Positions 1 through 44,321 of a stretch of 44,321 nt of DNA are shown in pieces (position 1 is the first letter of the stretch; every line of letters begins with the position of its first letter). The notes beneath the pieces are model-generated. The model worked only from the letters and a program-made list of their open reading frames with translations. It made no database searches and was not told the DNA's origin. Source of the DNA: Leptolyngbya sp. (GTDB lineage: Bacteria; Cyanobacteriota; Cyanobacteriia; Phormidesmidales; Phormidesmidaceae). The stretch is from positions 1-44,321 of the forward strand of contig QBLT01000011.1 in the NCBI GenBank assembly GCA_003249105.1. The letters are read 5' to 3'. Position numbers and translations under genes: made by a program.

Positions 1-266
1 CCCTACCCCTTTTCTACCGATTCAGCCCCTGCCTCAATTCTTTGTGATCTACTGAGACTTGGTAGGTGTAGTCCCGGATGAAAGAGGCCCGCGAACACTT
101 GGTGTTGCGGCAGCGATAGCGCTGCTTACCTTCATCGCTTTTGCCATTTTTGACGACATCAGGGGTATGACAAGCGGGGCAACAGATGGGTTCGAGAACC
201 ATGAGCAGAGTGTAGGGATCGGGACTCTGCTCATTTCGCCGTGAAACACAGGTCTAGAACACTACC
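1..266 (-). mobile_element. IS1-family insertion sequence, upstream end only
   Basis: The stretch carries an IS1 InsA-like reading frame and ends in what looks like the element's terminal inverted repeat: positions 251-266 read, on the minus strand, GGTAGTGTTCTAGACC, an IS1-type start beginning GGT. Immediately after position 266 the sequence becomes recognisable MpaB-family coding sequence, so the boundary is sharp. The other end lies outside the window, so length and target duplication cannot be seen. A short inverted repeat (GCAGAGT/ACTCTGC, about 202-228) lies between the end and the transposase start. Calling the element IS1 rests on the InsA similarity; the exact terminus is inferred. 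Confidence 0.7.
14..202 (-). CDS. IS1-family InsA-like zinc-ribbon protein, probably degenerate
   Basis: A 62-residue protein whose first ~45 residues look like the N-terminal zinc ribbon of cyanobacterial IS1 transposases: CCPAC near residues 7-11 and a second cysteine pair near residues 31-36, followed by FIRDYTYQ. InsA binds the element's ends and, in IS1, is joined to the catalytic InsB by frameshifting. After the DYTYQ stretch the sequence no longer resembles the family (normally an E/K-rich helix and then a helix-turn-helix) and stops at TAG. It may therefore be a frameshifted or truncated copy. The catalytic DDE part would lie left of the window. Confidence 0.6.
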   Translation of the reverse strand: MVLEPICCPACHTPDVVKNGKSDEGKQRYRCRNTKCSRASFIRDYTYQVSVDHKELRQGLNR

Positions 267-1091
267 CAGAGCCTCGATCCTGAGCGCGACCACCAGGAGA
301 TCTGCCACCTTCTAGCGGGATACGAGTTCCCCTGGGATGTCACCCGATCGCTGGAGGTCGCCCTGCTGCGGACGTTTTGCGTTCCCAGCGTGTCGGTGCT
401 GCTGGACAAAACCGGGGAGTTTCGCTACCACGCCCAAAAGCGCTACGACGACACCGGCATTGTGGTGTCGGAGGTGCTCAAGCACGGCTACGACAGCCCC
501 CGCGGCGAGGCATTTGTTCAGCGGATGAATGCCATTCACCGCCACTACGCCATTGGCAACCGCGACTACCTCTATGTGCTCTCGACCTTTGTGTACGAGC
601 CCATTCGGTGGTGCGATCGCTTCGGCTGGCGACCTTTTTGTCAGCAGGAGCGGCTAGCCTGCTACTACTTCTGGCGAGCGATCGGCGATCGCATGGGCAT
701 TCACGAGATTCCGCCCACCTATGCGGCGTTTGAGCAGTTTAATCGCGAGTTTGAGGCCGAGCAGTTTGCCTACGCCCCCACCAACCAGCGGGTCGCCGCT
801 GCCACCCGGCGTCTGCTGCTGTCCTGGTTTCCTGCCCCTACCCGGCCGCTGGTAAACTGGGGACTGCCCTGCCTGCTCGATCCGCCGTTATTGGCGGCGC
901 TAGGATGGCAACCTACGCCTGTAGCCGTGCAGCAGTTGGCCAACGCCGCTCTCAAAGTCCGCAGTCGCCTATTGCGCCGCCTGCCGCCGCGCACCGTGCC
1001 CGACTTCTTTGTCGATCAAGTCATTCGCAGCTACCCCGAAGGCTACACCGTGGAGGATATTGGGCCAGAAGCACTGCGATCGCGCCTGTAG
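267..1091 (+). pseudogene. oxygenase MpaB family protein (DUF2236), 5' end lost to an IS
   Basis: The reading frame from 267 gives SLDPERD, then GYEFPWDVTRSLE, RTFCVP and KTGEF, followed by FVQRMNAIHRHY and YVLSTFVYEPIRW. This is the pattern of MpaB-like/DUF2236 proteins, a haem-binding family that includes the latex-oxygenase-like enzymes; the substrate is unknown. In frame there is a TAG at 255 inside the IS end and no ATG, GTG or TTG between it and GTG 390. Conserved sequence clearly extends upstream of that GTG, so the natural start was cut off by the insertion. A shortened protein of 233 residues from GTG 390 is possible but would lack the conserved N-terminal segment. The 3' part is intact to TAG at 1089-1091. 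Confidence 0.72.
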
Positions 1092-1166
1092 AAACCGCTT
1101 CCCTGAAAACGCTATCCCTGGAGTTATGCACTATCATCAGAAGCCATAGCCGCTACCGGTAGCTCC

Positions 1167-1757
1167 ATGCCCGACTATCAGCCCTCCCTGCTCTCCGACG
1201 CCGATCTGCGGGCGGCGGATTTGTCCTGGGCCTACAACCGCCCGGCGGGCTCAGCCATGCCTGCCGCCGAACTCCAGGGTTGGAAGCAGCGGGTGGCCCA
1301 GTTTCAGGCTACCGTCCAGACTGCCCCATCGGTACAGGGGACGCTGTTCGATGTCGTGGATGCCTCGCCTGCGGGTAGCATTGACCCCTTTGCCCTGCCG
1401 CCCCGCAACGCCGAGTTTTGGCGCGGGCAGTTCCAGGAGTCGGGGGTGCCTGCCCTGTACTTTGTGGTCGATTACGACGCGGCGGTGCTGCTCTATGTGG
1501 GCGAAACCGTCAAATCAAACCAGCGCTGGAAGGGGGTACATGACTGCAAGCGCTACATTCTCAGCTATGTGGAAGCTCACCGAGTTCACGGCTTGCCCGT
1601 GGCGGTGAATATTGGCTTTTGGCCCCACGCCGACGGCGATCGCAAAGCCCGCCAAGCCCTAGAACTGGAGCTGATTTGCCGCTGGCGATCGCCCTTCAAC
1701 AAAGAAAATTGGGCGATTTGGAGCACCCCCTTTGTCGGCGGCAAGCTGGAGCCCTAG
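1167..1757 (+). CDS. GIY-YIG nuclease family protein
   Basis: 196 residues. The C-terminal half carries a GIY-YIG-like core: ALYFVVDYD (the GIY-type strand, about residues 95-103), LLYVGET (the YIG-type strand), a basic NQRWKGVHDCK segment and the ALELELICRW helix, whose glutamates could supply the metal-binding acid. It ends with SPFNKENW, as in structure-specific GIY-YIG nucleases. The N-terminal ~90 residues resemble nothing I recognise. Members of this superfamily cut DNA or RNA; the substrate of this stand-alone cyanobacterial type is unknown. It starts 75 bp after the MpaB remnant, in the same direction, and converges on the yggT-like gene. The fold assignment is reasonably sure, activity is not shown. 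Confidence 0.65.
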   Translation: MPDYQPSLLSDADLRAADLSWAYNRPAGSAMPAAELQGWKQRVAQFQATVQTAPSVQGTLFDVVDASPAGSIDPFALPPRNAEFWRGQFQESGVPALYFVVDYDAAVLLYVGETVKSNQRWKGVHDCKRYILSYVEAHRVHGLPVAVNIGFWPHADGDRKARQALELELICRWRSPFNKENWAIWSTPFVGGKLEP

Positions 1758-1792
1758 TGCCCCCAATTCCAAGCTTTTGTGGTGGACTACAG

Positions 1793-2218
1793 CTAGCGAC
1801 TCTGGAATCCTGGGCCTTGGAGGTAGTTGACCAGGGCGATCGCCAGCCCCCCTAGCAGGGCATAGATGGCCATGGCAATCAGGTTGTTGAGGTCAAAGAT
1901 TTGAGTGGCGTCAGCGCTGGTGGGGCTGATGAACAGGGTTGAAAAGGGCCGCATAAACGGCTCTGACAGGGCGTAAATGGTTTGGGCAAAGGGGTTGTTG
2001 GGATTAGCGCTAGACAGTCGCAGAAACAACCGCAGCGCCAGCAGCACCTCTAACGCCCCGACCAGCAGCACGATAGAGTTGCGTACCCAGGCTAACCGAG
2101 CCCGGCGCTGGGCTTCCCTCAGTCGCGCATGCTCCTGCCTGAGACGATAAACCTCTTGGTTGTGAATGAGTTCTCGGTTGCGTTCAAACTCATCGTGTCC
2201 GTTGGGTGTTTGGCTCAT
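1793..2218 (-). CDS. YggT family membrane protein
   Basis: 141 residues with a charged, probably coiled N-terminus (residues 1-45, rich in E, R and Q), then two hydrophobic segments near residues 46-66 and 112-134. The intervening segment RLFLRLSSANPNNPFAQTI followed by LSEPFMRPFSTL is the YggT signature. YggT (Ycf19-like) proteins are small membrane proteins that in cyanobacteria and plastids are linked to thylakoid or division-site organisation; their biochemical role is not settled. The extended charged N-terminus is longer than in the minimal YggT proteins of about 90-100 residues. The gene is convergent with the GIY-YIG gene, 35 bp away. Confidence 0.8.
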   Translation of the reverse strand: MSQTPNGHDEFERNRELIHNQEVYRLRQEHARLREAQRRARLAWVRNSIVLLVGALEVLLALRLFLRLSSANPNNPFAQTIYALSEPFMRPFSTLFISPTSADATQIFDLNNLIAMAIYALLGGLAIALVNYLQGPGFQSR

Positions 2219-2552
2219 GGGGGTGTTATTGCCTGAAATTAACGGTTCTTGGTGCTAGAGCAACCGCTGCGTTAGCTAAACCATAACGCAGCTTGGCCAA
2301 CGCTACGGTCTGGCTCACTGGGCTTACGTTGTTTATATAGGGTATGACTCAGGAGCTGTCTCTGCCAGGGATATTACTAAACCAGCAACAAATAGCGCCT
2401 ACCACCATAAATTAATGGCATAGGAAAGCTATAGGAGATCAGGACTGCGATCGCCGGTCAGGATGGCAAAGGCACGAACCCCTTGCCTCCGGTCACTCCT
2501 GCAACCGGCATTACGGAAATACGGGCGATCGCGGCTTTGTTCGGTCTACGTC
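2219..2552. other. intergenic stretch upstream of yggT, one clear hairpin
   Basis: A 334-bp gap without a supported gene. It holds a perfect 9-bp inverted repeat, GCTGCGTTA (2266-2274) and TAACGCAGC (2284-2292), 48 bp upstream of the yggT-like start on the minus strand. A TATATA-like box lies near 2335-2341. There is no T-run next to the hairpin, so it is more likely an operator or leader element than a terminator. Two HIP1-type GCGATCGC motifs lie near 2449 and 2525. An open frame reading rightward from 2483 has no family resemblance and overlaps the Get3-like gene. Confidence 0.35.
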
Positions 2553-3734
2553 CTAACCAACACTGGCAAAGCGAATTTTCAGGTAGTCGTCTTCCATCTT
2601 GGCCCCAGCGGGTTGCAGAGCCGCTAAAGCCTGGGGCAGCACCAGGTTGCGGCGGTGGTTGCCAATGCGCACGTTCAGCTCGTCGGCAGACTTGCTCAGC
2701 TCAATTTGGTCTTTGGGAATACCCGGTAGGTAAAGCTCCAGGCTGTAGCAGCCCTCCTCCTGCACCACGCGCAGGGTGGTCTCCTTGTAGTAAACCTGGG
2801 TGGGGTCTTCGTCGGCGTAGAGGGTTTCTTTGAGCCGCTGAAGCGATTCTAAACCACACAGTTCTTCAGCAAACAGGGGCACCTCTTTCACCGGCAGCGG
2901 GTGAAAGTTCTCGTGAATTTCGTGCTTGTACTGCTGCTGCTTTTCCTTCATCCGCTGGAAAAAGGGGTCTTGCACTTCGTCGGGGATAATACGGTTGGCG
3001 ATCACCAGATCAGTGCCGACGTTGTAGAGGCTGAGGTAGGCGTGGGCCCGTAGAGATTCTTTAATCACCATTTTTTCGGGGTTGGTAACTAGCCGCACCG
3101 AGGTGGTGCCTGCGTCGGTGAGCACCTTCTCTAGCTCGATCAGCTGCTCATAGAATTCATAGGGAGCATCCATCACCTCTTTGGTGGGCAGGTTAAAGCC
3201 CGCCACCGGGCGAAAGAAGGGCTGCACTAGGGGCCGCAGCGCTTCGGAAACGGCCTGGAAGGGTTTGTAGAGTTTGCGCATGTACCAGCCCGCCACTTCG
3301 GGCAGGCTGAGCAGGCGCAGGGCGGTGCCCGTGGGGGCCGAGTCAATAATCAGCACGTCGTACTCGCCTTCGTCGTGGTGGCGCTTCATGCGCACCAGGC
3401 TAAAAATTTCATCCATGCCGGGCAGAATGGCCAGTTCTTCGGCTTCAATGCCCTCTAGACCACGGGCTTGCAGCACGTCGGTGATGTAGCGCTTCACCGC
3501 ACCCCAGTTGCCTTCGAGTTCCATCAGGGCATCGAGTTCTGCGCCCCATAGGTTGGGCTGCACCAGGCGAGGCTCGTGGCCGAGTTCTATGTCAAAGCTG
3601 TCGGCCAGGGAGTGAGCGGGATCGGTGCTCAGTACCAGGGTTTTGTAGCCCAGTTCGGCGCAGCGCAGGCCTGTGGCAGCGGCGACGGAGGTTTTGCCGA
3701 CGCCGCCTTTACCGGTCATTAACAATACCCGCAT
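2553..3734 (-). CDS. Get3/ArsA-family ATPase with C-terminal HSP20-like domain
   Basis: 393 residues. The N-terminus has the deviant P-loop GKGGVGKTS (8-16), a STDPAHSL switch I (36-43) and [10 protein letters not shown] switch II (131-140), diagnostic of the ArsA/TRC40/Get3 group. The last ~80 residues (from about 310) form a small beta-rich domain with the [13 protein letters not shown] pattern of alpha-crystallin/HSP20-like folds, as seen in cyanobacterial ArsA-HSP20 fusions. Eukaryotic Get3 targets tail-anchored membrane proteins and ArsA drives arsenite export. Only three isolated cysteines are visible, with neither the zinc CxxC of Get3 nor ArsA's metal-site cysteines, so arsenite pumping is unlikely and a membrane-protein or chaperone role fits better. 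The start is the ATG directly before [10 protein letters not shown]. Confidence 0.88.
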
Positions 3735-3895
3735 GTGGGTGTCCTCACCTTTTCCGTTATGGTTCCCTATTTCTCTAATCTATAGGGTTTTTGAGGTTTC
3801 CGCAGGGCGGGATAGAGCGCATGTTGGGGTGCGATCCCCAAAGTCGCTATTTTTTCTACGCTTGAAGGTTTTTTGGGAAACCATTTCTGTTGTAG

Positions 3896-3915
3896 GGGCG
3901 AACGGTCGTTCGTCC
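3896..3915. repeat. palindrome of the GGGGCGAACG type
   Basis: Two arms, GGGCGAACG and CGTTCGTCC, pair over nine positions with one G-T wobble and a 2-base centre. It sits in a GTAGGGGCGAACG context often seen as dispersed palindromes in cyanobacterial intergenic DNA. It could fold as a small hairpin in RNA. No second copy was found in this window. Confidence 0.4.
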
Positions 3916-4150
3916 GGCGGTGTAGTTACCTTAATCAGGAATGTAAGACGAATGGAGATGGTTTTGGCGAGGGTGGTCCGGCGCATGGCGGGGGAGAATA
4001 GCCAGACCTGCCGCTGGGTGCATTTCGCTGCCCCCAGACCCCCACGACCAGGGCCGTTCCGCCGCCCTGAACCCAACGGAAAGGAGTGACAGATCATAGG
4101 TTTAAACGTCTGTTCTGCAAATGGGGCTGTCAGTGGATTGAGCTGGGTAG

Positions 4151-4167
4151 GGTGGGCATTGCCCACC
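4151..4167. repeat. GGTGGGC-N3-GCCCACC dispersed palindrome, copy 1
   Basis: Perfect 7-bp arms around ATT, flanked by TA on the left and TTA on the right. Related copies lie at 23949, 24094 (inside the small mobile element), 24169 (one mismatch, opposite orientation) and 41244, all preceded or followed by GTAGG/CCTAC. Confidence 0.6.
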
Positions 4168-4260
4168 TTAATCTCTAGCTTCCTAGAATTATTGTCTCAA
4201 GCGCTGGGCGATCGCTTTCTTGATCTGCCAGTTAGTGGCTCAACTCACTTCCCCACTTCC

Positions 4261-5037
4261 CTAAGCCGCGATCGCATCCATCAGCTCCTCGGCCATGTCG
4301 AAGTTGGCTGTGACCGACTGCACATCGTCGAGGTCTTCTAGGGCATCCATCAGCTTGACCAGCAGGCGGGCCTGGTCGGGGTCATCAACAACCAGGGAGT
4401 TGCTGGGCAGCCAGCGGAGCTCTGCCTGTTGGACAGTCAACCCTTGGGCCTTGAGGCTGGTGTCGAGGGTTTCCAGGTCGGCGGGGGCGCAGAATAGCTC
4501 GGCAGCGGGAATTTCTTCGTCGCGACGGCCTAGCACCGTGGTCAGTTCGTAGGTTTCAGCTCCGGCCTCCATGGCGGCTTCGAGCAGGGTTTCTTCGTCG
4601 CCGGGGTGAAGAATGGTGACCACGCCTTTTTGCTCAAACATCCAGCCGACGCAGCCCGTTTCGCCCAGGTTGCCGTTGCTCTTGCTGAAGGCGGCCCGCA
4701 GGTCGGCGGCGGTGCGGTTGCGGTTGTCGGTCAGCGCTTCGATCAGCACGGCAATGCCGCCGGGGCCGTAGCCCTCGTAGCGGATGGCCTCGAAGCTGTT
4801 GTCGGCACTGAGGCTGCCGGAACCTTTGGCGATCGCCCTGTCAATATTGTCGTTGGGCACCCCCGCTGCCTTCGCCTTGTCGATGGCGGTGCGCAGCTGA
4901 AAGTTGCCCGCCGGGTCACCCCCCTGACGCGCCGCCACAATGATTTCTCGCGACATCTTGGCGAAGACTTTGCCCTTGACGGCATCGACCCGCGCTTTTT
5001 GGCGCTTGATGTTGGCCCACTTGCTATGACCTGCCAT
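4261..5037 (-). CDS. YebC/PmpR family DNA-binding regulatory protein
   Basis: 258 residues with the standard YebC start MAGHSKWANIKRQK, the KVFAKMSREI helix, the GVPNDNIDRAI motif and the GYGPGGIAVLIEALTDNRNR core near residue 95. Length matches the family (about 240-255) with a slight C-terminal extension. YebC proteins act as cytoplasmic regulators; some repress promoters (PmpR), and recent work links YebC to relief of ribosome stalling at proline-rich stretches. Which role applies here is not visible. The gene stands alone with 115 bp before the glk stop. TAG at 4261-4263 ends it. Confidence 0.93.
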   Translation of the reverse strand: MAGHSKWANIKRQKARVDAVKGKVFAKMSREIIVAARQGGDPAGNFQLRTAIDKAKAAGVPNDNIDRAIAKGSGSLSADNSFEAIRYEGYGPGGIAVLIEALTDNRNRTAADLRAAFSKSNGNLGETGCVGWMFEQKGVVTILHPGDEETLLEAAMEAGAETYELTTVLGRRDEEIPAAELFCAPADLETLDTSLKAQGLTVQQAELRWLPSNSLVVDDPDQARLLVKLMDALEDLDDVQSVTANFDMAEELMDAIAA

Positions 5038-5152
5038 ACCTCACAAACGGATGCACTGCATGCTTGATTTTATCGCCTTGGGGATCGTCGCAGTCCGAAA
5101 GGCTAGGGTTCTATCTTAGGAAAGGAGATAAATCGGGCTCTGCACCTGTGTC

Positions 5153-6208
5153 TTAGACCGCAGCGGCTCTCAGAGCCGCCCCAATCAGGCCCACCTGAGG
5201 GTTGAGCACGATGTGAACCGGTACTCGGTCGAGCAGGGGGCTGACGCGGCCCTTGTGGGTAAAGGCTTCGAGGAAAGCTCCGGCGGTCATGGCGTCGAGG
5301 TTTTTGGCGGCGATGCCTCCGGCCACGTACAGGCCGCCGTAGGGCAGCAGCTTGAGGGCAAGGTTACCCGCCTCGGCCCCGTAGGCGGAGACAAAAATCT
5401 CCATAGCTTTGTGGGAGAGGCGATCGCGGCAGCCCACGGCGGCCTGGGCAATCACCGCACCGGGGTCAACGGTTTTGGTGCTGAGGCCGGTCTGGCGCTC
5501 CCAGATGCTGATGGCTTCGGCAATTTCGGGGGTTTCGGTGGCAAACTCGCGATCGCGCAAAAACTGGTAGATCGCCACAATGCCCTGGCCCGACACCACC
5601 CGCTCCACTGACACGCGCGAGATCTGGTGCTTGTCGAGCAGGTAGCGCATCAGCTGGAACTCTAGCTCTGAGCGGGGCGCAAAGTCGGCGTGGCCCCCCT
5701 CAGAGGGGAATACCAGGGGGCGCCCGCTGGTTGCCAGAGCGAACCCCTGCCCCAGACCAGTGCCCGCGCCAATGATGGCCACTGGGGCACTGCTGTCGGG
5801 GTCGCCCGCTTGCAGAGTGTGAATGTCTTCGGCAGCGAGGCCAAAGACCCCGTAGCCGACCGCTTCAAAGTCGTTGATCAGCTCCACTCGGTCGAGAGCG
5901 AGTTCTACCTGGAGGCGATCGCCCTCCAGCGACCAGGCCAGGTTGGTCAGGCTGGAGGTATTGTCTACAACTGGCCCGGCGATCGCAAAACAGGCTCGCT
6001 CGGGCGCGTAGGTCTGCCCAGCGTCGATGGTGGCCTGGTGCAAAAATTCTTTCACCATCGGCACCAGGTCAGGGTAGACCTGGCTGGAGTAGGTGCGCTC
6101 AAACTCGGTTTTGAGAATTACCGGAGTCGTAGGGCTGGGCTCGCTGGCTTCAACCAGGCGCAGAATGGTTTTGGTGCCGCCAATATCACCGGCAAGCAGA
6201 TAGGTCAT
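5153..6208 (-). CDS. glk: glucokinase
   Basis: 351 residues, a Glk-type (not ROK) glucokinase: phosphate-binding GDIGGTKT near residues 7-14, AGPV near 76, NDFEAVGYG with the catalytic aspartate, adenine/phosphate-2 GAGTGLGQG, and the late GGLYVAGGIAAKN motif. It phosphorylates glucose to glucose-6-phosphate with ATP in the cytoplasm, feeding glycolysis, glycogen turnover and the oxidative pentose phosphate pathway in the dark. The start codon overlaps the end of larE by 23 bp in another frame, so the two are very probably co-transcribed. Length is normal for cyanobacterial Glk. Confidence 0.93.
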   Translation of the reverse strand: MTYLLAGDIGGTKTILRLVEASEPSPTTPVILKTEFERTYSSQVYPDLVPMVKEFLHQATIDAGQTYAPERACFAIAGPVVDNTSSLTNLAWSLEGDRLQVELALDRVELINDFEAVGYGVFGLAAEDIHTLQAGDPDSSAPVAIIGAGTGLGQGFALATSGRPLVFPSEGGHADFAPRSELEFQLMRYLLDKHQISRVSVERVVSGQGIVAIYQFLRDREFATETPEIAEAISIWERQTGLSTKTVDPGAVIAQAAVGCRDRLSHKAMEIFVSAYGAEAGNLALKLLPYGGLYVAGGIAAKNLDAMTAGAFLEAFTHKGRVSPLLDRVPVHIVLNPQVGLIGAALRAAAV

Positions 6209-7070
6209 GGCTGGAACGTTCTGGGGGGCTAACGACAGTTGTGGGCAGATCCTGGTTTAGCTTACCGCTGCGAAAGCCCTCTAGATCGAGAGTGACGTAG
6301 GTGAAACCGTAGTCTTGTAGCGCCTTTACCAGGGCGACCAGGTCGGTGGTGGCGACAAAATCCTTAATATTTTCTGCCGGAATTTCAATGCGGGCGGTGT
6401 CGGCTTGCGATCGCACCCTGAGCTGCCGCAGCCCCAAATGCCGCAGATACAGCTCCGCCTGGCCCACCCGCCGCAGTTTCTCTAGGGTGATGGCCTCACC
6501 GTAGGGAAAGCGCGAGCTGAGGCAGGGCTGCGCCGGTTTATCCCACCAGGGCAGCCCCAGCAGGCGCGAGATCTCGCGCACTTCAAACTTGGTGATGCCG
6601 ATTTCGGCCAGGGGCGATCTCGCCCCCCGCTCCTGCGCCGCTTGAATGCCGGGGCGGTAGTCGCCCAGGTCATCGGCATTGACGCCATCCACCACGTAGG
6701 GATATCCCCGCTCCAGGGCCAGGGGCTTGAGGGTGTCGTGCAGCTCGCTTTTGCAGAAGTAGCAGCGGTTGACGGGGTTAGCCGCGTAGTTGGGATTCTC
6801 CAGCTCATGGGTAGCAACAATTTCGTGGGCAATGCCGATCGCCGCCGCCTGCACCTGGGCTTCTTCTAAATCGGCGGGCATGAGCGAGGGAGAGTTGGCA
6901 GTGACGGCCAGGGCGCGATCGCCCAGCACGTCGTAGGCAACCTTGGCCACCAGGGTGCTGTCGATGCCGCCCGAATAGGCGATCAGCGCCCGATCCATCG
7001 CGGCGAATAGAGCTTTGAGCTGGTCAAGTTTTTGCGACATCATGGGCTGTGAGCGAGGTTGTGTGGTCAA
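6186..7070 (-). CDS. larE: ATP-dependent sacrificial sulfur transferase LarE
   Basis: 294 residues of the PP-loop ATPase type: SGGIDST at 33-39, NRCYFCKSEL with C103/C106, DGVNADDLGDYRPG near 128-141, and QPCLSSRFPYG placing C183 at the spot of the sacrificial cysteine of Lactobacillus LarE (C176; the match is closer if translation starts at the inner MSQKL). LarE donates sulfur to make the nickel-pincer cofactor of lactate racemase and related LarA enzymes, with LarB and LarC. Neither larB nor larC is in this window. The partner is glk, which overlaps its 3' end. The extra first ten residues are weakly supported. Confidence 0.87.
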   Translation of the reverse strand: MTTQPRSQPMMSQKLDQLKALFAAMDRALIAYSGGIDSTLVAKVAYDVLGDRALAVTANSPSLMPADLEEAQVQAAAIGIAHEIVATHELENPNYAANPVNRCYFCKSELHDTLKPLALERGYPYVVDGVNADDLGDYRPGIQAAQERGARSPLAEIGITKFEVREISRLLGLPWWDKPAQPCLSSRFPYGEAITLEKLRRVGQAELYLRHLGLRQLRVRSQADTARIEIPAENIKDFVATTDLVALVKALQDYGFTYVTLDLEGFRSGKLNQDLPTTVVSPPERSSHDLSACR

Positions 7071-7263
7071 TGTTTATCCAACATGGATACTCGAAGTTCA
7101 TTACCATCCTAATGGTCTGCCAAGGGTAAAGTTTTCAATCTGCCTTGTATCAAACTTCTAGACCAACGGCACCAATGACAGAAGACCAGTACGAAGCAGT
7201 CAGGGGAGTCGTGCCATCGACACAGATTTATCGCCCTTTTGAGACAGAGTCCCTTGCAAAATC

Positions 7264-7300
7264 AAAAAAATAGAGGTAGTCACTTACAATGACTACCTCT
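7264..7300 (-). terminator. intrinsic terminator after the small hydrophobic protein genes
   Basis: A perfect 11-bp stem (AGAGGTAGTCA at 7272-7282, TGACTACCTCT at 7290-7300) with a 7-base loop. On the minus strand it is followed by a T-rich run (A7 at 7264-7270 on the plus strand). It lies 24 bp past the stop of the gene ending at 7324 and therefore closes the two-gene unit. Confidence 0.88.
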
Positions 7301-7323
7301 TGTGGCATAAAATCCAGTTTGCT

Positions 7324-7617
7324 TTATTGAGGCCTTAAAAGCTTATAAATTCCAAAGCCAACTGCCCCAACAACAACGGCAGGCAAAGCAGCTGATGCTG
7401 CTACAACTGCTACTCCGCCAGCCATGCCGGCACCACCAATTGTTAATGCGCCCCCTCCTAACCCTGCCAATGCAGAACTGGTAGCTGCTGCCCCATATAT
7501 ACCAGCAGCATTTGCAGCAGCAATAGCTCCTCCATAGACTGTAGAAGCTGTCACAACTCCTGTAGCTGCGCCTGCTGCACCGGCAGTACCAATAGCAACG
7601 ACATCATTACCTTTCAT
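7324..7617 (-). CDS. small Gly/Ala-rich hydrophobic protein A, unknown function
   Basis: 97 residues from ATG 7617, chosen because AAAGGAGAG lies about 10 nt before it; an upstream TTG at 7626 touches the ribosome site and is unlikely. After MKGND the protein is almost entirely Ala, Gly, Val, Ser and Thr, with a central GLGGGALTIGGAGMAGG glycine-zipper-like stretch and a final hydrophobic segment ending GFGIYKLLRPQ. It should form membrane-inserting helices. There are no cysteines and no classical leader. It resembles pore-forming or bacteriocin-like small proteins in composition only, and I do not recognise the family with confidence. It is downstream of a similar gene with which it shares a terminator. 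Base composition is less GC-rich than the neighbours. Confidence 0.7.
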   Translation of the reverse strand: MKGNDVVAIGTAGAAGAATGVVTASTVYGGAIAAANAAGIYGAAATSSALAGLGGGALTIGGAGMAGGVAVVAASAALPAVVVGAVGFGIYKLLRPQ

Positions 7618-7660
7618 AAGTATCAACTCTCCTTTTTTAATTTGAATTAGATAATTAAGA

Positions 7661-7927
7661 CTACTTTTGTTCTTTGTTCATGTGCTTGTAAGCCTGTAAG
7701 CCTCCATAAGTCAATAATGCGCCTACCGCAACAATCCCACCTACTGGAACCATCACAGGAGCAGCTACGATGGTGGTGGCAGTTGTTGTAAAGCCTAACC
7801 ATCCTGCAATGCCTGCGGCAGGTACGGTTGCAGTTATGGCTGTAGGTACAGTGGCAACTGTTATTGAACCTAAGGAAGATCCAGCAACTGTTGTAATTCC
7901 AGCAATTAGTCCATTATTCATCTCCAC
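7661..7927 (-). CDS. small Gly/Ala-rich hydrophobic protein B, unknown function
   Basis: 88 residues from GTG 7927, which stands 9 nt after a strong AGGAGG site; ATG 7921 in the same frame is the alternative, 15 nt away. The sequence is rich in Ala, Thr, Val, Gly and Ile, with two or three hydrophobic segments (GLIAGITTVAGSSLG at the start, VPVGGIVAVGALLTYGG near 62-78) and a charged tail YKHMNKEQK. Like protein A, it starts with a very short polar head and has one charged tail, so the two may be distant paralogues or partners. It precedes protein A by 34-43 bp in what looks like one transcript. Function unknown; a membrane or peptide-toxin role is an inference from composition. Confidence 0.7.
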   Translation of the reverse strand: MEMNNGLIAGITTVAGSSLGSITVATVPTAITATVPAAGIAGWLGFTTTATTIVAAPVMVPVGGIVAVGALLTYGGLQAYKHMNKEQK

Positions 7928-8085
7928 AGATTTTCTCCTCCTGAAAAGTGTTATTGGTTACAAATAATGAGACGGGCACAGAAGAAATACGCACTGAAAG
8001 GAAAGATTTATCAGTACTTTAAGAACTTCGGCGGCCTCTCCTAAACCAGCCTTGTTCAAAATTATACTCAACCTGTTTTTCCTGT

Positions 8086-9306
8086 TCACAGAGTGTATTT
8101 ACCGTACAAAATGGCTTCGTAGGCTTGTACGGCTCGTTCCCAGGTGAAGGTGTCTTCAATCAGCTCGCGACCTCGCGCTGAGAGGGTAGCGCGCAGGTCG
8201 GGCTGGTCAAAGAGTTGGGCGATCGCCCCCACATACTCATCCACCGTATTGGCTTGCAGCGCCCGCTGGGGCTGGTCTACGGCGAGACCTTCGAGACCGC
8301 GATCGCTCGCCACTACCGGCACCCCCGCCGCCATCGCCTCCAGGGTTTTGTTCTTAATGCCAAAGCCAATGCGCATGGGCACCACGCACACCGTCGCCCG
8401 GTGCAGGTACTCCGCCACCGAGGGCACTCGCCCGGTCACTACGACTCCCGGCAGATTGCCCAACGCCTGCACTTCTGCGGTGGGTTTGTTACCCACCAGG
8501 TACAGCGTGGCGTCGGGGTACCGCTGGCGCAGGGGCGGCAGAATAGCCTGGGCCAGGTACTTGGCGGTGTCCACGTTGGCGATGTAGTCCATTGCGCCGA
8601 CGAAGATTAGGCTATAGCCGCCAGGGTCAGCGCTGCGGTAAGGGAAATGCACCAGATCGACGCCGTTGGGCACCACGTGGAGGGGAATATGGCCTGCGAT
8701 CGGGGCAAAAAACTGGCGGTCTTCTTCGGTGGTGATTACCAAGTCGGTGAATTTTTGGGCGTAGCGGCGTTCGTAGCGGCGCAGCAGGGGCAGGTTGAGG
8801 CGATCGCGCAGCGGTTTCTCCGCCGTCCCCGTCTGGAGCTGATTCACCAGCGTGCCATAGAGTGAACTGTGGATATCCACCACCACTTTCTTGACTCGCT
8901 GACGATAGCTGGGGCGTACGAAGACTTCATTGACGCTGTGCTCACAAGTAATGGCATCGCAGTGGCCACCCTCGACCCAGTCGTCGATCCACTGCTGCAT
9001 AGCGGAGGTGTGCAGGTAGGTGGTGCTGGGGGGCGTGCCCGTAGTGAGGAAATGGGTAAAGCGGCTGATTTTTCCACTCACCCCCGGCCGAAGGTCGGCG
9101 GCCGTGGAGCGAGGAAAGCACGCTAGCTTATCCACGTGGGCGGACAGGGCATTGACCTCTTCCTCGGTCACTTCGTCGGAACGCTGCGTTACCAGCGTTA
9201 CTTCGTGCCGCTGAGCCAGGTGCTTGAGCAGATAAAACGTGCGAATCTGGGTGCCCCCCAGCGTCGGCGGGTAGGGAAATGTGGTGGAGACCATCAAAAT
9301 TCGCAT
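8086..9306 (-). CDS. glycosyltransferase family 4
   Basis: 406 residues starting MRILMVSTTFPYPPTLGG, the usual GT4 opening with a glycine-rich loop, and carrying FGIKNKTLEAMAAGVPVVAS near residues 316-335, the GT4 nucleotide-sugar site with its conserved acidic residue. GT-B retaining enzymes of this kind add sugars to lipid-linked or exopolysaccharide chains at the inner membrane face; donor and acceptor cannot be told. The start is ATG 9306, sharing an ATGA overlap with the stop of the GT2 gene. Longer frames upstream merely run inside the GT2 gene. The two genes probably act in one glycan pathway. Confidence 0.87.
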   Translation of the reverse strand: MRILMVSTTFPYPPTLGGTQIRTFYLLKHLAQRHEVTLVTQRSDEVTEEEVNALSAHVDKLACFPRSTAADLRPGVSGKISRFTHFLTTGTPPSTTYLHTSAMQQWIDDWVEGGHCDAITCEHSVNEVFVRPSYRQRVKKVVVDIHSSLYGTLVNQLQTGTAEKPLRDRLNLPLLRRYERRYAQKFTDLVITTEEDRQFFAPIAGHIPLHVVPNGVDLVHFPYRSADPGGYSLIFVGAMDYIANVDTAKYLAQAILPPLRQRYPDATLYLVGNKPTAEVQALGNLPGVVVTGRVPSVAEYLHRATVCVVPMRIGFGIKNKTLEAMAAGVPVVASDRGLEGLAVDQPQRALQANTVDEYVGAIAQLFDQPDLRATLSARGRELIEDTFTWERAVQAYEAILYGKYTL

Positions 9307-10298
9307 CAGACGGGCTCTCCCAAACGAGCAATGGTGCGGGCTGCTGCGGACAACGCGGCCTGGGCTTGCCCCTGGGTGCGGGCGTGGGCGCACCACAAAT
9401 CTAGCGGAGTCATCGCCAGTTCTAAAGCAGTGCCGCGTCCGTTTAAGAGCTTGATGGTTGCCTGGGGCAATTCCTTGAGAGCCCAGCGCAGCAGGCGGTA
9501 GCGCATCTCTTTGGCAGTGAAATCGCGCATTAGCTCTACCCCGTGCAGGTCGTGGAGGTAGCGGTTTGAGCAGCCGTAGCGGTACCACTGGCTGCGGAGA
9601 CCTTTCAGCGTGTCTCGATGGCGATGGTAGACCACGGCATCGACGGCGTGGACGAGGTGCCACGGGGTGGCTTGTTGAATGCGCCAGCACAGATCAGCGT
9701 CCCCGCCCGTGGTCAAGTGGGGACGAAAGAGCCCAACTGTACCCAAAATTTCAGCCCGCACCGCCAGGTTTGCCGTTTGGCCGTAGGGTAAGAAGGCATG
9801 GTTGAGGGTGTTGTGCTGGGAGAGGGTGCCCTGGCGCTCGGCGTAGCGCTCTAGCCAGTTTTGGCTGGGCAGAGCCTTGATTTCCCCAGCCACCAGCCCT
9901 ACAGCATTGTCGGTAAAGGGCTGCACCAGGGCGGTGAGCCAGCCCGGCTCAGGATGGCAATCGGCGTCGGTAAAGGCGAGGACGTCACCCTGGGCGGCAG
10001 CGATGCCAGCGTTGCGAGCGGCGTAGGAGCTTTGGATATCGCTGTAGGTGAGGGCGCAGAGGCGGATTCCCTGGGATGCGGCGGTAGCGGTGGCGGCTTG
10101 GAGCAGGTCGGGGGTGCGATCGCAACTACCATTATCCACCAGCAAAAAATCGACGCGATCGGCGGGGTACTGCTGCCCCAAAAGTCGCTCTACCAGCTCA
10201 GGCAGGTCGGCCTCGCCGTTGTAGATCGGCACAATCACCGACACCGAGGGATAGACCATCGGCTGCGCCGCATCGGTTGTCACAGTGGGAACCGCCAT
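9306..10298 (-). CDS. glycosyltransferase family 2
   Basis: 330 residues with a GT-A GT2 fold: VIVPIYNGE (21-29), LVDNGSCDRTPD (53-64), the FTDADCHPEPGW metal-site DxD (109-120) and the later GGDADLCWRI motif in place of the common ED/QxxRW region. It is an inverting transferase acting in the cytoplasm, probably on a cell-surface polysaccharide. There is no strong membrane segment, so it is not a processive synthase. It is translationally coupled (ATGA) to the downstream GT4 gene and divergent from the phosphodiester glycosidase lipoprotein gene. Confidence 0.87.
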   Translation of the reverse strand: MAVPTVTTDAAQPMVYPSVSVIVPIYNGEADLPELVERLLGQQYPADRVDFLLVDNGSCDRTPDLLQAATATAASQGIRLCALTYSDIQSSYAARNAGIAAAQGDVLAFTDADCHPEPGWLTALVQPFTDNAVGLVAGEIKALPSQNWLERYAERQGTLSQHNTLNHAFLPYGQTANLAVRAEILGTVGLFRPHLTTGGDADLCWRIQQATPWHLVHAVDAVVYHRHRDTLKGLRSQWYRYGCSNRYLHDLHGVELMRDFTAKEMRYRLLRWALKELPQATIKLLNGRGTALELAMTPLDLWCAHARTQGQAQAALSAAARTIARLGEPV

Positions 10299-10432
10299 CG
10301 TCTGTCACACAATCCGTAGGGCAAACTGCTTCCAGTATGCCCATCGTCTTGGGGGATGTCCCGAAGCTGGTGCCGCTACGCGATGGGCGTTGATAGGAGA
10401 TAGCAATCCGCAAGGACGATCGCGCTTCTCGC

Positions 10433-10438
10433 TATACT
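10433..10438 (+). promoter_or_regulatory. possible -10 box for the NAGPA-domain gene
   Basis: TATACT lies 26 bp before the ATG at 10465. No good -35 hexamer stands at 17 bp upstream (GCAAGG is there), so this is a weak promoter call. Confidence 0.3.
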
Positions 10439-10464
10439 GCTGAACGCAACCCGCTGTTGGCTCT

Positions 10465-11373
10465 ATGCGTTCTATCCTTCAACCCTGCCTGATTGTTGGC
10501 CTTGCCGTCACCCTAGGTCTGTCGAGCTGCGCCCCTGTCCCCGATGCGGCTGATGCGGCTTCAGAGGATGTCGTTCCGGCAGAGCCCGCGATGCCTCCGG
10601 TTTACGAAACCGTGAACTTGCCCGCTGCCATCGTGCATGTGGTGACGATTCCCGACCCGGTGCGCTACCCAATGCAGGTGGCGGTCGTAGATGAGCTAGC
10701 GCGAGTTGACCAGATCGCCTCCCAACTGTGCGACGGGGAGGGGTGTGTTGCTGCAGCAATTAACGCCGGTTTCTTTGACCCCAACAACGGGCTGACAACA
10801 TCCCATGTGATTGAGGATGGCGCGCTGGTGGCCGACCCTAACCAAAACGAGCGGCTGATCGGCAATCCTGACCTGGCTAGCTACATGGATAGAATTTTGA
10901 ATCGCTCAGAATTTCGTCACTATGACTGCGGAGGCACCCCCAGCTACGCCATCACCTTCCATCAAGACCCTGTGCCAGTGGGATGTGCCCTGGTGGATGC
11001 AGTCGGTGCTGGCCCTCAGCTGCTGCCCCAGGATACTTCAGTGGAGGAAGGATTTATCGATCGCACCGCCCGCCGCGATGCCCTGGGTAGCCAGTCGCCC
11101 AATGCTCGCTCAGCGGTGGGCCTCACGGCCGATGGCAGCGTGGTGATGGTGATGGTGGCCCAGGTGCCGGGGGTGTCGCCCAGCGGCATGACGATGGCGG
11201 AGGTAGCAGCTTTTATGAGCGATCGCGGCGTCACCCAAGCCCTCAACCTCGACGGCGGCAGCTCCTCAACCCTGATGTATGGTGGCACCACCCACTACGG
11301 TCGTCTCAATGCCGCTGGAGAACTCGTGCAGCGCCCGGTGAAATCTATCCTGTGGGTCGCTAATTCTGATTGA
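10465..11373 (+). CDS. phosphodiester glycosidase (NAGPA-domain) lipoprotein
   Basis: 302 residues with a lipoprotein signal peptide ending LGLSSC (lipid-modified Cys22), then a linker rich in Ala, Asp and Glu. The body shows the NAGPA/DUF2233 pattern: AAINAGFFDPNNG near 95-107, NARSAVGLTADG, and the closing ALNLDGGSSSTLMYGG. The mammalian relative uncovers mannose-6-phosphate by cleaving GlcNAc from a phosphodiester; bacterial members act on cell-wall or exopolysaccharide phosphodiesters outside the cytoplasm. It stands divergent from the two glycosyltransferases, which fits a surface-glycan role. It ends shortly before the convergent LRAT-like gene. Confidence 0.85.
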   Translation: MRSILQPCLIVGLAVTLGLSSCAPVPDAADAASEDVVPAEPAMPPVYETVNLPAAIVHVVTIPDPVRYPMQVAVVDELARVDQIASQLCDGEGCVAAAINAGFFDPNNGLTTSHVIEDGALVADPNQNERLIGNPDLASYMDRILNRSEFRHYDCGGTPSYAITFHQDPVPVGCALVDAVGAGPQLLPQDTSVEEGFIDRTARRDALGSQSPNARSAVGLTADGSVVMVMVAQVPGVSPSGMTMAEVAAFMSDRGVTQALNLDGGSSSTLMYGGTTHYGRLNAAGELVQRPVKSILWVANSD

Positions 11374-11455
11374 GGGAGCGGGTGGAAAGGTGTTGTGCGG
11401 TGGTGAGCCATGTCCCACCTACAGCACTGCCTCATGTCATCGCCCGCCCCATCCC

Positions 11456-12262
11456 TCAGCCATCTACCCACTGACTGCCGACCTGCCGCTCGACAAAGGC
11501 CCGGTTACGCTGAAGATTTAGCTCTAGCTCCACCAGCTCAGCGAGCTGGGCGGTGAGCATATCCACCCGCTTCTTAGCCGCAACCTTGCGGTGTAGGGCG
11601 GCTTTGGACAGGTCTTCTCGGTGATTTTCGAGGGCTTTTTCGGCTACCCGGTGCCAGTCGCGAACGTCCTTTTGGGCGGTCTGCTGGTCGGCCAGGGTGG
11701 TGTTGTAGGCGGTGGCAATATCGCCCAGGGCTTTTTGGAAGTTAGCGCGGGCTTCGGCGGGGGTGGTGGTGTAGCGATCGCCCTCGGCCAATCGCCGCAG
11801 CTCGGGCAGGTTGAGCTGGTCGGTGCGCAGGCCAAAGTTGGCCAGCTGGCGGCTTTCGCTGCGGCCCGTGGTGCACCAGTTGGCGAAATGTTCGCAGTTG
11901 TTGAGCAACAGGTCGTACTGGCGCTCGCCCAGGCGGCTGGCGGCCCGCTCCACGACCACTTCGGGGGCATAGATCAGCGACTTGCGCACCGTATAAACTG
12001 GATTGCTCCACGAAAAGGCGTCGTAGCTAGTGCGGGCGATCTCGGCAATTTCTCGGGCTTTGCTGTAGTGGATGACGGTGCCATCGCCGCAGTCAATGCC
12101 GTGGTGCTGGTATAGGCCAAGCACCCCGGCCAGGTCGCGCATGACGTAGATTTGCTCACCCTTGGCCATAGCTGCGGCTATCTCACTGAGAACGCTGAAG
12201 GCGCGATTATCATCGCATTTGAGCATTGGGTTGAAACAGGTATCTATTCCAAAACCGCTCAT
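11456..12262 (-). CDS. LRAT-domain (NlpC/P60-like) protein with coiled-coil tail
   Basis: 268 residues. The N-terminal half has a lecithin-retinol-acyltransferase-like papain fold: LYQHHGIDCGDGTVIHYS supplies the histidine and strand, and YDLLLNNCEHFANWC supplies the catalytic cysteine in the NCEHF box. Such enzymes are thiol acyltransferases, phospholipases or amidases; bacterial members are mostly uncharacterised. The C-terminal ~120 residues (from about 150) are helical and charged (RANFQKALGDIATAYNTTL onward), likely a coiled coil. The start is uncertain: ATG 12262 has only AAGG immediately before it, and an inner MAKGEQIYV start nearer the domain is possible. It lies alone between convergent genes and the matrixin pair. 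Confidence 0.78.
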   Translation of the reverse strand: MSGFGIDTCFNPMLKCDDNRAFSVLSEIAAAMAKGEQIYVMRDLAGVLGLYQHHGIDCGDGTVIHYSKAREIAEIARTSYDAFSWSNPVYTVRKSLIYAPEVVVERAASRLGERQYDLLLNNCEHFANWCTTGRSESRQLANFGLRTDQLNLPELRRLAEGDRYTTTPAEARANFQKALGDIATAYNTTLADQQTAQKDVRDWHRVAEKALENHREDLSKAALHRKVAAKKRVDMLTAQLAELVELELNLQRNRAFVERQVGSQWVDG

Positions 12263-12313
12263 CCTTGTTATAGCAGCCTGGTTCCCTATGGGTGGGTGCG
12301 GGCATACACACCC

Positions 12314-12967
12314 TTAGAACTCTATTTCCCCCGTTGCCAAATCTAAGCTGAGCTGGCCCCCAGCGACAGGAATGGTCATGCGATCGCCCGCAATATCCAG
12401 CTCAGGATTGCCGCCCAGCCAAAAGCCCTGGACGGCTTGGTCAACGACTGCCGCTCGCGACTGGCCAGTAATCTCGACAATATCGTCAAAGCTGTGCTGG
12501 CGCTTGACCGTTCCATCTACCCCCATGAGCACAATGGCGCGGGGACTGGCCACGTTGATCCAGTCATCTAGCAGTACGACGATGCCGGTGTCATTCACCA
12601 GGGCCAGGCGGGGGCCGTAGCTGTGGGGCAGGGTGTGCGACCAGATCTGCTGGCAGCGATCGCCCAGGATCTCAAACAGGCCAGCGGTGGTGCGCTGAGT
12701 GCCAGCTGCATCTTGCCTCAGCGTCAAAATCAAGTGATAGTTGCCTGCGGGCGATGGTTCGTGGCGCAGTAGCGGCGGGTGAGGAATGGAATCCTGGCCA
12801 AGCACGGGCGGCGACTGCGATAGGAGAACAAGATTGAACCGAGGGGCGAAGCCAGACCAAGCCCGGCTGGAAGACAGCTCCGCAGGCTCACCCAAGGCGA
12901 CAGACCAGTCCCCAGACAACATTACCCCCTGAGCCACCAGCAGCCAGCCGATCAGCACCGCTATCAT
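12314..12967 (-). CDS. exported protein of unknown function
   Basis: 217 residues with an N-terminal hydrophobic segment (MIAVLIGWLLVAQGVML) that looks like an uncleaved anchor or signal peptide. The rest is beta-rich with repeated short strands (GNYHLILTLRQDAAGTQRT, GPRLALVNDTGIVVLLDDW) resembling a small beta-propeller-like or sandwich domain, but I recognise no family. It overlaps the matrixin gene by 4 bp (ATGA) and is translated after it, so the two probably act together in the periplasm or cell surface. No catalytic motif is visible. Confidence 0.62.
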   Translation of the reverse strand: MIAVLIGWLLVAQGVMLSGDWSVALGEPAELSSSRAWSGFAPRFNLVLLSQSPPVLGQDSIPHPPLLRHEPSPAGNYHLILTLRQDAAGTQRTTAGLFEILGDRCQQIWSHTLPHSYGPRLALVNDTGIVVLLDDWINVASPRAIVLMGVDGTVKRQHSFDDIVEITGQSRAAVVDQAVQGFWLGGNPELDIAGDRMTIPVAGGQLSLDLATGEIEF

Positions 12968-13911
12968 CGCCTTCGGGGCTGCCAGCGCAGATAGCCCGCC
13001 AGTAGCCCTGCCGTCAGCAGCGTCATCGCCGGGCCGTTGGGAATCGGTTGGGGAGCCTGCGCCGCCACGAAGGCGGCCTCGGGCAGCAGGGCCAGGTCGG
13101 TGACGGGGGTCACTTTAGGCGGGGCGACCCAAGGCAACGCATCAGGGGTTGCCTCGGCTAAAGGAGGCAGCGTTGTAGGCAACTCCCTCGGGGTGCTGTC
13201 GGCAGCGGGGCTGGGGGAAGTGCGGGCAAAGCCGCTGCTGCGGGCTTCGTCAATCTGGCGATTGGTAAGCTGGTCGAGCCGCGCGCCATCGGGGGTAATG
13301 TCATCGAGAGTGCTGGGCGAATTGCGAAAGCCGCCGTCGGTCATCAGATTGTTGGCCCCGCCAGCCCCAAAACCCTCGTGGGTTAGGCCAAGGTTGTGGC
13401 CAATTTCGTGGGCCACCGTGTCGAGGCGACCAACGCCGTTGTTAAAAGTGAGAATATCGTCGTCAATTAAAACGCCGTTTTGGTCAATCCAGCCCAAACC
13501 CAGGGTGTCAAACCCCTCGTAGGGAAAAATACTCTCCACAAACCACATACTGATGGGGCCAGAGGTGCGGGTTGAGAGCGGGTTGCGGCCAAAGGCTCCG
13601 GCCCCGCCCGCAAAGGATAGCTCGGCAAACTCGTCCTGGTTATCGATGGTGAGAAAGCGACTGGCGTTGAGCCGATTGGGGGCCAAAAAGCTGACGTCGA
13701 GGTTGGCCTGAGCCCAAATTTTGCGGGTGGCTGCTTCAAAGGTGGCCAGGTCGGCACAAAACATGCCCAAGTCGTCGCACACCTGAATCGGCTGAATGCT
13801 GACAAACCGCGTTGGGCCGCTGCTGCCCTGCCCTTCGCCCGAGCAGGACACCAGAGCCGCCGAGAGGCCGCAAACAAGCAAAAACTGGGGCTTAAAAAGC
13901 GCGTTGGCCAT
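12964..13911 (-). CDS. matrixin-family (M10-like) zinc metalloprotease lipoprotein
   Basis: 315 residues. A lipobox ALVSC places the lipidated cysteine at C23. The zinc site HEIGHNLGLTH at 168-178 is the full HExxHxxGxxH of metzincins, and NNLMTDGG about ten residues later is the Met-turn. The N-terminal part with C45 and C52 is unlike a classical pro-domain, so how the enzyme is kept inactive is unclear. A Pro/Thr-rich linker leads to a C-terminal hydrophobic segment followed by RRR (PAMTLLTAGLLAGYLRW), resembling a degenerate sorting or anchor tail. It is expected outside the cytoplasm, tethered at one or both ends. ATGA-coupled to the unknown exported gene behind it. Confidence 0.85.
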   Translation of the reverse strand: MANALFKPQFLLVCGLSAALVSCSGEGQGSSGPTRFVSIQPIQVCDDLGMFCADLATFEAATRKIWAQANLDVSFLAPNRLNASRFLTIDNQDEFAELSFAGGAGAFGRNPLSTRTSGPISMWFVESIFPYEGFDTLGLGWIDQNGVLIDDDILTFNNGVGRLDTVAHEIGHNLGLTHEGFGAGGANNLMTDGGFRNSPSTLDDITPDGARLDQLTNRQIDEARSSGFARTSPSPAADSTPRELPTTLPPLAEATPDALPWVAPPKVTPVTDLALLPEAAFVAAQAPQPIPNGPAMTLLTAGLLAGYLRWQPRRR

Positions 13912-13990
13912 CTGAGGTTAGCAACGATTGGCTCGGGTTGGGCAAAGCTGTCAAAACACCATACCCTGAGCAACCGTAGGATCAGGGAGA

Positions 13991-16900
13991 TTAACCAAAA
14001 ATTTTCTGTAAAATTCCCTTTTTTTGACGCTGGCCCAGCACTAAATGTTGCAGCATTTGCCCTTGCCACAGGGGCAGAGGGTGGCTAGCACGCTGTAGCT
14101 GCGCCACCTGAGCCAGATCGGAGGCGGCTTCGGCCCCGCCCCCGGTCAGCCAGCGAGCAATCGGGTGATCCCAACCCTGAAGAAATTCATCGAGCATCAC
14201 CCGGTGGCTGTCGTCGATGGGGAAGGGGGGGGCGCTGGTGTCGGCGTGGGTAGTTTCGTGCAGCGCTTTGCGGGGTTTGTTGGTAGCGGCCAGGGCCTTG
14301 GCGGTCAGCGCTCGCCAGGTTTCGCTCAGCAGCGGCGGCAGTGCCGCCAGACTGGCGGCCTGGGCCAGATCGCTAGCGAGGGCGGTCAGGTCGCGATCGC
14401 CGGTCTGCTCGCCATAGCTGGCAAAGTCGTCGAGCAGGGGCTGCAACAGTTCGCGCTCCAGCACGGTGGCCAGCCCGGCGACGGCGCTGGCGTCGGCCAT
14501 GGGGCCGCTGGCGGCAGACAGGTGGGCCACCGCGATGGCCAAATCTCTCTGGCTGTCGGGGCTGAGGCAAAACCAGACGCGATCGCTCAACCCCTGGCGC
14601 ACCTGCTGCTTGGCGTCGTCGAGCTTCAGCGGTGGGGAGGAAGCTGGGGCGGCAACGGGCGATTCTGCTATAGGCGATGGGGACGGCTGAACGGGTGATG
14701 CGGACTGAACCTTCGCTGACTGAGGCGGCGCGTCTGTCGGAACTGAGGCCTTGGCGACCCGAGTAGGCTGAACTGCCATAGATTGGGTCTGGGCTGCCGC
14801 AAAATCTGCCTTTTCTGCCTGAGCAGGATTGTCCTGTCGTGGAGCAGTCTGGGACTGACTGACCTGCATTTGAGCCTTTAATAGAGCCGCATTCTCAGCT
14901 TTTAATGTGCTCAGTTGAGACTCTTTTTGAACCATCAAGACGTTCTGTTCGGCTATTAAAGCATCCCGTTCTGCCAGTAATACGTCCTTCTCGCTGAGCT
15001 GAGCCTCTGCCACCGCCAGCCGTTGGGCCAGCTGCTGAAGCTCTACCGCTGTCGCCCCTGCCCGCACCAGGTTGCCGTAGTGGGGTTCGCTCAGATCAAC
15101 CGGCTTGGCCGACTCGCCCGGCAGGTAGAGCCAGCCCTGCTGATCGCCCCGGTTGACCACTAACCGCTGACCCTCAGGGTTGCTGATGGTGAGGGTGGTG
15201 ATGTCTGAGGCCGTTTTGGTCGTAGCGGAGTAACGGCGGTTGCTGTAGCTGAACTCGGCGGCATCTAAGGCCGCTGGTGGTTGGAGGGATGGCGCTGGAG
15301 TGGGAGCAGGGAGCGGGGAAGGAGCCGGTGGAAGGGGTTGGGAGGCGATCGTATCTAACGCCTTCTCCATTAGAGGTTCCGCAGCATCGAGGGGCATCTC
15401 AGCATCCCGTAGGATCAGGCGTTCCCCGGCTTTAGTCGCCAGGGGGACACTGACGTTGGGCAGCGATGGCCCAACCAGGCGGGTCGGCAGAGGCCCTTCG
15501 CCTCGACCGATGGACTGGCCCTTTTGCTGGGTGCTTGGTGTGGCCCCTGCCGCTAGCCGCACGCCAACCAGTTCTAGCTCCACGCTGGTGTTGCCCTGCC
15601 ACTCGTTCTGCTTGAGCTTATAGGCCACATCGAGGTGGCTGGGCAGGGGGTAATATTCGCCCCAGCGCCAGGCGATCGCCTTAATCGTCTCGCCCCCAGC
15701 TTCGGTGAGCACCAGCTTGAGGTGGTCGCGGTTGCGGCCCACCGTCTGCTGCTCTAGCACCTGCACATTCGGCGTCCAAAACACCGGGTCGGGGTTTTCA
15801 ATGCCGCAGGGGTGCAGGTGGTCGATCTGATCAAACAGGCCCTGGTGAATGTCGCTTAACCTCGCCTGGCTGTCGATTTTCACCAGCGGCTTGAGCAGAT
15901 CGACCGAGAGGGTTTGGCAGGCGTAGTGCGATAGCCGCGTGGTCACCTGGCGCAGGCGATTGGCCAAAAACGAGAAGCCCCCCGCCGCCCGGTGGCCGCC
16001 AAATTTTTCCATCAGGTCGTGGCAGGTTTGCAGGGCGGCAAACACGTCAAACTCGGGAATGCCCCGCGCCGAGCCGCGAATTACTTTGTGGTCGTCATCC
16101 TCGTAGGTGCCAATGAAGACGGGCACCCCGTAGCGCTCCACCAGCCGCGAGGCCACAATGCCGATGACGCCGTGGTGCCAGCCAGGCTGCACCACAACCA
16201 GGACGCGATCGCGCTCAATATCCACCGTGTCCAGGGCCCGCTGCTGCTCACACCAGGCGATCGCCTCCTGCTCAATGCTCTGGCAGAGATCCTGGCGGGT
16301 GCCGTTGATCTGCTCGCACTGCATAGCCCGCTCCAGCGCCACCCCCACGTCGTCGGTGGTGAGTAGGTCAATCACAATCTGCGGGTCGCTGATCCGGCCC
16401 ACGGCGTTGATGCGCGGCCCCAGGCGAAAGCCAATGTGCTCGGGCTTCAGCGGTTTGCTCTGGTCGGCCAGCCCCGCCACCTGAATGAGCGCCTGAATGC
16501 CAAATAGGCGCGATCGGGGTAACAGCCCCAGCCCCCGTCGCACCCAGCGGCGGTTCACCCCCGTCAGCGGGGCCAAGTCGGCGATGGTGCCCAGGGTAAA
16601 TAGTTCCAGCAGTGGCCCCGTCAAGTCTTGGGTACGCCCCAGCGCCTGGGCCAGACACACCGCCAAAATGTAGGCCACCCCCACCCCCGCCACCCCTCGG
16701 CCGGGCGAAGCCTCCGGCAGCACCTAGGGGTTCAAAATTGCGTTCGCGGGCGGAATCTCGGGGGGAATGTCGTGGTGGTCGGTGACGATCACCGCCAGGC
16801 CCAGTTCGCGGGCGCGGGCGATCGGCGCTACCGCCGCAATGCCGTTATCCACCGTGAGAATGATGCTCACCCCCTCGGCGTAGCAGTCTTCGACAATGCG

Positions 16901-17329
16901 GGTGTTGATGCCGTAGCCCTCGGCCATGCGGCTGGGGATGGTGTAGCTCACCTGCGCCCCCAGCGCCCGCAAGGCCCGCAGCAGCAGGGCAGTGCTGGTC
17001 ATGCCGTCGGCGTCGTAGTCGCCGCAGATGGCGATCGCCTGCTGAGTGGCGACCGCTGTGGCCAGCAACTCTAAACTCGCCGCCAGGTCAGGAAACTCCG
17101 CCAGAGGCGAGGGCAACTGCTGCCGCTCGGGGTCAAGAAAATCTGTTGACTGCGCTGGGGTCACAATACCCCGGTTAATCAACACCTGCGTGAGCAGCGG
17201 CGACAGCCCCGTCACCTGCGCTAGGGATGTCGCCAGGGGCGTGTTTGCTGGTGCCACCTGCCACCGCTGGCGCGGTAGGCCCGTAGCGGTTGTAGAGGAG
17301 GTGGAGGGGGCTATAGCAGACTCAGTCAC
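13991..17329 (-). pseudogene. recJ: RecJ single-strand DNA exonuclease with in-frame TAG and long C-terminal extension
   Basis: Codons 1-201 give the N-terminal RecJ half with GDYDADGMTS (103-112), VDNG (160-163) and the TDHHD box (183-187), ending ANAILNP. A TAG at 16724-16726 follows, and the same frame continues with GTG and RGVAGVGVAYILAV, the normal RecJ continuation, then the GGHRAAGGFS motif and an OB-like segment. RecJ degrades 5' single-stranded ends in recombination and mismatch repair. Ignoring the stop, the product is 1112 residues. The last ~530 are not core RecJ: a Pro-rich linker, a coiled-coil near residues 770-830 (LAERDALIAEQNVLM type) and a helical C-terminal domain. The stop may be a true nonsense mutation, a sequencing error or a split gene restarting at the adjacent GTG. 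Two pieces: 16724-17329 and 13991-16723. Confidence 0.8.
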
Positions 17330-17557
17330 AGTACAGGGGCACTAGATCATGTGAACTTATCATAGCTGGAGTTCCCGGTTTGGTTGAACCTGGCCCACCC
17401 CCAGCGGCGATTCGCAATCCAGCCAGTCTAGAGCACTATGCCAGAATAAATGCAAAGTCAATCTTTCAGATCCAGCGGGCACGCGGTAAACGGTTAGGAC
17501 TTGGTAGATATGGCGCGATCGCCAATCAAACTATCCAACTTGCGGCTGAGGAATGAA

Positions 17558-17833
17558 TTATGGAAATTTACGATAGATATCTTGCCGATGGCGCACTCGG
17601 CGAAACTCGATGACCTGATTTTCTTGATCAATCCGTCAACCTAGACGGTATGACCCGAAACGAACCTTGTAGAAGTCATCGTATCCCTTTAGCTTTTCAA
17701 CTTTACCAGCAGCGAAAGGATTATCCTTGGTCGCATCACTAAAGGCAAACTCTTCGATTTGCTGCCTAACTTTCTCAGGAATTTTTGCTAACTCTTTGTA
17801 AAAAGTTTTTGTGTACCTAGCCTGCCAATTCAT
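17558..17833 (-). pseudogene. RelE/YoeB-like toxin, interrupted by TGA
   Basis: The reading frame begins MNWQARYTKTFYKELAKIP, a RelE/ParE-fold opening, and continues to VRFGSYRLG, where TGA (17636-17638) stops it at 65 residues. Reading through, the same frame gives RIDQENQVIEFRRVRHRQD and IYRKFP before TAA at 17558-17560. This is the exact C-terminal part expected of RelE mRNA interferases, including the catalytic arginine-rich strands. The TGA probably replaces a Trp, Arg or Tyr codon after a point change. The truncated product would lack the catalytic strand, so the toxin should be inactive. It overlaps the antitoxin stop (TAATG). Confidence 0.8.
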
Positions 17834-18132
17834 TAGCCATCTCCGGCTAGAGTTGCCTGGTAGAAGGCCTGACCTGCTTCTCCCTCAAGCCAATCATCAT
17901 TGTCAACCTCTTCTATAAGCTGACCTAGCGCTTCATCCTCTAGCCAGTCCATTAAAATCTCAGGCTGAGTATTTAATAGTTGAGCTAGTGTGAAAATTGA
18001 TATTTGAGGCTCATCAACAAAGAATAAGACACCGGGAATATTCTTGGTTTTTAAGAACCTTAAGAATAAGTCAGGTTGAGTGCCTAATATCGAAGCTGAC
18101 GTAGACAGATCAAGCGTTAGTGATGTGGTCAT
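17833..18132 (-). CDS. antitoxin of the RelE-like pair
   Basis: 99 residues from ATG 18132 (MTTSLTLDLSTSASILG); a longer frame to 18192 is possible but has an unlikely start. The protein has two weakly repeated segments, LGTQPDLFLRFLKTKNIPG and LLNTQPEILMDWLEDEALG, and an acidic C-terminus (EEVDNDDWLEGEAGQAF), typical of antitoxins that wrap the toxin. Its stop overlaps the toxin's start, the usual toxin-antitoxin arrangement, so it was once translationally coupled. I do not recognise a standard DNA-binding fold by eye. With the toxin broken, this gene may be drifting. Confidence 0.68.
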   Translation of the reverse strand: MTTSLTLDLSTSASILGTQPDLFLRFLKTKNIPGVLFFVDEPQISIFTLAQLLNTQPEILMDWLEDEALGQLIEEVDNDDWLEGEAGQAFYQATLAGDG

Positions 18133-18204
18133 TACATCTAAGCCCGATGAACACAAAAGAGCTATCCGCCAGAAAGGAAGATTGCTCAACATTTAAACTA
18201 ACAA

Positions 18205-18286
18205 TGGGCGGAGCGAGACTCGAACTCGCACAACCGAAGTCGCCACATTTTGAGTGTGGTGCGTCTACCAATTCCGCCATCCGCCC
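18205..18286 (-). tRNA. tRNA-Leu (anticodon CAA)
   Basis: On the minus strand the 82 nt fold as a class II tRNA. The acceptor GGGCGGA pairs with TCCGCCC. The anticodon stem is CCACA/TGTGG with loop CTCAAAA, so the anticodon is CAA (reads UUG). A long variable arm around CGACTTCGGTTGT follows. The T arm is GCGAG-TTCGAGT-CTCGC and the discriminator is A. CCA is not encoded. Its first 22 nt coincide with the end of the M48 peptidase reading frame. Confidence 0.95.
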
Positions 18287-19149
18287 TTGGATGCGTCCTC
18301 ATTATACTCAACTGTCGGGCGTTTAACCAGCTGGTAATAATCATTGGTGCTGGCCCAGCGATCAATTTCTCGGGCGCGCAGCACGGGCACCGGGTGGGTC
18401 AGCCCCTGGGTGCGCACCTGCTTGAGGGCTTCACCGATCGCGTCGTCGCTGAGGCTGTCGTAGGCACGGGCCTGGTCGATAAAGGCATCGACGTTGAGTT
18501 GGTCAACCAGCGAAGGCGAGCCGCCGCAGAGCTTCATCAGCAGGGAGGCGACGACGCGGGGGTCTTGGACGACGAGCAGAGCGGCGCGATCGCAGGTAAA
18601 CTCCGCACAGCGCACCCACTCCATCAGCTGATTTTGAAGGCTCTGGGCTAGCACTTCGCCCAGGGGTAGCTGGCTGGCGGCCATCGTAATCAGGTTGGCC
18701 AGGGTGAGGTAAACACTGTGCTCACACTTCAGGTGGCCCAGCTCGTGGGCGATCACCGCCTGGGTTTCTGCGGGGGTCAGCAGTTCGATCAGTGCCGTGT
18801 GGATGACGATAAAGGGCTGCTCGCCGCGCATGGCAAAGGTGTAGGCGTTGGGCACCGGGTTTTGGCGTACGTAGAGCTGGGGCACCTCCAGGTCGAGAAT
18901 GCGGCAGGCTTCGACCAGCGACTGGTGCAGGTCGGGCAGCTGGCGATCGCTCACCTGCAAACTCGACGCCAAATGGTCGAGGTGAAAGAACCGCTCCGCC
19001 AGGGGAGCCAGGGCCATGCGCACCATCACATCGAGCCCCGGCAGCTGCTTCAGAGCGCGGGTAGCTTCGAGATCGAGGGGGTGACGAAACTGGTCGGCGC
19101 GCAGCCCTACCAGCAGGGTTTTACCAGTCATAATTTGGGGACTATTCAA
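18265..19149 (-). CDS. M48 family metallopeptidase
   Basis: 294 residues. The zinc site is HELGH at 135-139, with the third ligand in CAEFTCDRAA (E183). Two moderately hydrophobic stretches flank the site but there is no clear multi-spanning core, so it is the soluble or peripheral cyanobacterial type, related to HtpX/Ste24 in fold. Such enzymes are thought to process or quality-control membrane proteins; the substrate is unknown. The last codons (GGWRNW and TAG) lie inside the 5' half of the tRNA-Leu gene on the same strand: the stop is tRNA nucleotides 20-22. RNase P processing of the tRNA would therefore remove the end of this reading frame from any co-transcript. Confidence 0.88.
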   Translation of the reverse strand: MNSPQIMTGKTLLVGLRADQFRHPLDLEATRALKQLPGLDVMVRMALAPLAERFFHLDHLASSLQVSDRQLPDLHQSLVEACRILDLEVPQLYVRQNPVPNAYTFAMRGEQPFIVIHTALIELLTPAETQAVIAHELGHLKCEHSVYLTLANLITMAASQLPLGEVLAQSLQNQLMEWVRCAEFTCDRAALLVVQDPRVVASLLMKLCGGSPSLVDQLNVDAFIDQARAYDSLSDDAIGEALKQVRTQGLTHPVPVLRAREIDRWASTNDYYQLVKRPTVEYNEDASKGGWRNW

Positions 19150-19282
19150 CAGCTTCTATCGTAGCTTGGGGAACCCGGCTTCGCGGTTGGGTGAGTTTCC
19201 CTTAGGCTCCGAAATTCGCTACCATACGCCTCTGACTGACATTGTTCAACCTATCAGCTGATAGCTGCTCCGAGGAGATGCC

Positions 19283-19648
19283 GTGACCCCCCAGGAAGTT
19301 GGTCTACTATTAATTTCGGTCATTGCCAGCTCCTTTGGCCAGCTTTTTCTGAAGCTGGGGGCATCACAGTTAGGCAAAGTAACCGGTGCCAATGCCCTTA
19401 GCCACATCCTGAGTATTGCGACTACGCCCGCTTTGCTGGCAGGGCTAGCCGCCTACGGAGTTGGGGCGATTACCTATATCCTGCTGCTGACGCGGGTCAA
19501 TTTGAGCGTAGCGGCACCATCGGCTTCGCTGATTTATTTCGCCTCGGTGATCATTGGCGTAGTTGTCTTTAAAGAGGATCTATCATTTGGGCGTCTGGTG
19601 GGGCTGGGGCTGATTATGGGTGGCGTGGTGCTAGTTGCCTCTCGCTAA
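19283..19648 (+). CDS. EamA/SMR-like four-helix membrane transporter
   Basis: 121 residues, GTG start. Four hydrophobic segments are visible at about residues 5-25, 42-65, 70-92 and 100-120, with FGQLFLKLGAS in the first and PSASLIYFASVIIGVVVFKE in the third and fourth. This is the size and layout of a single EamA unit or a small multidrug resistance protein, which works as a dimer in the membrane. The SMR glutamate in the first helix is not apparent, so drug export should not be assumed. Divergent from the M48 gene. Confidence 0.75.
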   Translation: MTPQEVGLLLISVIASSFGQLFLKLGASQLGKVTGANALSHILSIATTPALLAGLAAYGVGAITYILLLTRVNLSVAAPSASLIYFASVIIGVVVFKEDLSFGRLVGLGLIMGGVVLVASR

Positions 19649-19790
19649 CGCCTCGTCAGGTCAGACTAGCGCTACCCTTACGGCACTGGCATCCCTCCCT
19701 TGATGGCGGCGAGGGCAACCCCGACAATGATGCCAGCCCTGGCTTTAAAGCAGCCAGGCTGAAGCAGCGCCCAGGCCGGATTCTCAGCCT

Positions 19791-20411
19791 ATGATTGTGA
19801 CTGTAGCCAGCTTTAAAGGAGGCGTGGGCAAGACGACCACTGCCATTCATTTGGCGGCCTTTTTGCAGGGCTATGCCGAGACGCTGCTGATCGACGCCGA
19901 CCCCAACCAGTCGGCCCTAGCCTGGGCCAGCCGAGGCGAACTGCCCTTTTTAGTGGTTGACCAGTGGCAGGCGAGGGACCTGCCCACGCCCCACGGCCAT
20001 GTGGTGATCGATACTCAGGCCCGCCCTATTGCCGACGACCTGGCTCTGCTGGCAGCCTCCTGCGATCTGCTGGTGCTGCCCAGCACCCCCGATATTTTGG
20101 CCCTCGACGCCCTGGTTCTCATGGTGGAACATCTGGCAGGGCTACCAGTGGCCCCCTATCGCATTTTGCTGACCATGATTCCCCCTTACCCCAGCCGGGC
20201 CGGGGCCGAGGTGAGAGCTATGTTGATGACCACGGGTCTGCCGCTGTTTGCGGGGGGCATTCGTCGCTACAGCGCCTTTCAAAAAGCGGCCCTGGCCGGT
20301 ACGGCGGTCTACGACGTGAAAGACCCGAAGGCTGAGGTGGGGTGGCAGGACTATGTGGCTGTGGGTAAAGAGGTTTTGACCTATGGGCTGGTGACCGAGA
20401 GTAGGGAGTGA
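19791..20411 (+). CDS. orphan ParA family ATPase
   Basis: 206 residues with the deviant Walker A KGGVGKTTTA (9-18), the LLIDADPNQSALAWA aspartate box and VVIDTQARP as Walker B. The length is short for chromosomal ParA and matches the small ParA/MinD-type proteins used to position cargo or plasmids. No ParB-like gene is nearby; the neighbours are a transporter and a protease. A purine-rich inverted repeat begins inside the last codons. What it positions is unknown. Confidence 0.85.
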   Translation: MIVTVASFKGGVGKTTTAIHLAAFLQGYAETLLIDADPNQSALAWASRGELPFLVVDQWQARDLPTPHGHVVIDTQARPIADDLALLAASCDLLVLPSTPDILALDALVLMVEHLAGLPVAPYRILLTMIPPYPSRAGAEVRAMLMTTGLPLFAGGIRRYSAFQKAALAGTAVYDVKDPKAEVGWQDYVAVGKEVLTYGLVTESRE

Positions 20412-20498
20412 GGGAGATGGGGAAGATGGAGGAGTCTTGAGATTCTTGTCTTTTGTCCGAGCTTAGCTTCCTCACCCTCCTCATCTCCCTCACCCTAC
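20401..20498. repeat. long imperfect purine/pyrimidine inverted repeat
   Basis: The arm at 20401-20434 (GTAGGGAGTGAGGGAGATGG and on) is mirrored by 20467-20498, whose reverse complement starts GTAGGGTGAGGGAGATGAGG. About 32 nt pair imperfectly over a 32-nt loop. It overlaps the ParA stop and could act as its terminator or mRNA-stabilising hairpin, though no T-run follows. Low-complexity runs of this kind are often dispersed in cyanobacterial genomes. Confidence 0.5.
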
Positions 20499-20645
20499 CT
20501 ACGCCAACCCGCCCTAATCCCTTCGGTTCTCACCACCTTTGTCAGATTAGAGGGTCGTTAACAGTTCGTTACAATTAGGTCATTGGACAGAGAATGCGTC
20601 TCAAGATTTCGCCTCTGTCCTCCGGTTTTAATTACGAGGTGCCCG

Positions 20646-21764
20646 ATGAACAGCAACTTACGGATAGGGAACCTGTTTGGCATTCCCTTTTATGTAAATG
20701 TGTCTTGGTTTTTGGTGCTGCTGCTGGTGACGTGGCAGTATGGCAGTGGTTTGGCAGCGGCATTCCCCTATTTGGGTGGGGCGCTGCCCTGGGTGTTGGG
20801 GCTGGGGGCGGCGCTGATGCTGTTTGCCTCGGTGCTGGCTCACGAACTGGGGCACAGCTTTGCGGCGATGAAGCAGGGCATTGGGGTTAACTCGATTACG
20901 CTGTTTTTGTTCGGCGGGTTGGCGGCCCTAGAGAAAGAGTCTGAGACACCGAAGGGGGCGTTTTGGGTGGCGATCGCAGGCCCTCTGGTCAGTTTTGTCC
21001 TATTCGGCCTGTTCTCCGTGGCGGGGCTAGTCTTACCGCTCTCGGGTCCCATGGCCGGAATTGTGGGACTGCTGGCCTACATTAACCTGGCGTTGGGTGC
21101 TTTTAACCTCATCCCCGGTCTGCCCCTTGATGGCGGTAACGTGCTGAAGTCTATTGTGTGGAAAATCACGGGTCAGCCCTATAAGGGTCTGGTGTTTGCC
21201 AGCCGCACGGGCCAGGTGATTGGCTGGAGCGCGATCGCCCTGGGTGCTGCCTCCATTGTGGGCCTTAGCTCCGTGGGCAGCATTTGGACGCTGCTGATTG
21301 GTTTATTTCTGCTGCAAAATGCGAACCGCAGCGCCCAATTTGGCGAGGTGCAGGGGCGGCTGGCGGGACTGACCGCTGCCGATGCGATCGCAGAAGACAG
21401 CCCAGTGGTGAGTTCCCACATCTCCCTACGAGAGTTTGCAGATAATGCCCTTTTAGCGGCACCTTCAGCCTGGCGTAAATTCTTAGTGGCCGATGAAACC
21501 GGAGCTTTGGTGGGCACGGTACGGGTCGACGCTCTGCGGCAGGTACCCCGAGAACAATGGGTCAATATCGCTGTGGCAGATCTCATGGAGTCGGCAGCCA
21601 ACATCAAGACAGTGATTGCCGATCGCCCCCTCATCGAGGTAATTCAAACCCTGGAAACCCAGAAGATTCAAGCCCTAGCGGTGGTTCACAACGATGGTTC
21701 CCTGGCCGGCTTACTGGAAAAGTCTTCCATTCAAGCGCTCCTGCAAGCGCCCCAGGCGGCCTAA
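20646..21764 (+). CDS. site-2 protease family protein with CBS domains
   Basis: 372 residues from ATG 20646 (MNSNLRIGNLFGIP), chosen because AGGTG precedes it and the family begins here. The zinc site is HELGH at 66-70 in a membrane segment, and the second motif GLPLDGGNVL supplies D162. About six hydrophobic segments cover residues 20-235. The C-terminal ~130 residues form a pair of CBS domains (LTAADAIAEDSPVV and VADLMESAANIKTV). This is the SpoIVFB-like group of intramembrane metalloproteases, which cut membrane-bound regulators; CBS pairs sense nucleotides. The target is unknown. The longer frame upstream has no family support. Confidence 0.9.
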   Translation: MNSNLRIGNLFGIPFYVNVSWFLVLLLVTWQYGSGLAAAFPYLGGALPWVLGLGAALMLFASVLAHELGHSFAAMKQGIGVNSITLFLFGGLAALEKESETPKGAFWVAIAGPLVSFVLFGLFSVAGLVLPLSGPMAGIVGLLAYINLALGAFNLIPGLPLDGGNVLKSIVWKITGQPYKGLVFASRTGQVIGWSAIALGAASIVGLSSVGSIWTLLIGLFLLQNANRSAQFGEVQGRLAGLTAADAIAEDSPVVSSHISLREFADNALLAAPSAWRKFLVADETGALVGTVRVDALRQVPREQWVNIAVADLMESAANIKTVIADRPLIEVIQTLETQKIQALAVVHNDGSLAGLLEKSSIQALLQAPQAA

Positions 21765-21787
21765 CTGCGGCTCAAAGCTCTAGCTCA

Positions 21788-21816
21788 AACCCAGCCAGAT
21801 TAGTCTGAGCTGGGTT
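21788..21816 (+). terminator. weak hairpin after the site-2 protease gene
   Basis: AACCCAGC (21788-21795) pairs with GCTGGGTT (21809-21816). There is no following T-run, so termination would be inefficient; it may only stabilise the mRNA. Confidence 0.35.
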
Positions 21817-21953
21817 GGTTGCGATCGGACATTGCAGAATCTTGATTGGGCTAATTCCTAGAGCCGGAGTCTTCCAGGGACGGTAATTTTGCATAGTACA
21901 GCGGTGGCCAGTTCGCTTAGAACAGGTGCTGGAGCGCCCATAGCCCCGTCGAG

Positions 21954-22706
21954 CTACACCGCCAAAAACTCTTGAATGATGTCGTTAGTCAGTTCGCTAG
22001 TGGGGCCGTTGGCCACAATGCCGCCCCGCTGCATGGCGTAGTAGTAGTCGGCCTGGCGGACAAAGTGCAGGTGCTGCTCCACTAGCAGCACCGAGATGCC
22101 CGTGGTTTTAATAATTTTCTTCACCGCCGCCTCAATGTCGAGAATAATCGAGGGTTGAATGCCTTCGGTAGGTTCGTCGAGCACCAGGAGTTTGGGCTGC
22201 CCCATAATGGCGCGGGCGATCGCCAACTGCTGCTGCTGACCACCGCTGAGGTCGCCCCCCATGCGATCGAGCATGGTCTTGAGTACCGGAAACAGCTCGT
22301 AGATTTCCTCGGGCACCTCTTTCTGCGCCTTACCCCGGCTGCCCAGGGCCTCCTGGCCAATCAGCAAATTCTCGCGCACCGTCAGCCGGGGAATCACCTC
22401 GCGGCCCTGGGGCACGTAGCCAATGCCAAGGCGGGCTCTGCGATCGGGGGGAAAGCTGTTCACCACCTGCCCCTCAAAGCGAATTTCGCCCGTGCGGGGG
22501 CGCAGCACCCCCATGATGTTTTTGAGCATGGTGGTCTTGCCCACGCCGTTGCGGCCAATCAGACAGACCATTTGCCCCTTGGGAATGGTCATGCTCACAT
22601 CGCGCAGAATATGGCTTTCGCCGTAGTAAAAGTTCAGCCCCGAAACCTCAAGCATGGGCGCGGTCATGGGGTCTTGGAGAGCCGGGGCGGGGAGGGTGGT
22701 GGTCAT
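21954..22706 (-). CDS. urtE: urea ABC transporter ATP-binding protein UrtE
   Basis: 250 residues; the body begins MLEVSGLNFYYGESHILR, so a start at the inner methionine is possible. Walker A GRNGVGKTT, signature LSGGQQQQLAIARA and Walker B LLVLDEPTEG are all present, and the Q-loop region is intact. This is the LivF-like partner of UrtD in the high-affinity urea importer. It is the last gene of the urt run, 85 bp after urtD, the gap holding only AT-rich simple sequence. Gene order urtA-B-C-D-E confirms the assignment. Confidence 0.95.
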   Translation of the reverse strand: MTTTLPAPALQDPMTAPMLEVSGLNFYYGESHILRDVSMTIPKGQMVCLIGRNGVGKTTMLKNIMGVLRPRTGEIRFEGQVVNSFPPDRRARLGIGYVPQGREVIPRLTVRENLLIGQEALGSRGKAQKEVPEEIYELFPVLKTMLDRMGGDLSGGQQQQLAIARAIMGQPKLLVLDEPTEGIQPSIILDIEAAVKKIIKTTGISVLLVEQHLHFVRQADYYYAMQRGGIVANGPTSELTNDIIQEFLAV

Positions 22707-22791
22707 GGGGTTTGACGTTTTGAGTGCTTAGTGTTGAGTTTTGAGTTGCGTCTCTGGGGGATAGCTTGAGTCTGAATTCAAAATTCAAAAC

Positions 22792-23922
22792 CTACCCCCG
22801 CGCGGCCAATTCCTCTAGGGCGGCGGCTTCTAAGCGGCTAACGGTTTCGGGGGGCAGGCCCAGCAGGTTCAGCAGCTTTTGGTAGACCACCGCCTCGGTC
22901 TGGTTGATCTGGTTCGAGCTAATCACCTCATAGCTGAGCATCAGGGCTTCTTCCCGCTGGGTCTGAGTGGTGAGCTGAGGCACCAGCTCTTCTAGGGGAA
23001 TCTCGGTGGACAGCAAGTTGTTGAGATCGTCCCGCAGCTCGGCCTGGTCTTCGGGGGCGTGGGCAAACTTGCGGCTGAGGCGATCGAGAATCACTTTCTG
23101 CTGCACATCGGCGAAGTTGTCGTCGGCCCAGGCCATGGTGGCGGCAATGCGCAGCAGCAGCATTTGCTCGGGGGTGAGGCCGGTTTCTTTGCCCAGGTAG
23201 ACCTCAATCACCTTGGGGTCGGTCTGCACCTGGTCCATGGTGCCTTCGAAGAGCACGCTGCCCTGGTGCAGCACGGTGACCTGGCGGGCGATCTGGCGCA
23301 CAAATTCCATGTCGTGCTCGATCACCACAATGGAGTGGCTTTCGGCCAGCGACATCAGTAGCTTGCCGGTCTGCTCGGTTTCTTCATCGGTGAGGCCCGC
23401 TACCGGTTCATCCACAAGCAGCAGGTCGGGCGACTGGGCCACCAGCATGCCGATCTCAAGCCACTGCTTTTCGCCGTGGGAGAGCAGCGCGGCAGGAATG
23501 TCGGCTTTGTGGTCGAGGCCAATGGTTTCGAGCAGGCCGCCCACGGTGCGTTTTTCAGCGGGCGGAGCCTTTTTAAACAGCGTGGAGAAGACGTTTTTGT
23601 GGCGATTGCAGGAGAGATCGAGGTTTTCGCGGGGGGTGAGGTTGAGGTAGACGCGGGGGGTTTGAAACTTGCGCCCAATTCCCAGGCGGGAGATCTCATG
23701 TTCTTTGTATTTGCGCAGATCTTGCCCCTTAAAGTAAGCCGCGCCCTCGGTGGGCTTGGTCTTACCGCTGATCACATCTAGAAAAGTGGTTTTGCCCGCG
23801 CCGTTGGGGCCAATGATCACCCGCAGCTCGCCCTCGTCCATGCTGAAGTTGAGGTTGTTGATGGCCTTGAACCCATCAAAGCTGACGGTGACGTCTTTAA
23901 TCTCTAGAACTTTGGTGCTCAT
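22792..23922 (-). CDS. urtD: urea ABC transporter ATP-binding protein UrtD with C-terminal TerB-like extension
   Basis: 376 residues from ATG 23922 (MSTKVLEIKDVTVSFDG); the longer frame upstream only translates a palindromic repeat. Walker A GPNGAGKTTFLD, signature LSHGEKQWLEIGM and Walker B LLLVDEPVAGL make this the LivG-like subunit. Ordinary UrtD ends near residue 250. Here ~125 more residues follow, starting GLTPEQMLLLRIAATMAWAD, an acidic helical stretch resembling the tellurite-resistance TerB/DjlA-N fold (AWADDNFADVQQKVILDRL is the typical pattern). The role of the extension is unknown. Upstream, 278 bp of repeats separate it from urtC. Confidence 0.93.
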   Translation of the reverse strand: MSTKVLEIKDVTVSFDGFKAINNLNFSMDEGELRVIIGPNGAGKTTFLDVISGKTKPTEGAAYFKGQDLRKYKEHEISRLGIGRKFQTPRVYLNLTPRENLDLSCNRHKNVFSTLFKKAPPAEKRTVGGLLETIGLDHKADIPAALLSHGEKQWLEIGMLVAQSPDLLLVDEPVAGLTDEETEQTGKLLMSLAESHSIVVIEHDMEFVRQIARQVTVLHQGSVLFEGTMDQVQTDPKVIEVYLGKETGLTPEQMLLLRIAATMAWADDNFADVQQKVILDRLSRKFAHAPEDQAELRDDLNNLLSTEIPLEELVPQLTTQTQREEALMLSYEVISSNQINQTEAVVYQKLLNLLGLPPETVSRLEAAALEELAARG

Positions 23923-23948
23923 GGGGGAGTGATGAAGTGATGGAGTAG

Positions 23949-23965
23949 GGTGGGCACCGCCCACC
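23949..23965. repeat. GGTGGGC-N3-GCCCACC dispersed palindrome, copy 2
   Basis: Perfect arms around ACC, preceded by GTAG and followed by ATTAA. It lies 27 bp upstream of the urtD start. A decayed relative (GGTGAGCAATACCCAC) is visible at 24003-24018. Confidence 0.6.
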
Positions 23966-24037
23966 ATTAAACTGCGGGGCTGATCGAGGTTTTTGTGAGC
24001 TAGGTGAGCAATACCCACGTGAGGGTTGATTGCCTTA

Positions 24038-24139
24038 GGAGACTTCTAGAAAAAGAAGATCCCCGCTTTATTGGGCAACTGTAGCCACTGTAGGGTGGGC
24101 ACTGCCCACCATTAGGGAGAAAGTGTTCCAGAAGTCGCC
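24038..24139. mobile_element. MITE-like element, copy 1 (between urtC and urtD)
   Basis: 102 bp bounded by imperfect terminal inverted repeats: left GGAGACTTCTAGAA; right, read inverted, GGCGACTTCTGGAA. Direct TTA repeats flank it (24035-24037 and 24140-24142). It has no coding capacity and an internal GGTGGGC/GCCCACC palindrome. A second copy at 41189-41289 is about 94 percent identical by eye and is flanked by TAA on both sides. A 3-bp TNA duplication is what IS1031-group IS5 elements make, so such a transposase may have moved it; that is an inference. Confidence 0.8.
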
Positions 24140-24168
24140 TTAGCTAGGCTGTGGAAGCCTTAGTTAGT

Positions 24169-24185
24169 GGTGAGCAATGCCCACC
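24169..24185. repeat. GGTGAGC-AAT-GCCCACC palindrome, copy 3 (inverted, one mismatch)
   Basis: Followed by CTAC, so it is the same repeat unit read on the other strand. It lies 16 bp after the urtC stop, giving three clear and one decayed copy in the 278-bp urtC-urtD gap. Confidence 0.55.
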
Positions 24186-24200
24186 CTACTGTTCGGCAGA

Positions 24201-25367
24201 CTACTTTTCGGCAAACTCGGGGACAGGTTCAACGACTGAGTCGTCGGCGTAGGGCACATCTGCAGGGGTGAGGCCTAGGGCCGAGCTCACCGCAGGGCCA
24301 AACTGGCGGCGACCCCAGCCAATGATGCCGTCGGGTAAAGCTGTCACCACAATCAGGAACAGCGCCCCCTGGAAAAACAGCCACACGTCGGGGAAGCGTT
24401 CGCTGAGCAGACTGCGGGCCATATTCACCAGCACGGCCCCCAGCACGGCACCGACCAGGGTGGCGCGCCCGCCCACGGCGACCCAGATAACCATCTCAAT
24501 GGAAAAGGCAATATCCATCACCTGGGGAGAGATGATGCCGGATTGAACCGTGTAGAGGGCACCCGCAATACCGGCGATCGCCCCGGAGACTGCAAACACC
24601 AGCACCTTAAACGCCGTTGGGTCGTAGCCCGAAAAGCGCACCCGGTTTTCGTCGTCGCGAATAGCCACCAGCATGCGGCCAAAGCGCCCGCTAGTGAGCC
24701 AGCGGCAGAGGGCATACATGGCGATCAACGCAATGACGGTGCTGATGTAAAAGAACATCCGCATGCCGTCGCTGCCCACCTGCTGATTCATAAACACCGA
24801 GGTGGAGGTTTTGAGTCCGTTGGTGCCGTTGATCAGCTTCTGCTGGCCGTTGAACAGGTTAAAAAACACCACCAGGGCGGCCTGGGTCAAAATCGAGAAA
24901 TACACCCCGCGAATGCGGTTGCGGAACACCAGGTAGCCCAGCAGCCCCGCCACGATCGCCGGGATGGTAAAAATTGCCAGCAGGGTAAACGGCAGCGAGT
25001 TGAACGGTTGCCAAAACCAGGGCAGCTCCGTCACCCCGTAGAGACCAAAGAACTCCGGCAGTTGCCCTTCGCCCAGAGTGTTTAACTCCAGGTACATGGC
25101 GAAGGCATAGCCCCCCAGGCCAAAGAAGATGCCGTGGCCCAGGCTGAGCAGGCCCGTGAAGCCCCAGATTAAGTCGATGCCCAGGGCCACAATGCCGAGG
25201 GCCAAAAAGCGCCCCAGCAGATTGAGCCGAAAGCCCGTCAGCAGCATCGGCATAACCAGAATCAGGATGAGGGCGATCGCAATCACCGCGATCGCCTCAA
25301 TCATAAACTTGCGCTTTTGGCTGGCCTTAGCGGCGCGGCGCGGTTGAACGGCCATATCTGTAGTCAT
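24201..25367 (-). CDS. urtC: urea ABC transporter permease UrtC
   Basis: 388 residues of the LivM-type permease: a basic N-terminus, then about ten hydrophobic segments, with LIWGFTGLLSLGHGIFFGLGG near residue 70 and the cytoplasmic loop that meets the ATPases around VAIRDDENRVRFSGYD near residue 236. The conserved VAVGGRATLVGAVLGAV segment is present near 297. It forms the membrane channel with UrtB. It follows urtB after 4 bp and is separated from urtD by 278 bp of repeats. The charged tail (VPEFAEK) is normal for the family. Confidence 0.95.
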   Translation of the reverse strand: MTTDMAVQPRRAAKASQKRKFMIEAIAVIAIALILILVMPMLLTGFRLNLLGRFLALGIVALGIDLIWGFTGLLSLGHGIFFGLGGYAFAMYLELNTLGEGQLPEFFGLYGVTELPWFWQPFNSLPFTLLAIFTIPAIVAGLLGYLVFRNRIRGVYFSILTQAALVVFFNLFNGQQKLINGTNGLKTSTSVFMNQQVGSDGMRMFFYISTVIALIAMYALCRWLTSGRFGRMLVAIRDDENRVRFSGYDPTAFKVLVFAVSGAIAGIAGALYTVQSGIISPQVMDIAFSIEMVIWVAVGGRATLVGAVLGAVLVNMARSLLSERFPDVWLFFQGALFLIVVTALPDGIIGWGRRQFGPAVSSALGLTPADVPYADDSVVEPVPEFAEK

Positions 25368-25371
25368 CGCC

Positions 25372-26544
25372 CTATAGCTCCACCGAACGGCCCTTCGGCG
25401 GGAACAGCCCAGCGGGCCGCACCTGCAAAAAGGCGATAATCAACGCAAACACCATCACCTTGGCCATGCTGGTCGTAGCAAAAAACGTAAAGAAGTCGAT
25501 CGCAGGCTGAAAAAATGCCGTCGTCGGCAACAGCAGCGCCATGGTGCCCGACCCCACCAGGTAGGTCGTAATGCCAATCACCAGCGCCGCCACAATGCTG
25601 CCCACCAGCTTGCCGACCCCGCCCACGACCACCACCATGAAGGCATCGACGATGTAGTTGGCCCCCAGGTTAGGGCCTACCGAACCCAGCAGCGTCACCG
25701 CGCACCCGGCTATCCCCGCCAGCCCAGACCCCAGCGCAAACGTAATCGCGTCCACCTGCCCGGTGGGAATCCCCAAACAGGCGCTCATGCCGCGATTCTG
25801 GGTAACCGAGCGAATCCGCAGCCCCCAGGCCGTACCGTTGAGAAACCAGTAAACCGCCACCAGGCAAAGAATGGTGAGCACAATAATGAACAGTCGAGCC
25901 GAGGGGAATTGCAGCGTGTTGCCCAGGGTAATGCCCCCCCGCAGCCAGCTTGGCGGCGTAACATCCACGTTGCGGGTGCTAAACCAGGCCCGCGAGAACG
26001 CAGCACTGCCGGCGTTGCCAATCAAAATCCAGGCCAGTACTGCGATCGCCGCCGATAGCCCCAAAAATATCGGGTTGGCCCAGGGTTGAATGCGCTCCCA
26101 GTCGGTGTAGCGCGTCAGCACCCAGCGCCCGACTAAGAACAACACCGCAAAAATGGCCAGGCCAATCACCATCGGCAGGCTGACGCTGCGAATGAACTGA
26201 ATTAAGATCAGGCTCACACCCCAGGTAGCCAGCAGCGTTTCCAAGGGTCGTCCATAGAGGTAGCGAATTACCGTTCGCTCTAGCAGCAAGCCCAGCAAAG
26301 CAGCCACCAAGAACGCCAGGGGCAGGGCCGCAAAAATATACAGGTCGGGGGCAATTCCCCCGATGCTTTTGGCCGCGTTTTGCACCACAAAGGTGGTGTA
26401 GGCCCCAAACATCATCAGTTCGCCGTGGGCCAGGTTAATAACCCCCATCAAGCCAAATACAATCGCTAAGCCCAACGCCACAATCAACAGCACCGCACCA
26501 ATGCTAATGCCATTAAAAAGGCCACCAATTAAGCCTTCCAACAC
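25372..26544 (-). CDS. urtB: urea ABC transporter permease UrtB
   Basis: 390 residues of the LivH type. GLAIVFGLMGVINLAHGE lies near residues 25-42, followed by the long membrane core and VTQNRGMSACLGIP, the ATPase-contact loop near 250. UrtB has an extra periplasmic stretch compared with LivH, visible here as NAGSAAFSRAWFSTRNVDV near residue 175. It pairs with UrtC. Its start is 398 bp downstream of the urtA stop. Confidence 0.95.
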   Translation of the reverse strand: MLEGLIGGLFNGISIGAVLLIVALGLAIVFGLMGVINLAHGELMMFGAYTTFVVQNAAKSIGGIAPDLYIFAALPLAFLVAALLGLLLERTVIRYLYGRPLETLLATWGVSLILIQFIRSVSLPMVIGLAIFAVLFLVGRWVLTRYTDWERIQPWANPIFLGLSAAIAVLAWILIGNAGSAAFSRAWFSTRNVDVTPPSWLRGGITLGNTLQFPSARLFIIVLTILCLVAVYWFLNGTAWGLRIRSVTQNRGMSACLGIPTGQVDAITFALGSGLAGIAGCAVTLLGSVGPNLGANYIVDAFMVVVVGGVGKLVGSIVAALVIGITTYLVGSGTMALLLPTTAFFQPAIDFFTFFATTSMAKVMVFALIIAFLQVRPAGLFPPKGRSVEL

Positions 26545-26942
26545 AGCCTTTACCGATTTAAGAACAACGCGCTACTTAACAAGTTTTAATTGGCCCGTCA
26601 AAAAAACAGGCACGATCTCAGGGGAATACTAAGGCGCTCCAAAGAGAAGAAATGTTCACCCTATACAGTTCTTGACTGTTTTAAGGTTTTCTCTCCACCC
26701 GTCACCTGGGCTGTTTTAAACCCGTTGCCTCTTGAAAGAGTTGGCTCGGCGAAAAGAGTTTAAGCACAACAAACAGCCCAAAGCTCTGCGTTGAGAGTCA
26801 CGCCTTCTAGCTATCCACCCAATGGCTAAGAATAGATGCTTGAAAACTTGAACCAACCCGATACGAAGAGCGGGGATACAGCTTGCTGCACCCCCGCCAA
26901 ACAACCGTTCGACAGCACCGCGATCGCGGCTACAGCCCAGCC
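26545..26942. other. urtA-urtB spacer with a GC-rich hairpin
   Basis: 398 bp without a gene. A compound hairpin lies 45 bp past the urtA stop: GCGGGG (26870-26875) pairs with CCCCGC (26892-26897), enclosing CAGC-TT-GCTG. On the minus strand no T-run follows, so it probably stabilises the urtA mRNA or reduces read-through rather than ending transcription. A second promoter for urtB cannot be excluded. The rest shows no coding or repeat structure I can support. Confidence 0.5.
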
Positions 26943-28247
26943 TTAGATCTCAAACTTACCGCCCTTAGCGGGGTCAGACCAGTCGCAGGCAAACCCAATG
27001 GTGTCGGGCACGAACTGGTTCCAGGGCTCCGGATCAACTGGACCATCGGTTTCCCAGACAATGTTAAACATGCCGTCATCCATGACTTCCCCAAGCCGCA
27101 CGGTCTTAGACAGATGGTGGTTGGCATTCATAGTCACGGTACCTTCGGGGGCCGCCATGCTCTGACCGTAGGCCGCCGCCCGCACCTCAGCAATATCAAA
27201 GCTGCCAGCAGCTTCTACCGCCTGCTTCCACAGGTAAACCATGATGTAAGCGGCTTCCATGGGGTCGTTAGTTACCCGGTCTTCGCCAAACTCGGCCTTG
27301 AAATCGGCGACCCACTTTTCGTTTTCGGGGGTTTCAACGGTTTGGAAGTAGTTCCAGGAGGCCAGGTGACCCACTAGAAACTCGGGGCCAATCTGACGGA
27401 CTTCTTCTTCGGCTACGCTCACCGACATCACGGGGTAGAGGTCTGGCCCCATGCCCGCACCCTGGAGCTGCTTGAAGAAGGCCACGTTGCTGTCGCCGTT
27501 GAGGCTGTTGAAAATCACGCCGCCGTCGGGCATGGCGGCCTTGATCTTGGTGATGATGGGGGTAACCTCGGTGTTGCCCAGGGGCAGGTAGTCTTCACCC
27601 AGGGTGTTGCCGCCCTTGGCCTTCAGCTGTTCTTTGATGATGGTGTTGGCGGTGCGGGGGAAGACGTAGTCAGAACCCACCAGGAAGAAGTCTTTGCCCT
27701 TGTTCTCAAGCAGCCAGTCTACCGCCGGTTCAATCTGCTGGTTAGGGGCAGCTCCAGTGTAAAAGATGTTCTTAGAGCACTCTTGGCCCTCGTACTGCAC
27801 CGGGTACCACAGCATGTGGTCTTTTGACTCGAACACGGGCAGCACGGCCTTGCGGCTAGCGGAGGTCCAGCAGCCAAACACGACCGCTACTTGGTCGTCA
27901 TCGATCAGTTTTTCGGCCTTAGAAGCAAAGGTGGGCCAGTCAGAGGCGCCATCTTCTGTAACAGCCTCAATCTGCTTGCCTAAGACACCACCGGCCTCGT
28001 TGATTTCTTTAATGGCTAGCATTTCAGCGTCGACCACCGTGGTTTCACTGATGGCCATGGTGCCGCTGAGGGAGTGCAGAATACCCACCTTGATGGTTTC
28101 GCCATCGGCGGCGGCAGTATCGGTGCCAGCGTCGGTGGAACCGGTATCAGTTGTGGTGCTGCCGCCACAGGCTTTGAGCAGCATAGAAGTGCCCAGGGTC
28201 GCAGACCCGTACACCAAAAACTTACGTCGATTAAATCGAGTTACCAT
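26943..28247 (-). CDS. urtA: urea ABC transporter substrate-binding lipoprotein UrtA
   Basis: 434 residues. The N-terminus has RRKFL (7-11), a Tat-like twin arginine, and the lipobox LLKAC (C27), so the protein is probably Tat-exported and lipid-anchored. The body [20 protein letters not shown] and [23 protein letters not shown] are typical of UrtA/AmiC-type type I periplasmic binding proteins specific for urea and short amides. It captures urea and passes it to UrtBC. A Thr/Asp/Gly linker (28-50) separates lipid anchor and binding domain. It is expressed from the NtcA-type promoter upstream. Confidence 0.96.
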
Positions 28248-28317
28248 TCAACCTCGCTCCTGACTCTTTAATGGAAGACTTGTCTAATTCGAGAAATCAC
28301 GTAGACCGTCAGAGTGG

Positions 28318-28359
28318 ATATTAGGAGGTGTGATTGGCAGTAAAAGTAGCGTAGGGCAC
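28318..28359 (-). promoter_or_regulatory. NtcA-dependent promoter of urtA
   Basis: Read on the minus strand: GTGCCCTACGCTAC (28346-28359) fits GTN10AC, one base from the full GTAN8TAC NtcA site. Exactly 22 nt later comes TAATAT (28318-28323), fitting the TAN3T box of NtcA-activated promoters. The start codon is about 70 nt further. NtcA is the cyanobacterial nitrogen regulator and urt operons are known NtcA targets, so nitrogen limitation should induce this operon. Confidence 0.78.
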
Positions 28360-28495
28360 AAAAAGCCTCAACTTCTTTGTAACGTTTCTGAGACGTTTAG
28401 CCTTAAGTGACCTCTTTCTAAGGGCTGATTTTAAGCGATCGCCACCAATGCAGCCGCCTCTAGGCTCTGTCCTGAAGCTCTCAAACCCAGACCAG

Positions 28496-29119
28496 CTAAG
28501 CACCTAATACCACCGGTTCTGCCGCTGCGTGGTAGCTAATAAAATCGATGATGGTGGCTAAACCCGTTTGAGTTTTGAGGTTGGTGAAGCCAAAGGGGCG
28601 ATCGCCCCGCATCTTCCTCGTATCCCGCTCCATCACCTCTAGACTGGCCCCCACCATGGGAGCCAGGTCGATTTTGTTGATTACCAAAAAGTCTGACTTA
28701 GTGATCCCCGGCCCGCCCTTGCGGGGGATTTTGTCTCCGGCAGCCACGTCGATCACGTAGAGAGTCAGATCTACCAGTTCGGGGCTGAAGGTGCTGGCCA
28801 GGTTGTCGCCGCCGCTCTCCACAAACACCAAATCGAGGGGATTGAACCGCGCTTCGAGATCTTCGATCGCCACCAGGTTCATTGAGGCATCTTCGCGGAT
28901 AGCGGTGTGAGGGCAGCCGCCAGTCTCAACTCCAACGATGCGATCGGGGCTGAGAGCCTGACTGCGCACCAAGAACTGGGCGTCTTCCTGGGTGTAGATG
29001 TCGTTGGTGACCACGGCAATAGAGTAGCGATCGCGCAGCGCCTTACACAGGCAGTCTACCAGGGCCGTCTTGCCCGAACCCACCGGGCCAGCCACACCAA
29101 CGCGAAAGGGAGTTGCCAT
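28496..29119 (-). CDS. ureG: urease accessory GTPase UreG
   Basis: 207 residues. P-loop GPVGSGKT (11-18), the metal-binding CPH at 69-71 ([17 protein letters not shown]), the ESGGDNLA box near 101-108 and the [11 protein letters not shown] nucleotide motif match UreG fully. It hydrolyses GTP to deliver nickel to urease with UreD, UreF and UreE. No other urease gene is in the window. Its position just upstream of urtA links urea import to urea breakdown. The stop lies 136 bp before the NtcA-type site, so it is not strictly in the urt transcript. Confidence 0.96.
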
Positions 29120-29196
29120 ATACGCTCAAGCCAACATCAGGATGCTCGATATCTTACACCGCCATTCAGTTTTCCTAAGGCTTTCCTAAGGCATGG

Positions 29197-29232
29197 AAAA
29201 GACCCCAGGGATTTTCAAAATCCCTGGGGTCT
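29197..29232 (-). terminator. intrinsic terminator of hemA
   Basis: A long near-perfect stem, AGACCCCAGGGATTTT with AAAATCCCTGGGGTCT, a very small loop, and a TTTT run on the minus strand. It lies 14 bp after the hemA stop. Confidence 0.9.
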
Positions 29233-29245
29233 AAGCTAGACCAGG

Positions 29246-30538
29246 CTAGCTGTACTTCTCGTTAGAGGTGGTCTCTAGGTCAAACAGCACCTGGAGGGTC
29301 TGCATCGCCCGTTTGCGGGCCTCAATGTCGCGCTGGGCCCGCAGCTGCACCATGGGGTCGTGGAGAATCTTGTTGACGATGCCCCGAGTCAGCGCCTCAA
29401 TCACTTCCTGGTGCTTTTCGGCGAACTCGCTGCCCAGGCGCGACAGCGCCTTCTCTAGCTCCTGCTCGCGGATGGTCTCGACCTTGCTGCGCAGGCTGCT
29501 GATGGTGCCCACGGTATCGAGCGATCGCCACCAGTCCATAAAGCTCTCCACCTCTTGGTCGAGCAGCCCCTGGGCCTCCATGGCCATGCGGCGGCGGCTG
29601 GCCTGGTTTTGGGCCACCACGGCCTTCAGGTCATCGACGTTGAAGGCGTGGACGTTGTCTAGCTCGTTGGCGTTGGTGTGAACGTTGAGGGGCACCGAGA
29701 TGTCGAACACCATCAGGATGCGATTGTCGACCAGTGGAGCCAGATTGTCGCGATCCAGAATTGGCTCGGTGGCCGAAGTACAGGTAAACACAACATCGCA
29801 GGTTTCCACCGTCTCCAGCATCAGGTCGAGGGTGCCGGTGCGAATGTTGGCATCGGGAAACTGCTTGGCCAGCTCGTTGGCGCGATCGATGGTGCGATTG
29901 AGAATGGTGATCGTGCAGGAGGCGTCTTTAGAAACCAGGTGCTGCACCAGCAGGCGAGCCATCTTGCCCGCGCCCAAGATGCTGATGTGGCAGCTGTTCA
30001 GGTGGGGCACCTTCATGCGGGCCAGCTCTACGGCGGCGGAGCTGATGGAGACGGCCCCGGTGCCGATGCTGGTCTCGCTGCGCACTCGCTTACCGGCGGT
30101 GAGGGATTGCTTGAGCAGGCGATCCAATACGCGACCAATGCTCTTGTGCTGCTGGGCCAGCTGGTGGGCGTGCTTGACCTGGGCGAGAATTTGCCCTTCG
30201 CCCAGCACTAGGCTGTCGAGGCCCGCTGCTACCCGCATCAGATGATTCACCGCATCCTGATGCAGCAGAATAAACAGGTGCTGGCGCAGCTCGTGGAGGG
30301 GCAGGCCGCTGTGCTCAGAGAGAAACTGGGTTACTTCCCGAATGCCCTGCTCGGTTTCCTCGGTCACGATGTGAATTTCGAGCCGATTACAGGTGCTGAG
30401 GATGGAGACTTCGTCGATGTGGGGGCAGTGGGTGAGATGGGCGATCGCATCACCTGTCTGAGCCGTCGGAATGCTAAGTTTTTCGCGAATTTGCACTGGG
30501 GCGGTTTTGTGGCTCAGGCCAATTACGGCGATATTCAT
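29246..30538 (-). CDS. hemA: glutamyl-tRNA reductase
   Basis: 430 residues. [17 protein letters not shown] opens the catalytic domain, STCNRLEIH carries the catalytic cysteine C50, and [20 protein letters not shown] and the [20 protein letters not shown]-binding site follow; the C-terminal helical dimerisation domain is complete. It reduces glutamyl-tRNA(Glu) to glutamate-1-semialdehyde, the first committed step to chlorophyll, haem and bilins. Length is normal. It is monocistronic here, with its own terminator. Confidence 0.97.
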
Positions 30539-30731
30539 TCTTCCTCCACGCGTTTAGTAGTCACCTAATTTTATGGTGTCGACAGCTCCTCTAAGGGGGC
30601 TTAGCTACCTGGGAATGGCTCCCAAAAAGGTTGCTGCATACACAATTGCCAATATGTTTGAACTTAGAGATAAATAGGGCCCGACTCAAGGAAACTCAAC
30701 AAAAGTCCATCAAAAACTGTGAACAAGCCCT

Positions 30732-30762
30732 AAAAAAAGAGATGCGAGGATCCCGCATCTCT
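30732..30762 (-). terminator. intrinsic terminator of glpX
   Basis: Stem AGAGATGCG (30738-30746) with CGCATCTCT (30754-30762), then seven T on the minus strand (A run 30732-30738). It lies 58 bp past the glpX stop. Confidence 0.88.
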
Positions 30763-30820
30763 AGGAAAAAATCTGGTCTTAGCTGGAGTTGGGTAATCGC
30801 CCTACCCCAGTCAAGATTCT

Positions 30821-31858
30821 CTAGCGAATTTGCAGCGATTTGGGCTGATCAACCATGTGGATGGTATCCACAAAGCGGGCGGTCTTCGACTGGCTAGAGA
30901 TCACCAGTGACTGGGTGCGCATGCCGCCGTGGAAGAAGCGCACCCCTTCCATCAGCTCACCGGAGGTGATACCGGTCGCGGCAAATAGCACGGTCTCGCC
31001 CGAGGCCAGCTCGTCGGCATCGTAGACCTTATCGATGTCAGTAATGCCCATTTCGTTGAGACGGGCGACGTTGGCTTCCTTGCTTTCGCCAATCAGGCCG
31101 GTTTTGACCACGGCGGGGTCGTAGATCAGCTGGCCCTGGAAGTGGCCTCCCAGGCAGCGCATGGCCGCAGCGCTGATCACCCCTTCAGGGGCAGCCCCGA
31201 TGCCCATCAGCGCGTGGGTGTTGGTGCCAGCAAAGGCACAGGAGATCGCCGCACCGACGTCGCCGTCGGCGATCAGCTTGACGCGGGCACCGGCATCGCG
31301 GATTTCTTTAATTAGGTCGTTGTGGCGATCGCGCTTCATCACCACCACCACCAGCTCATCGATGGCGCGATCGAGGCACTCGCCCAAAATTTTCAGGTTC
31401 TCGGTGGCCGACTTGTTGATGTCAACCTTGCCCTTGGCCTGGGCCGGAGCCGCCAGCTTCTTCATGTAGAAGTCGGGAGCGGCGAATAGACCGCCCTTCT
31501 CAGAGATTGCCAGCACGGCCATGGAACCATTTTGGCCATAGGCCACGAGGTTGGTGCCTTCGCAGGGGTCAACGGCGATATCAATTTCCAGCAGTTCGTC
31601 AGGGTTGCAAAAATCAGTGGCATTGGGCTGGGTGCAAATGCCCACTTCTTCACCGATGTAGAGCATCGGAGCATCATCCCGCTCGCCCTCGCCGATCACG
31701 ATGCGACCGCGCATGTGAATTTTGTTCATGCGCTCCCGCATGGCTTCTACCGCTACCTGGTCAGCGATGTTTTTTTCGCCTTTGCCCATCCAGCGAGCCG
31801 ATGCGATCGCAGCCTGTTCGACAACCTCAATAATCTCAAGACCGAGGGTACTTTCCAC
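30821..31858 (-). CDS. glpX: class II fructose-1,6-/sedoheptulose-1,7-bisphosphatase
   Basis: 345 residues of the GlpX/FBPase-SBPase type: ADQVAVEAM with D33, [18 protein letters not shown] (56-73) and DPCEGT (97-102) supply the metal site, and the [17 protein letters not shown] motif is intact. In cyanobacteria this dual enzyme dephosphorylates fructose-1,6-bisphosphate and sedoheptulose-1,7-bisphosphate in the Calvin cycle and gluconeogenesis. It acts in the cytoplasm as a tetramer, typically under redox and AMP control. Length is normal. It ends at a strong terminator before hemA. Confidence 0.96.
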
Positions 31859-31961
31859 GGGATCAATCCTCCAAACTGCCTATATTTAGTGGGTTTCGCG
31901 TTCCCCATCTCGATTTCCCAGTCTATCAGACGGTGGGATCAAGGCATAGGAAATTGTGCTT

Positions 31962-33008
31962 CTACGGCACCGCATACTCCGACTCCACCGACGGCAGCTC
32001 ACCCTGCTGCACTAGCGCCTGGTGAATCATGGCGACAATTTCAGCCCGGGTAGCCGCCTGGGCTGGCTTGAGCTGATCGCGGTTGGGGTAGTTGACCACC
32101 AGTGAATTTTCGGCGGCGGCAGCCACCTTGGGCCTCGCCCAGGTGGGTAGCGGGTTCGTGTCAACGAAGGCTTGCAAGATTGGGTCTGGGGCCGGCGGGT
32201 CGGCCAGGCCCAGACCCGAGGCGAGGGAAACCAGCACCTCGTAGCGAGGCACCGCCTGGTCGGGGCGAAAGACCCCTTCCGGGTAGCCATTCATGAAGCC
32301 CTGGGAAACGGCATTATCAATCGCTGAAGCAGCCCAATAGTTGCTGGGCACATCGCTAAAGGAGCGCATCGAGCCCTCTCTAGGAACGTTGCCAAAAGCC
32401 TGGTTAAGCAGGGCAGCCAGCTCAGCCCGAGTCAGGGGCTGATCCGGCTGAAAGCCGCTCTCAGGGAAATCGGGCAGGTATCCACCATCAAACATGGGTT
32501 TGATGAAGGGGTAGGCCCAGTGGGTGGTGGGTACATCAGAAATATCAATGGGTTGAGTAGAACCGTCAGTTGCGGTTGACGGATCACTCGGCACCGCAGT
32601 GGGCGCAACTGGAACCACAGCGCCCGACGCAGATTCCCTGGGAACCGCTGAGGAACGCTGATCTTCAGGGCCAAAGCCCGGTAGCCCAGCGGCCCCACCA
32701 GCAGGGTTCTGGCTGGAGCGCTCGCCCCGCTCCAAGGTACGCGGCTCAAAATCCTCGACCACCCCATCTGGCTCTGCCGGGGCGAGGATAGACGGCTCTT
32801 CGGCGCGGCGTGATAGCAGATCCGGGTCAGCTAGGAACCCTGAGCTGCGGGTTAGGCCCCACCACAGGATGGAGCCTATACCCAAGAAGGCTAGCACCAC
32901 CGCCAGCAGCTCGTCAGGCTCAAGGGTGCGACGCCCTCGGGGCGCAGTGTCGCCGACGCGGCGGCTGGCGTCAGACGGGTTGGGCTGGTCGGGGGGTAGA
33001 TTCACCAT
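31962..33008 (-). CDS. membrane-anchored SLH-domain protein
   Basis: 348 residues. A short cytoplasmic head (1-33), one membrane segment near 34-52 (LLAVVLAFLGIGSILWWG), then a long Pro/Ser/Glu-rich linker, and three S-layer-homology-type repeats from about 165: DVPTTHWAYPFIKPMFDGG, DVPSNYWAASAIDNAVSQG and a weaker third ending in WARPKVAAAAENSL. SLH repeats bind cell-wall polysaccharide; such proteins may hold the outer layers to peptidoglycan in cyanobacteria. Single-spanning topology with SLH repeats outside is an inference. It follows clpC by 30 bp, same strand. Confidence 0.87.
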   Translation of the reverse strand: MVNLPPDQPNPSDASRRVGDTAPRGRRTLEPDELLAVVLAFLGIGSILWWGLTRSSGFLADPDLLSRRAEEPSILAPAEPDGVVEDFEPRTLERGERSSQNPAGGAAGLPGFGPEDQRSSAVPRESASGAVVPVAPTAVPSDPSTATDGSTQPIDISDVPTTHWAYPFIKPMFDGGYLPDFPESGFQPDQPLTRAELAALLNQAFGNVPREGSMRSFSDVPSNYWAASAIDNAVSQGFMNGYPEGVFRPDQAVPRYEVLVSLASGLGLADPPAPDPILQAFVDTNPLPTWARPKVAAAAENSLVVNYPNRDQLKPAQAATRAEIVAMIHQALVQQGELPSVESEYAVP

Positions 33009-33038
33009 GGTTCAGCAGGCTGGCAGCAACGTCCAGGG

Positions 33039-35516
<2,478 letters not shown>

Positions 35517-36022
35517 GGCAGTTAAATCAGTACCAATGGCGTGAGGAGTGACAGAGGGCCAAAATTGACTGGGCAAGAACGGGCCGCGACTGTGGCTAAC
35601 GTCGGGGCCATGGACCCCCAAAGCATGAATAATTATGGGCCTACTGAGTTAGTAATACTTTACGTAGATGCACGCATACTCCGCAGTGGGGAGAACCGTA
35701 GGAAGCGGGTTGGGTTCAGCGTTTGTCGACTAAATCAATTTCAGGAGCGAAATGGATTGGCAGCAGCAAAATTTACAGGCAATAGTTTTTCCTTAGAGAT
35801 TATTTACATTACTTAACCTTATCTTATAGCCTAGGGCCTGGTTCGGCAAACTGCTGGGTTAACCAGCAATATGACGGAACCGCTTTAGAGAAATCGCTCT
35901 ATCATTGCAGAACCGTTGCAGAACAAACCCGTTAGCTGCTAAGTGTTCTAGCAATTTGCGATCTCAATGCCGGATCTCGCTTTAATATTGGTACATAAGA
36001 ACTATATCTCCCCGAGCCGACC
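35517..36022. other. divergent intergenic region between clpC and an unknown gene
   Basis: 506 bp. It should hold the clpC promoter on the minus strand and the promoter of the following plus-strand gene. It includes a small palindrome GCTGG-GTTAA-CCAGC at 35850-35864 inside a larger possible stem (GGTTC.../...GGAACC, about 35839-35881), and a TAATAT motif near 35982. An open frame running rightward from 35541 has no family resemblance. No repeat copy or RNA gene recognised. Confidence 0.4.
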
Positions 36023-36799
36023 GTGACCGTTGCCATAGAACTTGCCAATGCAGAAGACCTTCGAACCGCGCTAGGGCGCTGGCTAGAAGACTATGGCCAC
36101 AGCGTTCATCGCCAGGTGCCCTGCCCTGAGGAGGGGGTCGTAGACCTGCTCACCCCGGCCTACGCGATCTATTGCCCCCCCACTCTCACTCCCCCCGACC
36201 TGTGGGCAACGGTCGACAAAATTCAGCTCCATCAGCCGCACTTCCCCGATCAGCGATCGGTAATTGCAGGGCTTACTCCCGAAACCGACTGGGAGTCCGC
36301 CCAGGCCATTGCTGAGCAAATTCAGCCTAAGGGCATCGAGATTTGGTTTCTCGATCAAATGCCTCAGTTCGTGGAGTACTACCGGCAGATTAACGCCGAG
36401 CCGCTGTCCCAGCCCCCAGGGCGATTGACCCGGCGCAACCCCCTGGCTGGCTGCTTAATTTCCCTGGGCATGGCAGCAATTTTGAGCGCTAGCTTTTGGC
36501 TGGCTTACCGCATCTTAGATCGCCACCAGCTCCGGACGGCTACTAGCAGCCAGGAAAACCGCCTGTGGGAACAGCTGCACAACTCCGTAGAAGTCTGGGA
36601 TATGGACACGACCCTGACCACCCTGGAGCGTATGAAGGCCAGCCGCAGCCCCTGTGCGTCGCAGTTTGCCGAACGCTTTGAAGCTAGCCTGAGACAGCGG
36701 GGAGCCGAAGGTTTTAGAGACATCAACCCGATCAAGCGTGCCCTTAACCTACAGGACGACTGCCGCTTGGAGATTCGAGAGTACGACTTTTCTCAATAG
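36023..36799 (+). CDS. single-spanning membrane protein of unknown function
   Basis: 258 residues, GTG start. Residues 1-125 form a soluble domain with strands VVDLLTPAYAIYC and KGIEIWFLDQM, faintly like a PD-(D/E)XK-type fold with E38 and D41 but without a clear ExK strand, so a nuclease cannot be claimed. A membrane segment covers about 141-163 (LAGCLISLGMAAILSASFW), followed by a ~90-residue charged domain with two cysteines (C215 and C246) that may face outwards. I recognise no family. Neighbours (clpC and a hydrolase gene) suggest nothing specific. Possibly a cyanobacterial orphan family. Confidence 0.65.
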   Translation: MTVAIELANAEDLRTALGRWLEDYGHSVHRQVPCPEEGVVDLLTPAYAIYCPPTLTPPDLWATVDKIQLHQPHFPDQRSVIAGLTPETDWESAQAIAEQIQPKGIEIWFLDQMPQFVEYYRQINAEPLSQPPGRLTRRNPLAGCLISLGMAAILSASFWLAYRILDRHQLRTATSSQENRLWEQLHNSVEVWDMDTTLTTLERMKASRSPCASQFAERFEASLRQRGAEGFRDINPIKRALNLQDDCRLEIREYDFSQ

Positions 36800-36990
36800 C
36801 TTGGACTGATGGTGGGCAAGGGGGCGATCGCCCTAGCTAGCTTTATTGCAACTAAAAATTAATAGACCCTTCTCTTCAAGCTACTACAGCTGATTAGGGT
36901 TGAACTGGCGACGAAAAATTAGCTTCACTGCGCAAAGACCCCAAGCCTCGAACCGAAACCTTGAGCAGATAAAACAAAACTTAACCCTTC

Positions 36991-37051
36991 ACTATTGAGA
37001 ACAATTCCGATCTGTGGTCAAATCATATTATTGAGTTTCGTTCTCAATAGT
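36991..37051 (+). promoter_or_regulatory. Fur-like operator palindromes
   Basis: ACTATTGAGAAC (36991-37002) is exactly mirrored by GTTCTCAATAGT (37040-37051). Between them a further half-site, ATTATTGAG, forms TATTGAG-N7-CTCAATA with the right arm. TTGAGAA/TTCTCAA arms resemble cyanobacterial iron boxes bound by Fur. The region lies ~140 bp upstream of the hydrolase start. Iron regulation is an inference from motif shape. Confidence 0.45.
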
Positions 37052-37075
37052 GTTGCGTTGATGGTCACCTCTCTA

Positions 37076-37180
37076 AGATGCCGTGGCTGTGCGAATCCAC
37101 GGCAATTCTGAAGTGATCTCTGCGTTGGGTTAACTTCTCCTCTCTTGGGGGGCATCTAGGGCTCCAACATCCTGCCCCCC
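37076..37180 (+). promoter_or_regulatory. structured 5' leader with competing hairpins
   Basis: Hairpin 1: GCCGTGG (37080-37086) with CCACGGC (37097-37103). Hairpin 2: GGGGGGCA (37147-37154) with TGCCCCCC (37173-37180), followed by TTTCCTC and ATG 37188. A third pairing, AGATGCC (37076-37082) with GGCATCT (37151-37157), excludes both others. This is the layout of an attenuator or riboswitch-like leader; no known class is recognised. The start codon has no ribosome site outside hairpin 2. Confidence 0.42.
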
Positions 37181-37187
37181 TTTCCTC

Positions 37188-37958
37188 ATGTCCAAAATGC
37201 TGCTGTCTCCAATGACTGTACCCACCTGCCCCGAAGCCCTATGGCTCAACGTCAGCCCCAGTTTCGAACGATTCGACCACAAGCTGCTGGGCTGCCTAGC
37301 CCGCCACGTTGAAGTGGCCCATTGGGCCTATCGGCAAACCCCTGATGAGCCCAGCTCCCTTGATATTGCAGTTACCCTACTGCACGATTACCTCAAGGGT
37401 CACAACCGGCCTGTGCACCTGCTGGGCCACGGCCTCAGTGGGCTGGTCGGGTTGCTCTACACCCGTCAAAACCCCCACCGGGTCAAGTCGCTAACGCTGC
37501 TCTCGGTGGGCGTTAACCCCATGGTCGATTGGCAAGCTCACTACTACGCTCAACTCGAACGACTGCCCTGCCAGCGGCGGCAGGTGCTCACTCAAATGGT
37601 CTATAGCCTGTTTGGGCACCAGGCACGGCCTCTGCTACGTGGTTGGGTAAACCTGCTAGAGCAAGATTTGCTGCACTCGGTGTCGCCTCATTCGCTGCTA
37701 AAGCGGGTTAGCCTCTGTCCCGGCAGCGTAGCGGTACCCCTGCTCGTCTGCGGTGGCGAAGCAGATGCTGTTGTTGACCCCAGCCAAATTCAAGGGTGGC
37801 AACCCTGGCTTAAGGGGAGCGATCGCACAGCACTCTTCCCAGGCCGCCACTTTTTTCATGCCATGCATCCCCATCCCGTAGCCAACCAAATTCTTAGCTT
37901 TTGGGAAACGACCGACAACTCGCTAGCCACCCCCCAGAGTCTCGAAACAGTTCTCTAA
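37188..37958 (+). CDS. alpha/beta-hydrolase-fold protein with atypical nucleophile site
   Basis: 256 residues of the alpha/beta hydrolase fold: RPVHLLGHGLSGLVGLLYTR (74-93) is the nucleophile elbow, HRVKSLTLLSVG the next strand, GGEADAVVDP the acid loop and FPGRHFFHAMHP the histidine loop. The elbow reads GHGLSG where the usual form is GHSxGG, so the catalytic serine position is Gly82; Ser84 lies two residues later. Similar cyanobacterial proteins accompany iron-stress isiA/isiB genes (isiC in Synechocystis, from memory), which would match the Fur-like motif upstream; isiA and isiB are absent here. Whether it is an enzyme is open. Confidence 0.78.
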   Translation: MSKMLLSPMTVPTCPEALWLNVSPSFERFDHKLLGCLARHVEVAHWAYRQTPDEPSSLDIAVTLLHDYLKGHNRPVHLLGHGLSGLVGLLYTRQNPHRVKSLTLLSVGVNPMVDWQAHYYAQLERLPCQRRQVLTQMVYSLFGHQARPLLRGWVNLLEQDLLHSVSPHSLLKRVSLCPGSVAVPLLVCGGEADAVVDPSQIQGWQPWLKGSDRTALFPGRHFFHAMHPHPVANQILSFWETTDNSLATPQSLETVL

Positions 37959-38050
37959 TCGCTGCCACTGCGTTTAGCGCGGTTCTACAATTCTCTGCCA
38001 AATGCTTACGATCTTGGTGCCTCTTAGCAGCCCAAGCCAATCTATTTGAA

Positions 38051-38058
38051 CCAATTAG
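38051..38058. repeat. 8-bp target duplication, left copy
   Basis: CCAATTAG directly before the insertion sequence; the same octamer follows it at 39819-39826. Before insertion the site read TTGAACCAATTAGATCGCC. No gene appears to have been broken. Confidence 0.8.
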
Positions 38059-39818
38059 GGCTTGCTGAAAAAGTCAGCAAACTGGGCAATAGTGCAGCAA
38101 TGGAGCGGCCTGCGTATGAAGGCTAAGCGGCCACCAGCAAATCTGGGTTTTGCCCACGGGATCGCCCTGGGTTGCACCACTCTCTTAGCCAGACAACGGT
38201 GGCGAAAAAAGCGACAAAAAAGAGCATCAACACCTGGAGGTAGCGCTCCAGGTTCATCACCAAGAAGGTGATAGCGATAGCGGTTTCAGCACTGTGGGCT
38301 AACTTCGCCATGACCCGCCCAAGGGAGAAACGACGTTTGCCCTGACCAAACTTGCCCTCGACGGCATTGCGAATCTTGGCATCGGCTTGGGCTTGCCAGT
38401 CGACTTCAGCCTTAGCCCCCGCCTTCGGTCGCCCCAAGGGAGGCCCACTCAGGCGAATGCCGCGTTCCTTGCACCAGGCTCGGTTCGTCCGGGTGCGATA
38501 GATCTGGTCCGCATGGACTGATTCGGGATAATAGCCGTGGCGAGACTGGTACTGCTCCACCTGGCGGGGTAAGTCAGCCGCTTCGTGATAGGCCTCCCAA
38601 TCGAGGCGGTCGAGGGAGCAATAGCCTGAGACACAACTAATCGAAATCTTGGCCCCAAATTCGACGGGGGTACCGGCTTTGCCGCGAACAATAGGGCGCA
38701 CATGGGGTTGGGCCAAGCTGACAATGCGGTGCTCAATCTGCCGCTGCTGGTGCTGATAGAGGTACCCCTGTTGTCGGTAGACCTCCTGAATCACCAGCAG
38801 GCGTCGGTACCAGAACCGGGATAAGGCAGCCAAGGGTGCCCCAGAGGCCACCAACCGACGGATATGGGCCAGATTGCGCCGCAGGTAACGCAGTTGTTGA
38901 CCAATAGCTTTACGGATCTGTCGTCGGGTGGCACGGCGTTGTTTGGCCACCTTGAGATAGGCGCAGCGCGCCTGCTGCCGGTAGGTGCGAGGCTTACGCA
39001 TCCCCGGTTGCTGGATGGCGCTATAGAGTTGGTCGAGGATACGTTCGCTGCTGGCCCTAGCGGCGTTGAGCAGATGCAGGTCAGTGGGGTAGTGAATATC
39101 GGCTGGCGCCACACTGGCGTCGAGGATCAGTTGCCCGTGGTTCGGGGGCCTCGGTGGGTTGTCTTCATCGTCTGCATCATTCGTGGGGGACGGCCCGGGT
39201 TCTGATGACGCCTTGAGCGGGCCTGGCGATGAGGCGGACGGCTCAGCAGGCTCGGTGGCCGTCGCCTCGTTCTGGGCCGCAGGCGTGCCCCGCTCTGCCG
39301 CTAACGCGTCCTCAACCAGTCGGGCATTGAGGTGATTCACCAGCTCTACGCTCAACCGCTGCCGAAAGTGGCTCAGCATTGACGCGTCAAAGGGCGCCTG
39401 GTCACGATACTCATGCAACCCCAGAAAGTATTGCAAATAGGGGTTCTCGCGGATCTGCTCCACCGTCTCGGCGTCGGTCGTCCCCAGGCGTTCTTTGATA
39501 ATCAACGCCCCCAATGCCAGCCGAAACGATTTCGCCGGGGCGCCCTGGCGCTCGCTAAACTGCTCGGCATAATGCGATTCAAAGGCCTCCCACGGAATCA
39601 ACTTTGCCAGTTTTACCCAGCGATTCTCTCCCGAGAGTTTGCCCCCAAAGGGCAGATAGAAGTCTTCAAAACTCAGTTGGCCTGGGCTGGAGCGGCGGTA
39701 CATCAGCTATTCGGTGCAAGGGTTTTAGCCCTGATGGGCAATTTTCCTTGCACTCTATCACCTCAGCTCTGTCCTGAATACCCCGACCTATAAGCCTCAC
39801 AGCCTTTCTCAGGAAACC
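38059..39818 (-). mobile_element. complete insertion sequence, IS5/IS1182-like, 1760 bp
   Basis: Ends are GGCTTGCTGAAAAAGTC on the left and, inverted, GGTTTCCTGAGAAAGGC on the right: about 13 of 17 positions match. The element carries one intact transposase gene and is bracketed by a perfect 8-bp duplication (CCAATTAG). All parts look whole, so it may still be active. The family is named from the transposase; the 8-bp duplication is longer than the typical IS5 one, so the precise group is uncertain. Confidence 0.85.
38123..39703 (-). CDS. IS5/IS1182-like DDE transposase
   Basis: 526 residues. MYRRSSPGQLSFEDFYLPFG opens the InsH-type N-terminal domain (DUF772). The catalytic acids are placed as LDASVAPADI (first D), SVHADQIYRT (second D) and NAVEGKFGQGKRR (E), the DDE pattern of IS4/IS5-type enzymes. 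Between N-terminal and catalytic parts lies an acidic, Pro-rich spacer of about 55 residues, and an Arg-rich insertion (QARCAYLKVAKQRRATRRQ) follows the first D. Both are usual in this large cyanobacterial group. The gene is intact and fills almost the whole element. Confidence 0.9.
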   Translation of the reverse strand: MYRRSSPGQLSFEDFYLPFGGKLSGENRWVKLAKLIPWEAFESHYAEQFSERQGAPAKSFRLALGALIIKERLGTTDAETVEQIRENPYLQYFLGLHEYRDQAPFDASMLSHFRQRLSVELVNHLNARLVEDALAAERGTPAAQNEATATEPAEPSASSPGPLKASSEPGPSPTNDADDEDNPPRPPNHGQLILDASVAPADIHYPTDLHLLNAARASSERILDQLYSAIQQPGMRKPRTYRQQARCAYLKVAKQRRATRRQIRKAIGQQLRYLRRNLAHIRRLVASGAPLAALSRFWYRRLLVIQEVYRQQGYLYQHQQRQIEHRIVSLAQPHVRPIVRGKAGTPVEFGAKISISCVSGYCSLDRLDWEAYHEAADLPRQVEQYQSRHGYYPESVHADQIYRTRTNRAWCKERGIRLSGPPLGRPKAGAKAEVDWQAQADAKIRNAVEGKFGQGKRRFSLGRVMAKLAHSAETAIAITFLVMNLERYLQVLMLFFVAFFATVVWLREWCNPGRSRGQNPDLLVAA

Positions 39819-39826
39819 CCAATTAG
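39819..39826. repeat. 8-bp target duplication, right copy
   Basis: CCAATTAG, identical to 38051-38058, immediately after the right terminal repeat of the insertion sequence. Confidence 0.8.
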
Positions 39827-40015
39827 ATCGCCAGCTTTTAACTTCTTGCCGGTAGATCATGGCCTTCTAATTGGGCATCGGTTCTCGACAGATCAATCTT
39901 GCCCCGTGCGTTAGTCTCACAGCAGTTGTTCCAATACTAGATTTAGTTCGATTAGCCCTGCTGGGCAGTCTGCAGCAAAACTTTTATCGTTGATCCGGCA
40001 GGGGAGCAGACGTCT

Positions 40016-40792
40016 ATGGCACAGATTATTTCGATTCACTCCTTTCGTGGAGGCACAGGAAAGTCGAATCTGACGGCTAATATTGCCACAGCGGTAGCTA
40101 GCCAAGGCAAGCGCGTCGCTATTGTCGATACCGATATTCAGTCCCCTGGTATTCACGTCCTCTTCGGTCTTGACGAAGCAGACTTCACCCACTCCCTCAA
40201 CGACTATCTGTGGGACAAGTGCAGCGCCAAAGATGCTGCCTATGATGTAACGGCCCTCGCCACCGCCGCCGGTGCGCTCGGCCATATCAGCGGTACTGTT
40301 TACCTGATACCCTCTAGCCTCAAGGCTGGCGAAATCGCCAAGATTTTGCGGGAGGGCTACGATGTAGGGTTGCTCAACGACTGCTTTCACGACCTGATCA
40401 ATCAGCTAAATCTCGACTACCTGTTCATCGATACCCACCCAGGCCTCAACGAAGAGACGCTGCTCTCCATCGCCATTTCTGACCGCATGGTAATTATTTT
40501 GCGCCCCGATCGCCAAGACTTTTTGGGCACCGCCGTCACCCTTGAAGTAGCCCAAAAGCTCGACGTGCCCAATATCACCCTGCTGATCAACAAAGCTCCC
40601 GATATTTACCCCCGCGACACCCTAATTTATAAAGTGCAGACTCAGTACGGGGTGCCAGTGGGCGGCCTATTCTACGAAAATGATGAGATGTTGCAGTTGG
40701 CTAGCGGCGGCATTTTTTGGCTACATCACCCTGACCATGCCTTTAGCCAAGAGGTACATACCGTAGCCCGCCAACTTACAGCTGGGGAGTAG
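40016..40792 (+). CDS. MinD/ParA family ATPase
   Basis: 258 residues with the deviant Walker A FRGGTGKSNLT (10-20), VDTDIQSPGIHVLF switch region (37-50) and the LFIDTHPGLNEETL Walker B box near 140. The protein follows the MinD/Mrp branch more than plasmid ParA, but lacks the obvious C-terminal amphipathic membrane helix of MinD. Such ATPases cycle between dimer and monomer to position a partner. The next gene, 5 bp away, encodes a small winged-helix protein, the likely partner. It lies just after the insertion sequence, whose arrival may have changed its promoter. Confidence 0.87.
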   Translation: MAQIISIHSFRGGTGKSNLTANIATAVASQGKRVAIVDTDIQSPGIHVLFGLDEADFTHSLNDYLWDKCSAKDAAYDVTALATAAGALGHISGTVYLIPSSLKAGEIAKILREGYDVGLLNDCFHDLINQLNLDYLFIDTHPGLNEETLLSIAISDRMVIILRPDRQDFLGTAVTLEVAQKLDVPNITLLINKAPDIYPRDTLIYKVQTQYGVPVGGLFYENDEMLQLASGGIFWLHHPDHAFSQEVHTVARQLTAGE

Positions 40793-40797
40793 CCTCC

Positions 40798-41127
40798 ATG
40801 ACTAGCCCCGGCCAGGGGGAGGTCCCCGATCCTCAAAATCAGCCGATCGCGGCGGCTGGGCCTAAGACCATGACTGACCTACTTGGGTTAGCCGCTCCAG
40901 AGCGCAGCTTAATCAATTGGCTGCTGCGCCAACGGGGTGCATCGCTGGCCGATATCGTAGCCCATACCCAGGCAGCGCCTGCCACCATACAGACCATGCT
41001 AGGCGACCTGACGGCTGCGGGCTTTTTAACTCTCCACAACGACGTTGACCCCGCTGTATATAAGCCCAACCTGGTCTCACGCAAACCTCGCATTCTGCCT
41101 GAAAAGCTGTGGAAGGCCGTTGAGTAA
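40798..41127 (+). CDS. small winged-helix DNA-binding protein
   Basis: 109 residues. After a Pro/Gly-rich head (1-25) the core RSLINWLLRQRGASLADIVAHT, ATIQTMLGDLTAAGFL and a short wing read as a MarR/ArsR-like winged helix. The tail KPRILPEKLWKAVE is basic. It starts 5 bp after the MinD-like gene and is probably co-translated, suggesting an ATPase with a DNA-tethering or regulatory partner, in the manner of ParA-ParB pairs. The family is not named further; the small size excludes a full ParB. Confidence 0.75.
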   Translation: MTSPGQGEVPDPQNQPIAAAGPKTMTDLLGLAAPERSLINWLLRQRGASLADIVAHTQAAPATIQTMLGDLTAAGFLTLHNDVDPAVYKPNLVSRKPRILPEKLWKAVE

Positions 41128-41188
41128 TCCACAAAACAGGACGGATCGCCGCCCGACCGATAGCTGCTGACCACAACCAGGGGGCTAA

Positions 41189-41289
41189 GGAGATTTTTAG
41201 AAAAGAAGATCCCCGCTTTATCGGGCAACTGTAGCCACTGTAGGGTGGGCACTGCCCACCATTAGGGAGAAAGCTTTCCAGAAGTCGCC
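41189..41289. mobile_element. MITE-like element, copy 2
   Basis: 101 bp, the second copy of the element at 24038-24139, in the same orientation. It differs by about five substitutions and one missing A. Its ends are GGAGATTTTTAGAA and, inverted, GGCGACTTCTGGAA, flanked by TAA on both sides (41086 is not involved; the repeats are 41186-41188 and 41290-41292). It lies between the winged-helix gene and the convergent DUF3370 gene, and includes the GGTGGGC-N3-GCCCACC palindrome at 41244-41260, which could act as a hairpin for either gene. Confidence 0.8.
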
Positions 41290-41311
41290 TAAGCAGCTAT
41301 CGGTCGGGATT

Positions 41312-43021
41312 TTAGAGATCGCGGCTGAGGGCAGGGGTGGCAGGGGAGCCGATGGTATCGGCCTCAAACACCTCGGGCACACCGCCATTGAGTACGGTGA
41401 GGACCTGGGGTGGAGTAGCATCGGGAGGATAGACCAGATCAACTTCAAGATCTTGGCGAGCTTCGGCGGGAATATTCAGCTTGAGCAGGGCTTCAGCCTC
41501 CTGCCCCCGGCGCTGCACCAGGTGAACGTAGTGAGTGCGCTCTAGCCCCATCTGATTTCTAAATTTGAGTCGCACAGTGCCTCGAAAGAAAACTCGGTCT
41601 TCGGGAGGACGGCGAAAGCGCAGCCCTTGCACCAGCTCCTCATCACGGATCGGGGTTTGAAACTTGAGGGTAATGGCTTGCTCGACGCCCCGGTTGTTGT
41701 AGAAGGGGAGCTTGAGGCTGTAGCGGACGCCGTAGTTACCGTGGGCGCGGTAGGCCGTGTCGGGGTAGCGGGCCACCATGGGAGCACTCTGAATTTGCCC
41801 GGTGCCAAAGGTGTTGCGATCGACGGAGCTAATTACGTAGGAGAAGGCATTGCCGGGGGCTGGAATCGTCAACACGTCGGTATCAGGGGAGTCGGTGAGG
41901 GTAGCCTTCCAGTTAGCGCCCTTGGCGACTCCAGCCACTCGACCGTAGTAAAATCGCCCGAACCGATAGGTCTCAGGGTCGGAGGGGGGAATATCGCGGG
42001 GGCCAGCCAGGTTTCCCTGCTTGAGCACCTGAAGCCAGTCTTGCAAAGTAGGCACGCGCTCATTGCCGTTGGGCATGACGTCAGCGTAGCGAGCCAGGCT
42101 GGCCACATGCACAGGGCCGCTACTGGAGAGGTACATCATGGATGTACGACCGTTGCTGGGAATGGCGCGCGGGGCCAGGGGGCGCGGCGGTGCATTGGTA
42201 TCGCCGCCGGTTTCAGGATTAATTTGGGCATCGGCGGCGGTCAGGGTGACGGGGCGTACTGGGGGCTTAGGAATAATCCCTCCCTGGGGGTAACTGCCGT
42301 TAACCGGTACGGTGAGCGATCGCAGCGGGATGGGGGTGTTCATCAGCAGCTGCACATGGCCGGGGGGCACCGTGATGCGATCGGGCCAGTGGGACTGGTT
42401 AGCGCCGCGCAGAATGTCGGTGGTGGTGCGGCTACCGGGGCCAGCGTAGACGCTGCCGTTAGAGCTGAGGCGGGCGTCGGGCAAATTGATGAAGGGAGCC
42501 TCTTGGCTGAGGTAGCTGACGCCCTGGTGAATGGTGATATCGATGGGCTCACTGCCGGGGTTATACACCACAACGCCCATAAACAGAGTGCGGCGGTCGT
42601 CGGCGTTTACCCCCCGGGCAATGTGGTGGGCAAAGAGGTCGAAGCGGCCGTTAAAGGCATAGTTGAGGTGCGCATCGGGAGATGCCATGCCCTCCTTGGG
42701 GAAGGTGGACAGCAGAATGCCGTTCTGCTGCACGACTTCGGGGCTGTTGCTGTTGAATACAGGGGTTTCGTCCAGGCCGCCGGGGAGGGGTCGCACTTCC
42801 TGATAGCGAATCACCTCTGCGTAGCTGCCATCGCGGGGAATAACGACAGTTTTAGCCTCGGGGGCTGGGGTAGTTTCACCTGGCGGTAGTTGAGCAAACA
42901 GCGGGGAAAGGGTGAAAGCGACTAACGCACTCAGCATGGATAACCCGTGGAACGACCAAAATACTAGTGAATTCAGTGTGCCCAGGTAAAACAAGCCTGA
43001 AGCAGTAGACGACCCTGGCAA
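41312..43021 (-). CDS. DUF3370 domain-containing exported protein
   Basis: 569 residues. A hydrophobic N-terminus (about 10-43, ending PLFAQ) acts as signal peptide; the start may be the inner methionine before LSALVAFTL, as neither has a clear ribosome site. The body matches the cyanobacterial DUF3370 family: IRYQEVRPLPGGLDETPVFN, FNGRFDLFAHHIARG and VYNPGSEPIDITIHQG. The fold is beta-rich and presumably periplasmic or on the outer surface. No catalytic site is known. It is preceded by a palindromic region at 43078-43102. Confidence 0.85.
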   Translation of the reverse strand: MPGSSTASGLFYLGTLNSLVFWSFHGLSMLSALVAFTLSPLFAQLPPGETTPAPEAKTVVIPRDGSYAEVIRYQEVRPLPGGLDETPVFNSNSPEVVQQNGILLSTFPKEGMASPDAHLNYAFNGRFDLFAHHIARGVNADDRRTLFMGVVVYNPGSEPIDITIHQGVSYLSQEAPFINLPDARLSSNGSVYAGPGSRTTTDILRGANQSHWPDRITVPPGHVQLLMNTPIPLRSLTVPVNGSYPQGGIIPKPPVRPVTLTAADAQINPETGGDTNAPPRPLAPRAIPSNGRTSMMYLSSSGPVHVASLARYADVMPNGNERVPTLQDWLQVLKQGNLAGPRDIPPSDPETYRFGRFYYGRVAGVAKGANWKATLTDSPDTDVLTIPAPGNAFSYVISSVDRNTFGTGQIQSAPMVARYPDTAYRAHGNYGVRYSLKLPFYNNRGVEQAITLKFQTPIRDEELVQGLRFRRPPEDRVFFRGTVRLKFRNQMGLERTHYVHLVQRRGQEAEALLKLNIPAEARQDLEVDLVYPPDATPPQVLTVLNGGVPEVFEADTIGSPATPALSRDL

Positions 43022-43077
43022 TGATCAACATTGGTTAGGGTAGAGGGCATGTAGCCAACGCTGAAATCGCGGAAACT

Positions 43078-43102
43078 ATAGCTCAACGACGACGAGCTAT
43101 AG
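43078..43102. promoter_or_regulatory. palindrome upstream of the DUF3370 gene
   Basis: CTATAGCTC and GAGCTATAG, nine-base arms around AACGACGAC, centred about 70 bp upstream of the DUF3370 start and in the tail of the metalloprotease transcript. No T-run follows on the minus strand, so it looks like an operator or RNA-processing hairpin rather than a terminator. Confidence 0.35.
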
Positions 43103-43212
43103 GCGACGATGACCACAGCTATATTGCCCGATCCACAATAGCATCTCGGGGGACGGGGTATTTAGCCATGTTTTCAGGAAAATCATTGAATCTTTATAGA
43201 TTGGGATTGGGT

Positions 43213-44321
43213 CTATTGGCCCCGCAGGGGAGCGTCTAACACTTTGGCGATGCGATCGCCCGCATCTTCTAAATAGGCCAGGGTTGCCGTATCGAGCCGC
43301 TGGCCCTGGCGGCTGAGCTGACGGGCGATCGCCTCCCGAATCTGCCGCAGATGGTAGCGGGCCAGCACCCGCGCTTCATCGGGGGCACCAAAGGTGGCCT
43401 CCTGGGCAACAAAGCCCAAAAAGTCGGTGACGCCTTCGCCGGAGCCGTGGTTGCGCAGCACCAGGCTGGTCAGGGTGTTGAGGTGGTGGCGCTGGAGCCC
43501 CTGGCGCAGGCTAGGAATCGGTGGGGCATCGGCGGGTGGATTGAGCACCTCAGCCCATACCGCCTGGCCCAGGGTGTCGAACAGCTCGGCCAGGGTAAAG
43601 GGGTCGGTGCCCCGCTGCTTGAGTTCATTGTCGCGCAGGCGCAGCAGCCGATAGCCCTCTAGTAGGTTGCTGAGGGTAAAGGCCTGGGTGGAGACGATGC
43701 GATCGTAGATTGGGTAGTCGATGCGATCGCTAAACGGATCTTCGCCCCAGTGCCACCAGCGATCGGGGGCGAGGCGGTTGACCAACTCAGGGGAGATGCT
43801 GAGGGCATCGGGGGCAAAGACCTGCTGGTTGAGGGTGGCCAGGGCGCGTCGCTGTTCTACCGCCGCCACCGGCTCAAACGGGGGTTGCCCCCGCGAACTC
43901 CAGGGGTCGGTGCGGGTAAAGCGCTGCCCACCGATGTAGTTGGCAATGGTGTCGGCCTGGCTGCCGTAGTAGAAAAACACCAGATCTACCCGCTGACGCA
44001 GCTGGCCGTAGCCCTCGCCGGGGTTGACCGAAAACCAGTCGAGGCGATCCCAAATGGCCTGGGCGATCGCCAGCTGCTCCTCGGCGTAGCCCAGCGGGTC
44101 ATTGCTCATATCCCAGGCGCTGGCCTTGGGATCAACCATGGTGTAGGCGTCTTCGTCGGTGGCGTAGGCCAGGGCGGGGTCTGCCGCCCGGTCGGCAATA
44201 GTTTGCAGCTCTCGCTGGGCGGTGGCCCGGCTGGTGACCGGGCGATAGCCGTACTCAATCGCCCAGCGATCGTAGGGGCCGAGCCGGGTGGGGAAATAGT
44301 CACCCTGGGGCTGGTCAATGG
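43213..44321 (-). CDS. zinc-dependent metalloprotease (DUF5117/DUF4953 type), C-terminal part
   Basis: The frame is open to the window edge, giving about 368 C-terminal residues; the apparent start at 44139 is internal. YDRWAIEYGY and DEDAYTMVDPKASAWDMSND are the late motifs of a large family of bacterial secreted or periplasmic zinc metalloproteases with DUF5117/DUF4953 domains; FFYYGSQADTIANYIGGQRF and LVLRNHGSGEGVTDFLGFV follow. The catalytic HExxH part lies outside the window. A mostly helical tail ends VLDAPLRGQ. The expected full length is 800-900 residues. Substrate unknown. Confidence 0.82.
   Translation of the reverse strand, partial: IDQPQGDYFPTRLGPYDRWAIEYGYRPVTSRATAQRELQTIADRAADPALAYATDEDAYTMVDPKASAWDMSNDPLGYAEEQLAIAQAIWDRLDWFSVNPGEGYGQLRQRVDLVFFYYGSQADTIANYIGGQRFTRTDPWSSRGQPPFEPVAAVEQRRALATLNQQVFAPDALSISPELVNRLAPDRWWHWGEDPFSDRIDYPIYDRIVSTQAFTLSNLLEGYRLLRLRDNELKQRGTDPFTLAELFDTLGQAVWAEVLNPPADAPPIPSLRQGLQRHHLNTLTSLVLRNHGSGEGVTDFLGFVAQEATFGAPDEARVLARYHLRQIREAIARQLSRQGQRLDTATLAYLEDAGDRIAKVLDAPLRGQ

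Follow-up and report, generated by a model that had tools for sequence, protein, structure and literature searches.

The closest described precedent for a protein gene that runs into a tRNA gene is that of selB and selC, in which selC (tRNA-Sec) is nested in, or overlaps, selB in Alphaproteobacteria and other groups (Mukai 2021, PMC8124441). As in the case presented here, a tRNA on the same strand is translated into a C-terminal extension of the protein; the stop codon lies inside the tRNA in Dyella/Luteibacter, and remnant extensions are described in species where the two genes have separated (PMC8124441). A mechanism involving an RNase and nonstop mRNA has been proposed for selB, and it is a hypothesis there too. 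The same text mentions animal mitochondrial protein genes that overlap tRNAs, in which a protein gene and a tRNA again share bases (PMC8124441).

The cyanobacterial locus differs from selB/selC in that the protein, an M48 peptidase, is functionally unlinked to the tRNA, the overlap is just 22 nt long and a promoter-like box is situated inside the coding region. Nesting of the whole tRNA, given as the main alphaproteobacterial form, is absent, and codon-level selection on the ending after many separations, as argued below for the M48 protein, is not reported for SelB in the accessible part of that paper (PMC8124441). A literature search, covering titles and the beginnings of abstracts with most subscription journals outside its coverage, did not find the cyanobacterial overlap; an earlier description elsewhere is possible. 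The animal mitochondrial overlaps occur in compact organelle genomes, whereas the M48 overlap sits in a bacterial genome of 5 Mb. New protein ends usually derive from non-coding DNA or from frameshifts; the source of the tail in this instance appears to be a tRNA gene, the sequence of which is fixed by translation itself.

The window, i.e. the whole stretch of DNA that was analysed, is 44,321 nucleotides long. The relevant features are as follows.

18265..19131, minus strand: M48 family metallopeptidase gene, 288 aa, with HELGH at residues 129-133 (Pfam, invariant HExxH)
18205..18286, minus strand: tRNA-Leu, anticodon CAA (ARAGORN, Rfam)
18265..18286, minus strand: overlap, in which tRNA nucleotides 1-22 are the third base of AAG, the GGWRNW codons and TAG (sequence; 140 of 210 loci)
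18268..18309, minus strand: codons of a low-confidence C-terminal tail, residues 275-288, probably disordered and ending in WRNW (AlphaFold2, conservation)
18301..18306, minus strand: TATAAT (Tyr-Asn codons), probable -10 element of a tRNA promoter (sequence, conservation)
18286..18287, minus strand: site at which RNase P would be expected to cut a read-through transcript, as placed by the tRNA 5' end

The original prediction, that the final seven codons of the peptidase gene are also nucleotides 2-22 of tRNA-Leu on the same strand, was confirmed in its coordinates, strand and frame. The reading frame extends from an ATG at 19131 to a TAG at 18267..18265, and the protein ends in SKGGWRNW. The codons GGC GGA TGG CGG AAT TGG TAG (GGWRNW and stop) make up tRNA nucleotides 2-22, and nucleotide 1 is the last base of the AAG before them. 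The stop thus falls at nucleotides 20-22, and the tRNA is not wholly nested in the frame. ARAGORN and Rfam agree on the tRNA (18286..18205), which is the only one in the window; the RF00005 score was 59.3 bits, against a cut-off of 29, and ARAGORN assigned the anticodon as Leu(caa).

The tRNA-Leu(CAA) gene is present as a single copy in the genome from which the window was obtained (93% complete). A scan of that genome yielded 36 ARAGORN tRNA entries, some of them scanned twice from neighbouring loci, and in 2 of the 36 the tRNA is entered from upstream by a frame with over 110 open codons: the M48 frame (290 codons) and a frame of 373 codons that runs into tRNA-Ala(ggc) at L260. The latter, with its stop at tRNA nucleotides 8-10, was judged by eye to be spurious.

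When 57 relatives were searched with the peptidase, 52 gave a match, and most of the best alignments reach the last residue. In a sample of 386 genomes from the phylum, an orthologue (E values up to 1e-60) was found in 124, all of which were read (30 + 94 loci). Overlap with tRNA-Leu(CAA) was seen in 71 of them; 42 carry the same ending but do not overlap, and 11 are without it. Another set of 80 named loci, the best 80 of 551 relatives and including some genomes already present in the other samples, comprised 61 overlaps, 18 with the ending only, none without the tail and one at a contig end. The named records include Nodosilinea, Leptolyngbya, Phormidium, Planktothrix, Crocosphaera, Richelia and Dolichospermum.

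Removal of repeats reduced 238 loci to 210 non-redundant ones, of which 140 are overlapping, 56 separated but tailed, 13 tail-less and one truncated; L175, whose contig ends 33 nt past the stop, was left out of the class counts. The overlap, as measured from the ARAGORN 5' end, is 22 nt long in 132 loci and 23 nt in eight. Conservation in 140 of 210 orthologous loci excludes a chance overlap, and the phylum sample rules out a coincidence confined to one assembly. Relatives in which the peptidase ends before the tRNA, which according to the original prediction would have spoken against it, were limited to 13 of the 210 loci, and these either lie outside one large clade or, as in L158, have lost the tail.

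The peptidase assignment is based on a Pfam Peptidase_M48 match (E value 1.1e-18; 68.1 bits, cut-off 20.3). Residues H129, E130 and H133 are invariant in 100 aligned orthologues, and HExxH was likewise invariant in a set of 17. The protein resembles HtpX and Ste24 in its HExxH metallopeptidase domain, and the best solved structures matched by Foldseek were ZMPSTE24, Ste24p, BlaR1 and HtpX, all of them weakly (all E values above 0.001). The best score to the NCBIfam HtpX models was 70.5 bits, against a cut-off of 341, which does not place the protein among the HtpX equivalogs; no solved relative was found by sequence search. The protein might also have a link with PGM48, an M48 peptidase of chloroplasts.

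The AlphaFold2 model, made from 100 aligned sequences, has a mean pLDDT of 82, with values below 50 for residues 275-288. The tail therefore lies outside the modelled fold and is probably disordered. Matches to paralogues (30-43% identical) mostly end near residue 268-271, and at residue 283 at most, without a tail. Since 11 of the 124 orthologues are without the tail and L158 has lost it, the core enzyme can do without it. An invariant WRNW was found at the end of a variable tail with pLDDT below 50, and a flexible, variable segment with an invariant end looks like a short linear motif. At a guess, its two Trp residues and the Arg might dock a partner or a membrane surface.

The reading favoured here, to which we assign a probability of roughly 0.8, is that the peptidase acquired a C-terminal linear motif from a tRNA that has its own internal promoter, and that the motif has outlasted some eleven separations of the two genes. 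In ancestral cyanobacteria, the peptidase gene and tRNA-Leu(CAA) would already have lain side by side. The reading frame of the peptidase would then, in a single ancestor, have been extended through the tRNA promoter region and the first 22 nt of the tRNA; the tRNA-Leu bases there are strongly conserved and in this frame spell (GG)WRNW and a stop. Transcription of the tRNA would start from its own TATAAT promoter, within the peptidase codons. The new motif, on its flexible tail, would then have become useful, most likely by docking a partner, membrane or substrate, and selection on the amino acids would have held it after the genes separated, in some cases by way of partial duplication of the gene end and tRNA.

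A promoter inside the coding region had been suggested as a point to check: a conserved box is present, but a scan for consensus sigma-70 promoters reported none at that position. In the window, the TATAAT at 18306..18301 (minus strand) is 20 nt upstream of the tRNA and encodes Tyr-Asn. A TATAAT-like hexamer is found 23 nt before the tRNA in 96 of the 140 overlapping loci and 20 nt before it in 34; the spacings differ by steps of three, which preserves the frame. The hexamer is exactly TATAAT in 103 of the 140, and another 34 match at five of six bases. Among separated loci it has been lost from the coding region (four or fewer of six bases in 53 of 56), and the separated tRNAs mostly have a box of their own at a similar distance, as seen in the 27 of 56 loci where the tRNA was in the fetched DNA; in the remaining 29 it lies outside that DNA. 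The -35 region is inseparable from coding constraint. In view of the conserved box, a promoter of the tRNA's own within the coding region is very probable, and with it the tRNA could be made without loss of the peptidase mRNA.

This bears on the main alternative, in which a single transcript would give either the peptidase or the tRNA. A cut by RNase P would produce a nonstop mRNA, followed by tmRNA rescue and degradation of the product, so that WRNW would mark uncut mRNA and the level of the peptidase would follow tRNA processing. The geometry is as originally predicted, in that a cut at the tRNA 5' end would strip the stop and the six sense codons before it; the overlap is conserved in 71 of the 124 orthologues, and a similar model has been proposed for selB/tRNA-Sec (PMC8124441). 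Such coupling is nevertheless dispensable, as about eleven lineages are separated yet tailed, and the conserved internal TATAAT would allow the tRNA to be made without the peptidase transcript. We consider this alternative unlikely. In a mixed version, the motif was born once from the tRNA in early cyanobacteria, was important enough to persist in almost all their descendants, and the overlap also reports tRNA processing, by means of tailed peptidase made before the RNase P cut. This is quite unlikely; if it were true, peptidase activity in overlapping strains would reflect tRNA processing.

The proposal that the tRNA-derived motif is kept for its own sake is best examined in the loci where the tRNA no longer overlaps. 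In overlapping loci the ending is WRNW in 140 of 140, its Arg codon is always CGA or CGG, and TAG is the stop throughout (140 of 140). Among the 56 separated loci, WRNW is found in 55 and WSNW in the other (L122), with Arg encoded by six codons (CGC, CGT, CGA, CGG, AGA and AGG), Asn by AAC in 17, and the stops distributed as 29 TAG, 24 TAA and three TGA. The two residues preceding WRNW are GG in 48 of the 56 and variable in the others. Identity of the six sense codons to the overlap consensus is 0.89 to 1.0 at positions 1 and 2, and at third positions is 0.54 and 0.41 for the two Gly codons, 0.27 for Arg and 0.70 for Asn. Past the stop, identity to the tRNA is 0.12-0.45, except at the first base (0.68), and seven of the next nine tRNA bases were matched in none of the 56.

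When changes were counted on the tree over separated tips, the Arg codon showed 25 codon-state changes and one amino-acid change, the Asn codon nine and none, and the two Gly codons 19 and four and 24 and two, respectively. Differences in the eight linker codons before GGWRNW are mostly amino-acid-changing. A binomial test on the parsimony counts for the WRNW codons gave 1.5e-27, a rough value to be read as an order of magnitude only, as the test ignores mutation bias and takes the separated tips as one connected set. Synonymous codons and stops have been free to vary while WRNW was kept in all but one locus, and the tail is therefore under selection at the protein level. As judged from its codons, the ending is retained for its amino acids, and the many separations in which it has been kept argue against the overlap itself as the selected feature.

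It might be supposed that the tail is only a by-product of a frame that runs into a tRNA, kept in the separated lineages by recent ancestry and not by selection; the tRNA bases do, after all, dictate every overlapping tail. The separated tails, however, have changed at third positions and stops with first and second positions fixed, the linker and the post-stop DNA have turned over, and the binomial value, rough as it is, points the same way. These patterns rule out recent decay without selection and make the by-product explanation very improbable.

The history of the locus was reconstructed on a quick, single-gene tree, with the tail left out and no mixture model, rooted on L157. L157 is probably from Gloeobacter violaceus, and the root rests on that identity. 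The minimum number of changes on this tree comprises one gain of the ending (branch support 83), 11 separations, three apparent re-couplings and one loss (L158); with re-coupling disallowed, the count is 16 clades made up wholly of separated loci. L232, L206 and L227 are overlapping loci nested among separated tips, by several separations or by re-coupling through recombination.

Under this root, the orthologues without the tail are basal. In L157, the outgroup, 37 nt separate the stop of the tail-less peptidase from the tRNA; in L135, L144 and L146 the peptidase stop is the TAA within TATAAT, and a non-overlapping tRNA begins 14-70 nt further on. The D-loop of the tRNA in L135 and L144 appears by eye to be one base shorter than in overlapping loci. 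The arrangement in these four loci implies that adjacency probably preceded overlap, an order that depends on this rooting. The original suggestion, of a tRNA that arrived and brought a new stop with it, is thus probably to be reversed, since in L157 a tRNA is already next to the tail-less gene, and it is more likely that the frame grew into a tRNA already present next door. The converse, that the protein already ended in GGWRNW and the tRNA came to overlap it later, is highly improbable: the tail is indeed common to most orthologues, but it is a literal reading of generic tRNA-Leu bases (two other tRNA-Leu genes of the same genome share 15 bases with it), tail-less orthologues are basal, and L135, L144, L146 and L157 have a downstream tRNA without overlap.

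Traces of the separations were observed. At L044, an overlapping pair is followed, 269 nt on, by a second tRNA situated after a fossil peptidase end (IDRWASSKDYESLL...KKGGWRNW and stop), and at L226 a free tRNA is preceded by a fossil gene end (ESLLEGLLMHYNSEAASKGGWRNW and stop). Tandem duplication of the gene end together with the tRNA, followed by loss of one tRNA copy, is therefore one route of separation. The stretch L044:2337-2710, a tandem duplication of the peptidase 3' end and tRNA-Leu(CAA), has the form of a living intermediate. No clear fossil was found at L220, L191 or L236, and duplication may not be the only route.

If the favoured reading is correct, the approximately eleven natural separations, in which the peptide has been kept for its amino acids, would make this a clean case of the conversion of functional RNA into protein sequence. 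A caution also follows, as annotation that trims coding sequences at tRNAs could delete real, selected protein ends.

Several neighbouring genes were observed in the window. Just downstream of the tRNA, in the region 17636-18192 (minus strand), is a RelB-like antitoxin gene with a Pfam score slightly below the cut-off; a 65-aa frame after it looks by eye like a shortened RelE/ParE-type partner, for which a family search found none. A DHH-family (RecJ-like) gene on the minus strand is present as two abutting frames, 17329..16724 and 16723..13991, split by an in-frame TAG (16724-16726), which could mean that the gene is broken, that the assembly is wrong at this point or that there are two proteins. 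A ParA-like partition ATPase gene occupies 19791-20411 (plus strand); its match to NCBIfam ParA_partition is below the cut-off, and Pfam assigns it to CbiA.
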